This document shows, piece by piece, positions 1 to 64,000 of a stretch of 64,000 bases of DNA. This stretch comes from Arenicellales bacterium (GTDB taxonomy: Bacteria > Pseudomonadota > Gammaproteobacteria > Arenicellales > JAHEKD01): positions 1 to 64,000 of the forward strand of contig JANQSD010000002.1 of NCBI GenBank assembly GCA_028284225.1, given 5' to 3'. Numbering within the stretch: position 1 is the stretch's first letter; each line of letters begins with the position of its first letter. The position numbers were made by a program, and so were the translations under genes. The notes beneath the pieces are model-generated. The model saw only the letters and a program-made list of their open reading frames with translations, was not told the DNA's origin and made no database searches.

Positions 1-62
1 GGTGATAGCCGAAGAATCTCACTTAAACCGGCTACACGCTTAAACAATAATGTCATCTGTGG

Positions 63-95
63 CAGATCCTTCCTCGCTTTGCTCGTCAAGATGAC
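63..95. repeat. Dispersed palindromic repeat half-site (family D)
   Basis: A stretch beginning CAGATCC and ending AAGATGAC closely resembles 53118-53150 and more loosely 43207-43240. It lies in non-coding DNA downstream of the lyase gene. The rest of the first 135 bases shows no gene. Confidence 0.5.
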
Positions 96-135
96 TTTAG
101 CAGTTGGGTTTAATTTGCATATCTCTGAACTGTGC

Positions 136-1650
136 TTAAGTAACTACCGTAAATTCACCTTGTTGAATTGAATTAGCAATCAATTCAATATCTGCAGTAA
201 GTGAATGATCATCATCGTTATCTAAAGATAACTGTTTCACTTGGTGATATATTTTTTTCATGTTATCGCCAAGCTGATCAGTTACATGTCGTAATTCAAC
301 TGCCCGCTGTGCAACTAATAATTCTATTGCACTTAGATAGCGGGAATGTTCACTGATTTTGAGCAATGCCCGGGCTGCAGTCGGGGTCGCTGTCATTGAA
401 TCCTCAACGCCATCGGCATTAATACTGGGCCAGATCGGTACCGGTTGAGCTTCATGCAACAGTTCAGCCAGTAGTGACTCCGCTGTTTTCATCAAGGGTG
501 CAAAACCATTCGAATGACTCTGGGGCTTTGCTAAAAATAGGGGTAAATCAGTGAATCGTGGTGACAACATTTTAGATATTCGAGCAAGCTGGGTCACACA
601 TAAATGAACAAAACTACGACTGACTGTTTCAATTACATTAGTTAAATGAGGACTATATAGAACACCTGCTGAAACCAGCTTTTGTAACTCAATTAACGCA
701 ACCGGATTATCACAAGTGCTGTTGAGCTCAATATTGACTGCCTGATTTGCAAAATCGAGTGCCGCATAAACTGTGCCATGAATTTGAGCGATATTTCTGA
801 TTGACAGCGGGTCTTGTAACCGGCGTGCCTGACCAGGTTCAAACAACTTGCTGCCAGCGAGTAACAGTAAAAGCTGTTTAACTGCTTCGTTTTGCCCTGG
901 TTGCGGCTTTAACGCTAACACTTGCTCATCAAACGGTAACAAGTTTGCTCTAAACCCTTCCATGGTTAATGCCGCCGCTGCTTGAGTTGCATCCAAAGCA
1001 ATATGTGCAGCCTGCAAAGCCAATGCAGATAAGCCAATGGAATAACTGAAATTATTACTTAGCAATAAGCCGTCTTTGGGGCCAAGTGCTGGCACTGAAA
1101 TCTCTGCGGCTTGTAAAATATTCTGCGCCGAATCAATGTTACCGGCTGCATCTTGCATTAATCCTTCACCAATCAATGCCTGGGCCATGGTTGCATTCCA
1201 AACCAGATCACCGGCACCAATACTGGCCTGCTGCCCCGCTACCGGCGTCAGATCAGCATTCAAACAGGCTAATAGATGGTCAGCCACAGCGATACTGGCC
1301 GCCGCTGCGCCAGGTAATAATGTATTCAGCCTGACAATCATGGCTGCACGAACTACAGCTTTGTCTTCTGGGTGACCGACAGCATGGGCACGACCGCGAA
1401 TGGTTTGATAAGAAAAATCACTTAATGCATCAGCGTCCAGGACCTCAGTCACTTTTGCGCCCAGGCCAGTAGTCACACCGTATACAGGAATTTGTTTGTC
1501 CACTGCATCATTAACCAAACTTCGGGCGACGAGCATTTGTTCACGAGCTTCAGGTGTTATGGAAAACGATGTTCGGTTATGGGCAGCTTTGTTCAACTTT
1601 TCAGCGGTGAGCGATTGTCCGTCGAGAATAAGTTGATTAAGAGCTGACAT
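136..1650 (-). CDS. Histidine/aromatic ammonia-lyase family protein lacking the MIO triad
   Basis: This 504-residue protein has the layout of the HAL/PAL superfamily. YGVTTGLG (57-64) matches the catalytic Tyr loop, IGEG (160-163) matches the conserved segment after the MIO loop, and QDPLSIRN (279-286) and NIELNSTCDNP (306-316) match core helices. Family enzymes eliminate ammonia using an MIO group made from Ala-Ser-Gly in GSVGASGDL. Here the segment reads ASIGAGDL (142-149), one residue shorter and without the Ser. The Tyr of the QDxYSLR motif is Leu282. Classical lyase chemistry is therefore doubtful; it may be a variant enzyme. It starts 5 bases after the cyclodeaminase-like gene, so the two are probably co-transcribed. 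Family membership is clear; substrate is unknown. Confidence 0.85.
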   Translation of the reverse strand: MSALNQLILDGQSLTAEKLNKAAHNRTSFSITPEAREQMLVARSLVNDAVDKQIPVYGVTTGLGAKVTEVLDADALSDFSYQTIRGRAHAVGHPEDKAVVRAAMIVRLNTLLPGAAAASIAVADHLLACLNADLTPVAGQQASIGAGDLVWNATMAQALIGEGLMQDAAGNIDSAQNILQAAEISVPALGPKDGLLLSNNFSYSIGLSALALQAAHIALDATQAAAALTMEGFRANLLPFDEQVLALKPQPGQNEAVKQLLLLLAGSKLFEPGQARRLQDPLSIRNIAQIHGTVYAALDFANQAVNIELNSTCDNPVALIELQKLVSAGVLYSPHLTNVIETVSRSFVHLCVTQLARISKMLSPRFTDLPLFLAKPQSHSNGFAPLMKTAESLLAELLHEAQPVPIWPSINADGVEDSMTATPTAARALLKISEHSRYLSAIELLVAQRAVELRHVTDQLGDNMKKIYHQVKQLSLDNDDDHSLTADIELIANSIQQGEFTVVT

Positions 1651-1655
1651 TTTAG

Positions 1656-2657
1656 TTATTTATAAACCAGATTTTGAACCAGGCCAAGGTCACGCGCCTT
1701 TTTCAGCATATAGGCGCCCAAGGCTATATCACTGGTTGCCAGACCGCGGTGCCAGAATAAAATAGTTTCATCGCTACTCTCACGTCCGGGTTTCAACCCT
1801 GCCACAATTTCACCAATTTCCGCATAAAAGCTTTGCTCACTGATTTTGCCTGCATCTATATGCGGCCTAAGTGCGCCTAAATGCCCGGCTCGCATCTGAC
1901 CTAAATCATCCATCACAAATTTATCGATCTGATCCACAAAGTCCAACGGCAAACTACTCATGGTTCCGTAGGGAATAACCAGGCTGCCCGGCTTTACCCA
2001 CTGTGTCTTAAACAATGGTGTTGGTTCGGGCAAACGAGATGCTTCGACCATTATATCTGCAGCTTCCAGACAATCTTGCCAGTTTTCTGTAGCGATCACT
2101 TTTTTGTTTAAATCCTGACTGAGCTTTTGGGCAAAAGCATTACGACTTTGTTCTCGTCTGGAATGTACCCTGATTTCATCGAAATCGAACAAATGATCCA
2201 GTAAATACACGTTCCAATAGGCCGTACCGCGAGCACCGATATGGCCGAGAACTCTAGGCTGTTCAGGTGCCAGCCATTTGGCGCCCAATGCAGTAACAGC
2301 TCCGGTGCGCATATCAGTCAGCCCTGCTGCATCAATCACCGCCTTAGGCTTCCCGGTTCGCGGACAAAACAGATTCAATAGCGCCATTTCTGAGGGCAAA
2401 TCTTGCTTATAATTATTATAGAAATCACCGACAATTTTGACACCGGCGTATTCAAGCGGAGCAACATAGCCTCGTAATACATTAAAATGGCCGTCAAATT
2501 GCGGGTCAGGGGTTAAATGCATACGTGGTTCAATCACTGTCTCACCCTTACCAGCAGCGACTAAGCCCTGCTCTACTGCACTCAAGATTTCAGCAGCCGT
2601 GAGCTTCAGTTGTTCAACTTGCGGACCACCTAGATATTCTATTTCGATGCTCTTCAT
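1656..2657 (-). CDS. Ornithine cyclodeaminase / mu-crystallin family protein (TynB-like)
   Basis: This 333-residue protein belongs to the ornithine cyclodeaminase/mu-crystallin family, which binds NAD(P) and acts on imines or amino acids. Visible are EPRMHL with Arg45, AGVKIVGD with Lys74, TDMRTGA with Arg117 and the dinucleotide-binding GHIGARGTA (138-146). The GGDCPGKTEL-type stretch carrying the catalytic Asp of true ornithine cyclodeaminases seems to be replaced near residues 227-236 by a sequence with Pro-Tyr-Gly-Thr. It resembles proteins that pipelines call tyramine oxidase subunit B. It is the first gene of an apparent two-gene unit with the lyase-like gene; its start is ATG at 2657. 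Substrate not known. Confidence 0.85.
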   Translation of the reverse strand: MKSIEIEYLGGPQVEQLKLTAAEILSAVEQGLVAAGKGETVIEPRMHLTPDPQFDGHFNVLRGYVAPLEYAGVKIVGDFYNNYKQDLPSEMALLNLFCPRTGKPKAVIDAAGLTDMRTGAVTALGAKWLAPEQPRVLGHIGARGTAYWNVYLLDHLFDFDEIRVHSRREQSRNAFAQKLSQDLNKKVIATENWQDCLEAADIMVEASRLPEPTPLFKTQWVKPGSLVIPYGTMSSLPLDFVDQIDKFVMDDLGQMRAGHLGALRPHIDAGKISEQSFYAEIGEIVAGLKPGRESSDETILFWHRGLATSDIALGAYMLKKARDLGLVQNLVYK

Positions 2658-2734
2658 TGTTTAGATTTACGAGAATATGTATTCCTTTGTGGAATTTTCT
2701 GGTTTTATCATGGATATTCCTACAGGTCTATTGA
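2658..2734 (-). promoter_or_regulatory. Putative control region of the cyclodeaminase-lyase unit
   Basis: The 77-base gap between the LysR gene and its presumed target holds an inverted repeat GAATA-TG-TATTC (2673-2684). Its right half continues as TATTCCT, which recurs at 2715-2721, 35 bases away. Spaced half-sites suit a LysR-type regulator. No strong promoter hexamers are evident, so this is a tentative call. Confidence 0.3.
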
Positions 2735-3652
2735 TTAGAACTTGTCTGAAGATAGCATCTGATCAATCAGCCAAGCCTTAAAATCCATCACAATTTGGCG
2801 GCTTTGTTTATTTTTCGGAATCGTCAAACAATAGGGTTGGGAAAGTTTTAATGCATGCTCATGAATTCTAATCAGCGACCTCTCTTGCAAATACGTAGAC
2901 GCCAACATACCCTGACACAGTACAATACCAAGTCCTCCAACTGCCAAATCAATAGCTGTTTTAGAATAATTGGCTATCAAACCAGAATCTGTTTGTCCGC
3001 TCGCTGGCAAACCATTGCTTGAAAACCAATCTCTCCAACTTGGGAAAGCTGCTGATGATGGCCCCCAATCAGTATGAATGAGTGGTGCCTTCAGCAAATC
3101 ACCCGCTTGTTTAAAAGGACCGTGTTTGTTAACAAATGCCGGTGAACAGGCTGGGAAGACTGCATCTGTCATAATCGCCCGCGTCTCAATATCAGGATAG
3201 AAAAACTTGCCGTAAGTCATACGAATATCAATAGCATCTTTATCAAACGAAACCGGGTCCTCCTCGCCGCGTAGAGAAAAATCAACCTGCCCATATTGGG
3301 CGGTGAAATCCGGAATTTTCTGACTTAACCAGCCGACTGCTACCGAACTGGGTATAGAAATAACAAGCCTTCTAGCGGGTCTATTTGATTTTAATTTGTG
3401 TGCAACTTGATTTAACTCGTTAAAGGCGGTGCTGACATGTGGTTGTATTTCAAGCCCGGCCTCCGTCAAATTTATACTACGGTTGACCCGATCAAACAGT
3501 TTGCGGCCGACTTGATCTTCCAGGTTGCGAATTAATTGACTAACAGCAGCCGGGGTAATGGATAACTCCTGGGCAGCAGCAACAAAACTGCCGTTTCTGG
3601 CTGCCGCTTCGAAAGCTTGAAGTGCCTTTAATGAAAGTTTGATGCTCGCCAT
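2735..3652 (-). CDS. LysR-type transcriptional regulator
   Basis: A regulator of about 305 residues with an N-terminal winged helix-turn-helix (ALQAFEAAARNGSF, then AAVSQLIRNLED) and a C-terminal periplasmic-binding-like effector domain. It looks most like the GcvA subgroup. The frame opens with a TTG at 3664, but the ATG at 3652 gives the usual LysR N-terminus (MASIKLSLKALQAFE) and is preferred, although the GAGG just before it is very close. It lies immediately upstream of the cyclodeaminase-like and lyase-like genes on the same strand and probably controls them. The inducer cannot be read from the sequence. Confidence 0.88.
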   Translation of the reverse strand: MASIKLSLKALQAFEAAARNGSFVAAAQELSITPAAVSQLIRNLEDQVGRKLFDRVNRSINLTEAGLEIQPHVSTAFNELNQVAHKLKSNRPARRLVISIPSSVAVGWLSQKIPDFTAQYGQVDFSLRGEEDPVSFDKDAIDIRMTYGKFFYPDIETRAIMTDAVFPACSPAFVNKHGPFKQAGDLLKAPLIHTDWGPSSAAFPSWRDWFSSNGLPASGQTDSGLIANYSKTAIDLAVGGLGIVLCQGMLASTYLQERSLIRIHEHALKLSQPYCLTIPKNKQSRQIVMDFKAWLIDQMLSSDKF

Positions 3653-3845
3653 ATCCTCTACCAAGAACAGTTTTCAATTAATTACATTAAGAATCAGCTC
3701 AATATTAATTAAGATTATCTTTCCTATTGGCAATATTTTATCCTTTTTAGTTATGTAAAACTTGTGCTAATTTTTATTAATATTCTGAGGATTAACTCCC
3801 AAGAAGATCAATAGCCTGAAAGTATCTTGACTAGAGGATAAGTCG

Positions 3846-4742
3846 ATGGACTCACGTAAATTTGTTGCTTCACTAACAGCTGAACAAAAAAACTTTTTGA
3901 CAGAAAAGAATGATCTTGATGGCATTAAATCACTGATATTCCATTTCGGTGGTATCCTGGCATTCGGCAGCCTGATCATGCTGGATACAGCTCTCACACC
4001 TATTCTCATGCTTATCCAGGGTATCTTTATTATTTTTTTGTTTACGTTGCTACACGAAACCGTTCATAAATCACCCTTCGCTTCACCAATAATTAACCGC
4101 ATTGCAGGTTTAATCAGCAGCTATTTTATTTTCTTACCCGCCGAGTGGTTCAGGTATTTTCATTTTGAACATCATCGCCATACCCACATTCCCGGCAAAG
4201 ACCCGGAACTGGATGATCCCAAACCTACAAACTTGGCCCAGTATTTGATCTATGTGAGTGGCTTTCCAACCTGGTACAGCCATATTAAAACTATTTTCAA
4301 GAATGCCTTTGGCGAGCTTGACTATCGATTCATGCCTACCTCATCACATTCTAAAATACGCGGTGAAGCACGCATGATGCTTACAGTCTATGCTTTGATC
4401 TTTATTATCTCTTTGATAGCCCAATCTGCTACGCTAGTTTATATCTGGCTAATACCGGTGATACTTGGACAACCGTTTTTGCGTTTATATCTGATGGCTG
4501 AGCATGATCGCTGCCCGTTTGTGGTCAACATGTTCGAAAACACACGCACAATGTTTACCAATGCATTAGTCAGACAACTGGCCTGGAACATGCCGTATCA
4601 CGTGGAGCATCATACTTATCCCAGCGTTCCTTTTCATAAGTTGCCTGAATTACATCGATTAATAAGAAACTACTTAGTGGAAACAGAGAAGGGATATACC
4701 CGATTCAGTCAGAAATATATTGAGAGTTTAGGGGACGCTTAA
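3846..4742 (+). CDS. Membrane fatty acid desaturase family protein
   Basis: A 298-residue integral membrane di-iron protein. Three histidine boxes are present: HETVH (70-74), HFEHH (106-110, followed by RHTH) and HVEHH (252-256), plus HDRCP at 220. These define the FA_desaturase superfamily, which includes acyl desaturases, carotenoid ketolases and related hydroxylases. Hydrophobic stretches near 30-70, 85-100 and 175-215 place the boxes on the cytoplasmic side. The MFS gene follows 65 bases downstream and may share its transcript. The substrate cannot be fixed from the motifs. The upstream LysR gene is divergent, so they share an A+T-rich control region (3653-3845). Confidence 0.85.
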   Translation: MDSRKFVASLTAEQKNFLTEKNDLDGIKSLIFHFGGILAFGSLIMLDTALTPILMLIQGIFIIFLFTLLHETVHKSPFASPIINRIAGLISSYFIFLPAEWFRYFHFEHHRHTHIPGKDPELDDPKPTNLAQYLIYVSGFPTWYSHIKTIFKNAFGELDYRFMPTSSHSKIRGEARMMLTVYALIFIISLIAQSATLVYIWLIPVILGQPFLRLYLMAEHDRCPFVVNMFENTRTMFTNALVRQLAWNMPYHVEHHTYPSVPFHKLPELHRLIRNYLVETEKGYTRFSQKYIESLGDA

Positions 4743-4807
4743 GCATAAACTGATCACGTCTTTTAAAAAGCACATCCGTCAGGCAGTGCAATCGTTACAA
4801 TAGCCGA

Positions 4808-6067
4808 ATGTCGGCTAATATTGAAAAGCATTTTTTAGGCGGTATCGGTCATGCGTTTGCTGATCGTAATTTTCGGTTCTACTCGATTGGGGCTATAGCA
4901 ACCTGGATAGGTTATTTTTTACAACTGGTTGCTGTGTCCTGGTACGCCTGGGAACTCACCCATTCCACGGCTTGGCTAGCCATTGTTGCGTTGTTGGATA
5001 TCGTTCCCAACATTGTATTGATGCCGTTAGCCGGTGCAGTTGCTGACCGTTATGACAAATATCGGATGATGGGTGTTGTCAGTTTCCTGGCATTAGCTCA
5101 GGCATTGCTGATCGCAATTCTGGCCTTGACGGGTCAATTAACTATCTGGCCATTTGCACTATTGGTTTTGATCCACGGTATTATCATCAGTTTCATGGTG
5201 CCGGCCATGTATGGCATTCTGCCGCGATTCGTACACCGTTCTTGCTTAAGTTCTGCTATTGCTGTCAGTTCATCCTATGCTCAACTGGCTGTTTTTTTAG
5301 GCCCCGCAATCGCCGGATGGGTTATCTCGGCTTATGGTGTAGGGGTGGCTTTTGCAATAAATGCTCTGGGTTATTTTATCTACCTGATTTCCTGGGCCTT
5401 TTTGAAAACTCCAGAGGATTTTATAAAGCCGGAAAAAAGTACTAAGACATTACTAGGCGATATCAAAGACGGTTTCAACTATATTCGAGACCATCAGGGA
5501 ATTTCTGCACTGTTGGTTATGTTATTGGCGGGAGATGCCTTGGGCGCCAGTATTTTTTATATGGCTCCGGCTTTTGCAGACAAGATTCTGGGGTTGGGTG
5601 TTATCGGCGTGTCGATAATTTTGTCCGCCAAGGGCGTTGGTGCAACCCTGGCCGCGATATGGATTGCGTATGGCGGAGAAAAAGCCGCAACAGCGCAAAG
5701 ACTGCTGCAAGGGTTTATTGTCTTTGTGATTTCAGTTTTTGTCATTTTTCTGATTCACAATATTTATATCTCCATCGTCGCCTTTGTAATTCTTGGAATG
5801 GCTGTTGAGACTTATCACACCATTATGAAATCATTAGTTCAACTATCCGTGTCCGAACAACAACGAGGCCGGGTTATGGGGACATTGTTTATGTTGGGTC
5901 AGTTCGCCTCAGCAGTTGGTACTTATTTGATCGGCTATTTTGCAGTCAGTTACGGTTTAGTCATGCCGACACTTGTGGCCGCAACAATATGTTTGATTGT
6001 CTGGCTTTTTTATTTCATCAAGCGGCACCAGTTCATTCATAAATTCAAAAAATCTTACGAAATCTAG
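4808..6067 (+). CDS. Major facilitator superfamily transporter (EntS/MFS_3-like)
   Basis: A 419-residue protein with about twelve hydrophobic segments. The loop between helices 2 and 3 carries the MFS signature-like GAVADRYDKYRMMG. The N-terminus (FADRNFRFYSIGAIATWIGY) resembles the MFS_3 group that includes the enterobactin exporter EntS and macrolide-efflux proteins. It probably exports a small molecule by proton antiport across the inner membrane; the substrate is unknown. It follows the desaturase gene in the same direction. No siderophore biosynthesis genes are nearby, so a siderophore role is not supported. The C-terminus ends in a basic tail after the last helix. Confidence 0.85.
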   Translation: MSANIEKHFLGGIGHAFADRNFRFYSIGAIATWIGYFLQLVAVSWYAWELTHSTAWLAIVALLDIVPNIVLMPLAGAVADRYDKYRMMGVVSFLALAQALLIAILALTGQLTIWPFALLVLIHGIIISFMVPAMYGILPRFVHRSCLSSAIAVSSSYAQLAVFLGPAIAGWVISAYGVGVAFAINALGYFIYLISWAFLKTPEDFIKPEKSTKTLLGDIKDGFNYIRDHQGISALLVMLLAGDALGASIFYMAPAFADKILGLGVIGVSIILSAKGVGATLAAIWIAYGGEKAATAQRLLQGFIVFVISVFVIFLIHNIYISIVAFVILGMAVETYHTIMKSLVQLSVSEQQRGRVMGTLFMLGQFASAVGTYLIGYFAVSYGLVMPTLVAATICLIVWLFYFIKRHQFIHKFKKSYEI

Positions 6068-6187
6068 TACGACTTTCAAGCACAGTGTAAACAAGCGAAA
6101 TACACTGTTTATCCACCTTTGCGCAAAGCTTTAAAAAATTCTTATGTACAGACCGATCTTCTAAATCCCTAGATAAATTTAGATTGC

Positions 6188-6216
6188 TTGATTCAAATTC
6201 TCACTTATCCTATAAT
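6188..6216 (+). promoter_or_regulatory. Sigma70-type promoter upstream of the TetR gene
   Basis: TTGATT (6188-6193) and a perfect TATAAT (6211-6216) are separated by 17 bases, the optimal spacing. It lies about 75 bases before the tetR start and would drive the tetR-ABC-outer membrane-adaptor-RND operon. Confidence 0.7.
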
Positions 6217-6232
6217 GCGAATGATAATTCGC
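6217..6232. promoter_or_regulatory. Palindromic operator candidate overlapping the transcription start
   Basis: Perfect six-base arms GCGAAT and ATTCGC flank GATA, directly after the -10 box. A repressor bound here would block initiation, consistent with autoregulation by the TetR protein. The core AATGATAATT also resembles part of a Fur box, so iron control is an alternative. Confidence 0.5.
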
Positions 6233-6290
6233 TTAATGTAATAACTTCTATCACAACTAAAGCGAAAACTGCATCAACACTGGGAACAAC

Positions 6291-6893
6291 ATGGTTAGGA
6301 CAGTTAATAAGGCGCGGCGCGCAAAGAAAAAAAGAGAAATTCTTAATGCAGCAATGCAATGTTTTGCTGACAAAGGCTTTCACAGCACATCAATGCAGGA
6401 TGTCTGCCGAGCAGCAGGTATGAGCCCCGGCTCTCTATATCGCTATTTCGCTTCAAAGGACGACATTATCATTGCCATCGTCGAAGAAGAGCGACAGGAA
6501 AGTGATGAATTCACCTCGTATTTAGCTAACAGCGGTGATCTATTCGGCAGTCTGAGTGAAGCCATCGCCCATGTCATCGATCGAAGTAATGAGCCCAGCT
6601 ATGCACAATTGTCTGTTGAAATTTATGCTGAGCTACTGCGTAATGAAAAAGCGATGGAAGTCACTGTTGAGGCCTATGCAAAGGCTACTCAAACGCTCAC
6701 ACAAGCCTTACACCAGGCCATTGAAAAAGGAGAAGTTGATGACGGCTGGGAGCCCGAAGCCCTGGCAGAAGTCATCATTGCACTGATCGACGCATTGGAA
6801 ACTCGGCCGCCATTTACCAGAAAGGTCTCTGACAAAACAATTCATGAAACTGTGGTCAAACTTATTAATTCGATAAGAACACCAAATCCATAG
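6291..6893 (+). CDS. TetR/AcrR family transcriptional regulator
   Basis: A 200-residue regulator with a basic N-terminus and a TetR helix-turn-helix (REILNAAMQCFADKGFHSTS, then VCRAAGMSPGSLYRYFASKDD, about 15-58). A helical ligand-binding domain follows. It is the first gene of a run whose next gene begins with GTG overlapping its stop (TAGTG). The run continues into a complete tripartite efflux pump. By analogy with AcrR-type regulators it probably represses this operon until a pump substrate binds. The promoter and palindrome at 6188-6232 support autoregulation. The ligand is unknown. Confidence 0.9.
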   Translation: MVRTVNKARRAKKKREILNAAMQCFADKGFHSTSMQDVCRAAGMSPGSLYRYFASKDDIIIAIVEEERQESDEFTSYLANSGDLFGSLSEAIAHVIDRSNEPSYAQLSVEIYAELLRNEKAMEVTVEAYAKATQTLTQALHQAIEKGEVDDGWEPEALAEVIIALIDALETRPPFTRKVSDKTIHETVVKLINSIRTPNP

Positions 6894-7741
6894 TGAATGC
6901 TAAAGAACTCAATATAGCAACCCTTTACTTGCATCGACCCTGGAAAATCAGTCTAACCTGGATTGTGGTATTGATTGAAAATATTCTGATGGCCATTGTG
7001 CCGTTATTTATCGGCTATAGCATAGACGGTTTGCTGCAAGATGACTTCACCAATCTATGGTATTTAGTCTCACTATTTTTTGCTCTAATCGTTATTTCCG
7101 TTTTAAGACGCATTTATGATACTCGTGTTTACAGCCAGCTACGTATAGACCTGGGGCTGCAAGTCGATACGCGTCATCAACATCAAAGTGTTTCAATCCG
7201 CAATGCCCGTTTGGATATGTCAGCGGAATTGATTGAATTTCTTGAAGAAAGTTTGCCGCAAATCATCACCTCAGCGGTTCAGATTATTATCGCGTTAGTA
7301 ATACTGTACACATTTCACATGTCCCTGGCGGTAGCAGCGCTAATCGCAACGCTTACCATGATGATTATTTACAGCTTTTTCCATGGGGGATTTTACCGCC
7401 TTAACCAACAACTAAACTTACAAACTGAAAAGCAAGTATCCGTTTTGACAGGCAACGGAAAATTGCTCGATCATCTGAATTATTTAAGGCAAGCCGAAAT
7501 AAAACTATCTGATCGTGAAGCCTATTTATACGGTCTTATTTTTATCTGCTTGCTTTCATTCCTGGTGTTTAATTTATGGAAAAGTACCAGTCTTGACGGT
7601 GTAACAGCGGGAATGCTTTTTTCTATAGTGACGTATAGCTGGGAATATATAGAGGCGATATTGATCATGCCGATCACTTTGCAGCAATGGTCGAGGCTGT
7701 CAGAAATTCAAAAGCGTATTAATAGTGAAGCCTTTAGTTAA
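6893..7741 (+). CDS. Orphan ABC transporter six-transmembrane domain protein
   Basis: This 282-residue membrane protein resembles the six-helix domain of type IV (exporter) ABC transporters: hydrophobic segments near 20-40, 58-72, 128-165 and 210-250, with a linker-like RRIYDTRVYSQLRIDLGLQV. It stops where a nucleotide-binding domain would begin, and no Walker A, ABC signature or Walker B is seen. No separate ATPase gene is present in the operon. The start is GTG overlapping the tetR stop; the next gene begins 3 bases after its end. It may be a degenerate exporter, a partner for an unlinked ATPase or an accessory protein of the RND pump; the sequence does not decide. Confidence 0.75.
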   Translation: MNAKELNIATLYLHRPWKISLTWIVVLIENILMAIVPLFIGYSIDGLLQDDFTNLWYLVSLFFALIVISVLRRIYDTRVYSQLRIDLGLQVDTRHQHQSVSIRNARLDMSAELIEFLEESLPQIITSAVQIIIALVILYTFHMSLAVAALIATLTMMIIYSFFHGGFYRLNQQLNLQTEKQVSVLTGNGKLLDHLNYLRQAEIKLSDREAYLYGLIFICLLSFLVFNLWKSTSLDGVTAGMLFSIVTYSWEYIEAILIMPITLQQWSRLSEIQKRINSEAFS

Positions 7742-7744
7742 GCC

Positions 7745-9133
7745 ATGAAACAACCATTTCGAATCGTTGCACTATTCAGCCTGCTTTTCCTTGGGGCATG
7801 CAGTCAGTCCCAAACCTTTGCACCCAAAGCGAAACATAGCGAACTTGTCCTTCAGGGCCAGTCGTTTAAGACCATTACTGCTCCAAATTACATCGGCATT
7901 TTTGACAATGCTGAGCTTGAAGACTATTTAAGACAGGTATTGGAAAGTAATCACGATCTAAAATCACTTGCAGCAACAATTCAGGCTTATGAATTAAGAG
8001 AAAAAATTATTAGTGCTCAGTCACTGCCCGAGGCCAATATAGGACTAACCAAGCAAGAGGATGATAAAGACACAGAAAGCATAAACATACAAAACCCGGC
8101 CAATATTTCTCTCAACGTCAGGTGGGCGACAGATATATGGGGAAAACTCGCAGATGAAAGCAAGGCGGCTCGTCTTGAAACTCAGCAACGTGATCTGGAA
8201 TACCTGTATGCACGTAGGGCGCTACTGGCACAGGCGGTTCAGACCTGGCTTTCATTATGGAACTATCAAGGCCAACTAAACCTGCTAGAGCAACGAATAA
8301 CAATTGCACAAAACAGCACTGAAACGATAGAGAATTATTATCAAAATGGGCAAGCAAGTTATTCACAACTGACTCAAAGACGCATGGCAGCTGATCTTTT
8401 ACAACAAGAACTGGCGCAAATCGAAGCACTAGTGCTGATTCAGTTACATAAATTAAACATCCTGCGCGGCAAGTCACCAAACAGCTCCTTGGAATTATCA
8501 CAATCCACTATTCAGCCTGTCGTTGCCAAACTTCCGACCCAAATTTCAGCACTTACTTTACTGGAGCGTCCCGACATCCAGGCAGCATTTAAGCAAATTG
8601 AAGTTCTGGACGCGCAAACCACAGCTGCCAGTAAAGCACTTTTGCCGCAGTTAACGATTAGTGCACATCTGGCTAAGTCGGGAGCATCATTATCCCAAGC
8701 ATTTACCGGCGATCTTTTGTGGCAATTAGTCGGTGGGCTGACACAACCGTTATTTAACGGGGGGCAATTAAGAAATGAAGCCAGACGAATTTCCAAACAA
8801 TCAGAGATTGCTTTTTACAAACATGAACAAATCATTCTGAATGCGCTGGAGGAAGTTGAAAATGGACTGACAAATGAATTTGCAACACTAGAGCAAATGA
8901 AGTTAACTCAAGCCCGCCTGCAAGAAATAGAAAACCAACTTGTCTCAGAACAACAAATGTATCAGGCAGGCGCGATTGGAGTATTACCGTATTTTGATGT
9001 GCAAGAACAATTATTAGCTGTGCGTAAGGAATGGATTGAAGTACAAACCAACTACCTCAGCAATCGTATCTCGCTGGCCCTGACGCTCGGCCGATCATAC
9101 AGCGGTCAATCTTTAGCAGAAAATGGAGATTAG
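7745..9133 (+). CDS. Outer-membrane efflux lipoprotein (NodT/TolC family)
   Basis: A 462-residue protein with a lipoprotein signal (LFLGAC, acylated Cys19) and two outer-membrane-efflux-protein repeats rich in helical coiled coil. Typical marks are DIWGKLADES near 135 and LWQLVGGLTQPLFNGGQLR near 326-344, the strand and turn entering the second repeat. It forms the trimeric outer-membrane channel of a tripartite pump. The adaptor gene overlaps or nearly overlaps its end and the RND pump gene follows. A second paralogous channel is at 23384-24808. Assignment to the NodT subgroup is confident; the exported substrate is not. Confidence 0.93.
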   Translation: MKQPFRIVALFSLLFLGACSQSQTFAPKAKHSELVLQGQSFKTITAPNYIGIFDNAELEDYLRQVLESNHDLKSLAATIQAYELREKIISAQSLPEANIGLTKQEDDKDTESINIQNPANISLNVRWATDIWGKLADESKAARLETQQRDLEYLYARRALLAQAVQTWLSLWNYQGQLNLLEQRITIAQNSTETIENYYQNGQASYSQLTQRRMAADLLQQELAQIEALVLIQLHKLNILRGKSPNSSLELSQSTIQPVVAKLPTQISALTLLERPDIQAAFKQIEVLDAQTTAASKALLPQLTISAHLAKSGASLSQAFTGDLLWQLVGGLTQPLFNGGQLRNEARRISKQSEIAFYKHEQIILNALEEVENGLTNEFATLEQMKLTQARLQEIENQLVSEQQMYQAGAIGVLPYFDVQEQLLAVRKEWIEVQTNYLSNRISLALTLGRSYSGQSLAENGD

Positions 9134-9134
9134 C

Positions 9135-10262
9135 ATGTCGCGAAAGTTCTGGATAATTTGTTCAGTTGGCTTGTTGATACTGGTGTTTACTATGCTTGGA
9201 TTCATGGAAGACACAATAGATATTACTGAAAAACAACAAAACGATTACCGTCCCAAAATATCGGTTGTACCGGTACAGATTAAAACACATGCGGGAACCA
9301 TACGTACTCTGGCAGAAGTAAAACCCCGCTGGTCAGCAACATTAAAGGCACATGTTGATGGTGAAGTGATTGAAGTCTCTGGCCAAGCCATGGCAGGCGA
9401 ACAAATAGAACAAAATGATGTACTTGTACGCATTGAGGACAGTGCTTACAAAGCGAGTCTGGCCGAAGCTAAACGCAGCCTCGCCGAAGCTAATCTAGTT
9501 CTGCTACAAGAACAGAGTAAAGCCGAACAAGCACTCAGAGACTGGGAACGATCAGGTTTAAAAACAAAACCTTCGGTGATTGCATTGAACAAACCACAAC
9601 TGGATATTGCTGAAAAAACAGTTGCATCGGCCAAAGCAAATATCATCGCTGCTGAAAAGCGCAGCATCTATACCACAGTATCGGCGCCTTTTTCAGGCAT
9701 AGTAACTGAGCGCTTTGTCAGTGTCGGTCAAACGGTCAATATCGGGGATCAATTATTGAGCGTATTAAACCAGAGCAAATTAGACATCACCGTTTCACTA
9801 AACTCAGGCCAATGGAACAACCTCGCAGAAAATTGGCCACAACTAAAAGCCGATGTTAAAAACACCGAGCAACAAATTGTTGCTGTAGCAAAAATCAAAC
9901 GTGGCGGTGGTTTTCTTGACCCACAGTCACGACAACATAAATTGTTTCTGGAGATCGAAAATAACGAATCAAACAGAGCACTGGCAGGTGAATTCGTCAA
10001 TATTGAACTTCCAGGCAAGTCAGTCGCAAACACCATACTCATTCCCGCCGGTGCTTTCACTCGGGAAGGTACTGTCTGGTTTGTCGATGATGAAAACCGA
10101 CTTCGCTATTTCGACAGCAAGGTTATTTTTTATCAAGATGACGACCTTATTGTTACGGTACCTGATGATTTTCAGCTAGGCGAGATTCGTGTCGTTTTAT
10201 CACCACTGGCCTCATTTGTTACAGGTAAAGAGATTGCACCCCTGATCACAGAGCCTGATTAA
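9135..10262 (+). CDS. RND efflux periplasmic adaptor (membrane fusion protein)
   Basis: About 375 residues: an N-terminal membrane anchor (IICSVGLLILVFTMLGF), a first lipoyl half (AHVDGEVIEVSGQAMAG), an alpha-helical hairpin rich in Ala and Glu, a second lipoyl half (APFSGIVTERFVSVGQTVNIGD) and a beta-barrel. This is the HlyD/AcrA-type adaptor joining pump and channel. An in-frame ATG at 9123 overlaps the channel gene, but GGAG at 9125-9128 lies 6 bases before the ATG at 9135, so that start was chosen. The RND gene starts 1 base after its stop. Confidence 0.9.
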   Translation: MSRKFWIICSVGLLILVFTMLGFMEDTIDITEKQQNDYRPKISVVPVQIKTHAGTIRTLAEVKPRWSATLKAHVDGEVIEVSGQAMAGEQIEQNDVLVRIEDSAYKASLAEAKRSLAEANLVLLQEQSKAEQALRDWERSGLKTKPSVIALNKPQLDIAEKTVASAKANIIAAEKRSIYTTVSAPFSGIVTERFVSVGQTVNIGDQLLSVLNQSKLDITVSLNSGQWNNLAENWPQLKADVKNTEQQIVAVAKIKRGGGFLDPQSRQHKLFLEIENNESNRALAGEFVNIELPGKSVANTILIPAGAFTREGTVWFVDDENRLRYFDSKVIFYQDDDLIVTVPDDFQLGEIRVVLSPLASFVTGKEIAPLITEPD

Positions 10263-10263
10263 T

Positions 10264-13200
10264 ATGCAGACCTTAACGAACTGGTTTATCCGTAACCCTG
10301 TTGCAGCTAATTTGATTATGCTGCTCATCCTGGTGTCGGGATATTTGAGCGTGAACAATATGCGAATCGAGGGATTCCCGAAACAACCTGCTGACACCAT
10401 AGTCATCGATACTGCTTTCATAGGTGCTTATACTGAGCAGATTGACGAGCAAATTACTCAGAAAATAGAAAATGCCCTGGAGGGTCTTAATGGTGTAAAG
10501 GCAATCAAATCGTTTTCCTTTAGTGATGGCTCGCAAGTCAGAGTAGAAAAAAACACAGGCTACGACTTGCAACGGCTACTCGATGATGTGCGCTTGCGCA
10601 TTGACGGCATTTCGACACTGCCGCGCGATGCAGAACGGCCCACCATTTCACGCAATGACTTTGAATACCCCGCCATGTACATCATGCTGGACGGCCAGAC
10701 CGACGAGCGCACATTGCAACAGCTTGCCAAAGTAGTTAAGGATAGGTTACTGGAGCAACCCGAAATATCCAAACTTAAATTGCTGGGTATAAAAAACCCG
10801 GAAATACGCATTGGCACAGACCCCGATATTTTAGAAAAATTCGGTCTGACGATTGATGACGTGACTCAGGCAATCAGGCAGTCATCCTTATTATCTATTT
10901 CAGGTTTACTTAAAACCAAAGGTGCTCATATTTCCTTGCGAGCTGACAGTCAAGCTTATTATAAAACCGATTTTGCCAATATCCCTGTCATTGAAAACAG
11001 TGATGGAACACGCATTTTGCTAGGGGATATAGCGACTATTGAAGATCAATACGAAGATAACGATGTGATCGTCCGTTTTAATGGCCAAACAGCCATCGGC
11101 ATGGAATTACTGATTGGGCGTAAGGAAAATTTGTTAGTTATTGCAGATGTCGTGAAAAAAGTCATTGATGAGATCAATCCACAACTGCCGCCGGAAGTCT
11201 CTGTATCAACTTTTGGCGATTCCAGTACCTATATTTCTGAGCGGTTAAGCCTGCTTAAGAAAAATGCTGTACAAGGTTTATTGTTGGTTATTCTGTTACT
11301 CGCGCTATTTCTAAATACCAAACTTGCGCTTTGGGTAGGTATGGGCATCCCTATTTCAATCGCAGGCGCTCTAGCGATCATGGGAACAAAGTGGATTGAT
11401 TATTCGCTTAATGACATCACAACATTTGGATTCATTATCGCTTTGGGAATTCTGGTTGATGATGCTGTCGTAGTTGGCGAAAGTGTTTTTAGCCAACGTA
11501 AAAAGCATCATGATCCACTAATCGGAACAGAGCGCGGTGTCCATAAAGTCGCAACTGCCACAATATTCGGTATATTGACAACCGTTGCTGCGTTTTTACC
11601 CATGATGCTAATCAAGGAAGGCTTCGGCAGAGTTCTGGTCCCGTTTTCCGGTGTGGTTATTCTGACGCTGCTATTCTCACTGTTTGAAAGCAAATTCATT
11701 CTCCCTGCACATCTTGCCTATGTTGATATTGACAAAAAACCTTCACGATTTAGCCCGGGACGTATTTGGAAAATATGCCAGACTTTTGCACAAAATACGC
11801 TGCACCGCTTTCGAGATACTATTTATGCACCTGCTCTTGAGTGGGCCATAAATCAACGCTATGCAGTTCTGATCACGTTTATTTCAGTGGCTATGTTGGG
11901 TATGGGCCTAATCGCAAACGGCAAAATTAAATCTGTTTTCCTGCCGGATGTGCCGGGGCAGATGATCACCATAACCATGGAAATGGACCCGCGCGCGCCT
12001 TATCAAATGACGATTGATAACATGGCTAAAATTGAACAGGTAGGCAACCAAATTAACGCATACTACGTTAATCAAGGCATTACCGACTCACCACCTATCA
12101 GCCATGTGCTAAAGGTTATAACGGGTGCCTATCAAGGTGAAATTTACGCAGAGTTATTACCTTCTGCTGATCGGCCAAATACTGACACCACAGAAGTTTT
12201 ATATTGGTGGCGGGAAACTGTAGGCAAACTGGAAGGCACCATTAACTTGAATTTTTCCGCCTCGGATACCGGCACTGGCGGCGGAATTGAGGTGTATTTA
12301 TTTGGCTCGGATGATGTAACACTTAAACAAGCCAGTGGTGAACTAATCTCCCAACTCGGCAAAATTCAGGGAGTTCATAACTTAAGAGACAGTCTTAAGG
12401 GTGGTCAACCGGAAATTCGCCTTGAGTTAAAACCGGAAGCTCACCACCTCGGATTCACCGCACAAGACCTGGCCTACGAGATCAGTAGCCGCTTTAGTGG
12501 TAACGAAATTCAACGCATCCAACGTCAGGGACACGAGGTAAAAGTCTTCGTTAATAACGACAAGCAAAACAGTCGCACACTGGATGATCTAGTCCAGACT
12601 CGTATACGAAGTCGCAATGGCGAATGGTTTCCGTTACTTGCCATTGCCGACTTACAATCAAGTTATGCCAACACTTACATCGAACGGCGCAATGGCAAAC
12701 GTGTAAACACTGTGCAGGCACAGGTTGATGAAACCATTGTTTCTAAGGATGAGATCGGACAAAATCTTTATGAAAAATTAATCCCGGAATTAATTAAAAA
12801 ATACCCCTCTATAGAAATCAAACCAGGCGGTGATCTAGAGCAGGTCAAGCTATTAAAAGGCAATCTTAGCCGTGCCCTGATTATTATCAGCATTCTAATT
12901 TATGTGTTGATGGCGATTCCATTAAAGTCTTATACCCAGCCTTTTATCATAATGTCTGTAGTACCTTTCGGCTTTATTGGCGCCGCAGCAGGTCATTACA
13001 TTATGGATGTACCGTTAAGCTTGTTGTCTTTTTTCGGCATGCTAGCGCTAACAGGTATTGTCGTAAATGATTCACTTGTGTTGATGACTCGTTTTAATCA
13101 GGAAAGAAAAGATGGCCATAACCTTACCACCGCATTAAAAAATACCGGCATGGGGCGATTTCAGGCTATTTTCCTGACAACTGTGACCACCGTGGCCGGA

Positions 13201-13362
13201 TTGCTACCGTTAATCTCTGAAACCTCAGAACAGGCCCAATACCTTATACCGGCTGCTATTTCCCTCGCATACGGGGAAATTTTTGCCACGCTTATCACGC
13301 TCATCCTCATCCCGGTGCTGATTGCCATTGCAGCTGATATTAAAAATTTAATAACAAAGTAG
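10264..13362 (+). CDS. RND-family efflux pump permease
   Basis: A 1032-residue inner-membrane pump of the HAE/AcrB superfamily. It has the usual twofold layout: TM1 near the N-terminus (NPVAANLIMLLILVSGYLSV), a large periplasmic domain, TM2-6, a second TM and periplasmic domain, and TM8-12. The proton-relay Asp pair is in GILVDDAVVVGES. Late motifs ALTGIVVNDSLVLMTRFN and FLTTVTTVAGLLPL are conserved. With the preceding adaptor and channel it makes a complete drug/proton antiporter. It is about the same length as the pump at 25995-29123 and resembles it along the chain. Substrates are unknown. Confidence 0.95.
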   Translation: MQTLTNWFIRNPVAANLIMLLILVSGYLSVNNMRIEGFPKQPADTIVIDTAFIGAYTEQIDEQITQKIENALEGLNGVKAIKSFSFSDGSQVRVEKNTGYDLQRLLDDVRLRIDGISTLPRDAERPTISRNDFEYPAMYIMLDGQTDERTLQQLAKVVKDRLLEQPEISKLKLLGIKNPEIRIGTDPDILEKFGLTIDDVTQAIRQSSLLSISGLLKTKGAHISLRADSQAYYKTDFANIPVIENSDGTRILLGDIATIEDQYEDNDVIVRFNGQTAIGMELLIGRKENLLVIADVVKKVIDEINPQLPPEVSVSTFGDSSTYISERLSLLKKNAVQGLLLVILLLALFLNTKLALWVGMGIPISIAGALAIMGTKWIDYSLNDITTFGFIIALGILVDDAVVVGESVFSQRKKHHDPLIGTERGVHKVATATIFGILTTVAAFLPMMLIKEGFGRVLVPFSGVVILTLLFSLFESKFILPAHLAYVDIDKKPSRFSPGRIWKICQTFAQNTLHRFRDTIYAPALEWAINQRYAVLITFISVAMLGMGLIANGKIKSVFLPDVPGQMITITMEMDPRAPYQMTIDNMAKIEQVGNQINAYYVNQGITDSPPISHVLKVITGAYQGEIYAELLPSADRPNTDTTEVLYWWRETVGKLEGTINLNFSASDTGTGGGIEVYLFGSDDVTLKQASGELISQLGKIQGVHNLRDSLKGGQPEIRLELKPEAHHLGFTAQDLAYEISSRFSGNEIQRIQRQGHEVKVFVNNDKQNSRTLDDLVQTRIRSRNGEWFPLLAIADLQSSYANTYIERRNGKRVNTVQAQVDETIVSKDEIGQNLYEKLIPELIKKYPSIEIKPGGDLEQVKLLKGNLSRALIIISILIYVLMAIPLKSYTQPFIIMSVVPFGFIGAAAGHYIMDVPLSLLSFFGMLALTGIVVNDSLVLMTRFNQERKDGHNLTTALKNTGMGRFQAIFLTTVTTVAGLLPLISETSEQAQYLIPAAISLAYGEIFATLITLILIPVLIAIAADIKNLITK

Positions 13363-13481
13363 CCGGTGAATTTAAAGACAATCTCTTCGCCACTATTTTA
13401 TATAAAACAAAAGACTCTGAGGGAAAATAACGCACTCAGATCGAAAGCTAATTCTTGAGTCATAAACCCGTTGCCGGACGA

Positions 13482-13509
13482 TTGATGTAAAACACAATTC
13501 TGTTATGCT
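13482..13509 (+). promoter_or_regulatory. Putative sigma70 promoter of the MFS gene
   Basis: TTGATG (13482-13487) and TATGCT (13504-13509) are 16 bases apart, shortly before the ATG at 13537. The match is fair, not strong. Confidence 0.4.
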
Positions 13510-13536
13510 CAATTACCTTTTATCAAGTTAGCAGAT

Positions 13537-14817
13537 ATGTCGGCTAGTCCATCAACACCTACCTTTCGCTCAGCGCTGGCGGCTTCACTATCGCTGTTGA
13601 TTGGTTTTGGCATTTTAATGCTGGGTGACGGCCTACAAGGCACATTGTTGGCTGTACGGGCAGATCAGGAGGGTTTTTCTGCCAGTACGACCGGTTTGAT
13701 TATGTCGTCGTTTTACTTTGGATTTTTAGGCGGCTCGTTAATGACACCGAAGATTGTAGTGCGTGTCGGTCATATTCGAGTGTTTGCTGCACTGGCAGCG
13801 CTGGCTTCAGCCGCTATACTCATTCATGCAGTGTTTGTCGATATCTATGCCTGGATCGGCTTACGCCTGATCAGCGGCTTTTGTTTTGCCGGCTTATATG
13901 TTGTCGCCGAGAGCTGGTTAAATGACAAGGCCACAAACGAAATTCGCGGTAAAGTATTATCACTTTATATGATTGTTACTTTTTCTGGCGTTGGTCTGGG
14001 ACAGTTGTTGCTTAATCTAGCCGATCCTATGGGTTACCCGTTATTTATTTTAACTTCCGTATTGATTTCAGTTGCAGTCGTCCCGCTGCTTTTATCTGCT
14101 TCACCCTCGCCAAAATTCGAGACTTCCAGCAGCATGAAGTTATCTGAAATGTTGCGCTTATCACCACTAGGTTCGTTAGGAATGTTTGTTAATGGGCTGG
14201 TAATGGCCGGTTTTTTTGCCCTTGGACCCGTTTACGCCAGCCGCATTGGTCTTGATCTGGAACAAATATCTTACTTTATGACGGCTGCAGTATTCGGGAC
14301 TGTGCTATTACAGTTACCTATCGGTATTATTTCTGACCGATTTAACCGCAGATGGGTCATTATCACTATCGCCGCTCTGGCGGCCATCATATCTGCCGTC
14401 TGCACGGTTTATAAGCCGGCTAATTTTTCAATCCTCTTGCTGCTGGCAGGTCTATTTGGCGGATTGGCCATACCGCTGTATTCGTTGTGCGTCGCCTATA
14501 TTAATGACTGTCTTGATCCAAATCAGATGGTGGCAGCTAGCGGCAGTCTAGTGCTGATTAGCGGTATCGGGGCTATATCGGGTCCGGCTTTAATTGCTGC
14601 AACAATGGATAGATTCGGTAATAATTATTTTTTTGGTTGCATGAGTAGTGTCCTGGCCTTTTTAGTTTTGGTTGCATTACTTAGACTGAGTATACGAAGA
14701 CCAATAAAACCACATAAACGATCTTCCGCCATACCCACCGGCTATCATCCCTCCAGCACTGTGATTGAAAATATGCAGGAATATGCCAAAGATGAAAGTG
14801 AATCACCGTCGAAGTAA
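13537..14817 (+). CDS. Major facilitator superfamily transporter (YcaD-like)
   Basis: A 426-residue protein with twelve hydrophobic segments. The N-terminal half (FGILMLGDGLQGTLLAVRA, then SSFYFGFLGGSLMTPKIV) and the motif AESWLNDKATNEIRGKVLSL resemble the YcaD subgroup of MFS carriers, which are putative and without a settled substrate. A loop motif GIISDRFNRRW occurs in the second half. The C-terminus is a hydrophilic tail of about 35 residues. It has its own promoter candidate, and the ctlX-like gene starts 80 bases later with its own strong ribosome-binding site. Transport of an amino-acid-like compound related to ctlX is possible but only positional. Confidence 0.85.
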   Translation: MSASPSTPTFRSALAASLSLLIGFGILMLGDGLQGTLLAVRADQEGFSASTTGLIMSSFYFGFLGGSLMTPKIVVRVGHIRVFAALAALASAAILIHAVFVDIYAWIGLRLISGFCFAGLYVVAESWLNDKATNEIRGKVLSLYMIVTFSGVGLGQLLLNLADPMGYPLFILTSVLISVAVVPLLLSASPSPKFETSSSMKLSEMLRLSPLGSLGMFVNGLVMAGFFALGPVYASRIGLDLEQISYFMTAAVFGTVLLQLPIGIISDRFNRRWVIITIAALAAIISAVCTVYKPANFSILLLLAGLFGGLAIPLYSLCVAYINDCLDPNQMVAASGSLVLISGIGAISGPALIAATMDRFGNNYFFGCMSSVLAFLVLVALLRLSIRRPIKPHKRSSAIPTGYHPSSTVIENMQEYAKDESESPSK

Positions 14818-14897
14818 GAAAGCCCTCAATTGGCCTCAATAGCCGCGGCGATTTCGTATATTGCCTTATGCTAAATTTAATTTCAAAGGAGTAATTC

Positions 14898-15818
14898 ATG
14901 TCAGTGTCTCAGGCGCCTGGCGCAGTAGTTATGGTCCGCCCCTGGCGATTTCACCCCAATCCGGAAACAGCCGGCGATAACGCTTTTCAGCGCAGCACGG
15001 CACAACCACAAACCGATGTCGCCGCTCAAGCACGCCAGGAGTTTGATCAGATGGTAGAGACCTTACGAACACAGGGTATAAAGGTACATGTATTCGACGA
15101 CTTTGGTGAGCACGAAACACCTGACAGTGTATTCCCCAATAACTGGTTTTCTACGCATACAGGTGGCCACGTAGCTCTTTATCCGATGTATTCACCCAGC
15201 CGCCGCCGGGAAAGAAGAACCGACATTATCAATATGCTCAAATCAAAATACCGGGTGCAGGATATAATTGATTATTCAGGACTGGAATGGGACGGATTGT
15301 TTCTGGAAGGCACCGGTGCCATGGTTTTCGACCACCAGGAGCGGGTTGCCTACACAGCTAACTCTAATCGCGCTAATCCTATTGTTCTGGAGCGGTTTTG
15401 TTCCCATTTTAATTACGAGCCAATGGCATTTGATGCCTTCGATGCTAATGGTAAGGCCGTTTATCACACTAACGTCATGATGTGCATTGCTGCTAAGTTT
15501 GTATTAATCGCGAGCCACATGATTACCGACTCTGCGCGGCGCAATGAGGTGATTAACCGGCTAAAAAGCACTGGTCGTGAAGTCATTGACCTTAATGCCC
15601 AACAGATAGCCAGTTTTGCCGGCAATGCACTGGAACTGGCGGGCAACCAAGCAACTATTCTGGCCCTGTCACAGTGTGCCTATGATGCATTAACCAAGGA
15701 TCAGATAAAACTTATTGAGCGGTCAGTAAAGATCGTACCGTTAAAAGTACCTACCATTGAACTAGCGGGCGGTTCAGTACGCTGCATGTTGGCAGGTATA
15801 CATTTGACCCAGCGTTAG
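14898..15818 (+). CDS. ctlX: Citrulline utilization hydrolase CtlX-type amidinotransferase-fold protein
   Basis: A 306-residue member of the arginine deiminase/DDAH fold. It carries FPNNWFSTH after Asp76, FLEGTG with Glu137, YHTNVMM with His190 and GGSVRCMLAG with Cys296, the expected nucleophile. CtlX proteins are described in citrulline use, turning citrulline into ornithine; relatives act on other ureido or guanidino compounds, so the substrate here is not certain. AAAGGAG lies 6 bases before the ATG. Neighbours are MFS and EamA carriers, which would fit import or export of amino acids. A more distant relative is at 38442-39278. Confidence 0.85.
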   Translation: MSVSQAPGAVVMVRPWRFHPNPETAGDNAFQRSTAQPQTDVAAQARQEFDQMVETLRTQGIKVHVFDDFGEHETPDSVFPNNWFSTHTGGHVALYPMYSPSRRRERRTDIINMLKSKYRVQDIIDYSGLEWDGLFLEGTGAMVFDHQERVAYTANSNRANPIVLERFCSHFNYEPMAFDAFDANGKAVYHTNVMMCIAAKFVLIASHMITDSARRNEVINRLKSTGREVIDLNAQQIASFAGNALELAGNQATILALSQCAYDALTKDQIKLIERSVKIVPLKVPTIELAGGSVRCMLAGIHLTQR

Positions 15819-15871
15819 GTTCACTATCAAACCATAACCAATAAACTGCTATAAGCCTGTTTTCAGCACTC

Positions 15872-16771
15872 ATGCCCTTTCGATTAATAAATTGGCGAAC
15901 TCCGTTTTTAGGCATCGTTGCGATAGTTATGACAGTTGTTATTTATGCCGCCAATCTGGTGTTCTCGCGATTCAGTGTTCAACATGGATTGAGTCCTTAT
16001 GACTTAACTGCACTGCGTTTTCTGGTTGCAGGGACATTATTACTGCCCTACTTTCTGAAGCTTGGATGGCAAGACTTAGGCGGCTTAGGCTGGCCCAAAG
16101 GCGTGTTGTTGGCCTTATTGGCTGGCTCACCTTATATGTGGTTACTTTTTAAGGGCCTCGAATTTGCACCTGCTGCTCATGGTGCTGTTTTGAATCCAGG
16201 CATTGTTCCATCTGTTGTTTTTGTTGGATTGGTTGTTTTAGGTGTGCAGTCGTTTTCGTTAAAACACTGTGCCGGCCTGGTGCTGATTATTTGCGGTCTG
16301 ATTTTAGTCACCTCGGCATCGTTTGAACTTAAAAGCAATGTTCTGATTGGAGATTTATTGTTATTCGCAACAGGCATCAGCTGGGGATTATTTACCCTGC
16401 TTTGCAAGCTTTGGCAAATAAAACCTCTGCAGGCAACAGCAGTAGTTTGCGTCATATCCATGATTTATTTGCCATTTTATCTGCTGTTTTTTTACCAGGA
16501 TTTTGAGGATGTATCGCTGATTCATCTATCAGCCCAGGCGATTTATCAAGGTATTTTTAATGCCATTATTGCGCTGTTTTTGCTGACCTATGCAATAGAA
16601 AAGTTGGGTGCTCAGCACACTGCGTTATTCAGCCCACTCATTCCTGTGCTGACAACTTTAATGGCCATTCCGGCCTTAGCCGAAATCCCGGATTTATGGC
16701 AATGGATCGGTATTGGATTAGTTGTTATCGGTATGTTGTCAGTCGCAAGGATGAATAGTAGCAATAGTTAA
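15872..16771 (+). CDS. EamA/DMT family transporter
   Basis: A 299-residue membrane protein with ten hydrophobic segments arranged as two EamA repeats. The first repeat contains LVFSRFSVQHGLSPYDLTAL RFLVAG-type sequence and the second ends in LGAQHTALFSPLIPVLTTL. Drug/metabolite transporters of this family usually export amino acids, metabolites or toxic compounds. It lies 53 bases after ctlX on the same strand, so export of a product of that hydrolase is possible. Its end is 2 bases from the end of the convergent patatin gene, with no terminator hairpin between them. Confidence 0.88.
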   Translation: MPFRLINWRTPFLGIVAIVMTVVIYAANLVFSRFSVQHGLSPYDLTALRFLVAGTLLLPYFLKLGWQDLGGLGWPKGVLLALLAGSPYMWLLFKGLEFAPAAHGAVLNPGIVPSVVFVGLVVLGVQSFSLKHCAGLVLIICGLILVTSASFELKSNVLIGDLLLFATGISWGLFTLLCKLWQIKPLQATAVVCVISMIYLPFYLLFFYQDFEDVSLIHLSAQAIYQGIFNAIIALFLLTYAIEKLGAQHTALFSPLIPVLTTLMAIPALAEIPDLWQWIGIGLVVIGMLSVARMNSSNS

Positions 16772-16773
16772 AG

Positions 16774-17823
16774 CTAATCGGGCTGGTCATCGGAATCGAA
16801 CAAATCATCCAAATCAAATGAGGATTTCTTCCCCAGGTGTTTACGGTTACCCTTAAACCATTTTTCAGCAATTTCACGCCCACAATTATATAAATGCTCA
16901 ATAAAATCCCATTCGGTATTGAATTTGCTGGAAGCACTCAGCGGCAATAAATGTTCATCACCGTCTATGACATGAATTAACATGGCTTTATATTTTTCAT
17001 CATCGATTTTATGTTCAGCTAGTAACTTCTGCACAAACCGAATTGAACGTAAGTCCTTAATTAAACTCGAATTAAAATTAATCTCATCCATCCTGTTTAG
17101 AATTTCCCTAGCGGTTTTAGGTGTGCCTGTCCTTGCAAAGGGGTTGATTTTGACAATCACTATGTCACGCGAATCACATTCGTAATAAAACGGATATAAA
17201 ATAGGATTGCCCATAAATCCGCCATCCCAATAGGGTATGTTTTCAATTTCAACGGCCTGGAATAGCAACGGCAAACAGGTTGAGGCCAACACCACATCAA
17301 TATCTACCTCACGATTGCGGAATACTTTGACTTGTCCGGTTTCAACATTAGTGGCTGAGATAAAAATCTTGATTTCAGTACAACAATTGAGCTGATTGAA
17401 ATCAATGTGTGACTGGAGCAATGTTTTCAGCGGATTAATGTTAAGCGGATTGATTTGATAAGGCGATGTGACACGAGTCATTAAGTCGAACCATAAAAAA
17501 GCCGGTGAATCATCCAGACTCCATCGACTATTGAAATGATCAAATAAAGATCGGCTGACAAGTTTATGCAAACTGCTGCTGGAAACAGCTCGCCAAAAGT
17601 CTGCCAGTGCTTGTTTGGCACCTGCTCTGCCGCCTGCTTCATAGCCGCTGATTAATAGCGCTGCATTTACTGCTCCGGCGCTGGTGCCACTGATTGACTC
17701 AATTTCAAGGCTGCGCTGGTCTAGAAAATAATCCAGCACACCCCAGGTAAACGCACCATGTGAGCCACCACCCTGAAGGGCCAGATTAATCGCTTTGGTT
17801 GGTTTATTTTTATCTTTCATCAC
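16774..17823 (-). CDS. Patatin-like phospholipase
   Basis: A 349-residue patatin-fold protein. The oxyanion-hole glycine loop is LQGGGSHGAF (about 16-25), the nucleophile elbow is GTSAG (46-50, Ser48) and the dyad Asp is in YWDGGFMGNP near residue 215. These are the complete Ser-Asp catalytic elements of the family, which hydrolyses acyl esters of phospholipids or related lipids. No signal peptide is seen, so it is probably cytoplasmic. The last 20 residues are acidic. It is divergent from the small gene at 17872 and convergent with the EamA gene. Confidence 0.92.
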   Translation of the reverse strand: MMKDKNKPTKAINLALQGGGSHGAFTWGVLDYFLDQRSLEIESISGTSAGAVNAALLISGYEAGGRAGAKQALADFWRAVSSSSLHKLVSRSLFDHFNSRWSLDDSPAFLWFDLMTRVTSPYQINPLNINPLKTLLQSHIDFNQLNCCTEIKIFISATNVETGQVKVFRNREVDIDVVLASTCLPLLFQAVEIENIPYWDGGFMGNPILYPFYYECDSRDIVIVKINPFARTGTPKTAREILNRMDEINFNSSLIKDLRSIRFVQKLLAEHKIDDEKYKAMLIHVIDGDEHLLPLSASSKFNTEWDFIEHLYNCGREIAEKWFKGNRKHLGKKSSFDLDDLFDSDDQPD

Positions 17824-17871
17824 AAGTCGTATAATACTTTAGTTTAGTTATAAATCTTATTTATTCTGCCC

Positions 17872-18255
17872 ATGAACCTGGCTGTTAATAATGCAATAAA
17901 ATCTATGCTGTTAATCAGCGGTTTGTTTATTTGCGGTCTACTTGCCGGCGATTTCTGGCATTACCTGGGTGATAAGAACAATATTGTCAACCGTTACCTG
18001 GAAGCCCATAACAGTCGCTTCATCGGTGATGCAGATGCTAATCAAATTTATTATGTGTTCTATAACGACTTTGAAGCATTGAACCAATTCACTGATTCAC
18101 ACACAGATTTCAATCAAACCCAGGCTTCCAGTTTAGATCGTGTTGCCACCGTCTCAATTGACAAAGAGAGCTTACCCTATTCGCTAAACACCTTGAGAGA
18201 ACAGGAATTTGTGCGTTTTGTTTTTCCAGGCACGTTTCCGTTTGTTTGTCACTAG
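17872..18255 (+). CDS. Hypothetical membrane-anchored or secreted protein
   Basis: A 127-residue protein not recognised. It starts with a hydrophobic segment (MLLISGLFICGLLAGDFW, about 12-29) that could be a signal anchor, followed by a soluble part with YYVFYNDFEALNQF. Its frame ends at TAG, 18253-18255, right at the edge of the inverted-repeat element at 18256-18525. The end near FPFVCH may therefore be shortened or altered by that insertion. It is not clearly in an operon with anything. Confidence 0.6.
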   Translation: MNLAVNNAIKSMLLISGLFICGLLAGDFWHYLGDKNNIVNRYLEAHNSRFIGDADANQIYYVFYNDFEALNQFTDSHTDFNQTQASSLDRVATVSIDKESLPYSLNTLREQEFVRFVFPGTFPFVCH

Positions 18256-18525
18256 CCAGAGTCTGTTGCCAATTACTAAAAACACCTCGCTGGGGTTGAT
18301 TTGGGTTCAATCGAGGCAGGCTGAACGTGATATAGTCATTCTATATGAGTGAAGCCTAACGGTGAGTGAGCCCAAATCAACCCCAGCCCGAAGGGTTAGC
18401 CTGGAAAAACGCCCTGAGCTGCGTTGTGCGTCGCTCATTTGGAGTCACCAAACTACACTCCTCACGCCTTGTCAGATCATTTTTCCTGACTAACGAGACG
18501 ATTTTAGTAATTGGCAACAGACCCT
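18256..18525. mobile_element. MITE-like inverted-repeat element
   Basis: Perfect 21-base terminal inverted repeats (18261-18281, starting GTCTGTTGCC, and 18502-18522, ending GGCAACAGAC) enclose an inner perfect 17-base inverted repeat (18289-18305 and 18371-18387) and a hairpin ATATAG...CTATAT near 18331-18347. No open frame or transposase is present. CTAG occurs at both borders, 18252-18255 and 18524-18527, and could be a target duplication. The element lies between convergent genes and provides or abuts both of their stop codons. The transposase family cannot be told. Confidence 0.65.
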
Positions 18526-19153
18526 AGAATGCAGCAATTATCTTTTTCACTCCCTTAACAACATCTTCCGGTTTATGCGGCGCTTTGAAAATAGCCTGTA
18601 AATTAACTTGCGGATTCCATAGCAACATGAATGTTGAGTGATCAACGACGTAGTTTTGATTTTCAGGGTTTTCTGGAACGACGAATACTACACCTACCCG
18701 GGTGGCTAATTCTTGTAAGTCACTCATTTCACCTGTTGCGGCCAGAAAATCAGGATCAAAATATTGAACGTATTGTTTAAGCCGATCGGGAGTATCACGT
18801 GCCGGATCGACTGAAATAAATGCAAAATCGACTTGTTGAGCGATTTTTTCATCGAATAGCACCTTGATCTTTTTCATGTCGTTAAGCGCCATCGGACAGG
18901 CATCAGGACAAAAAGTAAAACCAAAATAAACCAGCCACCATTTGTCTTTGAATCGTTGTTGATCTATAGGCTGGCCGTCAAAATCCACAAGCTGAAAATC
19001 ACCTATCTCCCTGGCCTGGGGGTAAACGATACCGACTTCTTCACTGATTAAGGGGCCAGTGTTCCTTTGCTGATTAATCGCCAGCCAAAACCCGAACCCC
19101 AGGGCAATCAAACCCAGGATGATTGTTAATGTTTTAAGCAATATTGAATTCAT
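18524..19153 (-). CDS. SCO1/SenC family copper chaperone
   Basis: A 209-residue thioredoxin-fold protein with an N-terminal membrane anchor (LTIILGLIALGFGFWLAI). The copper-binding motif FCPDAC gives Cys82 and Cys86, and the distal ligand is His172 in VVDHSTFML. SCO proteins deliver copper to the CuA site of cytochrome c oxidase or act as thiol oxidoreductases. Its start overlaps the end of the PCu(A)C gene by four bases (ATGA), showing translational coupling. Its stop codon lies at the edge of the MITE-like element, so the C-terminal end could have been reshaped, though the length is normal. Confidence 0.92.
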   Translation of the reverse strand: MNSILLKTLTIILGLIALGFGFWLAINQQRNTGPLISEEVGIVYPQAREIGDFQLVDFDGQPIDQQRFKDKWWLVYFGFTFCPDACPMALNDMKKIKVLFDEKIAQQVDFAFISVDPARDTPDRLKQYVQYFDPDFLAATGEMSDLQELATRVGVVFVVPENPENQNYVVDHSTFMLLWNPQVNLQAIFKAPHKPEDVVKGVKKIIAAF

Positions 19154-19647
19154 GAATCTTTTTTTACAGGCACCATGACTTTGACTGCAGGAAGATCTTT
19201 TAATTCAAATATAATCTCAATTTCTGCACCTTGTTTAAATGATTCCTGGACCCCCATTAACATTACGTGTGATCCACCCGCCTTAAGTTCCAGCGTCTGT
19301 CCTGAGTTAAGGGTGATATCAGCCATTTTGCGCATTTTCATCACCTCATTCTCTAGCTTAACTTCGTGCAATTCTGTCATTTTAGCAATACTGGAAGACA
19401 CTCCAATAATTGAAATGGGCGATTCCGTAATATTGGTAATCTCCATATAGGCCGCAAGCGTGGGTATGCCAGGCGGCGCCTCGCGGATCCAAGGGCTTTT
19501 GATAGAAAGCACTTCATTTTCAGCCTGTGCGAAACTGATAGACGCCAAGGAACCAAACAAAAAACTTATGATTACCAACCGATTCAGAATACCCCGGACA
19601 ATGCTTGAAACGTTTCCGGGGTGATGTTGAAAAACAATCTGCTTCAT
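19150..19647 (-). CDS. Periplasmic copper chaperone PCu(A)C
   Basis: A 165-residue protein with a signal peptide ending near Ala40 (SLASISFAQA). The conserved Met/His copper site is present: KMTELHEV (Met90, His94), Met105/Met108 and GGSHVMLMGV (His127, Met129). PCu(A)C proteins carry Cu(I) in the periplasm and work with SCO in assembling the CuA centre of heme-copper oxidases. The coupled sco gene downstream supports this role. No oxidase subunit genes are in this window, so the target is elsewhere in the genome. Confidence 0.92.
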   Translation of the reverse strand: MKQIVFQHHPGNVSSIVRGILNRLVIISFLFGSLASISFAQAENEVLSIKSPWIREAPPGIPTLAAYMEITNITESPISIIGVSSSIAKMTELHEVKLENEVMKMRKMADITLNSGQTLELKAGGSHVMLMGVQESFKQGAEIEIIFELKDLPAVKVMVPVKKDS

Positions 19648-19667
19648 ATTTTTTAACTTGTGGCTAG

Positions 19668-20132
19668 TTACTTTTTTTGTTCTTGAAGATAGTGCTTTAT
19701 CAGCTCAACTTTAGGCCGGCAATCGCGTGCTGACGTCAGATGTGCTGCTGCCTGATCGACAGTCATATCTTTATACTGGGCCAGGTATGCGGTGGCAACT
19801 GTAGGTGAGCGGTCCCGGCCGGCTGTACAATGAAGATAGATAGTATGACCAACTGCAATCATGCGATTTAAGAGGTTAACAGCTGCAGGCAAGTGTGCTT
19901 TCAAATCCTCGTCATCAAAATCGATGATAGGTACACGCTGGATAACTAAATCCAGATCATAGCTGGCTTGTTGAACCTCAGCAAAGTTGACCTGCCATTT
20001 GAGAAAATCATCATCGGTTTGTAAATTTAATACACCGGTTACACCCATCAGTCTGATTTGCTTGATGTCTACCTCATTACTGGGGCATGTTCCGACAAAA
20101 AGCGTTGGATTTACTCTGGCGAAATCAATCAT
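19668..20132 (-). CDS. Dual-specificity protein phosphatase
   Basis: A 154-residue cysteine phosphatase. The P-loop HCTAGRDRS (101-109) fits HCx5R with Cys102 and Arg108, and an acidic loop PIIDFDDED near 68-76 can supply the general acid. The size and sequence match small bacterial dual-specificity phosphatases, which may dephosphorylate proteins, glucans or lipids. No signal peptide is seen. It is 20 bases upstream of the PCu(A)C gene on the same strand and might be co-transcribed with it. The substrate is unknown. Confidence 0.88.
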   Translation of the reverse strand: MIDFARVNPTLFVGTCPSNEVDIKQIRLMGVTGVLNLQTDDDFLKWQVNFAEVQQASYDLDLVIQRVPIIDFDDEDLKAHLPAAVNLLNRMIAVGHTIYLHCTAGRDRSPTVATAYLAQYKDMTVDQAAAHLTSARDCRPKVELIKHYLQEQKK

Positions 20133-20149
20133 TTAAACATTAGAACGAA

Positions 20150-20662
20150 TCATTGCTTAAGCGAATTGTAGGCTTTGGTGAAACCGGACAAAGATATCGG
20201 CACCTCAAACGAACGACCGCCTAAGTCAAGAAAAGTAAGCTTAATCTTGTTGCCTTTTTTAATGGCATCCAGGAATTTATCGGTTATTCCAACTTCAACA
20301 TGGCAGCCAACGCGACTACAGAAAACAAAAGGCAGCCGCGATACTTCACCCGCATCGATTTTTACACTCATACCTTCAGGCAGCAAAGTACCCAGGGGGG
20401 TGGTGATTCGTAAAATTGGTTTTTTCGCTTCGGGAATATGGCCAACAGCGATATTGACTAATTCCGCATCCTTATCTTTGACCACAATAGTTTGTGAGGT
20501 ATAGCAAATTTCCTGTTTGAGATTAGGATCAGTTTCACATTGATTAGCCCAATCTTTAAATACCTTGGCACTGCTGTCCGGCTCCTTGATTAAAAACTCT
20601 TGAGCGAAACTAGTGAAGGGTAATAAGGCGGTAATAAGAATAATCGCTTTTATAGATTTCAT
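20150..20662 (-). CDS. Invasion-associated locus B (IalB)-like secreted protein
   Basis: A 170-residue protein with a clear signal peptide (IILITALLPFTSFA, cleavage before QEF). The mature part has the IalB fold pattern: KDWANQCE with a Cys, ICYTSQTIV with a second Cys, LGTLLPEGMSVKID, and PFVFCSRVGCHVEV with a Cys pair near 120. The name comes from Bartonella, but homologues are common in non-pathogens, where the function is unknown. No link with virulence is implied. It lies 17 bases upstream of the phosphatase gene on the same strand. Confidence 0.85.
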   Translation of the reverse strand: MKSIKAIILITALLPFTSFAQEFLIKEPDSSAKVFKDWANQCETDPNLKQEICYTSQTIVVKDKDAELVNIAVGHIPEAKKPILRITTPLGTLLPEGMSVKIDAGEVSRLPFVFCSRVGCHVEVGITDKFLDAIKKGNKIKLTFLDLGGRSFEVPISLSGFTKAYNSLKQ

Positions 20663-20859
20663 TAAGTGATTAATGGTTTGATTCAGGATTCGGTATTATA
20701 AACCCAGAGAATAAGCTTTGACATTGAATTATTTCACAACCTGTGGTTTTGCTGAACCAAAGCTTAATGCTGCTGTCTGTGTAAAGATTTGGTTAAATAC
20801 TTTGCTATGCTCAGCAGATTATCAATTATATAATCCATCCCAAGTTTCTGGAGAATCCT

Positions 20860-21648
20860 ATGCGCGGTGAATTAATAAATAAAATTTTACTTTCAACGAT
20901 CATTGTATTACTTACAGTAGGTTGCGCTGGTCGACAACAACCTCAGGCCAATGAACAAACCGATCAAGTGCAGGCCAGTGAGATCGATCCATATGAAGAT
21001 TTTAATCGTTCGGTTTATAAGTTTAATACTCAACTCGATAAGTACCTGCTCAAGCCATTGGCAAAAACTTATGCAAATATCACCCCGGACCCGGTTGAAA
21101 GCGGAATCAGTAAATTTTTTAGTAATCTGAATGAGCCTCGCAATACCGTCAACAGCCTGCTACAGGGAAAATTTGATAAAGCCGGATTGAGTGCCGGACG
21201 TTTTGTATTAAACACAACAGTAGGTGTACTGGGATTTTTTGATGTTGCCGGGAAGTTGGATATTCCTAAGCACAATGAAGATTTCGGGCAAACACTCGCT
21301 GCCTGGGGTGTTCCATCCGGCCCTTATTTTGTTATTCCAGTCTTTGGCCCTCGATATCTGCGTCATTCCGTGGGTATGATTCCGGATGCAGTGGTTGGAC
21401 CAACTTACAGCATAAGTGATGACTCGGTAAGATGGGGATTGACTGCTTTGAATATCGTGCAATCACGTGCTCAATTTCTGGGTACTGATGACCTGCTCGA
21501 ATTGCAACTTGATCCCTATATATTTGTACGTGAAACCTATTTACAAAAACGTGAAGCTGCTCTGAATGATTCTGAAGTTAATAATGCCGATGAATTTGAG
21601 GATGAATTCGATGACGAGTTCGAAGACGAGCTCGAGTCCGAGAGCTAA
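20860..21648 (+). CDS. mlaA: MlaA (VacJ) outer-membrane lipoprotein with acidic tail
   Basis: A 262-residue lipoprotein with lipobox TVGC (Cys22). The VacJ domain shows DPYEDFNRSVYKFN and FLGTDDLLELQLDPYIFVRE. MlaA sits in the outer membrane with porins and removes misplaced phospholipids from the outer leaflet, passing them to MlaC. The other mla genes are not nearby. The C-terminus ends in a run of Asp/Glu with DEFED-type repeats (about 244-262). SD-like GGAG precedes the ATG. apaH follows 23 bases later on the same strand. Confidence 0.93.
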   Translation: MRGELINKILLSTIIVLLTVGCAGRQQPQANEQTDQVQASEIDPYEDFNRSVYKFNTQLDKYLLKPLAKTYANITPDPVESGISKFFSNLNEPRNTVNSLLQGKFDKAGLSAGRFVLNTTVGVLGFFDVAGKLDIPKHNEDFGQTLAAWGVPSGPYFVIPVFGPRYLRHSVGMIPDAVVGPTYSISDDSVRWGLTALNIVQSRAQFLGTDDLLELQLDPYIFVRETYLQKREAALNDSEVNNADEFEDEFDDEFEDELESES

Positions 21649-21671
21649 CTTCACCTTAAATACAAAATATC

Positions 21672-22481
21672 ATGGATTTGGTCGTTGGAGATATTCACGG
21701 TTGCTATAAAGCATTCAAACGACTACTAAACAAATCCAAATTCCGCCCGGCCAAAGATCGGCTATGGTTGACTGGTGATTTAGTTAATCGCGGCCCCAAA
21801 TCGGCAGATGTTGTACGTCATGTCATGGATTTGGGTGACCGGGCAAATGTAGTACTAGGCAATCATGACCTGCACTTGCTCGCAGTGGCTGCTGGTGTTG
21901 CCGGCCCCAAACGAAACGATAACTCACATTTGCTGCTTGATGAACCTGACGCCGACAACATGATTGAATGGCTGACAAAGCGACCATTAGCCTTATTTAA
22001 TAAACGGCATGACTTCTTGCTGGTACATGCTTCTGTTCACAAAAACTGGACAACTGAAAATACTTTGATTTACGCGGCAGAAATCGAACGCTGTCTGCAA
22101 GGCCCTGATCAAATCAATTATCTAAAAAATATGTATGGCAGCAAGCCGGCTAACTGGTCAGACAAGCTTAAAAACTGGCCACGAAAACGTTTGATTACTA
22201 ACGTCCTGACACGCGCGCGATTTTGCAAAAAAAACGGGGCATTGGATTTAACGCAAAAAGGCCCTCCCGGCAGCCAATCTAAATCACTTTATCCCTGGTA
22301 TGATTTACCCAACCGCAAAACAGCGAATCAACTGATCTTTTTCGGACACTGGAGCGCATTAGGCTTTAGGCAAAGCAATAATGCAATTTGTATGGATAGC
22401 GGTTATTTGTGGGGCGGCAAACTCACTGCTTTTAAATTGAAAAAGAAAAAAGTTAAAATCATTCAAGTTGGCCATGGCTAA
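21672..22481 (+). CDS. apaH: Symmetrical bis(5'-nucleosyl)-tetraphosphatase ApaH
   Basis: A 269-residue metallophosphatase with the four signature blocks: GDIHGCY near the start, GDLVNRGP (about 36-43), LGNHDLH (about 62-68) and later histidines in LVHASVH and FFGHWSALG. ApaH splits diadenosine tetraphosphate symmetrically into two ADP and can decap Np4-capped RNA. The length is typical. It overlaps apaG; in Escherichia coli apaG precedes apaH, so the order is swapped here. Confidence 0.95.
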   Translation: MDLVVGDIHGCYKAFKRLLNKSKFRPAKDRLWLTGDLVNRGPKSADVVRHVMDLGDRANVVLGNHDLHLLAVAAGVAGPKRNDNSHLLLDEPDADNMIEWLTKRPLALFNKRHDFLLVHASVHKNWTTENTLIYAAEIERCLQGPDQINYLKNMYGSKPANWSDKLKNWPRKRLITNVLTRARFCKKNGALDLTQKGPPGSQSKSLYPWYDLPNRKTANQLIFFGHWSALGFRQSNNAICMDSGYLWGGKLTAFKLKKKKVKIIQVGHG

Positions 22482-22869
22482 AGCGCATACAGAAAATACC
22501 AATAACGATATTGAGATAAAAGTAAAGACTCATTATCTCAGGCAACAGTCACAGCCTGATAACGAGAAATATGTATTTGCCTACACAATCAATATTCACA
22601 ATACAGGTGAACGAAAATACCAGTTAATTACCCGTCATTGGGTGATTACGGAAAGTGACTTTAGTGTTCAGGAAGTCCATGGCGAAGGCGTAGTAGGCAA
22701 GCAACCCATTATCGAACCCGGTAAAAGCTTTGAATACACTAGCGCCGCTATATTAAAAACTGAGGTCGGGACTATGAAAGGTTTTTACGATATGCTGGAC
22801 GAAAATGGTCGAGTATTTAAAGCAGCCATACCTCAATTTACCCTCTCGGTGCCTCGCGTTTTACAATAA
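22474..22869 (+). CDS. apaG: ApaG (DUF525) protein
   Basis: A 131-residue protein of the ApaG/DUF525 fold, a fibronectin-like beta sandwich. YVFAYTINIHNTGE, LITRHWVITE and VHGEGVVGKQPIIEPG are typical conserved blocks. Its biochemical function is unsettled, with links to cobalt resistance and protein-protein contacts. The ATG at 22474 overlaps the end of apaH by 8 bases and matches the usual N-terminus; a TTG 6 bases upstream is a less likely start. Translational coupling with apaH is expected. Confidence 0.93.
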   Translation: MAKAHTENTNNDIEIKVKTHYLRQQSQPDNEKYVFAYTINIHNTGERKYQLITRHWVITESDFSVQEVHGEGVVGKQPIIEPGKSFEYTSAAILKTEVGTMKGFYDMLDENGRVFKAAIPQFTLSVPRVLQ

Positions 22870-23068
22870 GCCCTGTCTCCGCATTGAATCAATGTCTGTA
22901 CTGAATACTGAATCAAGTTCAGCACGGGCTTTAATTCTGTATTCAGCACAGGCTTCAGCGGGGATCTCCTAAACAAAATAAAAAAATTCAAGTTCAGCGG
23001 CATAAGCTATGCAATGAGCAGCAATAGTAGTGATAGTCTGAATTTTTATTTTTTTGTATGGAGTTTTA

Positions 23069-23142
23069 ACCCCCTCTAGCTCCCCCTGAAAGGGGGAGAA
23101 TGTGTTTTTCCTCCCCTCTCAGGGGAGGCTAGGTGGGGTTTT
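23069..23142 (+). repeat. Family A cloverleaf-like repeat, copy 1
   Basis: Hairpin CTCCCCCT-GAA-AGGGGGAG (23080-23098) and hairpin CCTCCCCT-CTC-AGGGGAGG (23110-23128) are enclosed by an imperfect outer stem AACCCC...GGGGTT, followed by a run of T. The same layout is found at 32186-32258 (inverted) and 45846-45917. The T tract could let it terminate transcription after apaG. Confidence 0.7.
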
Positions 23143-23213
23143 TTATCAATGCTCGTTTAATTTCCCGGTTAAATAGATCAAAGCTGATCTGAGTTATCGC
23201 ACTTTTAATCATT

Positions 23214-23250
23214 GCCCGTCCCCTATTAGGGGAGGCTAGGTGGGGTAGAA
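23214..23250 (+). repeat. Family A repeat, internally deleted copy
   Basis: It begins like one end of the family (TGCCCGTCCC) and passes directly to the other end (AGGGGAGGCTAGGTGGGG), so the two central hairpins have collapsed into one short stem. Confidence 0.55.
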
Positions 23251-23383
23251 AGATAAAAACACAATAAATAAGCATTCATCGACGAATTAAATAACTTATA
23301 TAGCAATGCTATTAACTGTATATCGATAAAAAACCTTTTTCTATTCACGTTGTATTGCAGTTAGGCCAGCTTATAATTACTGC

Positions 23384-24808
23384 ATGCCCGATAATAAACA
23401 ACGATTATGGCTCATTACGTTTTTATCATTTGTAGTAACCGGCTGTAATTTATCCACAAAGCAACCTCAGGTTGCAGATTTAGCATTCGAATTTCCTGAA
23501 ACTTGGGAAAGCGCGGGCTCGCCTGAAAAAATCACATTAGGCTGGTTATCACAATTCAATGACCCGGTGCTTAACCAACATGTACGTGCAGCTTTACAAA
23601 ATAATTTTGACTTGCTGGCTAACGCTGAACAACTGAATGCCGCAATTGCCACAGCCAAGGCCACTAACGCCAATCTTTATCCGAATCTTGATTTAGGTGT
23701 GCAACGTAACCGTGCAAAAAGTTTTTCCATAGACGAGCAAGGCTTGGTCACTACTCAATATACAACACGATATCAGGGCGACTTGACTGTAAATTGGGAA
23801 GCTGATCTTTGGGGCAAACTCAGTGATAGAAGCCGAGCCAGCTTGTTAGATTCACAAAACCGCACAGCATTATATCAAGCAGCACGTTTATCACTGGCCG
23901 CCAACGTTGCCCAAACCTGGTTCAATGTCATAGAAGCCAGCAATCAATTAGCTCTCAGCCGGCGCCAGTTAGACAGCTTGAATGAGGCACTGGACATTAT
24001 TGAAAACAGTTATCAAGCTGGGCTGAATAGTGCTGTTGATGTATTTTCTGCGCGTTCGGATTTCGAAAATCAAAAAGCCCAAGTTGCTCAAGACAAGCAA
24101 GCACTTGAGCAGCTTAAACGTAGTTTGAATGTATTGTTGGGTAACTATCCATCGTCCCAACTGAATATCTCAGATGCTAAACTGCCGGTTAAATTCATAC
24201 CAATACCTACAGGTCTGCCCTCGGAATTACTGTTAAGGCGGCCTGACATTGCCGCAGCAAGATTCAACTGGCTGGCTCAGGACTACCGCCGCCAAGCAGC
24301 CAAAAAAGACCGTTACCCATCATTCACTTTAACCGGAAATTTAGGCGAAAGCAGCAATAGTTTAAGTCAGCTATTAGACAGCGATGATGTATTCTGGTCA
24401 TTGATAGCCGGTTTGACCCAACCTGTTTTTAATGCCGGAAGACTGAAAGCACTTGAAGAAAATGCCGGCGCTTTAACCCGCCAGGCGCTGGCTGAATATT
24501 CATCAACTATTTTGACTGCTTTTACCGAGGTCGAAAATACACTGGCCGCCGAGCAATATTTGTTAACACGTTACAAAAACACCAAAAATGCTGCTCAACT
24601 GGCAGAATCTGCTTATCAACTGGCTTTAGAACAATACCAAACCGGATTAGTCGATTACGTCACTGTATTGACTACACAGCGCCAGTTTTTTAGTGCGGAC
24701 TCTAACCAGATAAGTCTTTATAATGATCTCATTCAAAACCGGATCAATCTACATCTGGCGTTGGGTGGTGATTTTTTTACCCTTGATGAAACGAGTAACG
24801 AGCTCTAG
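23384..24808 (+). CDS. Outer-membrane efflux lipoprotein (NodT/TolC family), second set
   Basis: A 474-residue lipoprotein (FVVTGC, acylated Cys21) with two outer-membrane-efflux repeats. DLWGKLSDRSRASLLD near 145-160 and FWSLIAGLTQPVFNAGRLK near 345-363 align with the paralogue at 7745-9133. It forms the channel of the second tripartite pump. The adaptor gene follows 8 bases later and the RND pump overlaps that by four bases, so the three are one operon. No dedicated regulator lies next to it. Confidence 0.94.
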   Translation: MPDNKQRLWLITFLSFVVTGCNLSTKQPQVADLAFEFPETWESAGSPEKITLGWLSQFNDPVLNQHVRAALQNNFDLLANAEQLNAAIATAKATNANLYPNLDLGVQRNRAKSFSIDEQGLVTTQYTTRYQGDLTVNWEADLWGKLSDRSRASLLDSQNRTALYQAARLSLAANVAQTWFNVIEASNQLALSRRQLDSLNEALDIIENSYQAGLNSAVDVFSARSDFENQKAQVAQDKQALEQLKRSLNVLLGNYPSSQLNISDAKLPVKFIPIPTGLPSELLLRRPDIAAARFNWLAQDYRRQAAKKDRYPSFTLTGNLGESSNSLSQLLDSDDVFWSLIAGLTQPVFNAGRLKALEENAGALTRQALAEYSSTILTAFTEVENTLAAEQYLLTRYKNTKNAAQLAESAYQLALEQYQTGLVDYVTVLTTQRQFFSADSNQISLYNDLIQNRINLHLALGGDFFTLDETSNEL

Positions 24809-24816
24809 CAGTCATT

Positions 24817-25998
24817 ATGGAACAATCTTCTAACGGCATACGTAATTTCATTCTGAGCGTTATCTTTTTAGGTGTGGCGTTAGGTGCCGCTTATTATGTA
24901 AAAAATAATCCACCCAAGGCTGAGCGTGAAAAACCTGTGGCACCGGTGTTGCAAGTTGAGACCATGGTTGCTGAACCGCAAAACTATAACATCATTATTG
25001 AATCATACGGCACCATACAGGCTCGTACGCAAGGAACTTTAACCGCTCAGGTTGATGGCGAAGTAATTAATGTCGCTGAGGGTTTTCGTCAAGGGAGTTT
25101 TTTTGAAAAAGGCGATTTATTGCTGGAAATCGATCCGCGTGATTATCAAACCACTCTGATTAATGCACAGGCCAACGTCTCTCAAGCTCAAGCAGCTTTA
25201 GCACAGGAGCAGGCCCAAGCTGAGCAAGCGGCTAAAGACTGGAAGCGTTTAGGCAATTCCGGCAAAGCGTCTGATCTGGTGTTAAGAAAACCGCAATTAG
25301 CTGCCTCGCGGGCGCAACTTGAGTGGAATAAAGCGGCGTTAGCCAAAGCTGAACTTGACCTCAAGCGAACTCAAATTGTCGCACCCTATGCAGGACGAAT
25401 TATTAGTAAAAATGTCGACTTAGGCCAATATGTCACCACTGGCACACAATTAGCAGAAATATTTGCTGTCGATTATGTTGAAGTACGCTTACCTTTGACC
25501 AGCCGTGAATATACCTACGTCGATATTCATGAAAACTATCGCGGTGAAAATTTTACTGCTGATTCCAGCAATTCTCCATTAGTCAGGGTCACTAACCGAA
25601 TCGGAAATACCAGCCAAAGCTTTAACGGCTATATCAGCCGATCCGAGGGAGTATTCAATACCAGCACCCGGCAAACCTATGTCGTTGCCCATATAGACGA
25701 TCCCTATGGCAAGCGTACCGATGGTTCACCGCCGCTTAAAATCGGGCAATTTGTAACGGCTGAAATCCAGGGCAAAACGCTGGCTGATGTATATGTTGTG
25801 CCGAATAGTGCTGTTTATCAGGGTAGTTATATTTTTATTGCCGAAGACAATATCATTCAGCGCCGCGAAATTAATTTACTGTGGCAGGATAATGATAATA
25901 CGGTGATTGACCAGGGTATTACTGAGGGTGAGATCATTGTATTAACGCCGTTAAATGAGACAATAAGCGGCACACAGATTCAATACGGTCAATCATGA
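24817..25998 (+). CDS. RND efflux periplasmic adaptor, second set
   Basis: A 393-residue HlyD/AcrA-type adaptor. It has an N-terminal anchor (FILSVIFLGVALGAAYYV), a first lipoyl half (AQVDGEVINVAEGFRQGSFF), an Ala/Gln-rich helical hairpin (about 108-160), a second lipoyl half (APYAGRIISKNVDLGQYVT) and a beta-barrel with PLTSREYTYVDIHENYRG. The stop codon overlaps the RND gene start in ATGA. It would link the pump at 25995 to the channel at 23384. Confidence 0.93.
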   Translation: MEQSSNGIRNFILSVIFLGVALGAAYYVKNNPPKAEREKPVAPVLQVETMVAEPQNYNIIIESYGTIQARTQGTLTAQVDGEVINVAEGFRQGSFFEKGDLLLEIDPRDYQTTLINAQANVSQAQAALAQEQAQAEQAAKDWKRLGNSGKASDLVLRKPQLAASRAQLEWNKAALAKAELDLKRTQIVAPYAGRIISKNVDLGQYVTTGTQLAEIFAVDYVEVRLPLTSREYTYVDIHENYRGENFTADSSNSPLVRVTNRIGNTSQSFNGYISRSEGVFNTSTRQTYVVAHIDDPYGKRTDGSPPLKIGQFVTAEIQGKTLADVYVVPNSAVYQGSYIFIAEDNIIQRREINLLWQDNDNTVIDQGITEGEIIVLTPLNETISGTQIQYGQS

Positions 25999-28900
25999 TA
26001 GCGTGGTTTGCTCGTAACGGTGTTGCCGCCAATTTATTGATGATTACTATCATCGCAGCCGGGCTTTACTCTATCAGCCAGCGTATTCCACTTGAGGTTT
26101 TCCCAACCTTCGAGCTGGATACGGTCAACATTAACACCAGTTTACCTGCCGCCTCACCTGAAGATGTAGAAGAATCAATTTCGATCCGTATTGAAGAGGC
26201 CATCAGTGATTTAAACGGTATTGAACGAATCACTTCAAGATCTGCTGAAGGCCGATCAACAGTACGCGCCGAAATAGAAGATGGCTATGACAGCCGCGAT
26301 TTATTAAACGATATAAAATCCAGAGTCGATGCGGTTAATACTTTTCCTGAAGATGCCGAACGTCCGGTCATCAGTTTGATTCAGACTGATAGAGAAGTCA
26401 TCAGTGTTGTCTTATACGGCAATTTACATGAAAGCGAACTAAAACTTCTGGCACAACGTGTCAGAGATGATTTGTTACGAATCAACGGCATAAGCCGGAT
26501 TAAATTGGAAGCATCCCGTGATTATGAAATCTCAATTGAAGTATCGGAAAACACGCTCAAGGAATATAACCTGACACTGGAGGAAATCGGGCGCAAAATC
26601 GCCTCAGGTTCTGTTGATCTGTCAGCCGGTAATATTCGTACTCCCGGCGGCGATGTACTTGTTCGCACCAAAGGCCAGGCTTATAGCAAAGCAGAATTTG
26701 AAAACATAGTTATCGTCTCGCAGGACGATGGTACTGCAATCAAGCTTAAGGATATCGGTAGAGTCTATGATGGTTTTGAAGAGGACAAGATCATCAGCCG
26801 TTTTAATGGGCAACCGGCTGCATTGGTTGAAGTATTTCGTATCGGCGATCAAAGTGCGATTCAGGTGGCTGCTAAAGTGCGAGACTATATCGAAGAGATT
26901 CGCTCGACATTGCCTCAAGGCGTGAGTATTGATTTTTGGCGCGACCGCTCCCGCATTGTTAAAAGCCGTTTAAAGACTTTGACTAATAGCGCAGTCCAGG
27001 GCGGTATTCTAGTATTCCTGCTATTAACTTTATTTTTACGTCCCGCTGTTGCCGTATGGGTTTGCATAGGCATTCCGATGAGTTTTATGGGCGCGTTCAT
27101 CTTGATGCCCGAAATAGGTGTAACACTGAATGTCGTAAGTCTATTCGCCTTCATTCTAGTGCTGGGTATCGTTGTTGATGACGCTATTGTTACAGGAGAA
27201 AATATATACCAGCATTTGCGCCGTGGAGAACCGGGGCTGGATGCTGCCATTAATGGCACTCATGAAGTAGCTGTACCCGTAACTTTCGGTATATTGACCA
27301 CGGTTGCAGCTTTTATGCCGATATTTTTTATTGAGGGCATGCGGGGTGCAATTTTTGCCCAAATTCCGGCCATTGTGATTCCGGTGCTTTTATTCTCCTT
27401 GATCGAATCCAAATTAATTCTTCCAGCGCATTTAAAGCATGTTAAGCCCAGAAGCGACCGACAAAAACTGTCCTGGTTAATGCGCACTCAGCAGCGCATC
27501 TCACATGGTTTTGAAGACGCCATCATTCGTTACTACAGGCCATTATTGAACTGGGCCATCAATAATCGTGCACTCACACTGTCTATCGCAATTTCTATAG
27601 CCATCGTGGTGCTTTCTATTGCCAGCAGCGGTTGGATGCGTTTTGTTTTTTTCCCACGCATAGAAAGTGAATTGGCACGGATAAGTTTGGTGATGCCATC
27701 AACAACCTCGTTCGAAATTACCGATCGCTACATTAACCATATTGCCAATGAAACACAAAAACTTAAAGAAAAATATACTGACGAAAAAACAGGCAATAGT
27801 CTGATCACTAATTTTCTTACCATCAGCGGTTCATCTGGTGCCGGTGGCGAACCTAACAAAGGCTGGGTCGCTATTGAAATCGCCTCACCCGAGAACAGAC
27901 ACATCGATAAATCCGTATCCGAATTAGTGAAGGAGTTACGTCATGCCATTGGTCCTATTCCGGGTGCTGAATCATTATCATTCAGGGCGGAAATCGGTCG
28001 CGGCGGCGATCCTATTGATATACAACTCAGCGGTAACAATTTAGTTACTCTGAAACAACTTTCCACACAAATAAAACAACATCTAAACACCTATCCCGGT
28101 GTCTTTGATATCACCGACAGTCTCTCCGGCGGCAAACAGGAATTGCAACTTTCGTTAAAACCCCAGGCCGAACCGTTGGGAATTACCCTAAGTGATCTGG
28201 CCCGTCAGGTCAGACAGGCGTTTTTTGGCTATGAAGTTCAGCGTATACAGCGTGGCCGGGATGAAGTTAAGGTCATGGTGCGATTTCCCAGTGAAGACCG
28301 GCGTTCACTCAACGATCTTTACGCTATGATTTTGACCACACCATCAGGGCAGCAAATTCCGTTTGCTGAAGTGGCCGAAATTGCTCCCGATACCAGCCCC
28401 AATTCAATTTACCGCATTGATCGTTTTCGAACCGTTAATGTGACCGCAGATATTAATAAACAAACTGTTGATATCGAAGCGGTGAAGCGTAGTATTCGCG
28501 CTTACATGGCTCAGCTTTTAACTGCCCACCCGTCTGTCAACTACACCTTAGAAGGTGAAGCAAAAGAGCAACAAGAAACCTTTGGCAGCCTGAAATACGG
28601 CCTGTGGGCTGTGTTGTTTGTGGTCTATACACTCTTAGCCATCCCCTTCAAATCTTATTGGCAACCGATTATCGTGATGTCGATTATGCCGCTGGGTTTA
28701 GTCGGAGCTATTATTGGCCACTGGATTATGGGCAAGGATTTAAGCATCATGAGTATGCTCGGCATGTTGGCATTGACCGGTGTTGTGGTGAATGATTCAC
28801 TGGTACTGGTCGATTATATTAATAAACAACGGCGCAAAGGTGTCGAATTGATGCAAGCAGTATTGAATGCCGGCACTGTCAGGTTCCGCCCTGTCATACT

Positions 28901-29123
28901 CACTTCACTCACCACCTTTGCCGGATTAATGCCGTTACTGTTTGAAAAGAGCACCCAGGCACAATTCCTCATCCCAATGGCCATTTCACTCGGTTTCGGC
29001 ATCTTATTTGCCACCATGATCACCCTGATTTTGATACCGGTAAATTATTTAATCGCTGAATCAATCAACAATGGTGTACGTACTTTTCTAGGTGTTAAGC
29101 CCGTTGCTGCACTAGATACCTAG
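25995..29123 (+). CDS. RND-family efflux pump permease, second set
   Basis: A 1042-residue HAE-type RND pump. TM1 is NGVAANLLMITIIAAGLYSI, the proton-relay pair lies in GIVVDDAIVTGEN, and ALTGVVVNDSLVLVDYIN and LTSLTTFAGLMPLLFEKS mark the second half. It is clearly homologous to the pump at 10264-13362 along the full length but diverged, so the two are old paralogues and not a recent copy. It should export drugs, detergents or metabolites by proton antiport. The substrate is unknown. Confidence 0.95.
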   Translation: MIAWFARNGVAANLLMITIIAAGLYSISQRIPLEVFPTFELDTVNINTSLPAASPEDVEESISIRIEEAISDLNGIERITSRSAEGRSTVRAEIEDGYDSRDLLNDIKSRVDAVNTFPEDAERPVISLIQTDREVISVVLYGNLHESELKLLAQRVRDDLLRINGISRIKLEASRDYEISIEVSENTLKEYNLTLEEIGRKIASGSVDLSAGNIRTPGGDVLVRTKGQAYSKAEFENIVIVSQDDGTAIKLKDIGRVYDGFEEDKIISRFNGQPAALVEVFRIGDQSAIQVAAKVRDYIEEIRSTLPQGVSIDFWRDRSRIVKSRLKTLTNSAVQGGILVFLLLTLFLRPAVAVWVCIGIPMSFMGAFILMPEIGVTLNVVSLFAFILVLGIVVDDAIVTGENIYQHLRRGEPGLDAAINGTHEVAVPVTFGILTTVAAFMPIFFIEGMRGAIFAQIPAIVIPVLLFSLIESKLILPAHLKHVKPRSDRQKLSWLMRTQQRISHGFEDAIIRYYRPLLNWAINNRALTLSIAISIAIVVLSIASSGWMRFVFFPRIESELARISLVMPSTTSFEITDRYINHIANETQKLKEKYTDEKTGNSLITNFLTISGSSGAGGEPNKGWVAIEIASPENRHIDKSVSELVKELRHAIGPIPGAESLSFRAEIGRGGDPIDIQLSGNNLVTLKQLSTQIKQHLNTYPGVFDITDSLSGGKQELQLSLKPQAEPLGITLSDLARQVRQAFFGYEVQRIQRGRDEVKVMVRFPSEDRRSLNDLYAMILTTPSGQQIPFAEVAEIAPDTSPNSIYRIDRFRTVNVTADINKQTVDIEAVKRSIRAYMAQLLTAHPSVNYTLEGEAKEQQETFGSLKYGLWAVLFVVYTLLAIPFKSYWQPIIVMSIMPLGLVGAIIGHWIMGKDLSIMSMLGMLALTGVVVNDSLVLVDYINKQRRKGVELMQAVLNAGTVRFRPVILTSLTTFAGLMPLLFEKSTQAQFLIPMAISLGFGILFATMITLILIPVNYLIAESINNGVRTFLGVKPVAALDT

Positions 29124-29186
29124 CAAGCAACGCTTTCAATCAGCAGCCATTTAGCAAACTGCATAATTCCATCCAGCAGCCTTCTT

Positions 29187-30395
29187 TTATTCGTAACGTG
29201 GGTAACTTCGTGATTTTCCGATTGCAGGCAGCACGGCAATACAAAATATCAATGAAGGTATCAACGCCATTTCTGTCCACTGCATACGATCTGCCAACCA
29301 ACCCCCTATTAGTGGCAAAATAAAAGCGATAGCATACCCGACCAGTGTCATACCGGCATTTAGACGGGTGACTGCCCTTCCGGATGCAATCATTGCCGGC
29401 AAAGAAACTAATAGTATCAACTCAACGGTTGCCGCTAACCCTGCTATAAATGCAGCTACCCAGGATAACCAACCAACAAGAAAAGTGAATCCTGCCAAAC
29501 CTATTATCGATATCAATGCTGACAGCGCTATCGGCCCTCTGGAGCCAATCCACTTTGGCCTGGCCAATACAACAAATGAAGCAAGTAGAGGTGTTGCATT
29601 ATATGCAAACAATAATCCACTCAGAGCCCCGGACTCATCTCGCGAACGCAGGATTGTGCTCACAAATGCATTAATCACAAAAAATGCGACAATTGAACCT
29701 GCAAGTAATAAACCATACTGCCAAACACGACCATCATTCCAACGTGGCAATGATGTTTGTGAGGAAATATCGTTTGCAGATTCATCTGCTGCAGACGGTA
29801 GACGCACAAAAGCAACTAACATTGCTATTAAAAGAATCGGAATTGCCCACCAAACAAGTGCGATACGCCAATCATCACCGGCTAAAGGCAGCACTATTGG
29901 CAAAGTCAGCCCTGCACCGGAAAGTTCACCGACCATCATGCCGTTCAAAAAAACTGCATTACCAAGCGCGATGTGAGTGGGTGTCCAAACCCTGGTAGCA
30001 GCCGGTAAAGCAGTCTGAAAAATGGCGACACCTAACCCCATCAGCACTGAAAATAGAAACAATATGCTGGTCGAAGGCACATAACCGCGTGCCGTTGAAG
30101 CCACAACCATCACCAGAATACCGCCTACTATAGCGATTCGGATACCAAAACGAGTAATGATCAATGCGGCAGGTATCGCGCCGAAAGCTACAGCGACTAT
30201 GGGCAACATCGTTAACGCACCCACACTGGCCTCACCCAGTGCGAACGTATCAGCTATATGTGTTGCCAGCGGCGGGGCGGCAAGTATAGTTACACGTAAC
30301 GTCCATCCGACCAACCACAGAAGTATAAACATACCAAGCGGCAGTGATCGAGCCAATTGCTGATTAGAGTTTGTCACCCTATTAAAGCTAGCCAT
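29187..30395 (-). CDS. MFS transporter, CynX/NimT-like
   Basis: A 402-residue twelve-helix MFS protein. The opening (RVTILAAPPLATHIADTFAL) and the helix 4-5 region (LFSVLMGLGVAIFQTALPA) resemble the CynX/NimT subgroup, named for cyanate and nitroimidazole transport. It is divergent from a LysR gene with an A+T-rich gap holding an inverted repeat, a common arrangement where the regulator controls the carrier. Cyanase is not present nearby, so cyanate as substrate is not supported. Confidence 0.85.
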   Translation of the reverse strand: MASFNRVTNSNQQLARSLPLGMFILLWLVGWTLRVTILAAPPLATHIADTFALGEASVGALTMLPIVAVAFGAIPAALIITRFGIRIAIVGGILVMVVASTARGYVPSTSILFLFSVLMGLGVAIFQTALPAATRVWTPTHIALGNAVFLNGMMVGELSGAGLTLPIVLPLAGDDWRIALVWWAIPILLIAMLVAFVRLPSAADESANDISSQTSLPRWNDGRVWQYGLLLAGSIVAFFVINAFVSTILRSRDESGALSGLLFAYNATPLLASFVVLARPKWIGSRGPIALSALISIIGLAGFTFLVGWLSWVAAFIAGLAATVELILLVSLPAMIASGRAVTRLNAGMTLVGYAIAFILPLIGGWLADRMQWTEMALIPSLIFCIAVLPAIGKSRSYPRYE

Positions 30396-30441
30396 TTCTC
30401 ACTCTTATCCTTAAATATTTTCATTAAAAATTGATATACAG

Positions 30442-30473
30442 ATATCCTATTCAATTAATATATAAGAGGATAT
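30442..30473. promoter_or_regulatory. Inverted repeat between divergent MFS and LysR genes
   Basis: ATATCCT (30442-30448) and AGGATAT (30467-30473) form a seven-base inverted repeat with an 18-base spacer in the 124-base divergent region. It is a candidate LysR binding site; a binding test is needed to distinguish it from chance in A+T-rich DNA. Confidence 0.35.
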
Positions 30474-30519
30474 TTCTAATCTAAAACGATATAATTACAT
30501 CCTTATATGAAAAAAATTC

Positions 30520-31422
30520 ATGAATAAATTACGCTCACTAACCTCTGTTAAATCTTTACTTGGCTTTGAAGCTGCAGCCAGGAATCTAAGCTTTACTGAA
30601 GCGGCAAAAGAGCTCAATCTCACCCAGACAGCGATCAGTCATCAGATAAAATCCCTGGAGCAACAACTGGGACTAAAGTTATTTAATCGAGTCGGTAAAA
30701 CTATTAGCCTGACCAAGGCTGGCGAAAAATTACTACCCGTGGCCAGTGAAAGCTTCGATAAGCTTGAATCGGTCATTCAGCAAATCAAAAAAGATTCAAA
30801 TAACCCTTTATTAACAGTAAGTGTGACACCAAGTTTTGCGAGCCAATGGCTAGTTCCAAGACTAGGACAATTTTGGCGTGATCACCCTGAAGTAGAATTG
30901 AACCTTCATCACTCTCTGGAATTAGCCAATTTCATTGCTGATGGTGTTGATATTGCCGTGCGAGGAGGACAAGGTGAATGGCCAGGACTAACAAGCGAGT
31001 TTTTGTTTTCACTTGATTTAAGCCCGGTATGTCATCCTGCCTTACCAACAGATCAATTTCCACTTAACTCTCCATCCGACCTTAAGTACCATACCCTGTT
31101 GCATGAACATAATTATCAAGATTGGACGCTATGGCTAAAAGCTGCTAATGTCTGTGATGTCGATCCGTGCACAGGCAACATCATGAATGACAGTGGCTCA
31201 CTGGGTATTGCTGTTGAAAATTGCCAAGGCGTTGCCATGGGCCGATTATCGTTAATTCAGGATGACCTTCGATCGGGAAAAATCGTGCTGCCTTTTGACA
31301 TAACTATAAAGTCATCGTTTTCCTATTATCTGGTGTACCCCAAAGATAAGCTTAGCAATAAGAACGTGAGAAAATTTCGGAGCTTCATATTAACTCAAGC
31401 ACAATTAAACCCGACTCTATGA
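30520..31422 (+). CDS. LysR-type transcriptional regulator (GcvA-like)
   Basis: A 300-residue regulator with an N-terminal winged HTH (LGFEAAARNLSFTEAAKELN, then TQTAISHQIKSLEQQLG) and a two-lobed effector domain (VSVTPSFASQWLVPRLGQF). FNRVGKTISLTKAG is the linker-side conserved block. This pattern is typical of the GcvA/AmpR-like branch. It lies between a divergent CynX-like MFS gene and a TauE/SafE gene 35 bases downstream in the same direction, and may control both. The effector is not known. Confidence 0.9.
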   Translation: MNKLRSLTSVKSLLGFEAAARNLSFTEAAKELNLTQTAISHQIKSLEQQLGLKLFNRVGKTISLTKAGEKLLPVASESFDKLESVIQQIKKDSNNPLLTVSVTPSFASQWLVPRLGQFWRDHPEVELNLHHSLELANFIADGVDIAVRGGQGEWPGLTSEFLFSLDLSPVCHPALPTDQFPLNSPSDLKYHTLLHEHNYQDWTLWLKAANVCDVDPCTGNIMNDSGSLGIAVENCQGVAMGRLSLIQDDLRSGKIVLPFDITIKSSFSYYLVYPKDKLSNKNVRKFRSFILTQAQLNPTL

Positions 31423-31457
31423 CAGAGTCGGACAACGATTCAGCCGAGAGCTAACTA

Positions 31458-32177
31458 TTGGAGTTCAGCTTTAACCTGCTTGATTTCGCCCTGGTAACGG
31501 CTGTCATCATAATCGGCTCAGCCACTCAGGCCGCCATAGGAATGGGGCTCAACCTGTTTGCGATCCCGTTGCTATTGTTGATAGACACAGTCTATGCTCC
31601 CGGCCCTGTCCTGGCAGCCTCATTTATGTTGTCATTTCTAGCACTCTGGCGGGTTCCTGCACATGTAGATCGTCAAGAACTAAAGTTTGCACTAATCGGG
31701 CTTGGCACGGGAACGGCAGTCGCAGCAGTAATCGCAGCAATTATCGATAGTTCCAGTCTAATCCGGATTCTTGGGCTATTTGTTGTTGCGGGCGTAGTGT
31801 TGGTCATTTCAGGTTGGTCAGCTTCATTAAACTATCGCAACCTCGTTGTAGCAGGAAGCGCCGCAGGTTTCCTAGGTACAATTGCCGGTGTTCATGCCCC
31901 GCCAATTGCATTGTTATATCAAGGTATGCAGCCCGAGCGGGTAAGAGGCGCAATTTTGACATTTGTCGGCATCGGTAATGGTCTTTCAACTATTGCTCTT
32001 GCGGCTGTTGGACAATTTGGCGTAAATCAGATCATAGCCACTCTGTTACTCATCCCGGGAGTATTGATAGGACTTTGGATCGCACCGTCGCTTGCCAAGT
32101 TAGTCGATGCAAGCCTGCTCAGGGTTTTAATTCTCTCAGTTTCCGCAATTAGTGGCTTGATGCTTATCTTTGGGTAA
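31458..32177 (+). CDS. Sulfite exporter TauE/SafE family membrane protein
   Basis: A 239-residue membrane protein with about eight hydrophobic segments. The N-terminal IIIGSATQAAIGMGLNLFAI and the second-half GSAAGFLGTIAGVHAPPIAL are the two repeats of the TauE/SafE (DUF81) family, which moves sulfite, sulfoacetate or other organic anions. The start is TTG (31458), just after a GAG-containing stretch, close behind the LysR gene. No taurine or sulfonate enzymes are near, so the substrate stays open. Confidence 0.82.
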   Translation: MEFSFNLLDFALVTAVIIIGSATQAAIGMGLNLFAIPLLLLIDTVYAPGPVLAASFMLSFLALWRVPAHVDRQELKFALIGLGTGTAVAAVIAAIIDSSSLIRILGLFVVAGVVLVISGWSASLNYRNLVVAGSAAGFLGTIAGVHAPPIALLYQGMQPERVRGAILTFVGIGNGLSTIALAAVGQFGVNQIIATLLLIPGVLIGLWIAPSLAKLVDASLLRVLILSVSAISGLMLIFG

Positions 32178-32185
32178 TTATAAAG

Positions 32186-32258
32186 TACCCCACCTGACCT
32201 CCCCTGAAAGGGGAGGAACCCTGCTCTCCCCCTTTCAGGGGGAGCTAGAGGGACGGGC
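32186..32258 (-). repeat. Family A cloverleaf-like repeat, copy 2 (inverted)
   Basis: Read on the minus strand, the two hairpins (CTCCCCCT/AGGGGGAG-type and CCTCCCCT/AGGGGAGG-type) and outer stem occur in the same order as at 23069-23142. It fills the gap between convergent tauE-like and slyX genes. Confidence 0.7.
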
Positions 32259-32322
32259 AATAACAAGAACTTAATGGTTACAGTCTTACGCAGATCTGCT
32301 TTACCGGGAAATGAAACGGGCA

Positions 32323-32538
32323 TCAATAATGCGGCGGCTTTTGATTATGCTCATCCACTTCTAAGCCGGTCAACTCATTGATTGCAATAATTTTTTGTTT
32401 CAAACCGTCACAGACTCGCTGCAATTGCTCAAGCTTTTGATCCAGGCGAAAAACCGTTTCACTTAAATCTTCAATCGCTTTGTCCTGATAAGTGAGCTTG
32501 GTTTCTAATTCAATAATTCGATTTTCAGACATACTCAT
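32323..32538 (-). CDS. slyX: SlyX family protein
   Basis: A short coiled-coil protein of about 71 residues with the SlyX pattern: IIELETKLTYQDKAIEDLSE, then LDQKLEQLQR, and the family-typical C-terminus PPHY. The function is not established. The open frame extends to a farther ATG upstream, but the family length of about 70 and the position of ELETKL favour one of two close ATGs (32538 or 32532). yceH is divergent, 45 bases away. The end faces repeat family A. Confidence 0.85.
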   Translation of the reverse strand: MSMSENRIIELETKLTYQDKAIEDLSETVFRLDQKLEQLQRVCDGLKQKIIAINELTGLEVDEHNQKPPHY

Positions 32539-32583
32539 ATTTATAAACAAACTATAATACATAAAAATTTTATAGTAACTATT

Positions 32584-33213
32584 ATGGAAACACTTGATTC
32601 AATTTCATTGCGGATTCTTGGCGCTCTGTTAGAAAAAGAAACAACCACACCGGATCAATATCCATTGACCTTAAATGGCTTGGTTAATGCCTGTAATCAA
32701 AAAAGCTCGCGCAATCCGGTTATGAATTTAACCAATGCTGATATTGGCCCCAGGCTAAGTGAGTTGGAACAGGAAGATTGGCTTAAACGCGAATACGGTT
32801 CTCGTGCAGAAAAATATTCTCATCGTGTTAATGCCAAATTGGATTTAACTCGAAATAAACTGGCCATTATGACTGTCTTGATGTTACGCGGACCGCAAAC
32901 TTTAGGAGAAATCAGAACCAACAGCTCGCGTCTGGCCGATTTCGACTCACTGGATGCAGTCGCATATTATGTTAATCAATTGATTGAGCGTGACGAGCCA
33001 CTAGTGGAATTAATGCCGCGCCAACCCGGTGAAAGTGCTGATCGCTATCAACAGTTATTATGCCCAATCAAGCAGATGCCCAGACCTGCTCCGGCGGTAG
33101 TTACGCCCACACCGACAAGCGAATTGTCCATGCTGGAGCAACGCTTTCGATCGCTAGAACAACGGATTGAGGCGCTGGAAAAACTAGTCGGTGATGATGA
33201 TAATTTTGTATAA
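32584..33213 (+). CDS. YceH (DUF480) family protein
   Basis: A 209-residue protein that matches the YceH/DUF480 family along its length: RILGALLEKETTTPDQYPLT at the start, CNQKSSRNPVMNL, and MLRGPQTLGEIRTNSSRLADF in the middle. The fold is a pair of winged-helix domains. The C-terminal segment (about 180-205) is a coiled coil with LEQRFRSLEQRIEALEKL. Its biological role is not known; some relatives are linked to membrane or virulence phenotypes. It appears to be a single transcription unit or to run into the DUF899 gene. Confidence 0.9.
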   Translation: METLDSISLRILGALLEKETTTPDQYPLTLNGLVNACNQKSSRNPVMNLTNADIGPRLSELEQEDWLKREYGSRAEKYSHRVNAKLDLTRNKLAIMTVLMLRGPQTLGEIRTNSSRLADFDSLDAVAYYVNQLIERDEPLVELMPRQPGESADRYQQLLCPIKQMPRPAPAVVTPTPTSELSMLEQRFRSLEQRIEALEKLVGDDDNFV

Positions 33214-33257
33214 ACACATATCCTTATGACAAATCATATTGTGGAGGAAAGATTAAA

Positions 33258-33911
33258 ATGAAATTCCCAAATGAAACAGAAGAGTACCGTCAGGCCCGTA
33301 ATACACTTTTACAGGCTGAAACTGAACTCAGAGCCAAAGTCGAGCAAGTAGCCGCATTGCGAAGAGAACTACCTCTTGGCGGCAAAGTTGAACAAAATTA
33401 TGCGTTCAAAACACTTGAAAATCAGACTGTTACGTTGTCAGAGCTATTCCAGTCAGATAAAAACTCATTACTTGTTTACAGCTACATGTTTGGGCCTGAT
33501 GATAAATCGCCCTGCCCGGCCTGCACATCTTTGCTTGATGGTCTTGATGGCTCTGCCCCTCATATTATGCAAGCCGCCAATTTTGCAGTCGTCATCTCAG
33601 GCGATACAGAGCAGGCCAAACAAATCAAGTTGGCGCGCGGCTGGCGCAGTCTGAACCTGCTCAGTTGCGCAGGTAATGACTATAACCGCCATTACCATGG
33701 TGAATCCGCCAATGGTGGACAAATGCCCATGCTCAATGTATTCACTAAAAAGGATAACGATATTTACCATTTTTGGGGTACTGAATTACTTTACGCACCC
33801 AGTGAAGGTCATCCTCGTCATATGGACCAGTTATGGCCTGTATGGAATGCTTTGGACTTGACCCCGGAAGGCCGTTCCAACGATATCCCCAAACTCAATT
33901 ATGATGAGTAA
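33258..33911 (+). CDS. DUF899 family thioredoxin-like protein
   Basis: A 217-residue protein of the DUF899 family. Visible blocks are ELRAKVEQVAALRRELPLGG, a thioredoxin-like strand LLVYSYMFGPD followed by PCPACTSLLDGLDG with a CxxC pair near 91-94, and HFWGTELLY near the C-terminus. The role is not known; a redox function is a guess from the fold. A good GGAGG ribosome-binding site precedes the ATG. Gene order after it is interrupted: only a 16-codon frame (33918-33968) follows before the convergent hydrolase. Confidence 0.85.
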   Translation: MKFPNETEEYRQARNTLLQAETELRAKVEQVAALRRELPLGGKVEQNYAFKTLENQTVTLSELFQSDKNSLLVYSYMFGPDDKSPCPACTSLLDGLDGSAPHIMQAANFAVVISGDTEQAKQIKLARGWRSLNLLSCAGNDYNRHYHGESANGGQMPMLNVFTKKDNDIYHFWGTELLYAPSEGHPRHMDQLWPVWNALDLTPEGRSNDIPKLNYDE

Positions 33912-33962
33912 TGTATTATGGAAAATATCTTAACCCACATACAAAAGTTTAACGACCAACCC

Positions 33963-34808
33963 TCATAAGCTTTTATTACGGGTTAAAAAATTAATAATAT
34001 CATCGGTGACACTATAACGTTTTCGTAATGGAATCGACAACGCAGCAACGATTTCTGCGTGATTAACATCATCATACAAAATTGCTTCGAACCGGCCATC
34101 GTTTGCTTCTAGTGCATTACGCATAGCATTAATGTTTCTTATATGCACTTTTTTATCTTCTTTGCCGTATAACAGCAACATGGGCGGCTCAGAACCATCA
34201 ACAAAAAAACTGGGCTGTGTTTCATCATAGGCAAAGTTCGCAAACAGTTCATATTGATAGGGCTGATCAAATTTAAACTGGTACGGCCCGGCCAGGCCGA
34301 TAAAACCATTAACACTGCTGTATAAATCTGCACCCAGATAATCGGCATTAGTGGTTAACATCGCTGCAATGTGAGCGCCGGATGAGTGTCCCATTAGGGT
34401 TACTTGATTATTTTGCGCACCATAAAACTCAATATTTTTAACAGTCCAATCAACGACTGCCACTGCATCATCCATAATCTCTCCAAACAATGCGTTTGGA
34501 TATAGGCGAAAATCCGCAATCACAACGTTGTAACCCTGCTCTGCGAGTGTTTGCGCGACAAACCGATATTGCTCCTTGGGTAAAGTTTGGCAAGCTCCCC
34601 AACAGCCGCCATAGAAAAAAATAATTGTTCCCTTGGAACTGTATTCTGGTTGATAAATATCTAACCTATTAATTTTGTCTGGCCCATAACGCACATCTGA
34701 GGTCAGTGAATAATCACCGAATCTGGCTAATGAATTCACTGTAAACAAGGCTGATTTCTCACAACCCGTCAACAGCAAAACGAGCATGACTAAATATAAT
34801 TTTTTCAT
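33963..34808 (-). CDS. Alpha/beta hydrolase lipoprotein (esterase-like)
   Basis: A 281-residue alpha/beta hydrolase with a lipoprotein signal (LLLTGC, Cys16). The oxyanion strand IIFFYGGCWGAC (62-73) and elbow GHSSGAH (140-146, nucleophile Ser142) place it among carboxylesterase/HSL-like enzymes; a His occurs in DDVNHAEI near 254 and an Asp in YGKEDKK near 215. It is probably tethered to a membrane and faces the periplasm. The substrate is unknown. Confidence 0.87.
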   Translation of the reverse strand: MKKLYLVMLVLLLTGCEKSALFTVNSLARFGDYSLTSDVRYGPDKINRLDIYQPEYSSKGTIIFFYGGCWGACQTLPKEQYRFVAQTLAEQGYNVVIADFRLYPNALFGEIMDDAVAVVDWTVKNIEFYGAQNNQVTLMGHSSGAHIAAMLTTNADYLGADLYSSVNGFIGLAGPYQFKFDQPYQYELFANFAYDETQPSFFVDGSEPPMLLLYGKEDKKVHIRNINAMRNALEANDGRFEAILYDDVNHAEIVAALSIPLRKRYSVTDDIINFLTRNKSL

Positions 34809-34929
34809 TATGACTTTGGTGGTGGTTTAATAGTTGAAATGCTACTACAAAGCGTGTCGGGTAAAAAGTACAACTCAAACGAAATTCATTACTGACCGAA
34901 TTAAGTAACAAATATCAGTTGGAACTTAT

Positions 34930-35184
34930 TTAATGCTCTTTATACGCGACTAGAACTGTGTGAATTCGCCTGAACTGACCAGACATAATCTCCTTTGTCA
35001 GTTTTTCCATTGAGGCTCGATCCAGATTCGCGAAATTTACATCAGCAACCTGCCAACCATCATCTAATTGAGGTGGTGAAAAAAATTCATCCGACAAATC
35101 AATTTCTTGTGCGATTACCCCAGGACTAATGAATAGCAAAGCAACAGCAAAAACAAATATGTATTTTTTTAATGTGCTACTCAT
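34930..35184 (-). CDS. Small secreted hypothetical protein
   Basis: An 84-residue protein with a clean signal peptide (YIFVFAVALLFISPGVIAQ). The mature part is about 59 residues with no recognised domain. Its start overlaps the end of the cupin gene by 8 bases, which indicates translational coupling and a shared role. The function is unknown. The 120 bases between it and the esterase gene show nothing clear. Confidence 0.65.
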   Translation of the reverse strand: MSSTLKKYIFVFAVALLFISPGVIAQEIDLSDEFFSPPQLDDGWQVADVNFANLDRASMEKLTKEIMSGQFRRIHTVLVAYKEH

Positions 35185-35596
35185 TTAACAAATCAGAGTT
35201 CTTTTGTAGACAGCCCTGCTTTAATGTTACCCAGATCAGTTCAATGGGTTCATCGCCGGAATTAACAGATTCATGTTGCGCACTTAAAGGCACCGGGCCA
35301 TACCAACCGACCGAGCCTGTTTGCGAATATTGGGATGGATAGGTTTTAGTACCATATTTAACTGTCCATTCGCCGCCCTTTAAATGAATATAGAGCTGAT
35401 CCGGTGGATGTGAATGAATGCCCTCCCAAACACCGGGTGGAAATACAAATTTTTGCACCACAACTTTGTCATTCTCGAGAAGGAGTTCACCTGGAATATT
35501 GGGGTAGTATTGATAACATGGATTTTTGGCTGCATCGGCGAACACATTAGTACTAAAAATAATTATCCAGCCAAGAAGAATAATTTTCTTCGACAT
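35177..35596 (-). CDS. Secreted cupin-domain protein
   Basis: A 139-residue protein with a signal peptide (KIILLGWIIIFSTNVFADA). The single cupin barrel shows HSHPPDQLYIHLKGGEWTV, with a histidine pair and a Gln/Tyr in place of the usual Glu, and a second motif around SAQHESVNSGDEP with a His. It may bind a metal in the periplasm. The overlapping small secreted gene downstream suggests a pair. The substrate or ligand is unknown. Confidence 0.78.
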   Translation of the reverse strand: MSKKIILLGWIIIFSTNVFADAAKNPCYQYYPNIPGELLLENDKVVVQKFVFPPGVWEGIHSHPPDQLYIHLKGGEWTVKYGTKTYPSQYSQTGSVGWYGPVPLSAQHESVNSGDEPIELIWVTLKQGCLQKNSDLLNE

Positions 35597-35665
35597 ATAA
35601 CCTCCAGTGTTTTATCAACCAGGAAGTGTTTACTTTAACAGTATTTAATTTTTTACGTCTTTAAT

Positions 35666-36601
35666 CTAGTATCCGAGTTTTTTATCGACCTCATGCAACA
35701 ACGGCTGTCCTTGTTGCAATCGTCGATAATTCTCCGCTATATCTTCCAGGCCACCATCTATACTCCAGCCCGAAACATGTGGCGTAATGGTAATTTTAGA
35801 GTGTGTCCAGAAAGGATGGTCTTGCGGCAAGGGCTCTTCACGAAACACATCCAGCACAGCTGCTGCCAACTTGCCCTGATCCAGGGCTGTAATCAGTGCC
35901 TCATCGACAATAAGCTCACCACGCCCTGCGTTTATCAATACCGAACCAGGTTTCATCAGATTAAATAATTCAGCATTAAATAAATCTTGAGTTTGCGGTG
36001 TGGAAGGTAAAATTGAAACGACATAATCACTCTGCGGCAGAATTTTCTTTAAAGCATCATCCCCAGCATAACAGTCGACACCGGCAATGGATTTTAGTGA
36101 TCGACTCCAGCCCATAACCTTAAAACCCAAAGCCACAAACAGTTCTGCTGTTTTTGCACCGATATTTCCTAACCCCAGTACTGAAATCGTTGTTTTGTGG
36201 GGTTGTTTGGGGCCGACGGGTCGCCAATTATTCTGATCAGCGTTGTGCTGATGGAATAGCATATTACGTTGTTCACGTAATACATAAGCCAAGGCATATT
36301 CAGCAATTTCTTTGCATTGAATATCAGGCGCTAACCTGGCCACCCGAACATGTTCCGGTAATTTGGGGTCCGCAAGAATCAAATCCACCCCGGCACCTAA
36401 TTTTTGCACTAGCTTCAAGTTAGGCAGCTTATGCCATATATCGGGGACTCTCTCAGCAACGGCCACAACCGTCACATCTTCAAGCACTTGTTCTGGCAGT
36501 CCACAATAAATTTCAACCCCACAAAGCAGCGGCGCCAATTCATCCTGCAATTGCTCATCAGACATCCAATCAGGCAAACCAATATTAATTAACAATGCCA
36601 T
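35666..36601 (-). CDS. D-2-hydroxyacid dehydrogenase (glyoxylate/hydroxypyruvate reductase A-like)
   Basis: A 311-residue NAD(P)-dependent 2-hydroxyacid dehydrogenase. The Rossmann loop is VLGLGNIGAKTAELF (about 140-154), followed by GWSRS that suggests NADPH preference. The catalytic Arg is in INAGRGELIVDEAL, the Glu in FREEPLPQDHPFW and the His in ITPHVSGWS. It resembles GhrA, which reduces glyoxylate and hydroxypyruvate. It is divergent from the MttB-family gene and shares a 266-base upstream region with it. Confidence 0.88.
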   Translation of the reverse strand: MALLINIGLPDWMSDEQLQDELAPLLCGVEIYCGLPEQVLEDVTVVAVAERVPDIWHKLPNLKLVQKLGAGVDLILADPKLPEHVRVARLAPDIQCKEIAEYALAYVLREQRNMLFHQHNADQNNWRPVGPKQPHKTTISVLGLGNIGAKTAELFVALGFKVMGWSRSLKSIAGVDCYAGDDALKKILPQSDYVVSILPSTPQTQDLFNAELFNLMKPGSVLINAGRGELIVDEALITALDQGKLAAAVLDVFREEPLPQDHPFWTHSKITITPHVSGWSIDGGLEDIAENYRRLQQGQPLLHEVDKKLGY

Positions 36602-36763
36602 TAAAGCCCTCTCACTGAACTCATTTAATCGCTTTGACGCAGCATAGCACAGCAGATTCTAAATTTTAAAGATTATAAGTTTATCTAGACTGACCCTATT
36701 GATTTCGTTGTATCAGCAATCATTACAACGTTATAAAATGTCCGCTGTTAAACGCATTAAGTT

Positions 36764-36791
36764 TTGTAAACTTGCTGTTTGAATTTATAAA
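36764..36791 (+). promoter_or_regulatory. Putative promoter of the MttB-family gene
   Basis: TTGTAA (36764-36769) and TATAAA (36786-36791) are spaced by 16 bases about 80 bases before the ATG. The match is moderate in an A+T-rich divergent region. Confidence 0.35.
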
Positions 36792-36867
36792 TTTAAGTGT
36801 TTATCGCTTGAGTAATAAAAGCCTCTAAGTAACATTAGCTACAGAGTAAATTTAAGCAGGATCAAGC

Positions 36868-38403
36868 ATGTCACCACGCCGAAGCCGACGTAGCAGAGAT
36901 ACCCATAAAGCTCGCGAAGAAAGTGAGTCAACTCAAACATTTACACCGCTTTCACATGCTTACCGACCCATTGATATCTTAAGTAATGAAAAGGAACAAC
37001 AAGTTCATGATTTATCGCTAAGGCTATTGCAGGAAATCGGACTCAAGTTTCTTTCTGAAGACACCTGGCCGATTCTTGAGCAAAATGGCTGTAATGTCGA
37101 TAGGGAAACCGGCATGGTTTATTTCCCCACTGAAATACTGGAACACTTCCTGGCTTTGGCCCCCAGCGAATTCACCATGAGGGCGCGCAACCCGACTAAT
37201 GATTTGCATATGGGTGGTGAGTTTATCCATTACGGATCAGCATCAAGCGCTCCAAACTCTGTAAACATGGATAGAGGACGTCGCCCCGGCACTCAAGCTG
37301 ATTTCGAAGATCTGGTCAAACTCAACCATATGTTAGGCACTTGCGCCTTTCATACCGGTCATCCGGTCGAACCTATCGACACACCTGCAAATACACGCCA
37401 TTTAACCAGTGCTTACAGCTGGCACACTTTATCCGATAAAATAACACGAGTTTATGCTATTGGTCGCACTCGTGTACAAGATTCCTTAAGGATGGCAGAA
37501 ATTGCTTACGGGATAAGCCGCGAGGAATTGATCTCGGCACCACGGATTCACGGCAGCATAAACGTTAATTCCCCTTTGGTTGTTGATGCGCCATTATCAG
37601 AAGCCGCTATGGAACTGGCCCTGAATGGCCAAGCCAATGTGATCTCACCGGTAGCTTTTGCCGGTGCAATGTCGCCGATTACGATTTCCGGCAGCATTAT
37701 TCAATGCAACGCTGAAGCGATTGGTATGATTGCTTTCTTACAAATGGTTAAAGCTGGATCACCGTGTTTTTATGGTGTACTGACGACACCGGTTGACATG
37801 AAATCTGGCGCTCCAGCCATGGGTGTGCCGGAAACAGTAACCGGAACGCTGGCAAATGGGCAGATGGCACGGCGCTATAAATTACCTCAACGTGTCATGT
37901 TAGGCTCCACGTCTAATGTTCCCGATGCCCAGTCAGCCTATGAGAGCATGTTTTCGCTATGGGCCGCACAATTATGTGGTGCTCATATTGTTTATCATGC
38001 CCATGGCTGGATGGAAGGCGGCTTGACGACCGGTTATGAAAAAACCATTCTTGATTCAGAAATGATCGGCATGATGGGTGCACTCAAAGGAGAAATGTTG
38101 TTGTCGGATGCAGACGAAGTGCTGGATGCTATCAAAGAAGTCGGTCCAGGCGGACATTTCTTGGGCTCTTCCCATACTATGTCACGTTATGAAACAGCAT
38201 TCCATAATCCAATTTTATCTGATTGGCGGCCTTATGAGTTTTGGGAAACCGCCGGTTCACCCGACACAGCGCAACGGGCCAATAAAAAATGGAAAGCCAT
38301 GCTTGAGGCTTATCAACCGCCACCGATAGATGAGGGCATTAAAGAACAGTTGAATGAATTTGTTAACCGACGAATTGAAGAAATAGGAGACCAGGAAATT
38401 TAA
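36868..38403 (+). CDS. Trimethylamine methyltransferase (MttB) family protein, non-pyrrolysine
   Basis: A 511-residue protein of the MttB superfamily, TIM-barrel enzymes that move a methyl group from a quaternary or tertiary amine to a corrinoid protein. Typical blocks are FLSEDTWPILEQNGCNVD, PNSVNMDRGRRPGTQADFED, GSINVNSPLVVDAPL and GPGGHFLGSSHTM. The frame is open throughout with no in-frame TAG, so it is of the non-Pyl type, like glycine-betaine methyltransferases. The N-terminus is unusually basic (SPRRSRRSRDTHK). No corrinoid protein, reductive activator or tetrahydrofolate methyltransferase is next to it. The substrate cannot be assigned. Confidence 0.88.
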   Translation: MSPRRSRRSRDTHKAREESESTQTFTPLSHAYRPIDILSNEKEQQVHDLSLRLLQEIGLKFLSEDTWPILEQNGCNVDRETGMVYFPTEILEHFLALAPSEFTMRARNPTNDLHMGGEFIHYGSASSAPNSVNMDRGRRPGTQADFEDLVKLNHMLGTCAFHTGHPVEPIDTPANTRHLTSAYSWHTLSDKITRVYAIGRTRVQDSLRMAEIAYGISREELISAPRIHGSINVNSPLVVDAPLSEAAMELALNGQANVISPVAFAGAMSPITISGSIIQCNAEAIGMIAFLQMVKAGSPCFYGVLTTPVDMKSGAPAMGVPETVTGTLANGQMARRYKLPQRVMLGSTSNVPDAQSAYESMFSLWAAQLCGAHIVYHAHGWMEGGLTTGYEKTILDSEMIGMMGALKGEMLLSDADEVLDAIKEVGPGGHFLGSSHTMSRYETAFHNPILSDWRPYEFWETAGSPDTAQRANKKWKAMLEAYQPPPIDEGIKEQLNEFVNRRIEEIGDQEI

Positions 38404-38441
38404 TATTTACCGAGAGATCTTATAGGCAACAGTAATGCTGT

Positions 38442-39278
38442 TTAGTTCCGTTTCATCGGAAACGTTGTACACCGGAATGAACCTGATATGGCAATCGGCT
38501 CTGAATAATCCACGACTTCAACGGTAAAGCCTGCCTTTGCAAGTTCCTCCTGAACTCTAACATGTGCGGCATCAACAACTATTGTTTGCGGATTAATGAC
38601 AAACACATTAGTCGCCAGACTGTTGCACTCTTCTTCGTTAACTTCGATAAAATCAAATCGATCATTTAAAAACTTAAGATCTTTATCTTCAAATGATGGT
38701 GTATAAATCAATAGCTTTCGTTTCGGTAAAATTGTCATGCGCGTATCAAGGTGCATAATGTTGTCACCTAACGCCAAAGTTTTGACTTCAGTATATGCTC
38801 GGAGTTGATTAACGGCAACGGTACTACTGCGACTTCCCAAGCCAACATAAGCAATATCATCATCAACCAGCACATCTCCACCTTCAATGGTACCATCTGT
38901 TATTTCGACAACCTGATCAGATGAGACCAGACCAAAATCTTGCAAGACACTTTCAATTTCACCGTTTCGTTCTGGCAAATTGCGCTTGGCGCAATAAAAT
39001 AATTTATCTTTGATTACGAAACCGAAATCCCGGGTATAGGCCAACCAGGGAAGTTCTGGCCTGGGGGTTGCAAAACAAAGCTCGACATCGTACTGACGTA
39101 AAACCGTAAAAAACTCTTGTTGTTGCTCTAGGAACAGCTTTTTGTCCCAGGTTTTATGCACATACTTTTTGAATTCCGGATGTACAGCTTTATATTCATG
39201 CACTTCAGGAATGTAATCACCACGGCAAACACAGACTTGAGCCAGCTCAGCATATTCATTCGAAACATTAAGATGCAT
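38442..39278 (-). CDS. Dimethylarginine dimethylaminohydrolase-like (amidinotransferase superfamily)
   Basis: A 278-residue protein with the catalytic set of the guanidine-modifying superfamily: LAYTRDFGF (Asp84), TIEGGDVLVDD (Glu132), IMHLDTRMTIL (His176) and SGSFRCTTFP (Cys270). DDAH enzymes release dimethylamine and citrulline from methylated arginine; arginine deiminases make ammonia and citrulline. Sequence alone does not separate these. It is convergent with the MttB-family gene and divergent from the GST gene, with a 13-base inverted repeat upstream. Confidence 0.85.
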   Translation of the reverse strand: MHLNVSNEYAELAQVCVCRGDYIPEVHEYKAVHPEFKKYVHKTWDKKLFLEQQQEFFTVLRQYDVELCFATPRPELPWLAYTRDFGFVIKDKLFYCAKRNLPERNGEIESVLQDFGLVSSDQVVEITDGTIEGGDVLVDDDIAYVGLGSRSSTVAVNQLRAYTEVKTLALGDNIMHLDTRMTILPKRKLLIYTPSFEDKDLKFLNDRFDFIEVNEEECNSLATNVFVINPQTIVVDAAHVRVQEELAKAGFTVEVVDYSEPIAISGSFRCTTFPMKRN

Positions 39279-39327
39279 TAATCGACATCCAGCAGATAAA
39301 GCCCAATCTTACCAAATTGAATCTTTT

Positions 39328-39369
39328 AATCCGAAATATGCAGTGGAAATCTGTTACATATTTCGGATT
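39328..39369. promoter_or_regulatory. Thirteen-base inverted repeat in a divergent promoter region
   Basis: AATCCGAAATATG (39328-39340) and its exact reverse complement (39357-39369) are separated by 16 bases. It lies between divergent DDAH-like and GST genes, so it is unlikely to be a terminator and could be an operator for a dimeric regulator. Confidence 0.5.
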
Positions 39370-39432
39370 TAATTAAGCCCCCAATTGGTTGTGATAAATT
39401 CAAGCCTTATTCGAGTTAAGTAACAATTTTCA

Positions 39433-40104
39433 ATGAACAACTATATCCTCTACGGTGGCGGTTTGACTTTGGGCATTGGCCCACAAATGGTGCTGGATGA
39501 GTTATCTATTCCTTACAAGCTCATAACCATTGATATTCTAAAGTCAGAACAATTCGATAAGAATTATCTGTCTATGAATCCAGCCGGATTTATTCCGACA
39601 CTCATCTGTCCAGACGGAACCATACTGACTGAAGCCGCTGCAATCATGCTTTATCTGGTAGACAAATATGCCTACGGTTTACTCGCGCCCAAAATTGAAG
39701 ACGACAAACGGGGATTGTTTCTTTCTCGGCTTTGGTACATCACTAATGATTTACAGCCAGCTATCAAAATTTATTATTATCCTCAGCGTTATATCGTCAG
39801 TCAGTCCGAGGTTGAAAGCGTTAAAGAACAAGCACGAATAAACGCCTATAACCGCTGGCAGATTGCTAATGACCACTATTTAGCTGACAGAAATTATCTT
39901 CTTGGCGATGAAATTACGATTGCCGATTACCTGCTCGCCATATTCGCCAGTTATGGAATGATTAGTGACACCGACATTTTTGATAACTTCCCCAACATCG
40001 GCAAACATTACGAATTACTTTGCCAACGCCCTGCCTGCAGCCCAGTACTTAAGAAAATAAACCGGGAAATGCGAGAATTCACCAAGCTTAGAGAAGAGTT
40101 ATAA
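39433..40104 (+). CDS. Glutathione S-transferase family protein
   Basis: A 223-residue GST: an N-terminal thioredoxin-like domain with MNPAGFIPTLICPDGTILTE AAAIMLY-type cis-Pro and Glu/Ala glutathione contacts (about 48-75), and an all-helical C-terminal domain with LLGDEITIADYLLAIFAS near 155-175. The likely role is conjugation or isomerisation using glutathione; the substrate is unknown. It is divergent from the DDAH-like gene. A tiny frame with a signal sequence starts at its last base. Confidence 0.85.
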   Translation: MNNYILYGGGLTLGIGPQMVLDELSIPYKLITIDILKSEQFDKNYLSMNPAGFIPTLICPDGTILTEAAAIMLYLVDKYAYGLLAPKIEDDKRGLFLSRLWYITNDLQPAIKIYYYPQRYIVSQSEVESVKEQARINAYNRWQIANDHYLADRNYLLGDEITIADYLLAIFASYGMISDTDIFDNFPNIGKHYELLCQRPACSPVLKKINREMREFTKLREEL

Positions 40105-40184
40105 TGTTAAAAATAAAGGCATTTTTGGTGATTGTGGGCATATTTCTTGCGCCAATCGTTTTCGCTGCAACACAAGGAATATAA
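40104..40184 (+). CDS. Possible 26-residue peptide with a signal sequence
   Basis: The ATG overlaps the GST stop (TAATG). The frame encodes MLKIKAFLVIVGIFLAPIVF followed by AATQGI: nearly all signal peptide with a VFA-A cleavage site and a five-residue remainder. It may be the stump of a secreted protein gene cut by an early stop, or a membrane micropeptide. Weak support. Confidence 0.3.
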   Translation: MLKIKAFLVIVGIFLAPIVFAATQGI

Positions 40185-40250
40185 CCCTAAATATTTTAGA
40201 TAAACCTAGCCTAGCAATTGGTTAGGGTATTGTTGTGTCAGGTGAAATAA

Positions 40251-41183
40251 TTATTGCGAAGTCTGATACCAAATATAGAGACTTGCACTAACAAGGATGG
40301 CAAGGCCAATTAACGTGGTAGTACTGGGAACTTCATTGAAGAAAAGATAACCCAGCAAAACGGTATAAAACACATAGGTATATTCAAATGGTGTGACCTG
40401 ACTGGCGGGAGCAATCAGGTAGGCGCGGCCATGCAGGTAAAAGCCGATTGCCGAGATGACGCCAATGAAAAGTAATAACCATCTATCGATACCATAAATC
40501 CAGATCCATTCTCTAAGCAAAAAATCAATTGCCGGATTAACACCTTCTTTTAGTCCTAAGCCTAAGACAATTAAATAAACCAGACCACTCATTGCGGTGA
40601 TAACAAACATAGAGTAAATGGCAATGGTGATCGGAGAATCACCCTTGGTCACATAACGAGTGATGATTGAGCCTAAGCCATAGGTCAGTGCGCACATGAA
40701 TGCCAGAAATGTGCCGATGTTATAAATCTTACCTTCTGGGCCTACCACCAATAGTACGCCTGCAAACCCTGCTATGACGGCCAACCAGAGTTTGAAATTA
40801 ACTTTTTCTTTTAACAATATGATTGACAAGATAGTGACAATAATTGGAGCCAAAAAGGTCACGGCCACGACATCTGCAATCGGTAACATCGGGAAGGCCA
40901 TGTAATACGAAGTGAATGCAAAGAAATAAACAAACCCTTTGAATAATAATACACCGGGTTGTCTGGCAATTAAAAGTTGAGGCCCGTGAAAAATCGCCGT
41001 ATAAGTACAGAGCAATATCGTCGCAATAAAAGAGCGGATAAAAACCACCTGCAAAACACTATATTGATCACTAAAGCTTTTAATGGTCATGTCCTGAAAT
41101 GAAAATAGAAACAAACCAAACGTCAGGCAAAACATGCCCTCTTTGCTACGATTAGTCTGAACAGCTATCGATGCAGTGCTCAT
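40251..41183 (-). CDS. EamA/DMT family transporter
   Basis: A 310-residue membrane protein with ten hydrophobic segments in two EamA repeats: FQDMTIKSFSDQYSVLQVVF near the start and SQVTPFEYTYVFYTVLLGYL in the second half. It is a close paralogue of the next gene upstream on the same strand (41437-42375), sharing block after block such as FSFQD and YTYV. Members export amino acids or metabolites; no substrate can be read here. Between the two copies lies a palindromic repeat (41338-41402). Confidence 0.88.
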   Translation of the reverse strand: MSTASIAVQTNRSKEGMFCLTFGLFLFSFQDMTIKSFSDQYSVLQVVFIRSFIATILLCTYTAIFHGPQLLIARQPGVLLFKGFVYFFAFTSYYMAFPMLPIADVVAVTFLAPIIVTILSIILLKEKVNFKLWLAVIAGFAGVLLVVGPEGKIYNIGTFLAFMCALTYGLGSIITRYVTKGDSPITIAIYSMFVITAMSGLVYLIVLGLGLKEGVNPAIDFLLREWIWIYGIDRWLLLFIGVISAIGFYLHGRAYLIAPASQVTPFEYTYVFYTVLLGYLFFNEVPSTTTLIGLAILVSASLYIWYQTSQ

Positions 41184-41337
41184 CTATTGCTCCGTGTGAT
41201 GTGATGTTTTTTGTTACGGCTGTCATAGCTACCAGCCTGCGCATAGCGTAGCGCTAAATCTTAAGTTAGGAAAGTGTTTTTCGATTTTAAAATAAGAATA
41301 TTTAATTCAAATTTCGCCATCCGTCAGTATGATCTAG

Positions 41338-41402
41338 ATGCCGGATCAAGCCTGTGCTGGCCCCGGATCACAGTCCGGGGTGACGGATTCAGTATCCGGC
41401 AT
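41338..41402. repeat. Palindromic dispersed repeat (family B)
   Basis: An outer nine-base stem ATGCCGGAT / ATCCGGCAT (41338-41346 and 41394-41402) encloses the hairpin CCCCGGA-TCACAG-TCCGGGG (41361-41380). A related shorter palindrome is at 51088-51120. It separates the two EamA paralogues. Confidence 0.6.
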
Positions 41403-41436
41403 GACGGTCATGCATTTAGTTTTTAGTGTAGAGTTG

Positions 41437-42375
41437 TTAAGCTGCTTTGCTTTCCCGATACCAAATGTACAAGCTGGAGCCAACCAGGATTGATACTCCA
41501 ATCAGGGTGGTCAACTTGGGTATTTCATTGAAAAACAGAAACGACAAAATGACGGCCCAAATAATGTAGGTATATTCAAATGGTGCCACATGACTTGCCG
41601 GCGCAACCAGGTAAGCACGTCCCAGACAATAGAAACCCACTGTAGCAATACAACCTATCAAAAATAAAAGCAACATTTCGCGTGCATCGGGCCTGACCCA
41701 CTCACGAAACAAAAATTGCATAGAAGGATTAGTAATTTCTTCAGGGCTAAACTTCAATGAAAAGAATGTTAATAAAATACTCATCACTAAAAAAGCCAGC
41801 ATTGAATAAATAGCAATGGTTATAGGCTCATCACCTTGATCAATAAATCGGGTCAGAACTGAACTGATGGCATAGGAACAAGCACAACCAAAGGCCAGCA
41901 ATGAACCCAGGTTGGCTAAATTACCACTTGGACCGACAACAATTAATACACCGACAAATCCGATGATGATTGCAGCCCAGCGTCTGGGGCCCACGTACTC
42001 TTTAAGAATAAGCACAGATAAAACGGTCATCAAAATAGGCGACATAAACGCTATGGCAACTATGTCGGCCAAAGGCAAACTTGGTATGGCAAGATAATAA
42101 AATAAAAATGCAAAAAAAGTGGCAACCCCTTTAACGAATAACAACAGCGGCTGTTTTGCAAACACTGCATGCGACCCAATGGTAAACAGACCGATCAACG
42201 CTAGGAAAATTAATGCAATACAGCTACGGATTAAGACAATTTGCAAAACATTGTATTTGTCACTCAATAGTTTGACGATAATGTCTTGAAAAGAAAAAAA
42301 GAACAGCCCTGTCATTAAAATAACAATCCCTTCTCGGGTTCGATCCACAGGAAAAACGTGAGATGAATCACTCAT
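41437..42375 (-). CDS. EamA/DMT family transporter (paralogue)
   Basis: A 312-residue ten-helix EamA protein. FSFQDIIVKLLSDKYNVLQI and SHVAPFEYTYIIWAVILSFL align with the neighbouring copy at 40251-41183, showing an old tandem duplication. A probable inner-membrane exporter. Its substrate is unknown; position near guanidino- and methylamine-acting genes is only suggestive. Confidence 0.88.
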   Translation of the reverse strand: MSDSSHVFPVDRTREGIVILMTGLFFFSFQDIIVKLLSDKYNVLQIVLIRSCIALIFLALIGLFTIGSHAVFAKQPLLLFVKGVATFFAFLFYYLAIPSLPLADIVAIAFMSPILMTVLSVLILKEYVGPRRWAAIIIGFVGVLIVVGPSGNLANLGSLLAFGCACSYAISSVLTRFIDQGDEPITIAIYSMLAFLVMSILLTFFSLKFSPEEITNPSMQFLFREWVRPDAREMLLLFLIGCIATVGFYCLGRAYLVAPASHVAPFEYTYIIWAVILSFLFFNEIPKLTTLIGVSILVGSSLYIWYRESKAA

Positions 42376-42486
42376 TTTAAAAACTTTCTTTTAGACGAGT
42401 TTAATGGCCACCTGAAAACGCGGATTCTATTACACTAAACCGTTATTTACTAATAGAATCAATAAAAATAACTCAAAGGATAATCT

Positions 42487-43158
42487 ATGCCTGTCACAAA
42501 AAACATTTTCATCTATGGCAATAGTATTACTTATGGTGAATGGGACGAACAAGGTGGCTGGGCAAATCGTATTCGTGCCCATTTTGATCGCCAAGTGTTG
42601 CCTGTCCCCAATGACTATATTATTACTTACAACCTTGGTATCCCCAGTGATACTTCTGCCGGTATTGCCAATCGAATAGAGAATGAAACCCGAGCTCGTT
42701 TAGAACCTAACCCGGCAGTTAGAAATGTTCAGTTTGTTATTGCCACCGGCGCAAATGATTCGCGTTGGTTAATTGAAGAAAATCGTCAGGCAGTGAGTAT
42801 TGATGAATTTAAAAATAATATGCGGTTAATTCGCAATAAGGCTCAACAATTTTCCGATGATATTATTTTTGTCGGCTTATTACCTTGCATTGAAGATGAA
42901 GTAAAAAAAGCAGCTAGGGAGCACAGTTGGGTCGAACTCTATTACAACGATTCCTTAAGTCAATTTAACGATATTATTCAGCAAGTTAGCCAGGAAAATA
43001 ACCATACTTTTGTGGATTTGAATCGTTTGTTTATTAAACGTGATTATGATGACTTGTTTAGTGATGGATTACATCCTAATAGTAAAGGGCATGAGTTGAT
43101 TGCGCAGGCTGTGATTGGGGTAATAACGTCATTCCCGCGCAGGCGGGAATCTCCCTAA
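42487..43158 (+). CDS. SGNH/GDSL-type hydrolase
   Basis: A 223-residue esterase-type hydrolase. Block I is IYGNSITYGEW with nucleophile Ser13, followed by the Gly/Asn oxyanion residues (TGANDSRW near 78-85) and the block V pair DGLHPNSKGH (Asp and His near 196-199). No signal peptide is seen. The last residues FPRRRESP are encoded by a dispersed repeat (43132-43156), so the original C-terminus was probably different. AAAGGA precedes the ATG. It stands alone between divergent or convergent genes. Confidence 0.88.
   Translation: MPVTKNIFIYGNSITYGEWDEQGGWANRIRAHFDRQVLPVPNDYIITYNLGIPSDTSAGIANRIENETRARLEPNPAVRNVQFVIATGANDSRWLIEENRQAVSIDEFKNNMRLIRNKAQQFSDDIIFVGLLPCIEDEVKKAAREHSWVELYYNDSLSQFNDIIQQVSQENNHTFVDLNRLFIKRDYDDLFSDGLHPNSKGHELIAQAVIGVITSFPRRRESP
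43130..43156. repeat. Dispersed CATTCCCGCG...GCGGGAATC repeat (family C)
   Basis: The sequence CATTCCCGC-GCAG-GCGGGAATC forms a short GC-rich stem-loop and overlaps the 3' end of the SGNH gene. Repeats of this shape are widespread in proteobacterial genomes. Confidence 0.6.
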
Positions 43159-43206
43159 AATTGCTTCTACTTAGAACAACGTTGAGACTAAGCGAGCAAT
43201 AATCAG

Positions 43207-43240
43207 GAGATCCTCGCGTCACTTCGTTCCTCAGGATGAC
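43207..43240. repeat. Family D repeat half-site
   Basis: It starts GAGATCCTCG and ends CAGGATGAC, loosely matching 63-95 and 53118-53150. It lies 50 bases after family C in non-coding DNA. Confidence 0.45.
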
Positions 43241-43278
43241 ACTGTTATTTCTAACTCAGAGAAAATAAGAATGTGGGT

Positions 43279-43671
43279 TTACTTTTTGGGTACATCGTCC
43301 CCAACACTCAACCAGGATAAATGTTCATCAAAATGATAATGTGCTTGCGGGCTCACGGACTCCGGGTCTTCAAGGCTGGCAACAAAAAAGTGGATTTCAT
43401 GTTTAAATTTATCAGCATCGTAGGCAATCGAGGAACCACAACTAGAGCAAAAATGCCAGCGGATACCAGGGGAAGATTCATAGATGGCTGGTTTTTGACC
43501 AGTGAAACGATAAGCGTCTCTGGACACGCCAATAAATGCTGTTACAGGTGACGAAGTATTGCGTCTACAACTTTCACAATGGCAATAGCCACACCATAAT
43601 TCATCTCCTTGATACTCATAAGTGGTTTTTTCACAAAAACAACGCCCCTTTTTGATTCGCTCAGCCACCAC
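43279..43671 (-). CDS. GFA (glutathione-dependent formaldehyde-activating) family protein
   Basis: A 130-residue zinc-binding protein of the GFA/CENP-V fold. Cysteines occur as KGRCFCEKT, LWCGYCHCESCRR and WHFCSSCGS, giving the two zinc sites of the family. The best-known member was proposed to speed the reaction of formaldehyde and glutathione, but most members are uncharacterised. It ends where the MBL-fold gene begins upstream (3 bases), so the two are probably one transcript. The nearby MttB-like gene makes a one-carbon role attractive but unproved. Confidence 0.85.
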   Translation of the reverse strand: MVAERIKKGRCFCEKTTYEYQGDELWCGYCHCESCRRNTSSPVTAFIGVSRDAYRFTGQKPAIYESSPGIRWHFCSSCGSSIAYDADKFKHEIHFFVASLEDPESVSPQAHYHFDEHLSWLSVGDDVPKK

Positions 43672-43673
43672 TT

Positions 43674-44447
43674 CTACAATTCAATAACGCTGCCTGCACT
43701 GTACTTTTGAATGCCAAATTCATTATGGAACCTAACCATATACTCAAACTCAACACAATGCATCGGAGCCAGGATTGAGGGATGTTCTTGCTTAAAGTAT
43801 TCAATAGTTTGTTCAACCGGCGGGTTCTCTTCATGCAGCAAATGAAATCCGCCCAGCACTGCATATAAGTTTTGGCCTGTGATCTGTTTCGCATATTCAC
43901 AAATATTACAAATCCCGGCATGGGAACAACCGCTTATGACCACCGCACCTTTATCGGTTTGAAATGCCAGTGCTGTGTCATCAGGCATGCTATCACCTTC
44001 ATATGCCCCGGCTTCAAATTCAGTAATTCGAGGAATTTCACCCAAGAAAAAGGCGCCTTCGTAAAACTGATTTACATTATTGCTTAAAATTAAATCGAAG
44101 TTATCTGCTAATTCAGTTTGAATGCGCTTGTATTCTTGATCAGTAGTCTCATCAGCATCACCAAGCTTGGCCGTTAAAATCCTTGGATGGAGTAAAATTT
44201 TCTTTTTTTGTTTGAAACAATTGAACAATAACCCACGAGTGTGATCACGATGAAAATGTGAAAGTGCAACATAGTCTACCTCCTCCAGGTCAAGACCAGC
44301 TTTAGCTGCGTTTTGCACATACACATTAGAAAACCCTGTATCGAAAAGAATAGTTTTATCCTGGTACTCTATAAATGCTGAAAATCCCCATTCTGCCAAC
44401 CATTCCATATCACAGACCTGGTTTTCACAAAGTAAGGTGATTTTCAT
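43674..44447 (-). CDS. Metallo-beta-lactamase fold hydrolase
   Basis: A 257-residue MBL-fold protein with the di-metal motif SHFHRDH (His64, His66, Asp68, His69), a further ligand in GCSHAGICN and a late His in APMHCVEFE. The pattern resembles the group annotated as dihydropterin ribofuranosyl-aminobenzene phosphate synthase-like or DdhA-type hydrolases, whose activity is mostly undefined. It is directly upstream of the GFA gene on the same strand. The substrate is unknown. Confidence 0.88.
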   Translation of the reverse strand: MKITLLCENQVCDMEWLAEWGFSAFIEYQDKTILFDTGFSNVYVQNAAKAGLDLEEVDYVALSHFHRDHTRGLLFNCFKQKKKILLHPRILTAKLGDADETTDQEYKRIQTELADNFDLILSNNVNQFYEGAFFLGEIPRITEFEAGAYEGDSMPDDTALAFQTDKGAVVISGCSHAGICNICEYAKQITGQNLYAVLGGFHLLHEENPPVEQTIEYFKQEHPSILAPMHCVEFEYMVRFHNEFGIQKYSAGSVIEL

Positions 44448-44481
44448 GATTATGTTTGAGTCGTGGCTTTAACCATAACGG

Positions 44482-45756
44482 TTACTTTAACAATATATCT
44501 ACTGTCACAGCCTCCAAACACACGCATAGCACCTCGGTAGCCCTGCTGACTTCATCAACCGTCGGGAATGATGGTGCAATACGAATGTTTTTATCCTCAG
44601 GATCGTTGCCATAGGGGAATGTTGCACCAGCCGGTGTAAGTTTAACGCCTAACTCACTTGCCATGCTGATGACTTTCTGGGCAACACCAGGCAAAGCGTT
44701 CAAATCGATAAAATAACCGCCCTTTGGCCTTGACCAGACAGCAATTTCCTTGCCGGCCAATCTGGACTCTAATACATTTTGTACTGCATCGAACCGGGCT
44801 TTTAGCAGCTGCGCATGTTTTTCCATATGCTCATTCAACCCGTTCATATCCTTTAAAAAATTGACATGACGCAGTTGATTCAGTTTATCCGGCCCAATAG
44901 TTTGAAACGCTAAATGTTTGCGGAAAAAAGCCATATTATTTTCACTACCGGCCATCATGGCAACACCGGAACCTGGGAAAGTGAGCTTGGAAGTAGAACC
45001 AAACAAATACGGCCGATCTTCGTGACCTGCGCCTCTACACTCATTCAGGATATCTTTTACTGTTGCGTAACCATCGCCCAGATGATGCACAGTGTAAGCA
45101 TTGTCCCAAAAGATTCGAAAATCTTTGGCCGCTGTTGTCATCGTTGCCAAGCGTTCAACCACTTCATCACTGTAGCAAATCCCGGTCGGGTTACTGTACT
45201 TGGGGACACACCATACGCCTTTAATAGTTTCATCATCTTTAACTAGGGCCTCCACTCTGTCCATATCCGGGCCATCATCAGCCATGGCAACCGGGATCAT
45301 TTTTATCCCTAGATGTTCACAAATTGCAAAATGCCGATCATAGCCGGGTACCGGGCATAGAAAATTGACTTCTTCGTCTTTAACCCAAGGGCCTGCGCTT
45401 GTCGTGCCATGCAACATAGCTATAGACATGGCATCGTGCATCATATTTAAGCTGGCATTACCGCCTATGATAATTTCAGTTTCGGCAACTTCCATGTATT
45501 CAGCAAAAAATCGCTTAGCTTCAATCAACCCATCAAGACCACCGTAATTGCGGCAGTCCACATTATCTTCTGCCATGTAGTTATCTTTGCCTACACATTC
45601 GAACATTGACAAGGAAAGATCAAGCTGTTCATTACTGGGTTTACCGCGAGTCATATCCAATGCTAGATTGCTGGCTCGAATTACCTCTATTTCTTCCCTC
45701 AGCCCAGTTTTTGTACTTAACAATTGTGATTTAGATAAAGATTGATAGGCTGTCAT
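44482..45756 (-). CDS. PLP-dependent class I/II aminotransferase (subgroup 1c-like)
   Basis: A 424-residue fold-type I aminotransferase. The PLP Lys is Lys257 in GSTSKLTFPGSG, NPTG is at 189-192 and FWDNAY (216-221) holds the Asp and Tyr that contact the cofactor. Signature blocks such as MTRGKPSNEQLDLS and CPVPGYDRHFAICEHLG match a little-studied branch of aspartate aminotransferases. The usual donor is aspartate or glutamate. It is 34 bases upstream of the MBL-fold gene on the same strand. Confidence 0.88.
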   Translation of the reverse strand: MTAYQSLSKSQLLSTKTGLREEIEVIRASNLALDMTRGKPSNEQLDLSLSMFECVGKDNYMAEDNVDCRNYGGLDGLIEAKRFFAEYMEVAETEIIIGGNASLNMMHDAMSIAMLHGTTSAGPWVKDEEVNFLCPVPGYDRHFAICEHLGIKMIPVAMADDGPDMDRVEALVKDDETIKGVWCVPKYSNPTGICYSDEVVERLATMTTAAKDFRIFWDNAYTVHHLGDGYATVKDILNECRGAGHEDRPYLFGSTSKLTFPGSGVAMMAGSENNMAFFRKHLAFQTIGPDKLNQLRHVNFLKDMNGLNEHMEKHAQLLKARFDAVQNVLESRLAGKEIAVWSRPKGGYFIDLNALPGVAQKVISMASELGVKLTPAGATFPYGNDPEDKNIRIAPSFPTVDEVSRATEVLCVCLEAVTVDILLK

Positions 45757-45845
45757 TAGCTAACCTTAAATATATTTGCCTTGAACGAAATTTAACATAA
45801 AGATTAACAGTGTTTGTTGTAAATTTTTTATGAACTATGTAGAAC

Positions 45846-45917
45846 TCTCTCTAACTCCCCCCAAAGGGGGGAGAATCTGCATTCCTCCCCTCTCAGGGGA
45901 GGTTAGGAGGGGTTTTT
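45846..45917 (+). repeat. Family A cloverleaf-like repeat, copy 3
   Basis: Hairpin CTCCCCCC-AAA-GGGGGGAG and hairpin CCTCCCCT-CTC-AGGGGAGG with a flanking outer stem end in GGGGTTTTT. Same layout as 23069-23142, here between the deacetylase-like and aminotransferase genes. Confidence 0.7.
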
Positions 45918-45946
45918 AATATTCATTTAAATCCCCGTAGAATACT

Positions 45947-46975
45947 TTATCTACCCTCAAAACCTTTTAAAACATTAACGGTATTAATCCCTATTTCCTC
46001 TACGGCATAACCACCTTCCATAACAAACAGCGTGGGCAAATTCAGATCAGCCAAATAATTGCCATAAGTTATAAAATCCTCAGATTGCAATTTAAAATAG
46101 CTAATCGGGTCATTTTCAAAAGTATCGACACCTAAGGAAATAATCAGCGCATCCGGAGAATACTTTTGGATTTGATTCAGTGCGTCATTAAAAGGCTCTA
46201 GCCATTGTTCAAAATTCGCCCCTCGATAAAGCGGATAATTAATATTGAACCCCTTTCCTTTTGCCTCGCCATTCTCATCGGCATAGCCCAGAAAATGTGG
46301 AAATTCCTGCGCCGGATGTGCATGAATGGAGAGAAACAACACATCATCACGAATGTAAAAGATATCTTGTGTGCCGTTGCCATGGTGATAGTCGACATCG
46401 AAAATAGCTACCCTGCCAGCCCCTTGGTTGAGCAAATGCTGTGCCGCAAGACCGGCGTTATTAAAAAAGCAATATCCACCAAACATGTCAATGGCCGCAT
46501 GATGACCGGGTGGACGGCATAAAGAAAACGCATTTAATTCACCTTTATTGAGCAGTTCAGCACCGCTCAATGCAACATTGGCACTTGCCAAGGCGGCCTG
46601 GTAAGTACCGGCAGTGATAGAGGTTTCAGCCGCTAAACAATAATAACCTAATAGGCCGTCAATGTCCGTGGGCTTACGCTGTGCCATACGCCGGGCCGGC
46701 CAGCACGTGGCAATCGCTTCACCTTGATAACCAGCTTCCTGCCATAATCCCCAGGCTTCTGCCAGAAACTCTACATATTCTGAATCATGTAATTGAGTAA
46801 TGGGCTCTAACCCAAAATCATCAGGAGCTCTAATCTCTCCCAACTCGGTTACCGTAACTTGATCGACAATAAAATCCATGCGTGACGGTTTTTCAAATGG
46901 AGCGACTAACTCACCGCCTGCAAGCTCTGTTTTGGCATCTCTAAGTTTGTGATCTTCAGAATAAACGGTGATCAT
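45947..46975 (-). CDS. Histone deacetylase / acetylpolyamine amidohydrolase family protein
   Basis: A 342-residue zinc amidohydrolase. Key motifs: RPPGHHA with the His pair, FDVDYHHGNGTQDIFY with zinc ligands Asp and His, SIHAHPAQEFPHFLGY and LGVDTFENDP with the last Asp ligand. The loop ADENGEAKGKGFNINYPL is typical of acetylpolyamine amidohydrolases. The likely reaction is deacetylation of acetylated polyamines; protein substrates are less likely in bacteria. SD not strong. It is upstream of the aminotransferase on the same strand, with repeat A between them. Confidence 0.9.
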   Translation of the reverse strand: MITVYSEDHKLRDAKTELAGGELVAPFEKPSRMDFIVDQVTVTELGEIRAPDDFGLEPITQLHDSEYVEFLAEAWGLWQEAGYQGEAIATCWPARRMAQRKPTDIDGLLGYYCLAAETSITAGTYQAALASANVALSGAELLNKGELNAFSLCRPPGHHAAIDMFGGYCFFNNAGLAAQHLLNQGAGRVAIFDVDYHHGNGTQDIFYIRDDVLFLSIHAHPAQEFPHFLGYADENGEAKGKGFNINYPLYRGANFEQWLEPFNDALNQIQKYSPDALIISLGVDTFENDPISYFKLQSEDFITYGNYLADLNLPTLFVMEGGYAVEEIGINTVNVLKGFEGR

Positions 46976-46990
46976 AAATGTCGCCTGGCC

Positions 46991-47164
46991 TTAATACTTA
47001 ATGATCAAATAAATACCAAAAGCAGCCCAAGCCAAGGCAACCGGCCAAAAAAATAAAGGCTCTTCTGAACGGCTAATCGAACGCAGCAAATACGTCCTGC
47101 CCTTAGAAATATCATAGCAAGCCCAGGCTAATAATCCATAACCAACAATTTCCCAAACTGACAT
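46991..47164 (-). CDS. Small two-helix membrane protein
   Basis: A 57-residue frame with a good ribosome-binding site (GGAG, 6 bases before the ATG). It encodes two hydrophobic segments: WEIVGYGLLAWACYDI and PLFFWPVALAWAAFGIYLII, joined by a basic loop SKGRTYLLRSISRSE. The end lies 16 bases before the deacetylase-like gene on the same strand, so they could be co-transcribed. The protein is not recognised. Codon use and the SD make it credible. Confidence 0.6.
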   Translation of the reverse strand: MSVWEIVGYGLLAWACYDISKGRTYLLRSISRSEEPLFFWPVALAWAAFGIYLIIKY

Positions 47165-47245
47165 TGCAACTCCACTGTACTAATTAAAGGGGAATAGAAT
47201 TATTCTAGTAATTATAACCACAACTGTATTTTTTGGTTCACATTC

Positions 47246-49051
47246 TCACTGCAGCAAAGTATAGAGTTTTTCATCTTGACTACGACCGCGTATAGGAATC
47301 TGACCAACAAATTTGTAATTAAATTTATCTTTTGTAAGTTCGTAAGTAGACCCTGAAACCAGTATTTGGGTATTAAATTCCTTGTTAAGCTGCTCAATAC
47401 GAGCGGCTAGATTAACCTGATCACCATGCACAGTGAACCCTAACCGGCTTTTGCCTCCTATAGTTCCGCAGACTGCTGCACCGGTATTGATGCCGATTCG
47501 GGTTTTAATTTTTATTCCGTCACCGAACCGCTTAAGCCTACAAATATCGATAATCTCTAACCCTACCCTGACGGCATTCACAGCATGATCAACATCCTCT
47601 ATGGGTAAATTAAAGGTGGCCAGCACAGCATCTCCTTGAAACTGATGAATCACACCATTGTATCTTTCAATCGGCGTAATAATGGCAGAAAAATAATCAT
47701 TTAAAAAATCAATTATTTGTTCTGGAGCCAGTTTTTCCGACATGGCACTGAACCCGGCAATATCGGTGAATAATGTGGTTGTTTCTCTGGTTTGTGGTGC
47801 TAATGTCCCTTTGCTGAGAATCTCAGCGGCCATTGCATTGGGCACATATTTACCGAAGGTTTCGCGCATTTGTTTTTTTTCTTTTAAACCTTGAACCATA
47901 TGATTAAAAGAATGGGCCGCTTGATCAAATTCCTTAATAAAACTCGATTCCAGTTCAGGAATCTTTGATAAGTCATCTTGGTAAACCTGCTGTGCAGTTG
48001 CTGAAAAATCAAGCACCGGTGTACTCAATTTGCGACTAAACCACCAAGCAAAAAATAAGGCCAAAGCCAGAATCCCTAAGGCCCAATAAAATGCTTTTTC
48101 AATTAATTCAAACTCACTGGCAATTCCCTGCTCATCAAAATAACAACCGATCAGCCAAGGTGTTTGACCAAAATCATTGACCTCAAGGTAAAAAAACAAA
48201 TAATCGTTAACCAAGCCATCAAGCTCTAACCAACGTGCCTTAAATTCTTGATTTTCATTCGTCTCTAACTCATAGGAATCTGCTGACGACCACATCTGAC
48301 TTAACACAGGATCATCCGATTGATCGAGTGTTGGCAAATTTGTTTGCCAGTTGATGCTCTCGGGAACTGAGTTCTCAGCCTGTAATCCTCCAGAGGCTTG
48401 ATCCGGAGTAGCTAATATTCTGTCTTCACCATATAGAATAAATGGAGTCGTATCATAACGATTACCTAATTCTTTCAAATTTTCAGAAAAATCAGCGGTA
48501 TGAACACTGGCAATCAATAATCCCTGGTAATTGCCATCGATAAATAATGGACGCGAGTGACTGATTACAGTACGCCCAATGTCCCCCACAAAAACAGGTT
48601 GCAACCACTTGGGTTCTACCTGACTCATTAGTTCATCAATAAACGGAACTTGCCTCCAATCATTGTTTTCGATATAGAGTTGCTCATCGAGCGCCTGTGA
48701 TACCAGGGTAACTTGTCTGTGTTTATCTAGATAAAGCAATGTCGCAACTTGCGGTGTACCCGCCAGCGCAAGGCCAAATGCTTGTACTACATCATCCTTA
48801 TGACTGAGATCAATCTGTCCTTGCTTGATACGTTTTTCCAGATAAATCAGTTGTTCTTCAGCCGGAAGCAAATTGCTGTAAATTCTCTCAGTAACAACTG
48901 AGACGACCAGCGCTGCTTTATCACCCACCAGTTTGCTTGTGTTTTTTTGCGCAAGTCCTAAGCTTAAAAACAGAATTAAGCTGCAACTCAGGATAACTAA
49001 CCCTAACATGCCTCCTGTCAGCAACCATGAAAGTGGAAGTTTTTTACTCAT
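47246..49051 (-). CDS. Membrane-bound class III adenylate/guanylate cyclase
   Basis: A 601-residue sensor cyclase: N-terminal helix (LTGGMLGLVILSCSLILFL), a periplasmic sensor of about 280 residues with the feel of a Cache domain, a second helix near 330-345 (FYWALGILALALFFAWWF), a HAMP-like stretch and a C-terminal CHD cyclase domain (about 405-560). Catalytic metal sites are FTDIAGFSAM and FQGDAVLATF; FTVHGDQVNLAARIE carries the Asn/Arg pair. It makes cAMP or cGMP in response to an external cue. ATP versus GTP choice is not certain. Confidence 0.9.
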   Translation of the reverse strand: MSKKLPLSWLLTGGMLGLVILSCSLILFLSLGLAQKNTSKLVGDKAALVVSVVTERIYSNLLPAEEQLIYLEKRIKQGQIDLSHKDDVVQAFGLALAGTPQVATLLYLDKHRQVTLVSQALDEQLYIENNDWRQVPFIDELMSQVEPKWLQPVFVGDIGRTVISHSRPLFIDGNYQGLLIASVHTADFSENLKELGNRYDTTPFILYGEDRILATPDQASGGLQAENSVPESINWQTNLPTLDQSDDPVLSQMWSSADSYELETNENQEFKARWLELDGLVNDYLFFYLEVNDFGQTPWLIGCYFDEQGIASEFELIEKAFYWALGILALALFFAWWFSRKLSTPVLDFSATAQQVYQDDLSKIPELESSFIKEFDQAAHSFNHMVQGLKEKKQMRETFGKYVPNAMAAEILSKGTLAPQTRETTTLFTDIAGFSAMSEKLAPEQIIDFLNDYFSAIITPIERYNGVIHQFQGDAVLATFNLPIEDVDHAVNAVRVGLEIIDICRLKRFGDGIKIKTRIGINTGAAVCGTIGGKSRLGFTVHGDQVNLAARIEQLNKEFNTQILVSGSTYELTKDKFNYKFVGQIPIRGRSQDEKLYTLLQ

Positions 49052-49101
49052 TTCAGACTCATCCTTGAATTGTCAGTCGTGCTGTCCATAACACTTTATA
49101 G

Positions 49102-49818
49102 TTAATTCTTTACTAGCAGTTCCGGAAAATATCTTTCATACATTCTTTGATTATAGCCGTTTAAGTTATCCAGTTTTTTAATGTATTCCTTTAACGGTGA
49201 ATCCATAGGCGCCTTGATTACAGAGGCAACATGGGCGAAAACACTGGCATCAATACGTGTGGGCTCATCCCCATGGATAAAAGATTTGTCGCCTAAATAA
49301 TCACTTAAACTTTGTAAACAACCAATACCGATTTTATAAACCTCGGCTTGTGAATGACGCCCTATGCCCTGCCCGTGTAGCTGCTTTTTGACCATTTTTT
49401 GTGCAATGGCCGGTGCAATTTGCTTTACACCGGGCGGCATTGAGCTAAAGAAAATCTTTTTAACTTTGACCCAGCCTTGCGGGTCAATCCAGCGCGAATA
49501 TACCAGGGTCCAATAAAACTTTTCATCCATCATCGCTTGTAAGGCACAAGAGACAGCCTTTTGCTCGGTGGTTAAATGTTTATCAAAATCAATATTATAT
49601 TTTTCATTGAGGTAAGCAATAATGAACTCAGAATCGGCAACCACTTTGCCGTCATCATTGATCATCGGTAATTTACCCTTGGGAGTCTTGCGAGTATTAC
49701 CGAAATTCACAACCTCATGTTCCAGAGTGGACATACGCAAATAAGTTTCTATTTTCATGCAAAACGGACTGAAATTAGGTAGGCCGTAACCTGAGGTAAA
49801 TTGATAGAGTTTAATCAT
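49102..49818 (-). CDS. GST-like protein (metaxin/Fax-like)
   Basis: A 238-residue protein with a GST N-terminal thioredoxin-like domain (YGLPNFSPFCMKIETYLRM, about 11-29; GKLPMINDDGKVVADSEFII) and a helical C-terminal domain with DEPTRIDASVFAHVASV. It resembles the bacterial relatives of metaxin and failed-axon-connections proteins more than classical GST. Its start overlaps the antiporter stop in ATGA (49815-49818), so translation is coupled to the antiporter gene. Function unknown. Confidence 0.82.
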   Translation of the reverse strand: MIKLYQFTSGYGLPNFSPFCMKIETYLRMSTLEHEVVNFGNTRKTPKGKLPMINDDGKVVADSEFIIAYLNEKYNIDFDKHLTTEQKAVSCALQAMMDEKFYWTLVYSRWIDPQGWVKVKKIFFSSMPPGVKQIAPAIAQKMVKKQLHGQGIGRHSQAEVYKIGIGCLQSLSDYLGDKSFIHGDEPTRIDASVFAHVASVIKAPMDSPLKEYIKKLDNLNGYNQRMYERYFPELLVKN

Positions 49819-51077
49819 TTCACTTGTTGCTTAAATTGTTCATAGGGTAAAGGCGCTGTCTTCACCGCCTCTTCAGAAGCCTTATGTGCGGCAATTTTAT
49901 CCGCATAACGGTTAGCCAGTGGCGCAGCCGTGATGCCGTGTAAGACTACACTTAAGGCCACAGTTAAAAAAGTAACAATCAGAATCTGCTCTTTATTAGG
50001 CACATCGGAATTTTGTAAAATTAATAGTGCAAACAATACCGATGCCAATCCTCTCGGGCCGAACCAGCCCATAAATAAATGCGTAACAGGTTTAAGGCCT
50101 GAGCCCAGCAAGCAGAACGAAACAGGTAACATCCTGACAACTGTCAAACTTAAAATAGCATAAATCAAATGGATAGCATTAATTAGCGGCATAACACTGG
50201 GTAACAACACTGCTCCAAACATTAAAAAAGTGAAGGTGGTTAATAAGTGGCTCTGGGTTTCAGCGAATTCATAAAAGAATTTAGATTCTTGCTTAAAATT
50301 ATTCCCAAAACACAGCCCGGCAATAAACGCTGCGATAAAGCCGTTACCATGCACCAATTCTGCACCGGCAAATGCGCACACCGCAATCGTTAATGAAGTA
50401 ATACCAATACCTATTTCTGTCACCCACTTTCGTTTAACAGCAATGGTTAAAACTTTTGCACCAATAATCCCAGTAACAATTCCTACCACCGGGCCCAGGA
50501 TTAATTGTAAAGCGACAAATTTAACCCAGTTTTGATCGCTCGATGCCGCCATACTGGCTAAAAAAGCGGTAATTAATACCAGCGGCAATGCAAAACCATC
50601 ATTCAACCCACTTTCTACGTTCAAGGTTTGACGAATTCGTAGCGGTACTTTTGCATTACTGACCACAGATTGCCCCAAAGCGGCATCAGTAGGGGCAAGA
50701 ATTGCAGCCAACAACATGGCTTGCCAGATACCGATTTGCGGAAATAGATAATAAGCAATTACTGCACCCAAAATCACTGTCAGAGTCATTCCAATCAATA
50801 AAAGCCGGGCTGGAAGAGATTTATTTGCCAGTAATGCATCCAGGCGTATATGAGAAGCATCAATAAACAGCACTAAAATCAAAGTGATTTCCGCAATGGT
50901 ATGTATCACATCCACATGGGTATGGATTGGAATCAGATTTAAGCAGTATTTGCTTAATAAAAACCCGATCACTAAAAATAACATGGGCGCTGTAAACACC
51001 GTATTTTCAAAACGCTGCGATTGAGTCGAATACAGAAAATAAATCAGTGCAATGGTAAAAATTGCAATTAAAGTCAT
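49815..51077 (-). CDS. Cation:proton antiporter (CPA1 family)
   Basis: A 420-residue membrane protein with about twelve helices. The key motif AILAPTDAALGQSVVSNAKV (about 128-147) carries the Asp of the CPA1 Na+/H+ exchangers, and NVESGLNDGFALPLVLI holds the second Asp near 160. It should exchange Na+ or K+ for protons across the inner membrane. Coupled through ATGA to the following GST-like gene, as seen in ion-antiport systems that sense redox stress, though that analogy is loose. Confidence 0.9.
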   Translation of the reverse strand: MTLIAIFTIALIYFLYSTQSQRFENTVFTAPMLFLVIGFLLSKYCLNLIPIHTHVDVIHTIAEITLILVLFIDASHIRLDALLANKSLPARLLLIGMTLTVILGAVIAYYLFPQIGIWQAMLLAAILAPTDAALGQSVVSNAKVPLRIRQTLNVESGLNDGFALPLVLITAFLASMAASSDQNWVKFVALQLILGPVVGIVTGIIGAKVLTIAVKRKWVTEIGIGITSLTIAVCAFAGAELVHGNGFIAAFIAGLCFGNNFKQESKFFYEFAETQSHLLTTFTFLMFGAVLLPSVMPLINAIHLIYAILSLTVVRMLPVSFCLLGSGLKPVTHLFMGWFGPRGLASVLFALLILQNSDVPNKEQILIVTFLTVALSVVLHGITAAPLANRYADKIAAHKASEEAVKTAPLPYEQFKQQVK

Positions 51078-51087
51078 TGTAGCGACT

Positions 51088-51120
51088 CGTCATGCCGGAA
51101 ACACGAAGTGTTATCCGGTA
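51088..51120. repeat. Family B-like palindrome
   Basis: ATGCCGGA and ATCCGGTAT enclose a small stem AACAC-GAA-GTGTT. It resembles the ends of 41338-41402 and lies between the thiolase and antiporter genes. Confidence 0.45.
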
Positions 51121-51190
51121 TCCAACGGTGTTGACAACATCTGTGTCTTTTTAGACTAATGATTATTTCTGGCAACGTTGCAAACCCATA

Positions 51191-52465
51191 TCAAGACTCA
51201 AGTAATGCAACCGTGCCCAATCCACCATCGGCACAGATACTGACTATTGCACGCTTGCCTGTCCCCATAGACGCCAGTTCTTTTACAGCCTGGCTCAAAA
51301 TACGGCCACCGGTAGCACCGAAAGGATGACCCAAAGCAATACTGCCGCCATTAGGGTTGAATCGATCCCAGGGGAACTGACCAAACTCAAAATTCACCCC
51401 GGCTTTTTGCTTAAGAAAATCCTGACTTTCCAGCGCAGCTACATTGGATAACACCTGTGCTGAGAATGCTTCATGAATTTCCCACAAATCTATTTGATCA
51501 TAACGCAACTCATGACGCGCTAATAGTCTCGGAATGGCATAGGCCGGCGCCATTAATAAACCTTCACTAAAAATGTCGACTGCAGCCATTTCCCAATCGA
51601 TCAGCTTAACTTGATGCAGGCTGTCAGGCAATCTATTCAGACCGTGAGTGTTTGCTACCCATAAACCTGCTGCCCCGTCTGTTAAAGGCGATGAATTACC
51701 TGCGGTTAATGTTCCCAGGCCGGATTTTCGATCAAACGCCGGCTTAAGTTTAGCCAGTTTTTCCAAGCTGGTATCCATTCTGGGGATAGTATCTTTATCG
51801 ACATCATTCAGGGGTGTAATCAAATCATCAAAAAAACCCGATGCCTGTGCCCTGGTAGCACGCTCATGGCTTTGCAAGGCGATCTGGTCCTGTGCTTCTC
51901 TTTGAATCTGCCAGGTTTTTGCCATTTCTTCAGTGTGTTCACCCATGCTCATACTCGTGGTTCGATTTGAAACACTGGGAATATGCAAACGGATATCACC
52001 AAAGCTTAAATCCTTGACTGATTCCAGTCGTTGACCCATTGATCGGGCCTGAAAAAAGCGTCGTAACCAGTCAGATAAATTTTGCTTTAAACCAATCTGG
52101 ACTCGACTCATACTCTCAACCCCGCCGGCAATGGCTAAATCACGGCCATCTTGGCCCAGCATCTGCGCCGCCTGAAAAACAGCAACCATGCTGGTACTAC
52201 AAGCCATTACAGTGGAAAAAGATGGCACATTAGGATCGAGTTTAGAGTCCAGCCAGATTTCTCTGGCAATATTGCTATAACCAAGATTAGGCGCAACTGT
52301 TCCCCAAATAGTGAAATCAGGCAAATGATGGCCGTCTTTTGTCATTGCCTTAACAACCGGTACGGATGATTCAATTGCATCCAGGCCGCTCAGTTCTCCG
52401 TCGATTTTTGCGAATGGTGTGCGCTTGCCGCTGGCGAGCCAAATGGTCGAATTATTGCTATTCAT
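51191..52465 (-). CDS. Thiolase family acetyl-CoA acyltransferase
   Basis: A 424-residue thiolase. The nucleophile is Cys89 in VMACSTSMVAVF, GGSIALGHPFGATGGR carries the active-site His and SICADGGLG carries the second Cys. The reaction is thiolytic cleavage or condensation of acyl-CoA. The family branch is FadI-like rather than PhaA, but chain preference cannot be told. A GAGG ribosome-binding site precedes the ATG, 3 bases after the GNAT stop, so they form one operon. The FadJ and FadI-like genes are upstream. Confidence 0.9.
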   Translation of the reverse strand: MNSNNSTIWLASGKRTPFAKIDGELSGLDAIESSVPVVKAMTKDGHHLPDFTIWGTVAPNLGYSNIAREIWLDSKLDPNVPSFSTVMACSTSMVAVFQAAQMLGQDGRDLAIAGGVESMSRVQIGLKQNLSDWLRRFFQARSMGQRLESVKDLSFGDIRLHIPSVSNRTTSMSMGEHTEEMAKTWQIQREAQDQIALQSHERATRAQASGFFDDLITPLNDVDKDTIPRMDTSLEKLAKLKPAFDRKSGLGTLTAGNSSPLTDGAAGLWVANTHGLNRLPDSLHQVKLIDWEMAAVDIFSEGLLMAPAYAIPRLLARHELRYDQIDLWEIHEAFSAQVLSNVAALESQDFLKQKAGVNFEFGQFPWDRFNPNGGSIALGHPFGATGGRILSQAVKELASMGTGKRAIVSICADGGLGTVALLES

Positions 52466-52467
52466 AA

Positions 52468-52917
52468 CTACCTCAAAGTTTTATCAAATATATATTGGGT
52501 TTTAGTCCTATCCATGGTTTGTGCCAAATAAAAATCATGGGCTTGTTTTCGTTGGTCAGCACAGCGCACTCGAAGTTTCATTTGTCCCCGGGTTTTTGCC
52601 CATTCGGATACCCGGCTGATTAACATAGAACCGATACCCTGGTGCCGATAATTTTTGTCCACAACCAGACCGCCAATTTCAGCAAAAGAAGCTGATTCAA
52701 TTCGGGTGGCTATAAAAACATGTATCCATGCTATAACCATTCGACCATCAACTACCACCCACACCTGTTGATCCGGATCAACAATAACTTTTGCCAAGGT
52801 TTGTTTGACTTTCTCTGCTTCTACTAAATAGTCAAACTGCTGGCATAGAGAAGCAATTTCAGCACTATCATCTTGATTTGCGGCTCTGATTTGGATGTTT
52901 GAATGATTGTCTGTCAT
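52468..52917 (-). CDS. GNAT family N-acetyltransferase
   Basis: A 149-residue GNAT protein. The acetyl-CoA pyrophosphate loop is DKNYRHQGIGSMLISRV (about 92-108), and LRVRCADQRKQAHDFYLAQTM forms the C-terminal part. It should acetylate an amine or a protein; the acceptor is unknown. It precedes the thiolase gene by 2 bases and lies downstream of the FadJ-like gene, separated by a repeat-rich gap (52918-53170). Confidence 0.87.
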   Translation of the reverse strand: MTDNHSNIQIRAANQDDSAEIASLCQQFDYLVEAEKVKQTLAKVIVDPDQQVWVVVDGRMVIAWIHVFIATRIESASFAEIGGLVVDKNYRHQGIGSMLISRVSEWAKTRGQMKLRVRCADQRKQAHDFYLAQTMDRTKTQYIFDKTLR

Positions 52918-52979
52918 TCAGCGTTGTCTCCTTGAAATACCCCGCGTCACTACTAATGAGTTAGGCTTACTACAAATCT

Positions 52980-53152
52980 AAAAGATCCCGCAACAAGCGC
53001 AGCAAAGCCTGCCTTGCTGTCATTCCGAGCAAGCAACAAGCGAGTCGAGGAATCTCTATGAGTTCAGTTTCCAATTGAAGCAATGTAACTTAAATATAAG
53101 GCCCGAGCAGTCATCTACAGATCCCTCGTCGCTTTGCTCCTCGGGATGACAT
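52980..53152. repeat. Family D composite palindromic repeat
   Basis: TGTCATTCCGAG (around 53018) and CTCGGGATGACA (53139-53152) are an imperfect inverted pair that encloses about 110 bases. The right half matches 63-95 and 43207-43240. No frame of interest is inside. Confidence 0.5.
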
Positions 53153-53173
53153 AAACGAATATCGTTTATGTCA
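53147..53173. other. Twelve-base perfect hairpin at the fadJ stop codon
   Basis: TGACATAAACGA (53147-53158) and its reverse complement (53162-53173) are separated by 3 bases. The fadJ stop codon is the end of one arm. No T tract follows, so it is not a standard terminator; it could stabilise the transcript. Confidence 0.5.
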
Positions 53174-55276
53174 CATAAGCAATTCTTTAGTTTCAACCAG
53201 TTTATCCCAATACGCATCAGGCTTGAATCGTTCACCGTACTCATTAGCCAATGCGTTTAAGCGGGTTTTGATTTCCGCCGCACCGCGCTTTCTGACATAG
53301 TTCATGGGCCCACCACGAAACGGTGCAAAGCCTGTACCAAATATCATGGCACCGTCCAGCCAACCTTGATCATCGATGACACCTTCACGTAAACAGGCGA
53401 CCGCTTCGTTAATGTAACGTAAGACCATTCGATCAGTCATATCGGTTGGCGGCGTATAGTCCTTTTCTACGTCGGGTTTTTCCGGTTTACCTTTTTTATC
53501 CCATTTGTAAAACCCTTGCCCGGTCTTTTTCCCCAGATTTTTTTGCTCAACTTTTTGTAACAATATATCAGGTACTTCTCCGCCCAAGGCTTGACTGAGG
53601 TTGTCAGCCACATGCTTACAAATATCCAAACCGACGACATCGGCTAATTCCACAGGTCCCATCGGCATACCAAAATCAGTAGCCTTCTTGTCGATAATCT
53701 TGCCGGGTACACCTTCCTTATAAAGTTCAACCGCTTCCATCAAATAAGGCATTAACACCCGATTAACCAAAAATCCAGGAGAACTTTTAACCGGCACCGG
53801 TAACTTACTGATTTGTTTAGTAAACGCCAATGCTCGATCTACATCTGTTTGATCGGATTGTTCACCTTTGACTATTTCTACCAATTGCATCTTGGCAACC
53901 GGGTTGAAAAAATGCAGCCCCACCAAACGCTCAGGGCGTTCAAGCGCTGTCGCAATTTGCTCAAGCGGAATGCTGGAGGTATTACTGGCTAATACTGCAT
54001 CCGGCTTGGCCTGTGCCTCTATTGTTTTAAACAGACCTTGTTTGGCTTCCAGGTTCTCAAAAATCGCTTCAATAATCACATCGGCATGCTTTACACCGAT
54101 ACCTTTAACATCGGGCATAAACCGATCTAGAGCGAGCTGAACTTTTCTTGGGTCACGTAATTTGCGCTTGAATAATTCATTCGCTCGCTTCACAACCCTG
54201 GCCAGCGCCTCTGGATTATTGTCCTGTATGGTTACATTCAACCCGCGCAGTGCACACCAGGCCGCAATATCGCCGCCCATAACGCCGGCCCCAACAACAT
54301 GCACACGGTCTGGTTTAAAACCCTTGGCTGCATCAGATTTACCCAACGCCTTTAATTCTTCTTGCAGGAAAAAAACTCGTACTAAATTGTGTGAGGCCTC
54401 AGAAGTAATCAACCTGGAAATTGACTTGGCTTCTTCGTCCAGCATGCGGTTTCTATCATCGCCATACTGTTGCCATAAATCTATAACGGCATAGGGAGCA
54501 GGATAATGTTCGGGATTGGCTTTAGCCGCAACTTTGCTGCGCACAGTTTTAGCCAATGCCGATCTACCAAGCGTATTATTGACTGCTTTTGTCCAGATTG
54601 GCAGCGCTTTGCGATTAGGTTGTTGTTCAATCAACATAATGGCCGTACGCTTAAGATGCCTGGGTGGTACAACACGATCTACCAAACCCATTTTTATTGC
54701 TTGCTTGGGCCTTAATCCGCGACCGCTGAGAATAATATCCAAACCGCTGGCCGGCCCGGCACGTTCAATAGCGCGCACAGTACCGCCGAAACCAGGATGT
54801 ATGCCAAGTAATACTTCCGGCAAACCCACTCGAGTTTTGTCATTATCGGTCAATACAATATAGTCAGACGCCAACGACAATTCAAAGCCGCCCCCCAAAG
54901 CCACTCCATCTACTGCCGCTACAGTTGGAAAAGGCAGCTGTTCCCACTGGTTGATAATGCGATTGGCCTTTTGCACCATCTCCAATGCCTCACCCTGGGA
55001 TTTCAATTCACCAAATTCCGCCACGTCAGCACCGGCAATAAATCCGCTGGCTTTACCTGATAAAATAACAGCGCCTTTGGGATGAGACTTTTTCAGTTGC
55101 TTGATGATTTCGGCAAATTCTTCCAAGGTCGATGCCGATAAGGTATTTTGACTGGAATTTTGCTTATCAAATGTCAGCCAGGCAATGTTTTGCTCATCGA
55201 CATTTACATTCCAATGCTTAAGCACGAGTTTTGATTCTTGCTGCTGTGTTGTTTCATTCATTTGATCTTGTCCCAT
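53171..55276 (-). CDS. fadJ: Multifunctional fatty acid oxidation protein, FadJ-like alpha subunit
   Basis: About 701 residues with two modules. The N-terminal enoyl-CoA hydratase/isomerase part has VALGGGFELSLASDYIV and GLPEVLLGIHPGFGGT. The central 3-hydroxyacyl-CoA dehydrogenase has the NAD loop VVGAGVMGGDIAAW and GLHFFNPVAKMQLVEIV. It performs hydration and dehydrogenation in beta-oxidation with the thiolase encoded just upstream. The frame runs farther into that gene, but ATG at 55276 overlaps the thiolase stop (TGATG), a typical coupled start; ATG at 55261 is an alternative. Confidence 0.93.
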   Translation of the reverse strand: MGQDQMNETTQQQESKLVLKHWNVNVDEQNIAWLTFDKQNSSQNTLSASTLEEFAEIIKQLKKSHPKGAVILSGKASGFIAGADVAEFGELKSQGEALEMVQKANRIINQWEQLPFPTVAAVDGVALGGGFELSLASDYIVLTDNDKTRVGLPEVLLGIHPGFGGTVRAIERAGPASGLDIILSGRGLRPKQAIKMGLVDRVVPPRHLKRTAIMLIEQQPNRKALPIWTKAVNNTLGRSALAKTVRSKVAAKANPEHYPAPYAVIDLWQQYGDDRNRMLDEEAKSISRLITSEASHNLVRVFFLQEELKALGKSDAAKGFKPDRVHVVGAGVMGGDIAAWCALRGLNVTIQDNNPEALARVVKRANELFKRKLRDPRKVQLALDRFMPDVKGIGVKHADVIIEAIFENLEAKQGLFKTIEAQAKPDAVLASNTSSIPLEQIATALERPERLVGLHFFNPVAKMQLVEIVKGEQSDQTDVDRALAFTKQISKLPVPVKSSPGFLVNRVLMPYLMEAVELYKEGVPGKIIDKKATDFGMPMGPVELADVVGLDICKHVADNLSQALGGEVPDILLQKVEQKNLGKKTGQGFYKWDKKGKPEKPDVEKDYTPPTDMTDRMVLRYINEAVACLREGVIDDQGWLDGAMIFGTGFAPFRGGPMNYVRKRGAAEIKTRLNALANEYGERFKPDAYWDKLVETKELLM

Positions 55277-56562
55277 CAGACTCGCTCCACTAAAACACTG
55301 CCGCCTTGGCCACCACCGATACAAATAGTGGCTATGCCTTTTTGGGCATCACGCTGTTTAAGTACATGCAACAAATGCAGGATAATTCGAGCACCACTGG
55401 CCCCGACAGGGTGACCAATTGCTACACTACCGCCATCGACATTAAGTTTTTCCTGATCCAGCTCACCAAATGCTCTGGCCAAACCCAGCTCAGACTTGCA
55501 ATAATCTTTGTCCTTCCAGGCTTCAATGCATCCTAATACCTGGGCTGCGAATGCTTCGTTAATTTCCCAATAGTCAACATCATTCAACGACATTTTGTTG
55601 CGCTTTAAAATAGGTGTGGTGGCATGCACTGGCCCTAGGCCCATTTGCCTGGGATCAAGACCCGCCCACTCACTATCGAGAAGTCGGCCCATTACTTCGA
55701 GCTTATAATCTTTTACCGCCTGCTTACTGGCAAGAATTAACCAGGCAGCACCATCAGTAATTTGGGCGCTGTTACCGGCGGTCACTTTGCCGACATCACG
55801 GTCAAATACCGGCTTAAGTTTAGCCAGTTTTTCCATGCTTGAATCACGGCGAATACCGTTATCATGATCATATGCCTTGCCTGCTGCATCGACAATAGTT
55901 TCGATCTCTCCCATGCGGCTATTGTCCTGGGCATCAGCCAGTCGCAGATGGCTGCGCATACCAAACTCATCCATTGCCTCACGCGAAATATTAAATCGAT
56001 CCGCGACAATTTCTGCTGTCTGTCCCATCGATAAACCTACTACCGGATCGCGCAAACCGCGCAACAAGCCGATTATGGGTTTTAAGTAAGCGGGCCTGAT
56101 CGATGCAAGGGTGGACAGCTTTTGTGTGAATGTTTTGGCCCTGGCCCAATCGCCTAACCAACTGACCATTTTTTTGTTGAGCAATACCGGTGAACGGCTC
56201 ATGGCTTCACAACCACCTGCCAGCACCAGATCACTACGTCCAATGGCGATGTTAGTCGCGGCGGTATCTACCGCCTGCATACCGCTGGCGCAATTGCGCT
56301 GCACCGTCCAAGCCGGGGTTTGTTTACCACAGCCCAGACGTAGCGAAATTACTCTGCCAATGTTCGCTTCATCCTCACTGGGCGCCACACAGCCAACAAC
56401 AACTTCGTCAAACGCATCGGCCTCAAAAGGCTGTCGCATTAATAATGGTCGTCCGGCAGCTATCGCAAGGTCAGAGGCAGCAAAAGGTCCTGGCTTGCCG
56501 TCAGCTTTAAGAAAGGGTGTACGGGCACCATCAACCACAAAAACTTCACGTTGATTAAACAT
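55276..56562 (-). CDS. fadI: Acetyl-CoA C-acyltransferase, FadI-like beta subunit
   Basis: A 428-residue thiolase. The active-site Cys is in QRNCASGMQAVD near 91, GGSVAIGHPVGASGAR carries the His and CIGGGQGGSVL carries the second Cys. It is the beta subunit of a FadIJ-type complex, releasing acetyl-CoA from 3-ketoacyl-CoA. The stop codon overlaps the fadJ start by TGATG. It resembles the separate thiolase at 51191-52465 only in general. Divergent trmB is 86 bases upstream. Confidence 0.92.
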   Translation of the reverse strand: MFNQREVFVVDGARTPFLKADGKPGPFAASDLAIAAGRPLLMRQPFEADAFDEVVVGCVAPSEDEANIGRVISLRLGCGKQTPAWTVQRNCASGMQAVDTAATNIAIGRSDLVLAGGCEAMSRSPVLLNKKMVSWLGDWARAKTFTQKLSTLASIRPAYLKPIIGLLRGLRDPVVGLSMGQTAEIVADRFNISREAMDEFGMRSHLRLADAQDNSRMGEIETIVDAAGKAYDHDNGIRRDSSMEKLAKLKPVFDRDVGKVTAGNSAQITDGAAWLILASKQAVKDYKLEVMGRLLDSEWAGLDPRQMGLGPVHATTPILKRNKMSLNDVDYWEINEAFAAQVLGCIEAWKDKDYCKSELGLARAFGELDQEKLNVDGGSVAIGHPVGASGARIILHLLHVLKQRDAQKGIATICIGGGQGGSVLVERV

Positions 56563-56648
56563 ATTTGCATGATCTGTTAAGTCGAACTCACCATTTTACC
56601 ATGCAGTTAAGCGATAATAGAGCTTCACAATTCACTTAAAAATGGTAA

Positions 56649-57353
56649 ATGTCAGAAGTAGCTGATAATCAACGCAATTACAAATTTCGTCAGATTCGTA
56701 GCTTTGTACGGCGCGAAGGACGTATTACGCCTTCACAACAACAGGCGCTAGACACGCTTTGGCCTGCTTATGGTATCGACTATGCTGACTCTTTGATCAA
56801 CATACCGAAAATATTTAATCGGGATGCACCGCTAAGTATTGATATTGGTTTCGGTAACGGCGTATCGTTGCTCAATATCGCTGCAACGCAACCGGACTGG
56901 AACCATCTAGGTATAGAAGTTCACCGCCCGGGAGTAGGCCGATTGTTAGCTCAGATCGAACAGGCAAACTTGCAAAATATAAGAGTTATTTGCGCCGATG
57001 CTGTACAGGTTTTTACGAGCATGATCGCCGATTGCTCGGTTGAGCGGATATTGATCTTTTTCCCTGATCCATGGCCTAAGAAAAGACACCATAAGCGCAG
57101 ATTGATTCAATCGGAATTTACTCAGTTATTAGCCGAAAAACTCAAACCTGGGGGGATATTGCATTTGGCTACCGATTGGCAACCTTATGCCGAGTGGATG
57201 CTTGAGGTCATGGAAAATCAAACTCGCTACGTTAATCTGACCGGGCCTGGGAATTATTCAGAAAAACCTGATTATCGACCCACAACAAAATTTGAAACAC
57301 GAGGCCAGAAGCTTGGCCATAGTGTTTACGACCTGATTTACCAACGTGTCTGA
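56649..57353 (+). CDS. trmB: tRNA (guanine-N7-)-methyltransferase TrmB
   Basis: A 234-residue SAM enzyme that makes m7G46 in the variable loop of tRNA. The SAM loop is IDIGFGNGVS (about 56-65), followed by LGIEVHRPGVGRL and the family signature FFPDPWPKKRHHKRRL with its catalytic Asp. N- and C-terminal blocks are complete. The 3' end overlaps the next gene's GTG start by 8 bases. Confidence 0.96.
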   Translation: MSEVADNQRNYKFRQIRSFVRREGRITPSQQQALDTLWPAYGIDYADSLINIPKIFNRDAPLSIDIGFGNGVSLLNIAATQPDWNHLGIEVHRPGVGRLLAQIEQANLQNIRVICADAVQVFTSMIADCSVERILIFFPDPWPKKRHHKRRLIQSEFTQLLAEKLKPGGILHLATDWQPYAEWMLEVMENQTRYVNLTGPGNYSEKPDYRPTTKFETRGQKLGHSVYDLIYQRV

Positions 57354-58428
57354 AAAAACAAACTTACCCGAAGATGAGCGCTGGTGGGATTATTACTCTG
57401 ATCAACCTTATGTATTGGATAAGCATAACAAACCTCGTTTCACCGCTGACAACTTAATTGAATCAATTAAAACATTCGCCACACTGATTGGTGTAAGTCC
57501 GTTCTTACTCTGGCGCTATTTAACTCTCAAACAAAAACCATCTACGACCTCTGTCAAAGACTTTGCAGGTTTGAGTATTTCACCTAATCCCAAATACACC
57601 AGTGAAATTTGTGAGATGGTCGATGAATTGGGTGTAGAGCAGTTGTTAATTCGCATACCAGTTTGGAAACTCGATCATCTGGATGACTATCTGAAATTTG
57701 CCGAACTTTTTGCAAACAAAACAATTTTAATCAATATATTGCAAAATCGAGACAGCGTGTTAAAGCCAGAACAATGGGCAGACCATGTCAGAACTATTGT
57801 TTCCAGCTGTCAATCAATAAGCCGAACTTTTCAAATAGGCAATGCGATTAATCGCAGTAAATGGGGCTGCCACAGCACAGCCGATTATTTCATTTTACAA
57901 AACCAGGTTGAGAAATTAAGAGCTGATTTTACTGAAATCAAATTTCTTGGTTCATCCGTTATCGATTTTGAACCGGTTGCCACCTTGAGAACCTTGATTA
58001 ATGCGCAACCTTATCATCTAGACGGTTGCGCCACTTTACTTTATGTTAATCGGCGACTTTCGCCGTATAACAAGCAATTCGGTTTGTTTGACCTGGAGAA
58101 GAAAATTCAGCTGATTTATGCAATTTTGTCGTTGTCAAACAAAAGTGAACAAAAACTCTGGATCACTGAAAACAACTGGCCGCTATTAAACACGAAACCT
58201 TACACGCCAAATTCCGGACACCCGCGTTCCACGGTAGATGAGCAAACTCAGGCAACATTTTTAAAACAATATTATCAAATCGCCTATCGCAGTGGCCTGG
58301 TGGAAAAAGTCTATTGGTGGCAATTAATTAATCCCGGCTATGGACTGGTCGATTCACGTGAAAAGCGATTAAGAAAAATGCCTTCTTATCACGCATTTAA
58401 ATCGCTACTTGGTGGCGGTTTGCTATAA
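57346..58428 (+). CDS. Glycoside-hydrolase-like TIM-barrel protein of unknown role
   Basis: A 360-residue protein that starts at GTG overlapping the trmB stop. It has the pattern of a clan A glycosidase: GLSISPNPKYTSEICEMVDE at strand 1, LLIRIPVWKL, QIGNAINRSKWG and a late WITENNWP with a possible nucleophile Glu near 285, then KVYWWQLINPGYGLVD. There is no signal peptide, which is unusual for a glycosidase. The substrate is unknown. The overlap with trmB and a position just before DUF4404 suggest a conserved unit. Confidence 0.7.
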   Translation: MSEKTNLPEDERWWDYYSDQPYVLDKHNKPRFTADNLIESIKTFATLIGVSPFLLWRYLTLKQKPSTTSVKDFAGLSISPNPKYTSEICEMVDELGVEQLLIRIPVWKLDHLDDYLKFAELFANKTILINILQNRDSVLKPEQWADHVRTIVSSCQSISRTFQIGNAINRSKWGCHSTADYFILQNQVEKLRADFTEIKFLGSSVIDFEPVATLRTLINAQPYHLDGCATLLYVNRRLSPYNKQFGLFDLEKKIQLIYAILSLSNKSEQKLWITENNWPLLNTKPYTPNSGHPRSTVDEQTQATFLKQYYQIAYRSGLVEKVYWWQLINPGYGLVDSREKRLRKMPSYHAFKSLLGGGLL

Positions 58429-58447
58429 TTAGCACCATGGAGCAATC

Positions 58448-58714
58448 ATGAGCAGACGAGAATTACACGATCTTTTGGTAGAGCTAGAACTTAAGCGTAG
58501 TCAGCTTGATCCTGTTTCATCCGAACAAAATCATCGCCTGGACGAATTAATAGAATCATTAGAGCAACAAAAGCTATATCCGGATGATTTTGACCAGCAC
58601 ACGGCACTGGTAACCCAACTAAAAGAAATTATGCTGGAATATGAAAATCAGCATCCCGCTTTGACGGCAGTTTTAAAAAGCATCTCCCAGGTTTTGCAAA
58701 ATTTTAAAGCCTGA
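58448..58714 (+). CDS. DUF4404 family small protein
   Basis: An 88-residue helical protein: RRELHDLLVELELKRSQLD at the start and LTAVLKSISQVLQNF at the end match the DUF4404 family, which lacks a known function. It is 19 bases downstream of the glycosidase-like gene, in the same direction. The start chosen is the ATG at 58448 that gives the usual family N-terminus. Confidence 0.78.
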   Translation: MSRRELHDLLVELELKRSQLDPVSSEQNHRLDELIESLEQQKLYPDDFDQHTALVTQLKEIMLEYENQHPALTAVLKSISQVLQNFKA

Positions 58715-58741
58715 TTAACAATCCAGTTTCTTCCTGTCATT

Positions 58742-59560
58742 ATGCGTCAGACTATTGAATTACCTATAGGCTTGGATTTTTTACGAAAACTTAGTTTTCC
58801 TCATAAAATTGGAGTTCTAGATCGAATATATGGCCGTGCGCTAGCTAAAAAAGATCCTTCCTGGGTCAGAATAAATTCAAGGTTAAATTGGAAGCTCGAT
58901 TTAACCGATGCAACTCAAAGATGGATTATTTATGATGTCTACGAAAACAGAAATGTTATTAACTGGATTCGTTCGTGGTTTGCAGAGGGTGGAACAGCCA
59001 TTGAAACCGGACCCAATATCGGCCAAACCCTAATTTATTATGCGGACCTGGCTGATCAAATCATTGCCGTAGAGCCGCTTGAATCAGCCATTGAGTGGTT
59101 ACAAGAATGTATTGACTATAACCAACTAACTAACATTAAACTGCTTAATTACGGCATTTCAAATAAACCATGTATTTTGCAGCTTCAGCAAGCCGGTGCG
59201 CAATCGACCTTTAGACAAGATTGGTATAAAAGGAAACATCATCCGACTACAGACATTCAATGTTTACCTTTGGACGAAATTGCCAGACAACAGCAAATTG
59301 AACGTGTGCGATTCTGGAAGCTCGATGTTGAAGGCATGGATATTGAGGCTCTCGAAGGTGCTGAGAGTTTGTTAGCCGAACAGCGAATCGACGCTATTTA
59401 TATTGAAATTACCGGCAATAATTATGACAAATCCAATGCGTTATTAAACAAACATGGTTATGGCTTGTTTACTATAGACGATAATTTAAACACAGTCGCC
59501 GTCACTAACCCGATAAAACAGCTCACGCAATCCTATCTTGCTTTGCCGCTTAAAGTTTAA
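58742..59560 (+). CDS. FkbM family methyltransferase
   Basis: A 272-residue class I SAM methyltransferase. The SAM motif is AIETGPNIGQTLIYYA (about 86-101), with QIIAVEPLESAIEWLQ as the next block and FWKLDVEGMDIEALEGAESL as the FkbM signature. These enzymes often methylate sugars in glycans or lipids. No glycosyltransferase genes are near, so the acceptor is unknown. It ends where the convergent flavin protein gene begins. Confidence 0.9.
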   Translation: MRQTIELPIGLDFLRKLSFPHKIGVLDRIYGRALAKKDPSWVRINSRLNWKLDLTDATQRWIIYDVYENRNVINWIRSWFAEGGTAIETGPNIGQTLIYYADLADQIIAVEPLESAIEWLQECIDYNQLTNIKLLNYGISNKPCILQLQQAGAQSTFRQDWYKRKHHPTTDIQCLPLDEIARQQQIERVRFWKLDVEGMDIEALEGAESLLAEQRIDAIYIEITGNNYDKSNALLNKHGYGLFTIDDNLNTVAVTNPIKQLTQSYLALPLKV

Positions 59561-60013
59561 TTACTCATACATCTGCCGGTACTTTTCTGACCAAACACTC
59601 ACCATTTCATTCTCATCGGCACCTATGTCGTAAATGGGCGAAGAAATTTCTTTGGCATCGATGATATCGATCATCACAATCCGGCGAATTAGCCGAGTTA
59701 GTTCGCCCCACTGCTCAAACTCGTCGAATAATCGTTCAAATTCAGCATCAGGTTTTTCAATGATGCGGCAGATTCCCTTGATACGGACACCTTTACGCTT
59801 AAAAGGATCAACAAAATTCACTTCGACCTGTGGGTTAATTTGAATATTTTTAATCGTGTTGGGTGAGCGAATTTCAGAAAACATCAAGTGCTTGTCATCG
59901 ACTATTACAAATGTTCCCTTGGGTGACAAATTCGGTTGACCGCTATCATTAACACTAGCCACAAATCCCAGCGTATGTTGCGAAATCAGTTTTTTCATGT
60001 TTTTAGTTAACAT
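59561..60013 (-). CDS. Pyridoxamine 5'-phosphate oxidase-like FMN protein
   Basis: A 150-residue split-barrel flavoprotein: LGFVASVNDSGQPNLSPKGT, VEVNFVDPFKRKGVRIKGIC and a C-terminal PIYDIGADENEMVSVW. The family includes PNPOx-like and F420/heme-binding oxidoreductases. The frame extends to a GTG at 60031, but GGAGG lies just before the ATG at 60013, so that start is used. The substrate is unknown. Confidence 0.86.
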   Translation of the reverse strand: MLTKNMKKLISQHTLGFVASVNDSGQPNLSPKGTFVIVDDKHLMFSEIRSPNTIKNIQINPQVEVNFVDPFKRKGVRIKGICRIIEKPDAEFERLFDEFEQWGELTRLIRRIVMIDIIDAKEISSPIYDIGADENEMVSVWSEKYRQMYE

Positions 60014-60183
60014 TTTAACCTCCCAATTCACTGATATAAGATATTACTGCTTAGTGCTTGAGAATATCCCATGTCTTGGCAAAAATAGCAGGCTGTTTTT
60101 AGATAATTCAAACTACGATCAGACGGCTTGGTTATAATTAGCCATTGTTTAAACCCGGATTAAATTAATAGTTATAAACAACA

Positions 60184-62358
60184 ATGGATGTTTCCCATAT
60201 ATTCGACGATTTGAATGAATCCCAGCGTGAGGCGGTATCAGCGCCAGAGGGGCCATTGTTAGTATTGGCCGGAGCCGGGAGCGGCAAAACCCGGGTTTTG
60301 ACTTATCGTATTGCCTGGTTGGTTCAAGCACTTAGTCTCTCGCCATTATCAATTCTGGCTGTAACATTTACTAACAAAGCCAGCCACGAAATGCGTGGAC
60401 GCATTGAACAGATTCTAGGGTTTCCGGTCGGCGGTATGTGGATGGGCACATTTCATGGCCTGTCGCATCGTTTGTTACGGGCACACTGGCAAGAAGCTGA
60501 CCTGCCCCAGGCGTTTGAAATTATGGATGCTGAAGACCAATTGCGCCTGGTCAAACGTGTCTTAAAAGACTTAGGCCTGGATGAAAGTTATTGGCCGCCT
60601 AAACAGGTACAGTGGTTTATTAATTCACATAAGGAAGAAGGTATCCGGGCAGCCAATATGGCGCCTTCTCAGGATGATCAGCAACGCCAATTACAAAACG
60701 TTTATCTGCGCTATGAAGAATTTTGCCAGCGCCTGGGCCTGGTTGATTTCACAGAATTATTGTTACGTGCATTAGAACTGCTGCGAAACAACGACACCTT
60801 ACGTAACCGCTATCAAAATCGATTTAAACATATATTGATCGACGAGTTTCAGGACACCAACACCATCCAATACCAATGGCTGAAACTTTTAGCTGGCCAG
60901 CATCAAAACATCATGGCAGTAGGCGATGATGATCAGTCAATTTATGGTTGGCGCGGTGCTAAAGTCGAAAATATTTTACAATTCGAAAAAGATTATTCAG
61001 GCACTAAAATAATCCGCCTGGAACAAAACTATCGTTCTACTGCTACTATTCTCAATGCGGCTAACGCCGTCATTCGCCATAACGATGGCCGTTTGGGCAA
61101 AGAATTATGGACTCAAGGTGAAGAAGGTTCAGCGATTAAACTTTATGCCGCTTATAACGAATACGATGAGGCCCGTTTTGTAATCAGTTCCATCGAACGC
61201 TGGGTCGATGAAGGCAATCGCCGTGACAGCATCGCTGTACTCTATCGCTCTAATGCCCAGTCACGTGTGTTTGAGGAAATATTAATTGAACGTGGCATTC
61301 CTTATCGGGTTTATGGCGGATTTCGCTTTTTTGAGCGTCAGGAAATTAAAGATGCTCTGGCCTATTTGCGCTTGATTAATAACCGTGATTCTGATCCCTC
61401 ATTTGAACGTATCGCCAACGTGCCCACTAGGGGTGTCGGCAACAAAACCCTGGATACTGTCCGTATCAGAGTCCGCGACACTCAAACTTCAATGTGGAAA
61501 GCCTGCCTGGAGTTATTACAGCAGCAAAAGCTGACTTCGCGGGCAGCGAATTCTTTAGGTCAGTTTGTTGCGCTGATTGAACGCCTGGACGCAGACACCC
61601 AAGCGATGACCTTGCCTGAGCTTACTGAACATGTGGTTAAACATTCTGGATTAATCGCTCATTATCAAAAAGAAAAAGGTGAGCGCGGTGCTGCCCGGGT
61701 AGAAAACTTGGAAGAACTTGTTTCAGCTACACGCCAATTTCATTTCGATGAAGAAAATTCCGAAACAGATCCGTTAACCGAATTCTTGCTGCATGCTGCA
61801 TTGGAAGCAGGTGAGGGTCAAGCGCAAGAGTGGGAAGATTGCGTACAGCTCATGAGCCTGCACTCAGCTAAAGGGCTGGAATTTCCGTTGGTGTTTCTGG
61901 CCGGGTTGGAAGAAGGTCTGTTTCCACACCAGCGCTCTATTGATGAGCCTGGACGACTGGAGGAAGAACGACGACTTTGCTACGTCGGCATGACCCGTGC
62001 CATGCAGGAGCTGGTATTAAGTTATGCTGAGATCCGGCGCCTGCACGGCAAAGAAAGTTACACTCGCCCGTCGCGCTTTGTCGATGAAATCCCGGATGAA
62101 TATCTCGCTGAGATCCGAATGACCGGCAATCGCATCAAAACAGTTGCTGTTGGCTCTTCGACCAGCAGTGTCATTGCCAAACACGGTTCTGATAGTGGTT
62201 ATAAATTAGGTTCACGAGTAAGACATGCCAAGTTTGGTGAAGGCACAGTCTTGAATTTGGAAGGGCAAGGCGAACATGCACGAATCCAGGTTAATTTTCA
62301 AAGTGCCGGCAACAAATGGCTGGTGATTTCATTCGCCAAATTGGAATTAGTCGCTTGA
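60184..62358 (+). CDS. uvrD: DNA helicase II UvrD
   Basis: A 724-residue SF1A helicase. Motif I is AGAGSGKTRVLTYRI (about 30-44), motif II is DEFQDTN, motif III is VGDDDQSIYGWRGA, motif IV is EQNYRST and motif VI is CYVGMTRA. LMSLHSAKGLEFPLVFLAG is motif V. It unwinds DNA 3' to 5' in nucleotide excision and mismatch repair. The C-terminal Tudor-like part (GSRVRHAKFGEGTVLNLEG) is present. Its last 23 bases with the stop are duplicated at 63298-63320. Confidence 0.95.
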   Translation: MDVSHIFDDLNESQREAVSAPEGPLLVLAGAGSGKTRVLTYRIAWLVQALSLSPLSILAVTFTNKASHEMRGRIEQILGFPVGGMWMGTFHGLSHRLLRAHWQEADLPQAFEIMDAEDQLRLVKRVLKDLGLDESYWPPKQVQWFINSHKEEGIRAANMAPSQDDQQRQLQNVYLRYEEFCQRLGLVDFTELLLRALELLRNNDTLRNRYQNRFKHILIDEFQDTNTIQYQWLKLLAGQHQNIMAVGDDDQSIYGWRGAKVENILQFEKDYSGTKIIRLEQNYRSTATILNAANAVIRHNDGRLGKELWTQGEEGSAIKLYAAYNEYDEARFVISSIERWVDEGNRRDSIAVLYRSNAQSRVFEEILIERGIPYRVYGGFRFFERQEIKDALAYLRLINNRDSDPSFERIANVPTRGVGNKTLDTVRIRVRDTQTSMWKACLELLQQQKLTSRAANSLGQFVALIERLDADTQAMTLPELTEHVVKHSGLIAHYQKEKGERGAARVENLEELVSATRQFHFDEENSETDPLTEFLLHAALEAGEGQAQEWEDCVQLMSLHSAKGLEFPLVFLAGLEEGLFPHQRSIDEPGRLEEERRLCYVGMTRAMQELVLSYAEIRRLHGKESYTRPSRFVDEIPDEYLAEIRMTGNRIKTVAVGSSTSSVIAKHGSDSGYKLGSRVRHAKFGEGTVLNLEGQGEHARIQVNFQSAGNKWLVISFAKLELVA

Positions 62359-62360
62359 GT
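62338..62360 (+). repeat. Direct repeat, left copy (3' end of uvrD)
   Basis: This 23-base sequence, which includes the uvrD stop codon, is repeated at 63298-63320 with one mismatch (G or A). The copies are 960 bases apart and flank one methyltransferase gene. Confidence 0.75.
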
Positions 62361-62380
62361 TTAATTTAAAAGGATGCGCA

Positions 62381-63205
62381 GTGAACCGTTATTTAACAGC
62401 TCTAAAAAATCTTATTGCCTCAGTAAAAACTAATCCGCGGCTTTTATCAAAACAACTCTACCATCACAAGTATATACACGAAGGCGAACTATTTTCCGCA
62501 AATTATAACGATCCAAATCCATGGTCTATTGAAATTCAAACCACTGACTTGGATAATCCGCTTTTTAACTATTTCAAAGAAAACAAACGAGGAAATGGTA
62601 TTTGGAAGTGGAACCACTATTTTGAGATCTATCACAAGCACTTAGCCAAATTTGTAAATACTTCAGTCAATTTACTTGAAATTGGTATCTATAGCGGCGG
62701 CAGCCTCAAGATGTGGCATGAGTATTTAGGTAGTCATTCTCATATTTATGGTATCGATATTGAACAAGCATGCCAATCTTATGAAAATGACTATACATCC
62801 ATTTTTATCGGTGACCAAGAAAACCGAACTTTCTGGCATAATTTCCGGGAATCCGTCGATAGTATTGATATCATTATCGATGATGGAGGGCATACTCCAG
62901 CACAGCAAAAAATTACCCTTGAGGAAATGCTGCCAGCCTTAAATCCCGGTGCTGTTTATATCTGCGAAGATATACATGGAAAATCCAATGCGTTCACCAA
63001 TTATCTATTCAGCCTTATTAATGAACTAAACCAGTATGAACAGTTAGATATGTCTGCACCTGGTTCAAAGGCAACTGCTTTTCAATCCTGCATCCACTCA
63101 ATACATTTCTATCCGTTTGCTGTAGTCATCGAAAAGCGTCCTAAACTTATCAAGCAATTTTCATGTCCCAAAATGGGTGATCAATGGCAACCTTTTACTT
63201 TTTAA
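62381..63205 (+). CDS. Class I SAM-dependent methyltransferase, probably inserted
   Basis: A 274-residue methyltransferase. The SAM motif is VNLLEIGIYSGGSLKMWHEY (about 93-112), with YGIDIEQACQSY as a second block and IDIIIDDGGHTPAQQKITLE as the acidic site. It resembles the CmcI/macrocin O-methyltransferase-like group. The start is GTG with AGGA 7 bases upstream. The gene is A+T-rich by eye and is flanked by 23-base direct repeats of the uvrD end, so it may have arrived by insertion. The acceptor is unknown. Confidence 0.82.
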   Translation: MNRYLTALKNLIASVKTNPRLLSKQLYHHKYIHEGELFSANYNDPNPWSIEIQTTDLDNPLFNYFKENKRGNGIWKWNHYFEIYHKHLAKFVNTSVNLLEIGIYSGGSLKMWHEYLGSHSHIYGIDIEQACQSYENDYTSIFIGDQENRTFWHNFRESVDSIDIIIDDGGHTPAQQKITLEEMLPALNPGAVYICEDIHGKSNAFTNYLFSLINELNQYEQLDMSAPGSKATAFQSCIHSIHFYPFAVVIEKRPKLIKQFSCPKMGDQWQPFTF

Positions 63206-63297
63206 ATCATATAAAAAGACCTTAAAACTAATACATATGAAGTTAATCAATTTTCACACTGATTTCTTACCTTAAAATGTTGATAATTACATTCATT

Positions 63298-63320
63298 AAA
63301 TTGGAATTAGTCACTTGAGT
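63298..63320 (+). repeat. Direct repeat, right copy (duplicated uvrD tail)
   Basis: This copy holds the same tail-plus-stop sequence as 62338-62360, but no uvrD frame leads into it. The TTG start of the cyclotransferase gene lies inside it, on the former stop codon TTGA. Confidence 0.75.
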
Positions 63321-63830
63321 GATACGGTGTTTTATTTCGCTTTCGGTTCGAATCTAAATCATCATCGGTTGCATCAGCGAATCGGTGATTATGAACAGAT
63401 CGGCATCGGTTATTTAGCTGGCCATAAACTTGTTTTTAACAAGTGTGGCGGCGATGGCTCCGGGAAGTGCACCGTTGTTGAAAACCAGGACCATGACGTC
63501 TGGGGAACAATCTGCCAACTGAATACAGAACAAAAGCTAAAACTGGATTATTTTGAAGGTGTGGGTCACGGCTATAACGTCGTATTCAAAAATATCGTCA
63601 TGCAAGACCAAACCATTAAAGCCTTGCTTTATCAAGCCCAACTTGATGCCATGGACGATGGGCTGGCACCGTTCGATTGGTATAAGGAATTTGTGCTGAC
63701 TGGGGCAAGGCATCATCGATTCCCTGACGAATATGTAAAGATTATCGATAGCGTTGTCGCAATTCCGGATCAGGACCCTGTCAGAGCAAAGCTAAACAAA
63801 GAGATTTTAAATGGTATTTACCCGTCCTAA
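63315..63830 (+). CDS. Gamma-glutamylcyclotransferase family protein
   Basis: A 171-residue protein with the GGCT-like fold: FYFAFGSNLNHHRLHQRIG is the substrate-binding loop, and LDYFEGVGHGYNVV carries the catalytic Glu. The usual reaction releases 5-oxoproline from gamma-glutamyl peptides; relatives act on other amides. It uses TTG at 63315, which overlaps the duplicated uvrD stop. No ATG fits upstream of the FAFGSN loop. The ribosome-binding site here is weak. Confidence 0.85.
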   Translation: MSDTVFYFAFGSNLNHHRLHQRIGDYEQIGIGYLAGHKLVFNKCGGDGSGKCTVVENQDHDVWGTICQLNTEQKLKLDYFEGVGHGYNVVFKNIVMQDQTIKALLYQAQLDAMDDGLAPFDWYKEFVLTGARHHRFPDEYVKIIDSVVAIPDQDPVRAKLNKEILNGIYPS

Positions 63831-63856
63831 CCTCCCCTGACAAGAGGGAGTTCAGT
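63826..63856 (-). repeat. Degraded family A repeat end
   Basis: CCTAACCTCCCCTGA on the plus strand matches one end of family A read in reverse; the second half is lost. It lies between convergent genes. Confidence 0.4.
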
Positions 63857-64000
63857 CTACACAGCGCCAGGAACGCGCCATAATGTTACCTTCTCTATCG
63901 AATACCCAACGAGAACCTTTGCTGAATTTTGTCGTCGGTTGCTTTTTATCGTCGGATTTCACTCGTTTGGCTAACCACTGAGCGCTAAGCTTGGTGCCTT
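63852..64000 (-). CDS. Partial hypothetical protein (C-terminal part)
   Basis: An open frame runs from the window edge to a TGA at 63852-63854. Its visible part of about 48 residues includes LSAQWLAKRVKSDDKKQPT and GSRWVFDREGNIMARSWRC. The rest is outside the window. It is not recognised; the Trp/Arg-rich end is reminiscent of a DNA- or membrane-associated protein but this is a guess. Confidence 0.4.
   Translation of the reverse strand, partial: GTKLSAQWLAKRVKSDDKKQPTTKFSKGSRWVFDREGNIMARSWRCVD

Follow-up and report, generated by a model that had tools for sequence, protein, structure and literature searches.

A PF00221 lyase homologue without the MIO triad, proposed as a betaine/trimethylamine lyase, beside a cyclodeaminase-like gene in an Arenicellales bacterium

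The lyase gene and its neighbours

The window, i.e. the whole stretch of 64,000 nt that was analysed (contig positions 1-64000), opens with a gene of the aromatic amino acid lyase family, and the genes and codons discussed here are collected in Table 1. Since the lyase gene sits 135 bp from the contig end, everything downstream of it is lost, and no hut genes were found near it in the sequence that the window retains. The frame starts with ATG and contains no internal stop codon. Its product covers positions 1-465 of the 466 of profile PF00221 at 343 bits (gathering cut-off 27.3), and it falls below the curated cut-offs of the HutH equivalog TIGR01225 (280.7 bits, cut-off 539) and of the aminomutase models TIGR04475 (188 bits, cut-off 800) and TIGR03832 (177 bits, cut-off 501); the NCBIfam search matched no dedicated model for MIO-less lyases. 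Two ordinary MIO lyases are encoded elsewhere in the same genome, outside this locus, so the window lyase is a paralogue rather than the hut enzyme. A third PF00221 protein of this genome (L002, C8:83402-84760) is divergent and not orthologous to HutH, with a normal ASG triad and NQDKVSM replacing QED.

Table 1. Coordinates of the genes and codons discussed, as positions in the window
Feature	Position	Strand	Basis
MIO-less aromatic-amino-acid-lyase-family enzyme (PF00221), 504 aa; proposed betaine/trimethylamine lyase	136..1650	-	profile search, PDB match, tree, fold, alignment
Ornithine cyclodeaminase/mu-crystallin family (OCD) protein (PF02423), first gene of probable two-gene operon	1656..2657	-	PF02423, 169.6 bits
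LysR-family regulator	2735..3664	-	profile search
PF00487 desaturase/hydroxylase-family membrane enzyme	3846..4742	+	profile search
Shortened MIO loop codons, A142-S-I-G-A-G-D-L149	1204..1227	-	counted from ATG at 1650, read back from sequence
Q279-D-P-L282-S-I-R285 codons, Leu replacing MIO-enzyme Tyr	796..816	-	counted from ATG at 1650
Lys388 codon; residue common to ergothionase and most MIO-less proteins, absent from MIO enzymes	487..489	-	counted from ATG at 1650

The adjacent cyclodeaminase-like gene named in the initial annotation is real; it lies 5 bp upstream of the lyase gene and runs in the same direction. Its ortholog group is sharply bounded: of the 84 plasmid records, 83 reach at least 60% identity, and no additional ones appear down to E 1e-50; a looser group, at 46%, occurs in some genomes of the same order. 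Throughout the group an invariant Arg stands in the Rossmann glycine loop (G141-A-R143) and the usual GAD Asp is missing. Due to the replacement of the Rossmann Gly by Arg143 and the absence of this Asp, the protein is unlikely, judging from its motifs, to be a true ornithine cyclodeaminase. At many plasmid loci a PF12974 phosphonate-type binding protein gene directly follows the OCD gene.

A search for homologues that combine the short loop with a neighbouring OCD gene, as the initial annotation had suggested, revealed a widespread clade and many loci with both genes. In nearly all OCD loci seen a PF00221 lyase is close by, usually of the MIO-less type. Two plasmid loci pair the OCD gene with a MIO-bearing HutH (L070, Comamonadaceae; L073, Rhodococcus), two further loci hold it with a urocanase and no lyase (L081, L082), and four MIO-less lyases have no OCD gene within the sequence stretch examined (L042, L044, L055, L056). 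Histidine-utilisation clusters recur among the OCD loci (L053, L054, L070, L074, L077-L079, L081, L082). Seven urocanases from OCD-linked loci were tested, and all seven scored as plain HutU, which rules out thiourocanate hydratase as the neighbouring urocanase there.

Some of the remaining neighbours recur as well. The LysR gene likewise flanks the OCD-lyase pair in Rhodobacteraceae, and a homologue of the PF00487 enzyme lies by the lyase gene in several relatives of the same order; CoA ligase and enoyl-CoA hydratase genes also accompany the lyase in relatives of this order. At loci L050, L052, L053, L054 and L056 a PF00487 homologue directly adjoins the MIO-less lyase gene. The window's own PF00487 gene bears a weak likeness to the guanitoxin arginine hydroxylase GntB. 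Rhizobium operons with the lyase carry genes for a glycine-betaine-type (OpuAC) binding protein, a CoA-transferase, an SDR and a MaoC protein, and some lyase relatives are flanked by a YeiH-family gene, annotated in Rhizobium as a putative sulfate exporter.

The shortened loop and the MIO-less clade

As the initial annotation had read it, the loop of the window lyase (ASIGAGDL) is one residue short and lacks the triad Ser: SIGA-GDL stands against S(V/L/A)GASGDL in 25/25 MIO homologues compared. All 41 MIO-less relatives aligned, from many genera, share this one-residue deletion. The reading of Leu282 (QDPLSIR) as a replacement of Tyr likewise held, position 282 being Leu, Ile or Val in the 41 MIO-less proteins and Tyr in 25/25 MIO enzymes; Lys388 is present in 39/41 of the former and in none of the 25 latter. 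A sequencing error or a pseudogene is ruled out by the intact frame together with the same length change in 41/41 relatives, which agrees with the earlier view of a protein under selection. That the window lyase has lost the MIO triad is well supported by the alignment, and the standard chemistry is excluded, as had been claimed, since without the triad the usual route to MIO is closed. Ala-Ser still precedes Asp in 10 of the 41 relatives, where the Gly is gone; what the clade as a whole has lost is one triad residue, Ser not always being the missing one.

In this fold Tyr57 is the catalytic residue, Gln279, Arg285 and Glu416 are substrate-binding residues, and Glu416 is typical of histidine lyases; all four are invariant in the 41 MIO-less proteins. 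The side-chain pocket differs from those of ergothionase and the histidine lyases because position 87 is Arg and not His.

By sequence, the PDB entry closest to the window lyase is 6s7j (E 3e-51), the ergothionase of Treponema denticola. There the loop, SIGEGDI, shows the same one-residue shortening and has no modified residue, whereas MIO entries carry one in this place. A structure model of the window lyase was made, again following the initial annotation (pLDDT 88.6, pTM 0.91), and its top fold match was 6s7j (VIA Z 43.3, TM 0.90). As this Z ties with those of MIO enzymes sharing the fold, the fold confirms the superfamily only, and the closer kinship comes from the sequence and the tree. 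In a tree computed with the loop columns left out, the window lyase, ergothionase and the Rhizobium-type proteins fall on one side with support of 100/99.9, and all MIO-less proteins fall on one side with support of 94/82. Thus kinship with ergothionase is well supported by sequence comparison, and a single loss of MIO in the clade would fit this tree, although it is not proven.

Homologues are present in the same order and in other genomes from Gammaproteobacteria, Rhodobacteraceae, Rhodovibrionaceae, Kiloniellaceae, Parapusillimonas and Acidimicrobiales; plasmid-borne ones occur in Rhizobium, Martelella, Paracoccus, Azospirillum, Sinorhizobium, Streptomyces, Paraburkholderia and Polaromonas. 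The records examined label MIO-less lyases as histidine ammonia-lyase or as aromatic amino acid lyase. The window lyase and ergothionase both belong to a large group of bacterial proteins, most of which are misnamed. Within it we regard the window lyase as a new subfamily of a kind already known, with a proposed activity and substrate, and the literature searched named no MIO-less lyase that has an OCD partner. A second, very divergent MIO-less type adjoins the same OCD gene at six loci (L058:455-1954, L059:9953-11461, L077:7818, L078:12252, L079:13555, L080:1910); it has the loop GHGMAA-DA or GHGFAA-DG and the motif QAPIS, QAAIS or QSPLS, and its position in the tree, on a long branch, is unsure.

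Metabolic setting and proposed reaction

The genome encodes a homologue of trimethylamine monooxygenase (Tmm), which scores 708 bits to bacterial FMO and matches 5ipy and the Tmm entry 6kbw. Glutamine-synthetase-like and glutamate-synthase-like genes lie beside it, arranged as one would expect for the N-methylglutamate pathway; their family matches are below cut-off, and they probably encode enzymes of that pathway. The surrounding region (L093, C14:147000-166000), which also holds an ammonium-transporter gene, looks like a probable cluster for trimethylamine use. Among 194 related genomes, Tmm is found in 18/21 with a MIO-less lyase and in 31/173 others, and by genus in 9/10 and 8/106, respectively, where some lyases of one genus (g3) were taken as MIO-less from OCD adjacency and sister species and not read. 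This association is partly phylogenetic, shared ancestry contributing to it, and serves as support, not proof.

The genome also has a complete canonical hut gene set. Its sole PF01175 urocanase scores 969 bits as HutU (cut-off 375) and 689 as thiourocanate hydratase (cut-off 930), so that no thiourocanate hydratase was found on testing this single PF01175 protein. A search for EgtD gave no good candidate: the single PF10017 match is weak, at 30 bits, and the presence of EgtD in this genome is accordingly unlikely.

Taken together, the window lyase is probably an active MIO-independent betaine eliminase of the ergothionase kind, which would release an N-methylated amine, probably trimethylamine; we infer catalysis, leaving group and substrate alike. 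The suggestion of a variant lyase in the initial annotation is thereby supported, both by the clade shared with ergothionase and by the retained active-site residues. The glycine-betaine-type binding protein of the Rhizobium operons, the hut genes frequent at OCD-linked loci and the co-occurrence of Tmm with MIO-less lyases point towards betaine elimination as well. The substrate would be a betaine, i.e. an N-alpha-trimethylated amino acid, of histidine or a similar amino acid. Because a quaternary amine leaves readily as it is, MIO may be dispensable in the window lyase. Tyr57 would act as the base that takes the beta-proton, Arg285 and Gln279 would bind the carboxylate, and the side chain would be held and activated by Lys388, Glu416 and the Arg87 that replaces the His of histidine lyases; the products would be trimethylamine and an alpha,beta-unsaturated acid. 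For the OCD partner, a substrate from this same family of compounds is probable. Among single substrates hercynine (histidine betaine) is tentatively put first, because it would yield urocanate, which this genome can process; hercynine is favoured over ergothioneine because thiourocanate hydratase and a convincing EgtD are both lacking. Urocanate would then enter the ordinary hut pathway, and trimethylamine would be consumed via Tmm and the probable N-methylglutamate-pathway enzymes.

Other readings have to be weighed against a hercynine-type betaine lyase. Arg87 with its altered pocket, the lack of hut genes near the lyase in the retained sequence and the two plasmid loci that combine the OCD gene with a MIO-bearing HutH all count against that lyase. 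CoA-transferase, MaoC and SDR genes, or CoA-ligase and enoyl-CoA-hydratase genes, at some related loci fit an acrylate other than urocanate, and together with the replacement of the imidazole-binding His by Arg87 they would suit a lyase for the betaine of a non-histidine aromatic amino acid, e.g. tryptophan or tyrosine betaine, whose acrylate is degraded as a CoA thioester. This appears unlikely, as the histidine-lyase-typical Glu416 is retained in 41/41, hut genes recur more often as neighbours of the OCD group, and no such CoA genes adjoin the window lyase. We judge it distinctly improbable that the enzyme is ergothionase proper, converting ergothioneine, or its sulfonate bound by Arg87, into trimethylamine and either thiolurocanate or the corresponding sulfonate: sequence, tree and fold all make ergothionase the nearest of the characterised relatives, Lys388 and Glu416 are common to both and a YeiH-family gene flanks some relatives, but identity is only 25% in the structural alignment, His83 has become Arg87, the one urocanase of the genome is a canonical HutU, and the genome has no thiourocanate hydratase.

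Readings outside betaine elimination fare worse. The non-catalytic partner of the OCD protein considered in the initial annotation would agree with the pairing of the two genes in a single operon in many genomes and with the unusual OCD motifs themselves; this pseudoenzyme is very unlikely given the invariance of Tyr57, Gln279, Arg285 and Glu416 in 41 proteins and the MIO-less lyases at L042, L044, L055 and L056 that stand apart from any OCD gene in the stretch examined. Aminomutase chemistry requires MIO, and the aminomutase-like enzyme also envisaged there is unlikely, since MIO is absent and the scores lie below the TIGR04475 and TIGR03832 cut-offs. Formation of the electrophile after all, from a shortened Ala-Gly-Asp or Ala-Ser-Asp loop, finds its argument in the Ala-Ser kept by 10/41 relatives and is extremely improbable: the triad Ser is missing in the window lyase, Tyr280 is replaced throughout, and the solved relative of equal loop length carries no modification.

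Beyond the single enzyme, it is a serious possibility, though short of probable, that the betaine lyase proposed here belongs to a broad, so far unrecognised MIO-free family which would convert betaines of histidine and others, i.e. N-methylated amino acids, to trimethylamine, with an OCD-fold partner catalysing a new, non-cyclodeaminase reaction. If these proteins are betaine lyases, a whole pathway from methylated amino acids to trimethylamine in soil and marine bacteria is being overlooked, and the MIO-less clade would be a clean experiment of nature on the working of this fold once its familiar cofactor is gone.

Comparison with known enzymes

Ergothionase, a trimethylamine-lyase with a solved structure, is the only characterised MIO-less relative; it works without MIO and releases trimethylamine (PMC13405746). 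The T. denticola enzyme (6s7j/6s7q) resembles the window lyase in its fold, its MIO loop one residue short, the Leu of QDPLS and the Tyr base, and the residues pair as Tyr57/Tyr53, Leu282/Leu277, Lys388/Lys383 and Glu416/Glu411 (window/ergothionase). It differs in the low identity noted above, in occupying its own separate branch and in having His83 where the window lyase has Arg87, and the genome of the window has no thiourocanate hydratase. On a plasmid of Polaromonas sp. JS666, a gene between a YeiH-family gene and an OCD gene (L069:6276-7895) encodes a protein 39% identical to T. denticola ergothionase; it is annotated merely as an aromatic amino acid ammonia-lyase and is a candidate true ergothionase.

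Histidine ammonia-lyase HutH (PF00221, TIGR01225) shares the fold, Tyr57, Gln279, Arg285 and Glu416 with the window lyase, which in contrast has neither the Ala-Ser-Gly triad nor Tyr280 and carries Lys388 and Arg87 where HutH has Val386 and His83. Tyrosine and phenylalanine aminomutases likewise share the fold (Z 42.6 and 40.6), but they are MIO enzymes, whereas the window lyase has no MIO triad. The OCD protein, for its part, is like ornithine cyclodeaminase, alanine dehydrogenase and iminosuccinate reductase (PF02423) in family, length and the conserved Lys74 and Arg117, whereas it scores far below every curated equivalog cut-off and its group is set apart by its sharp boundary, the Arg in place of the Rossmann Gly and the lack of the GAD Asp.
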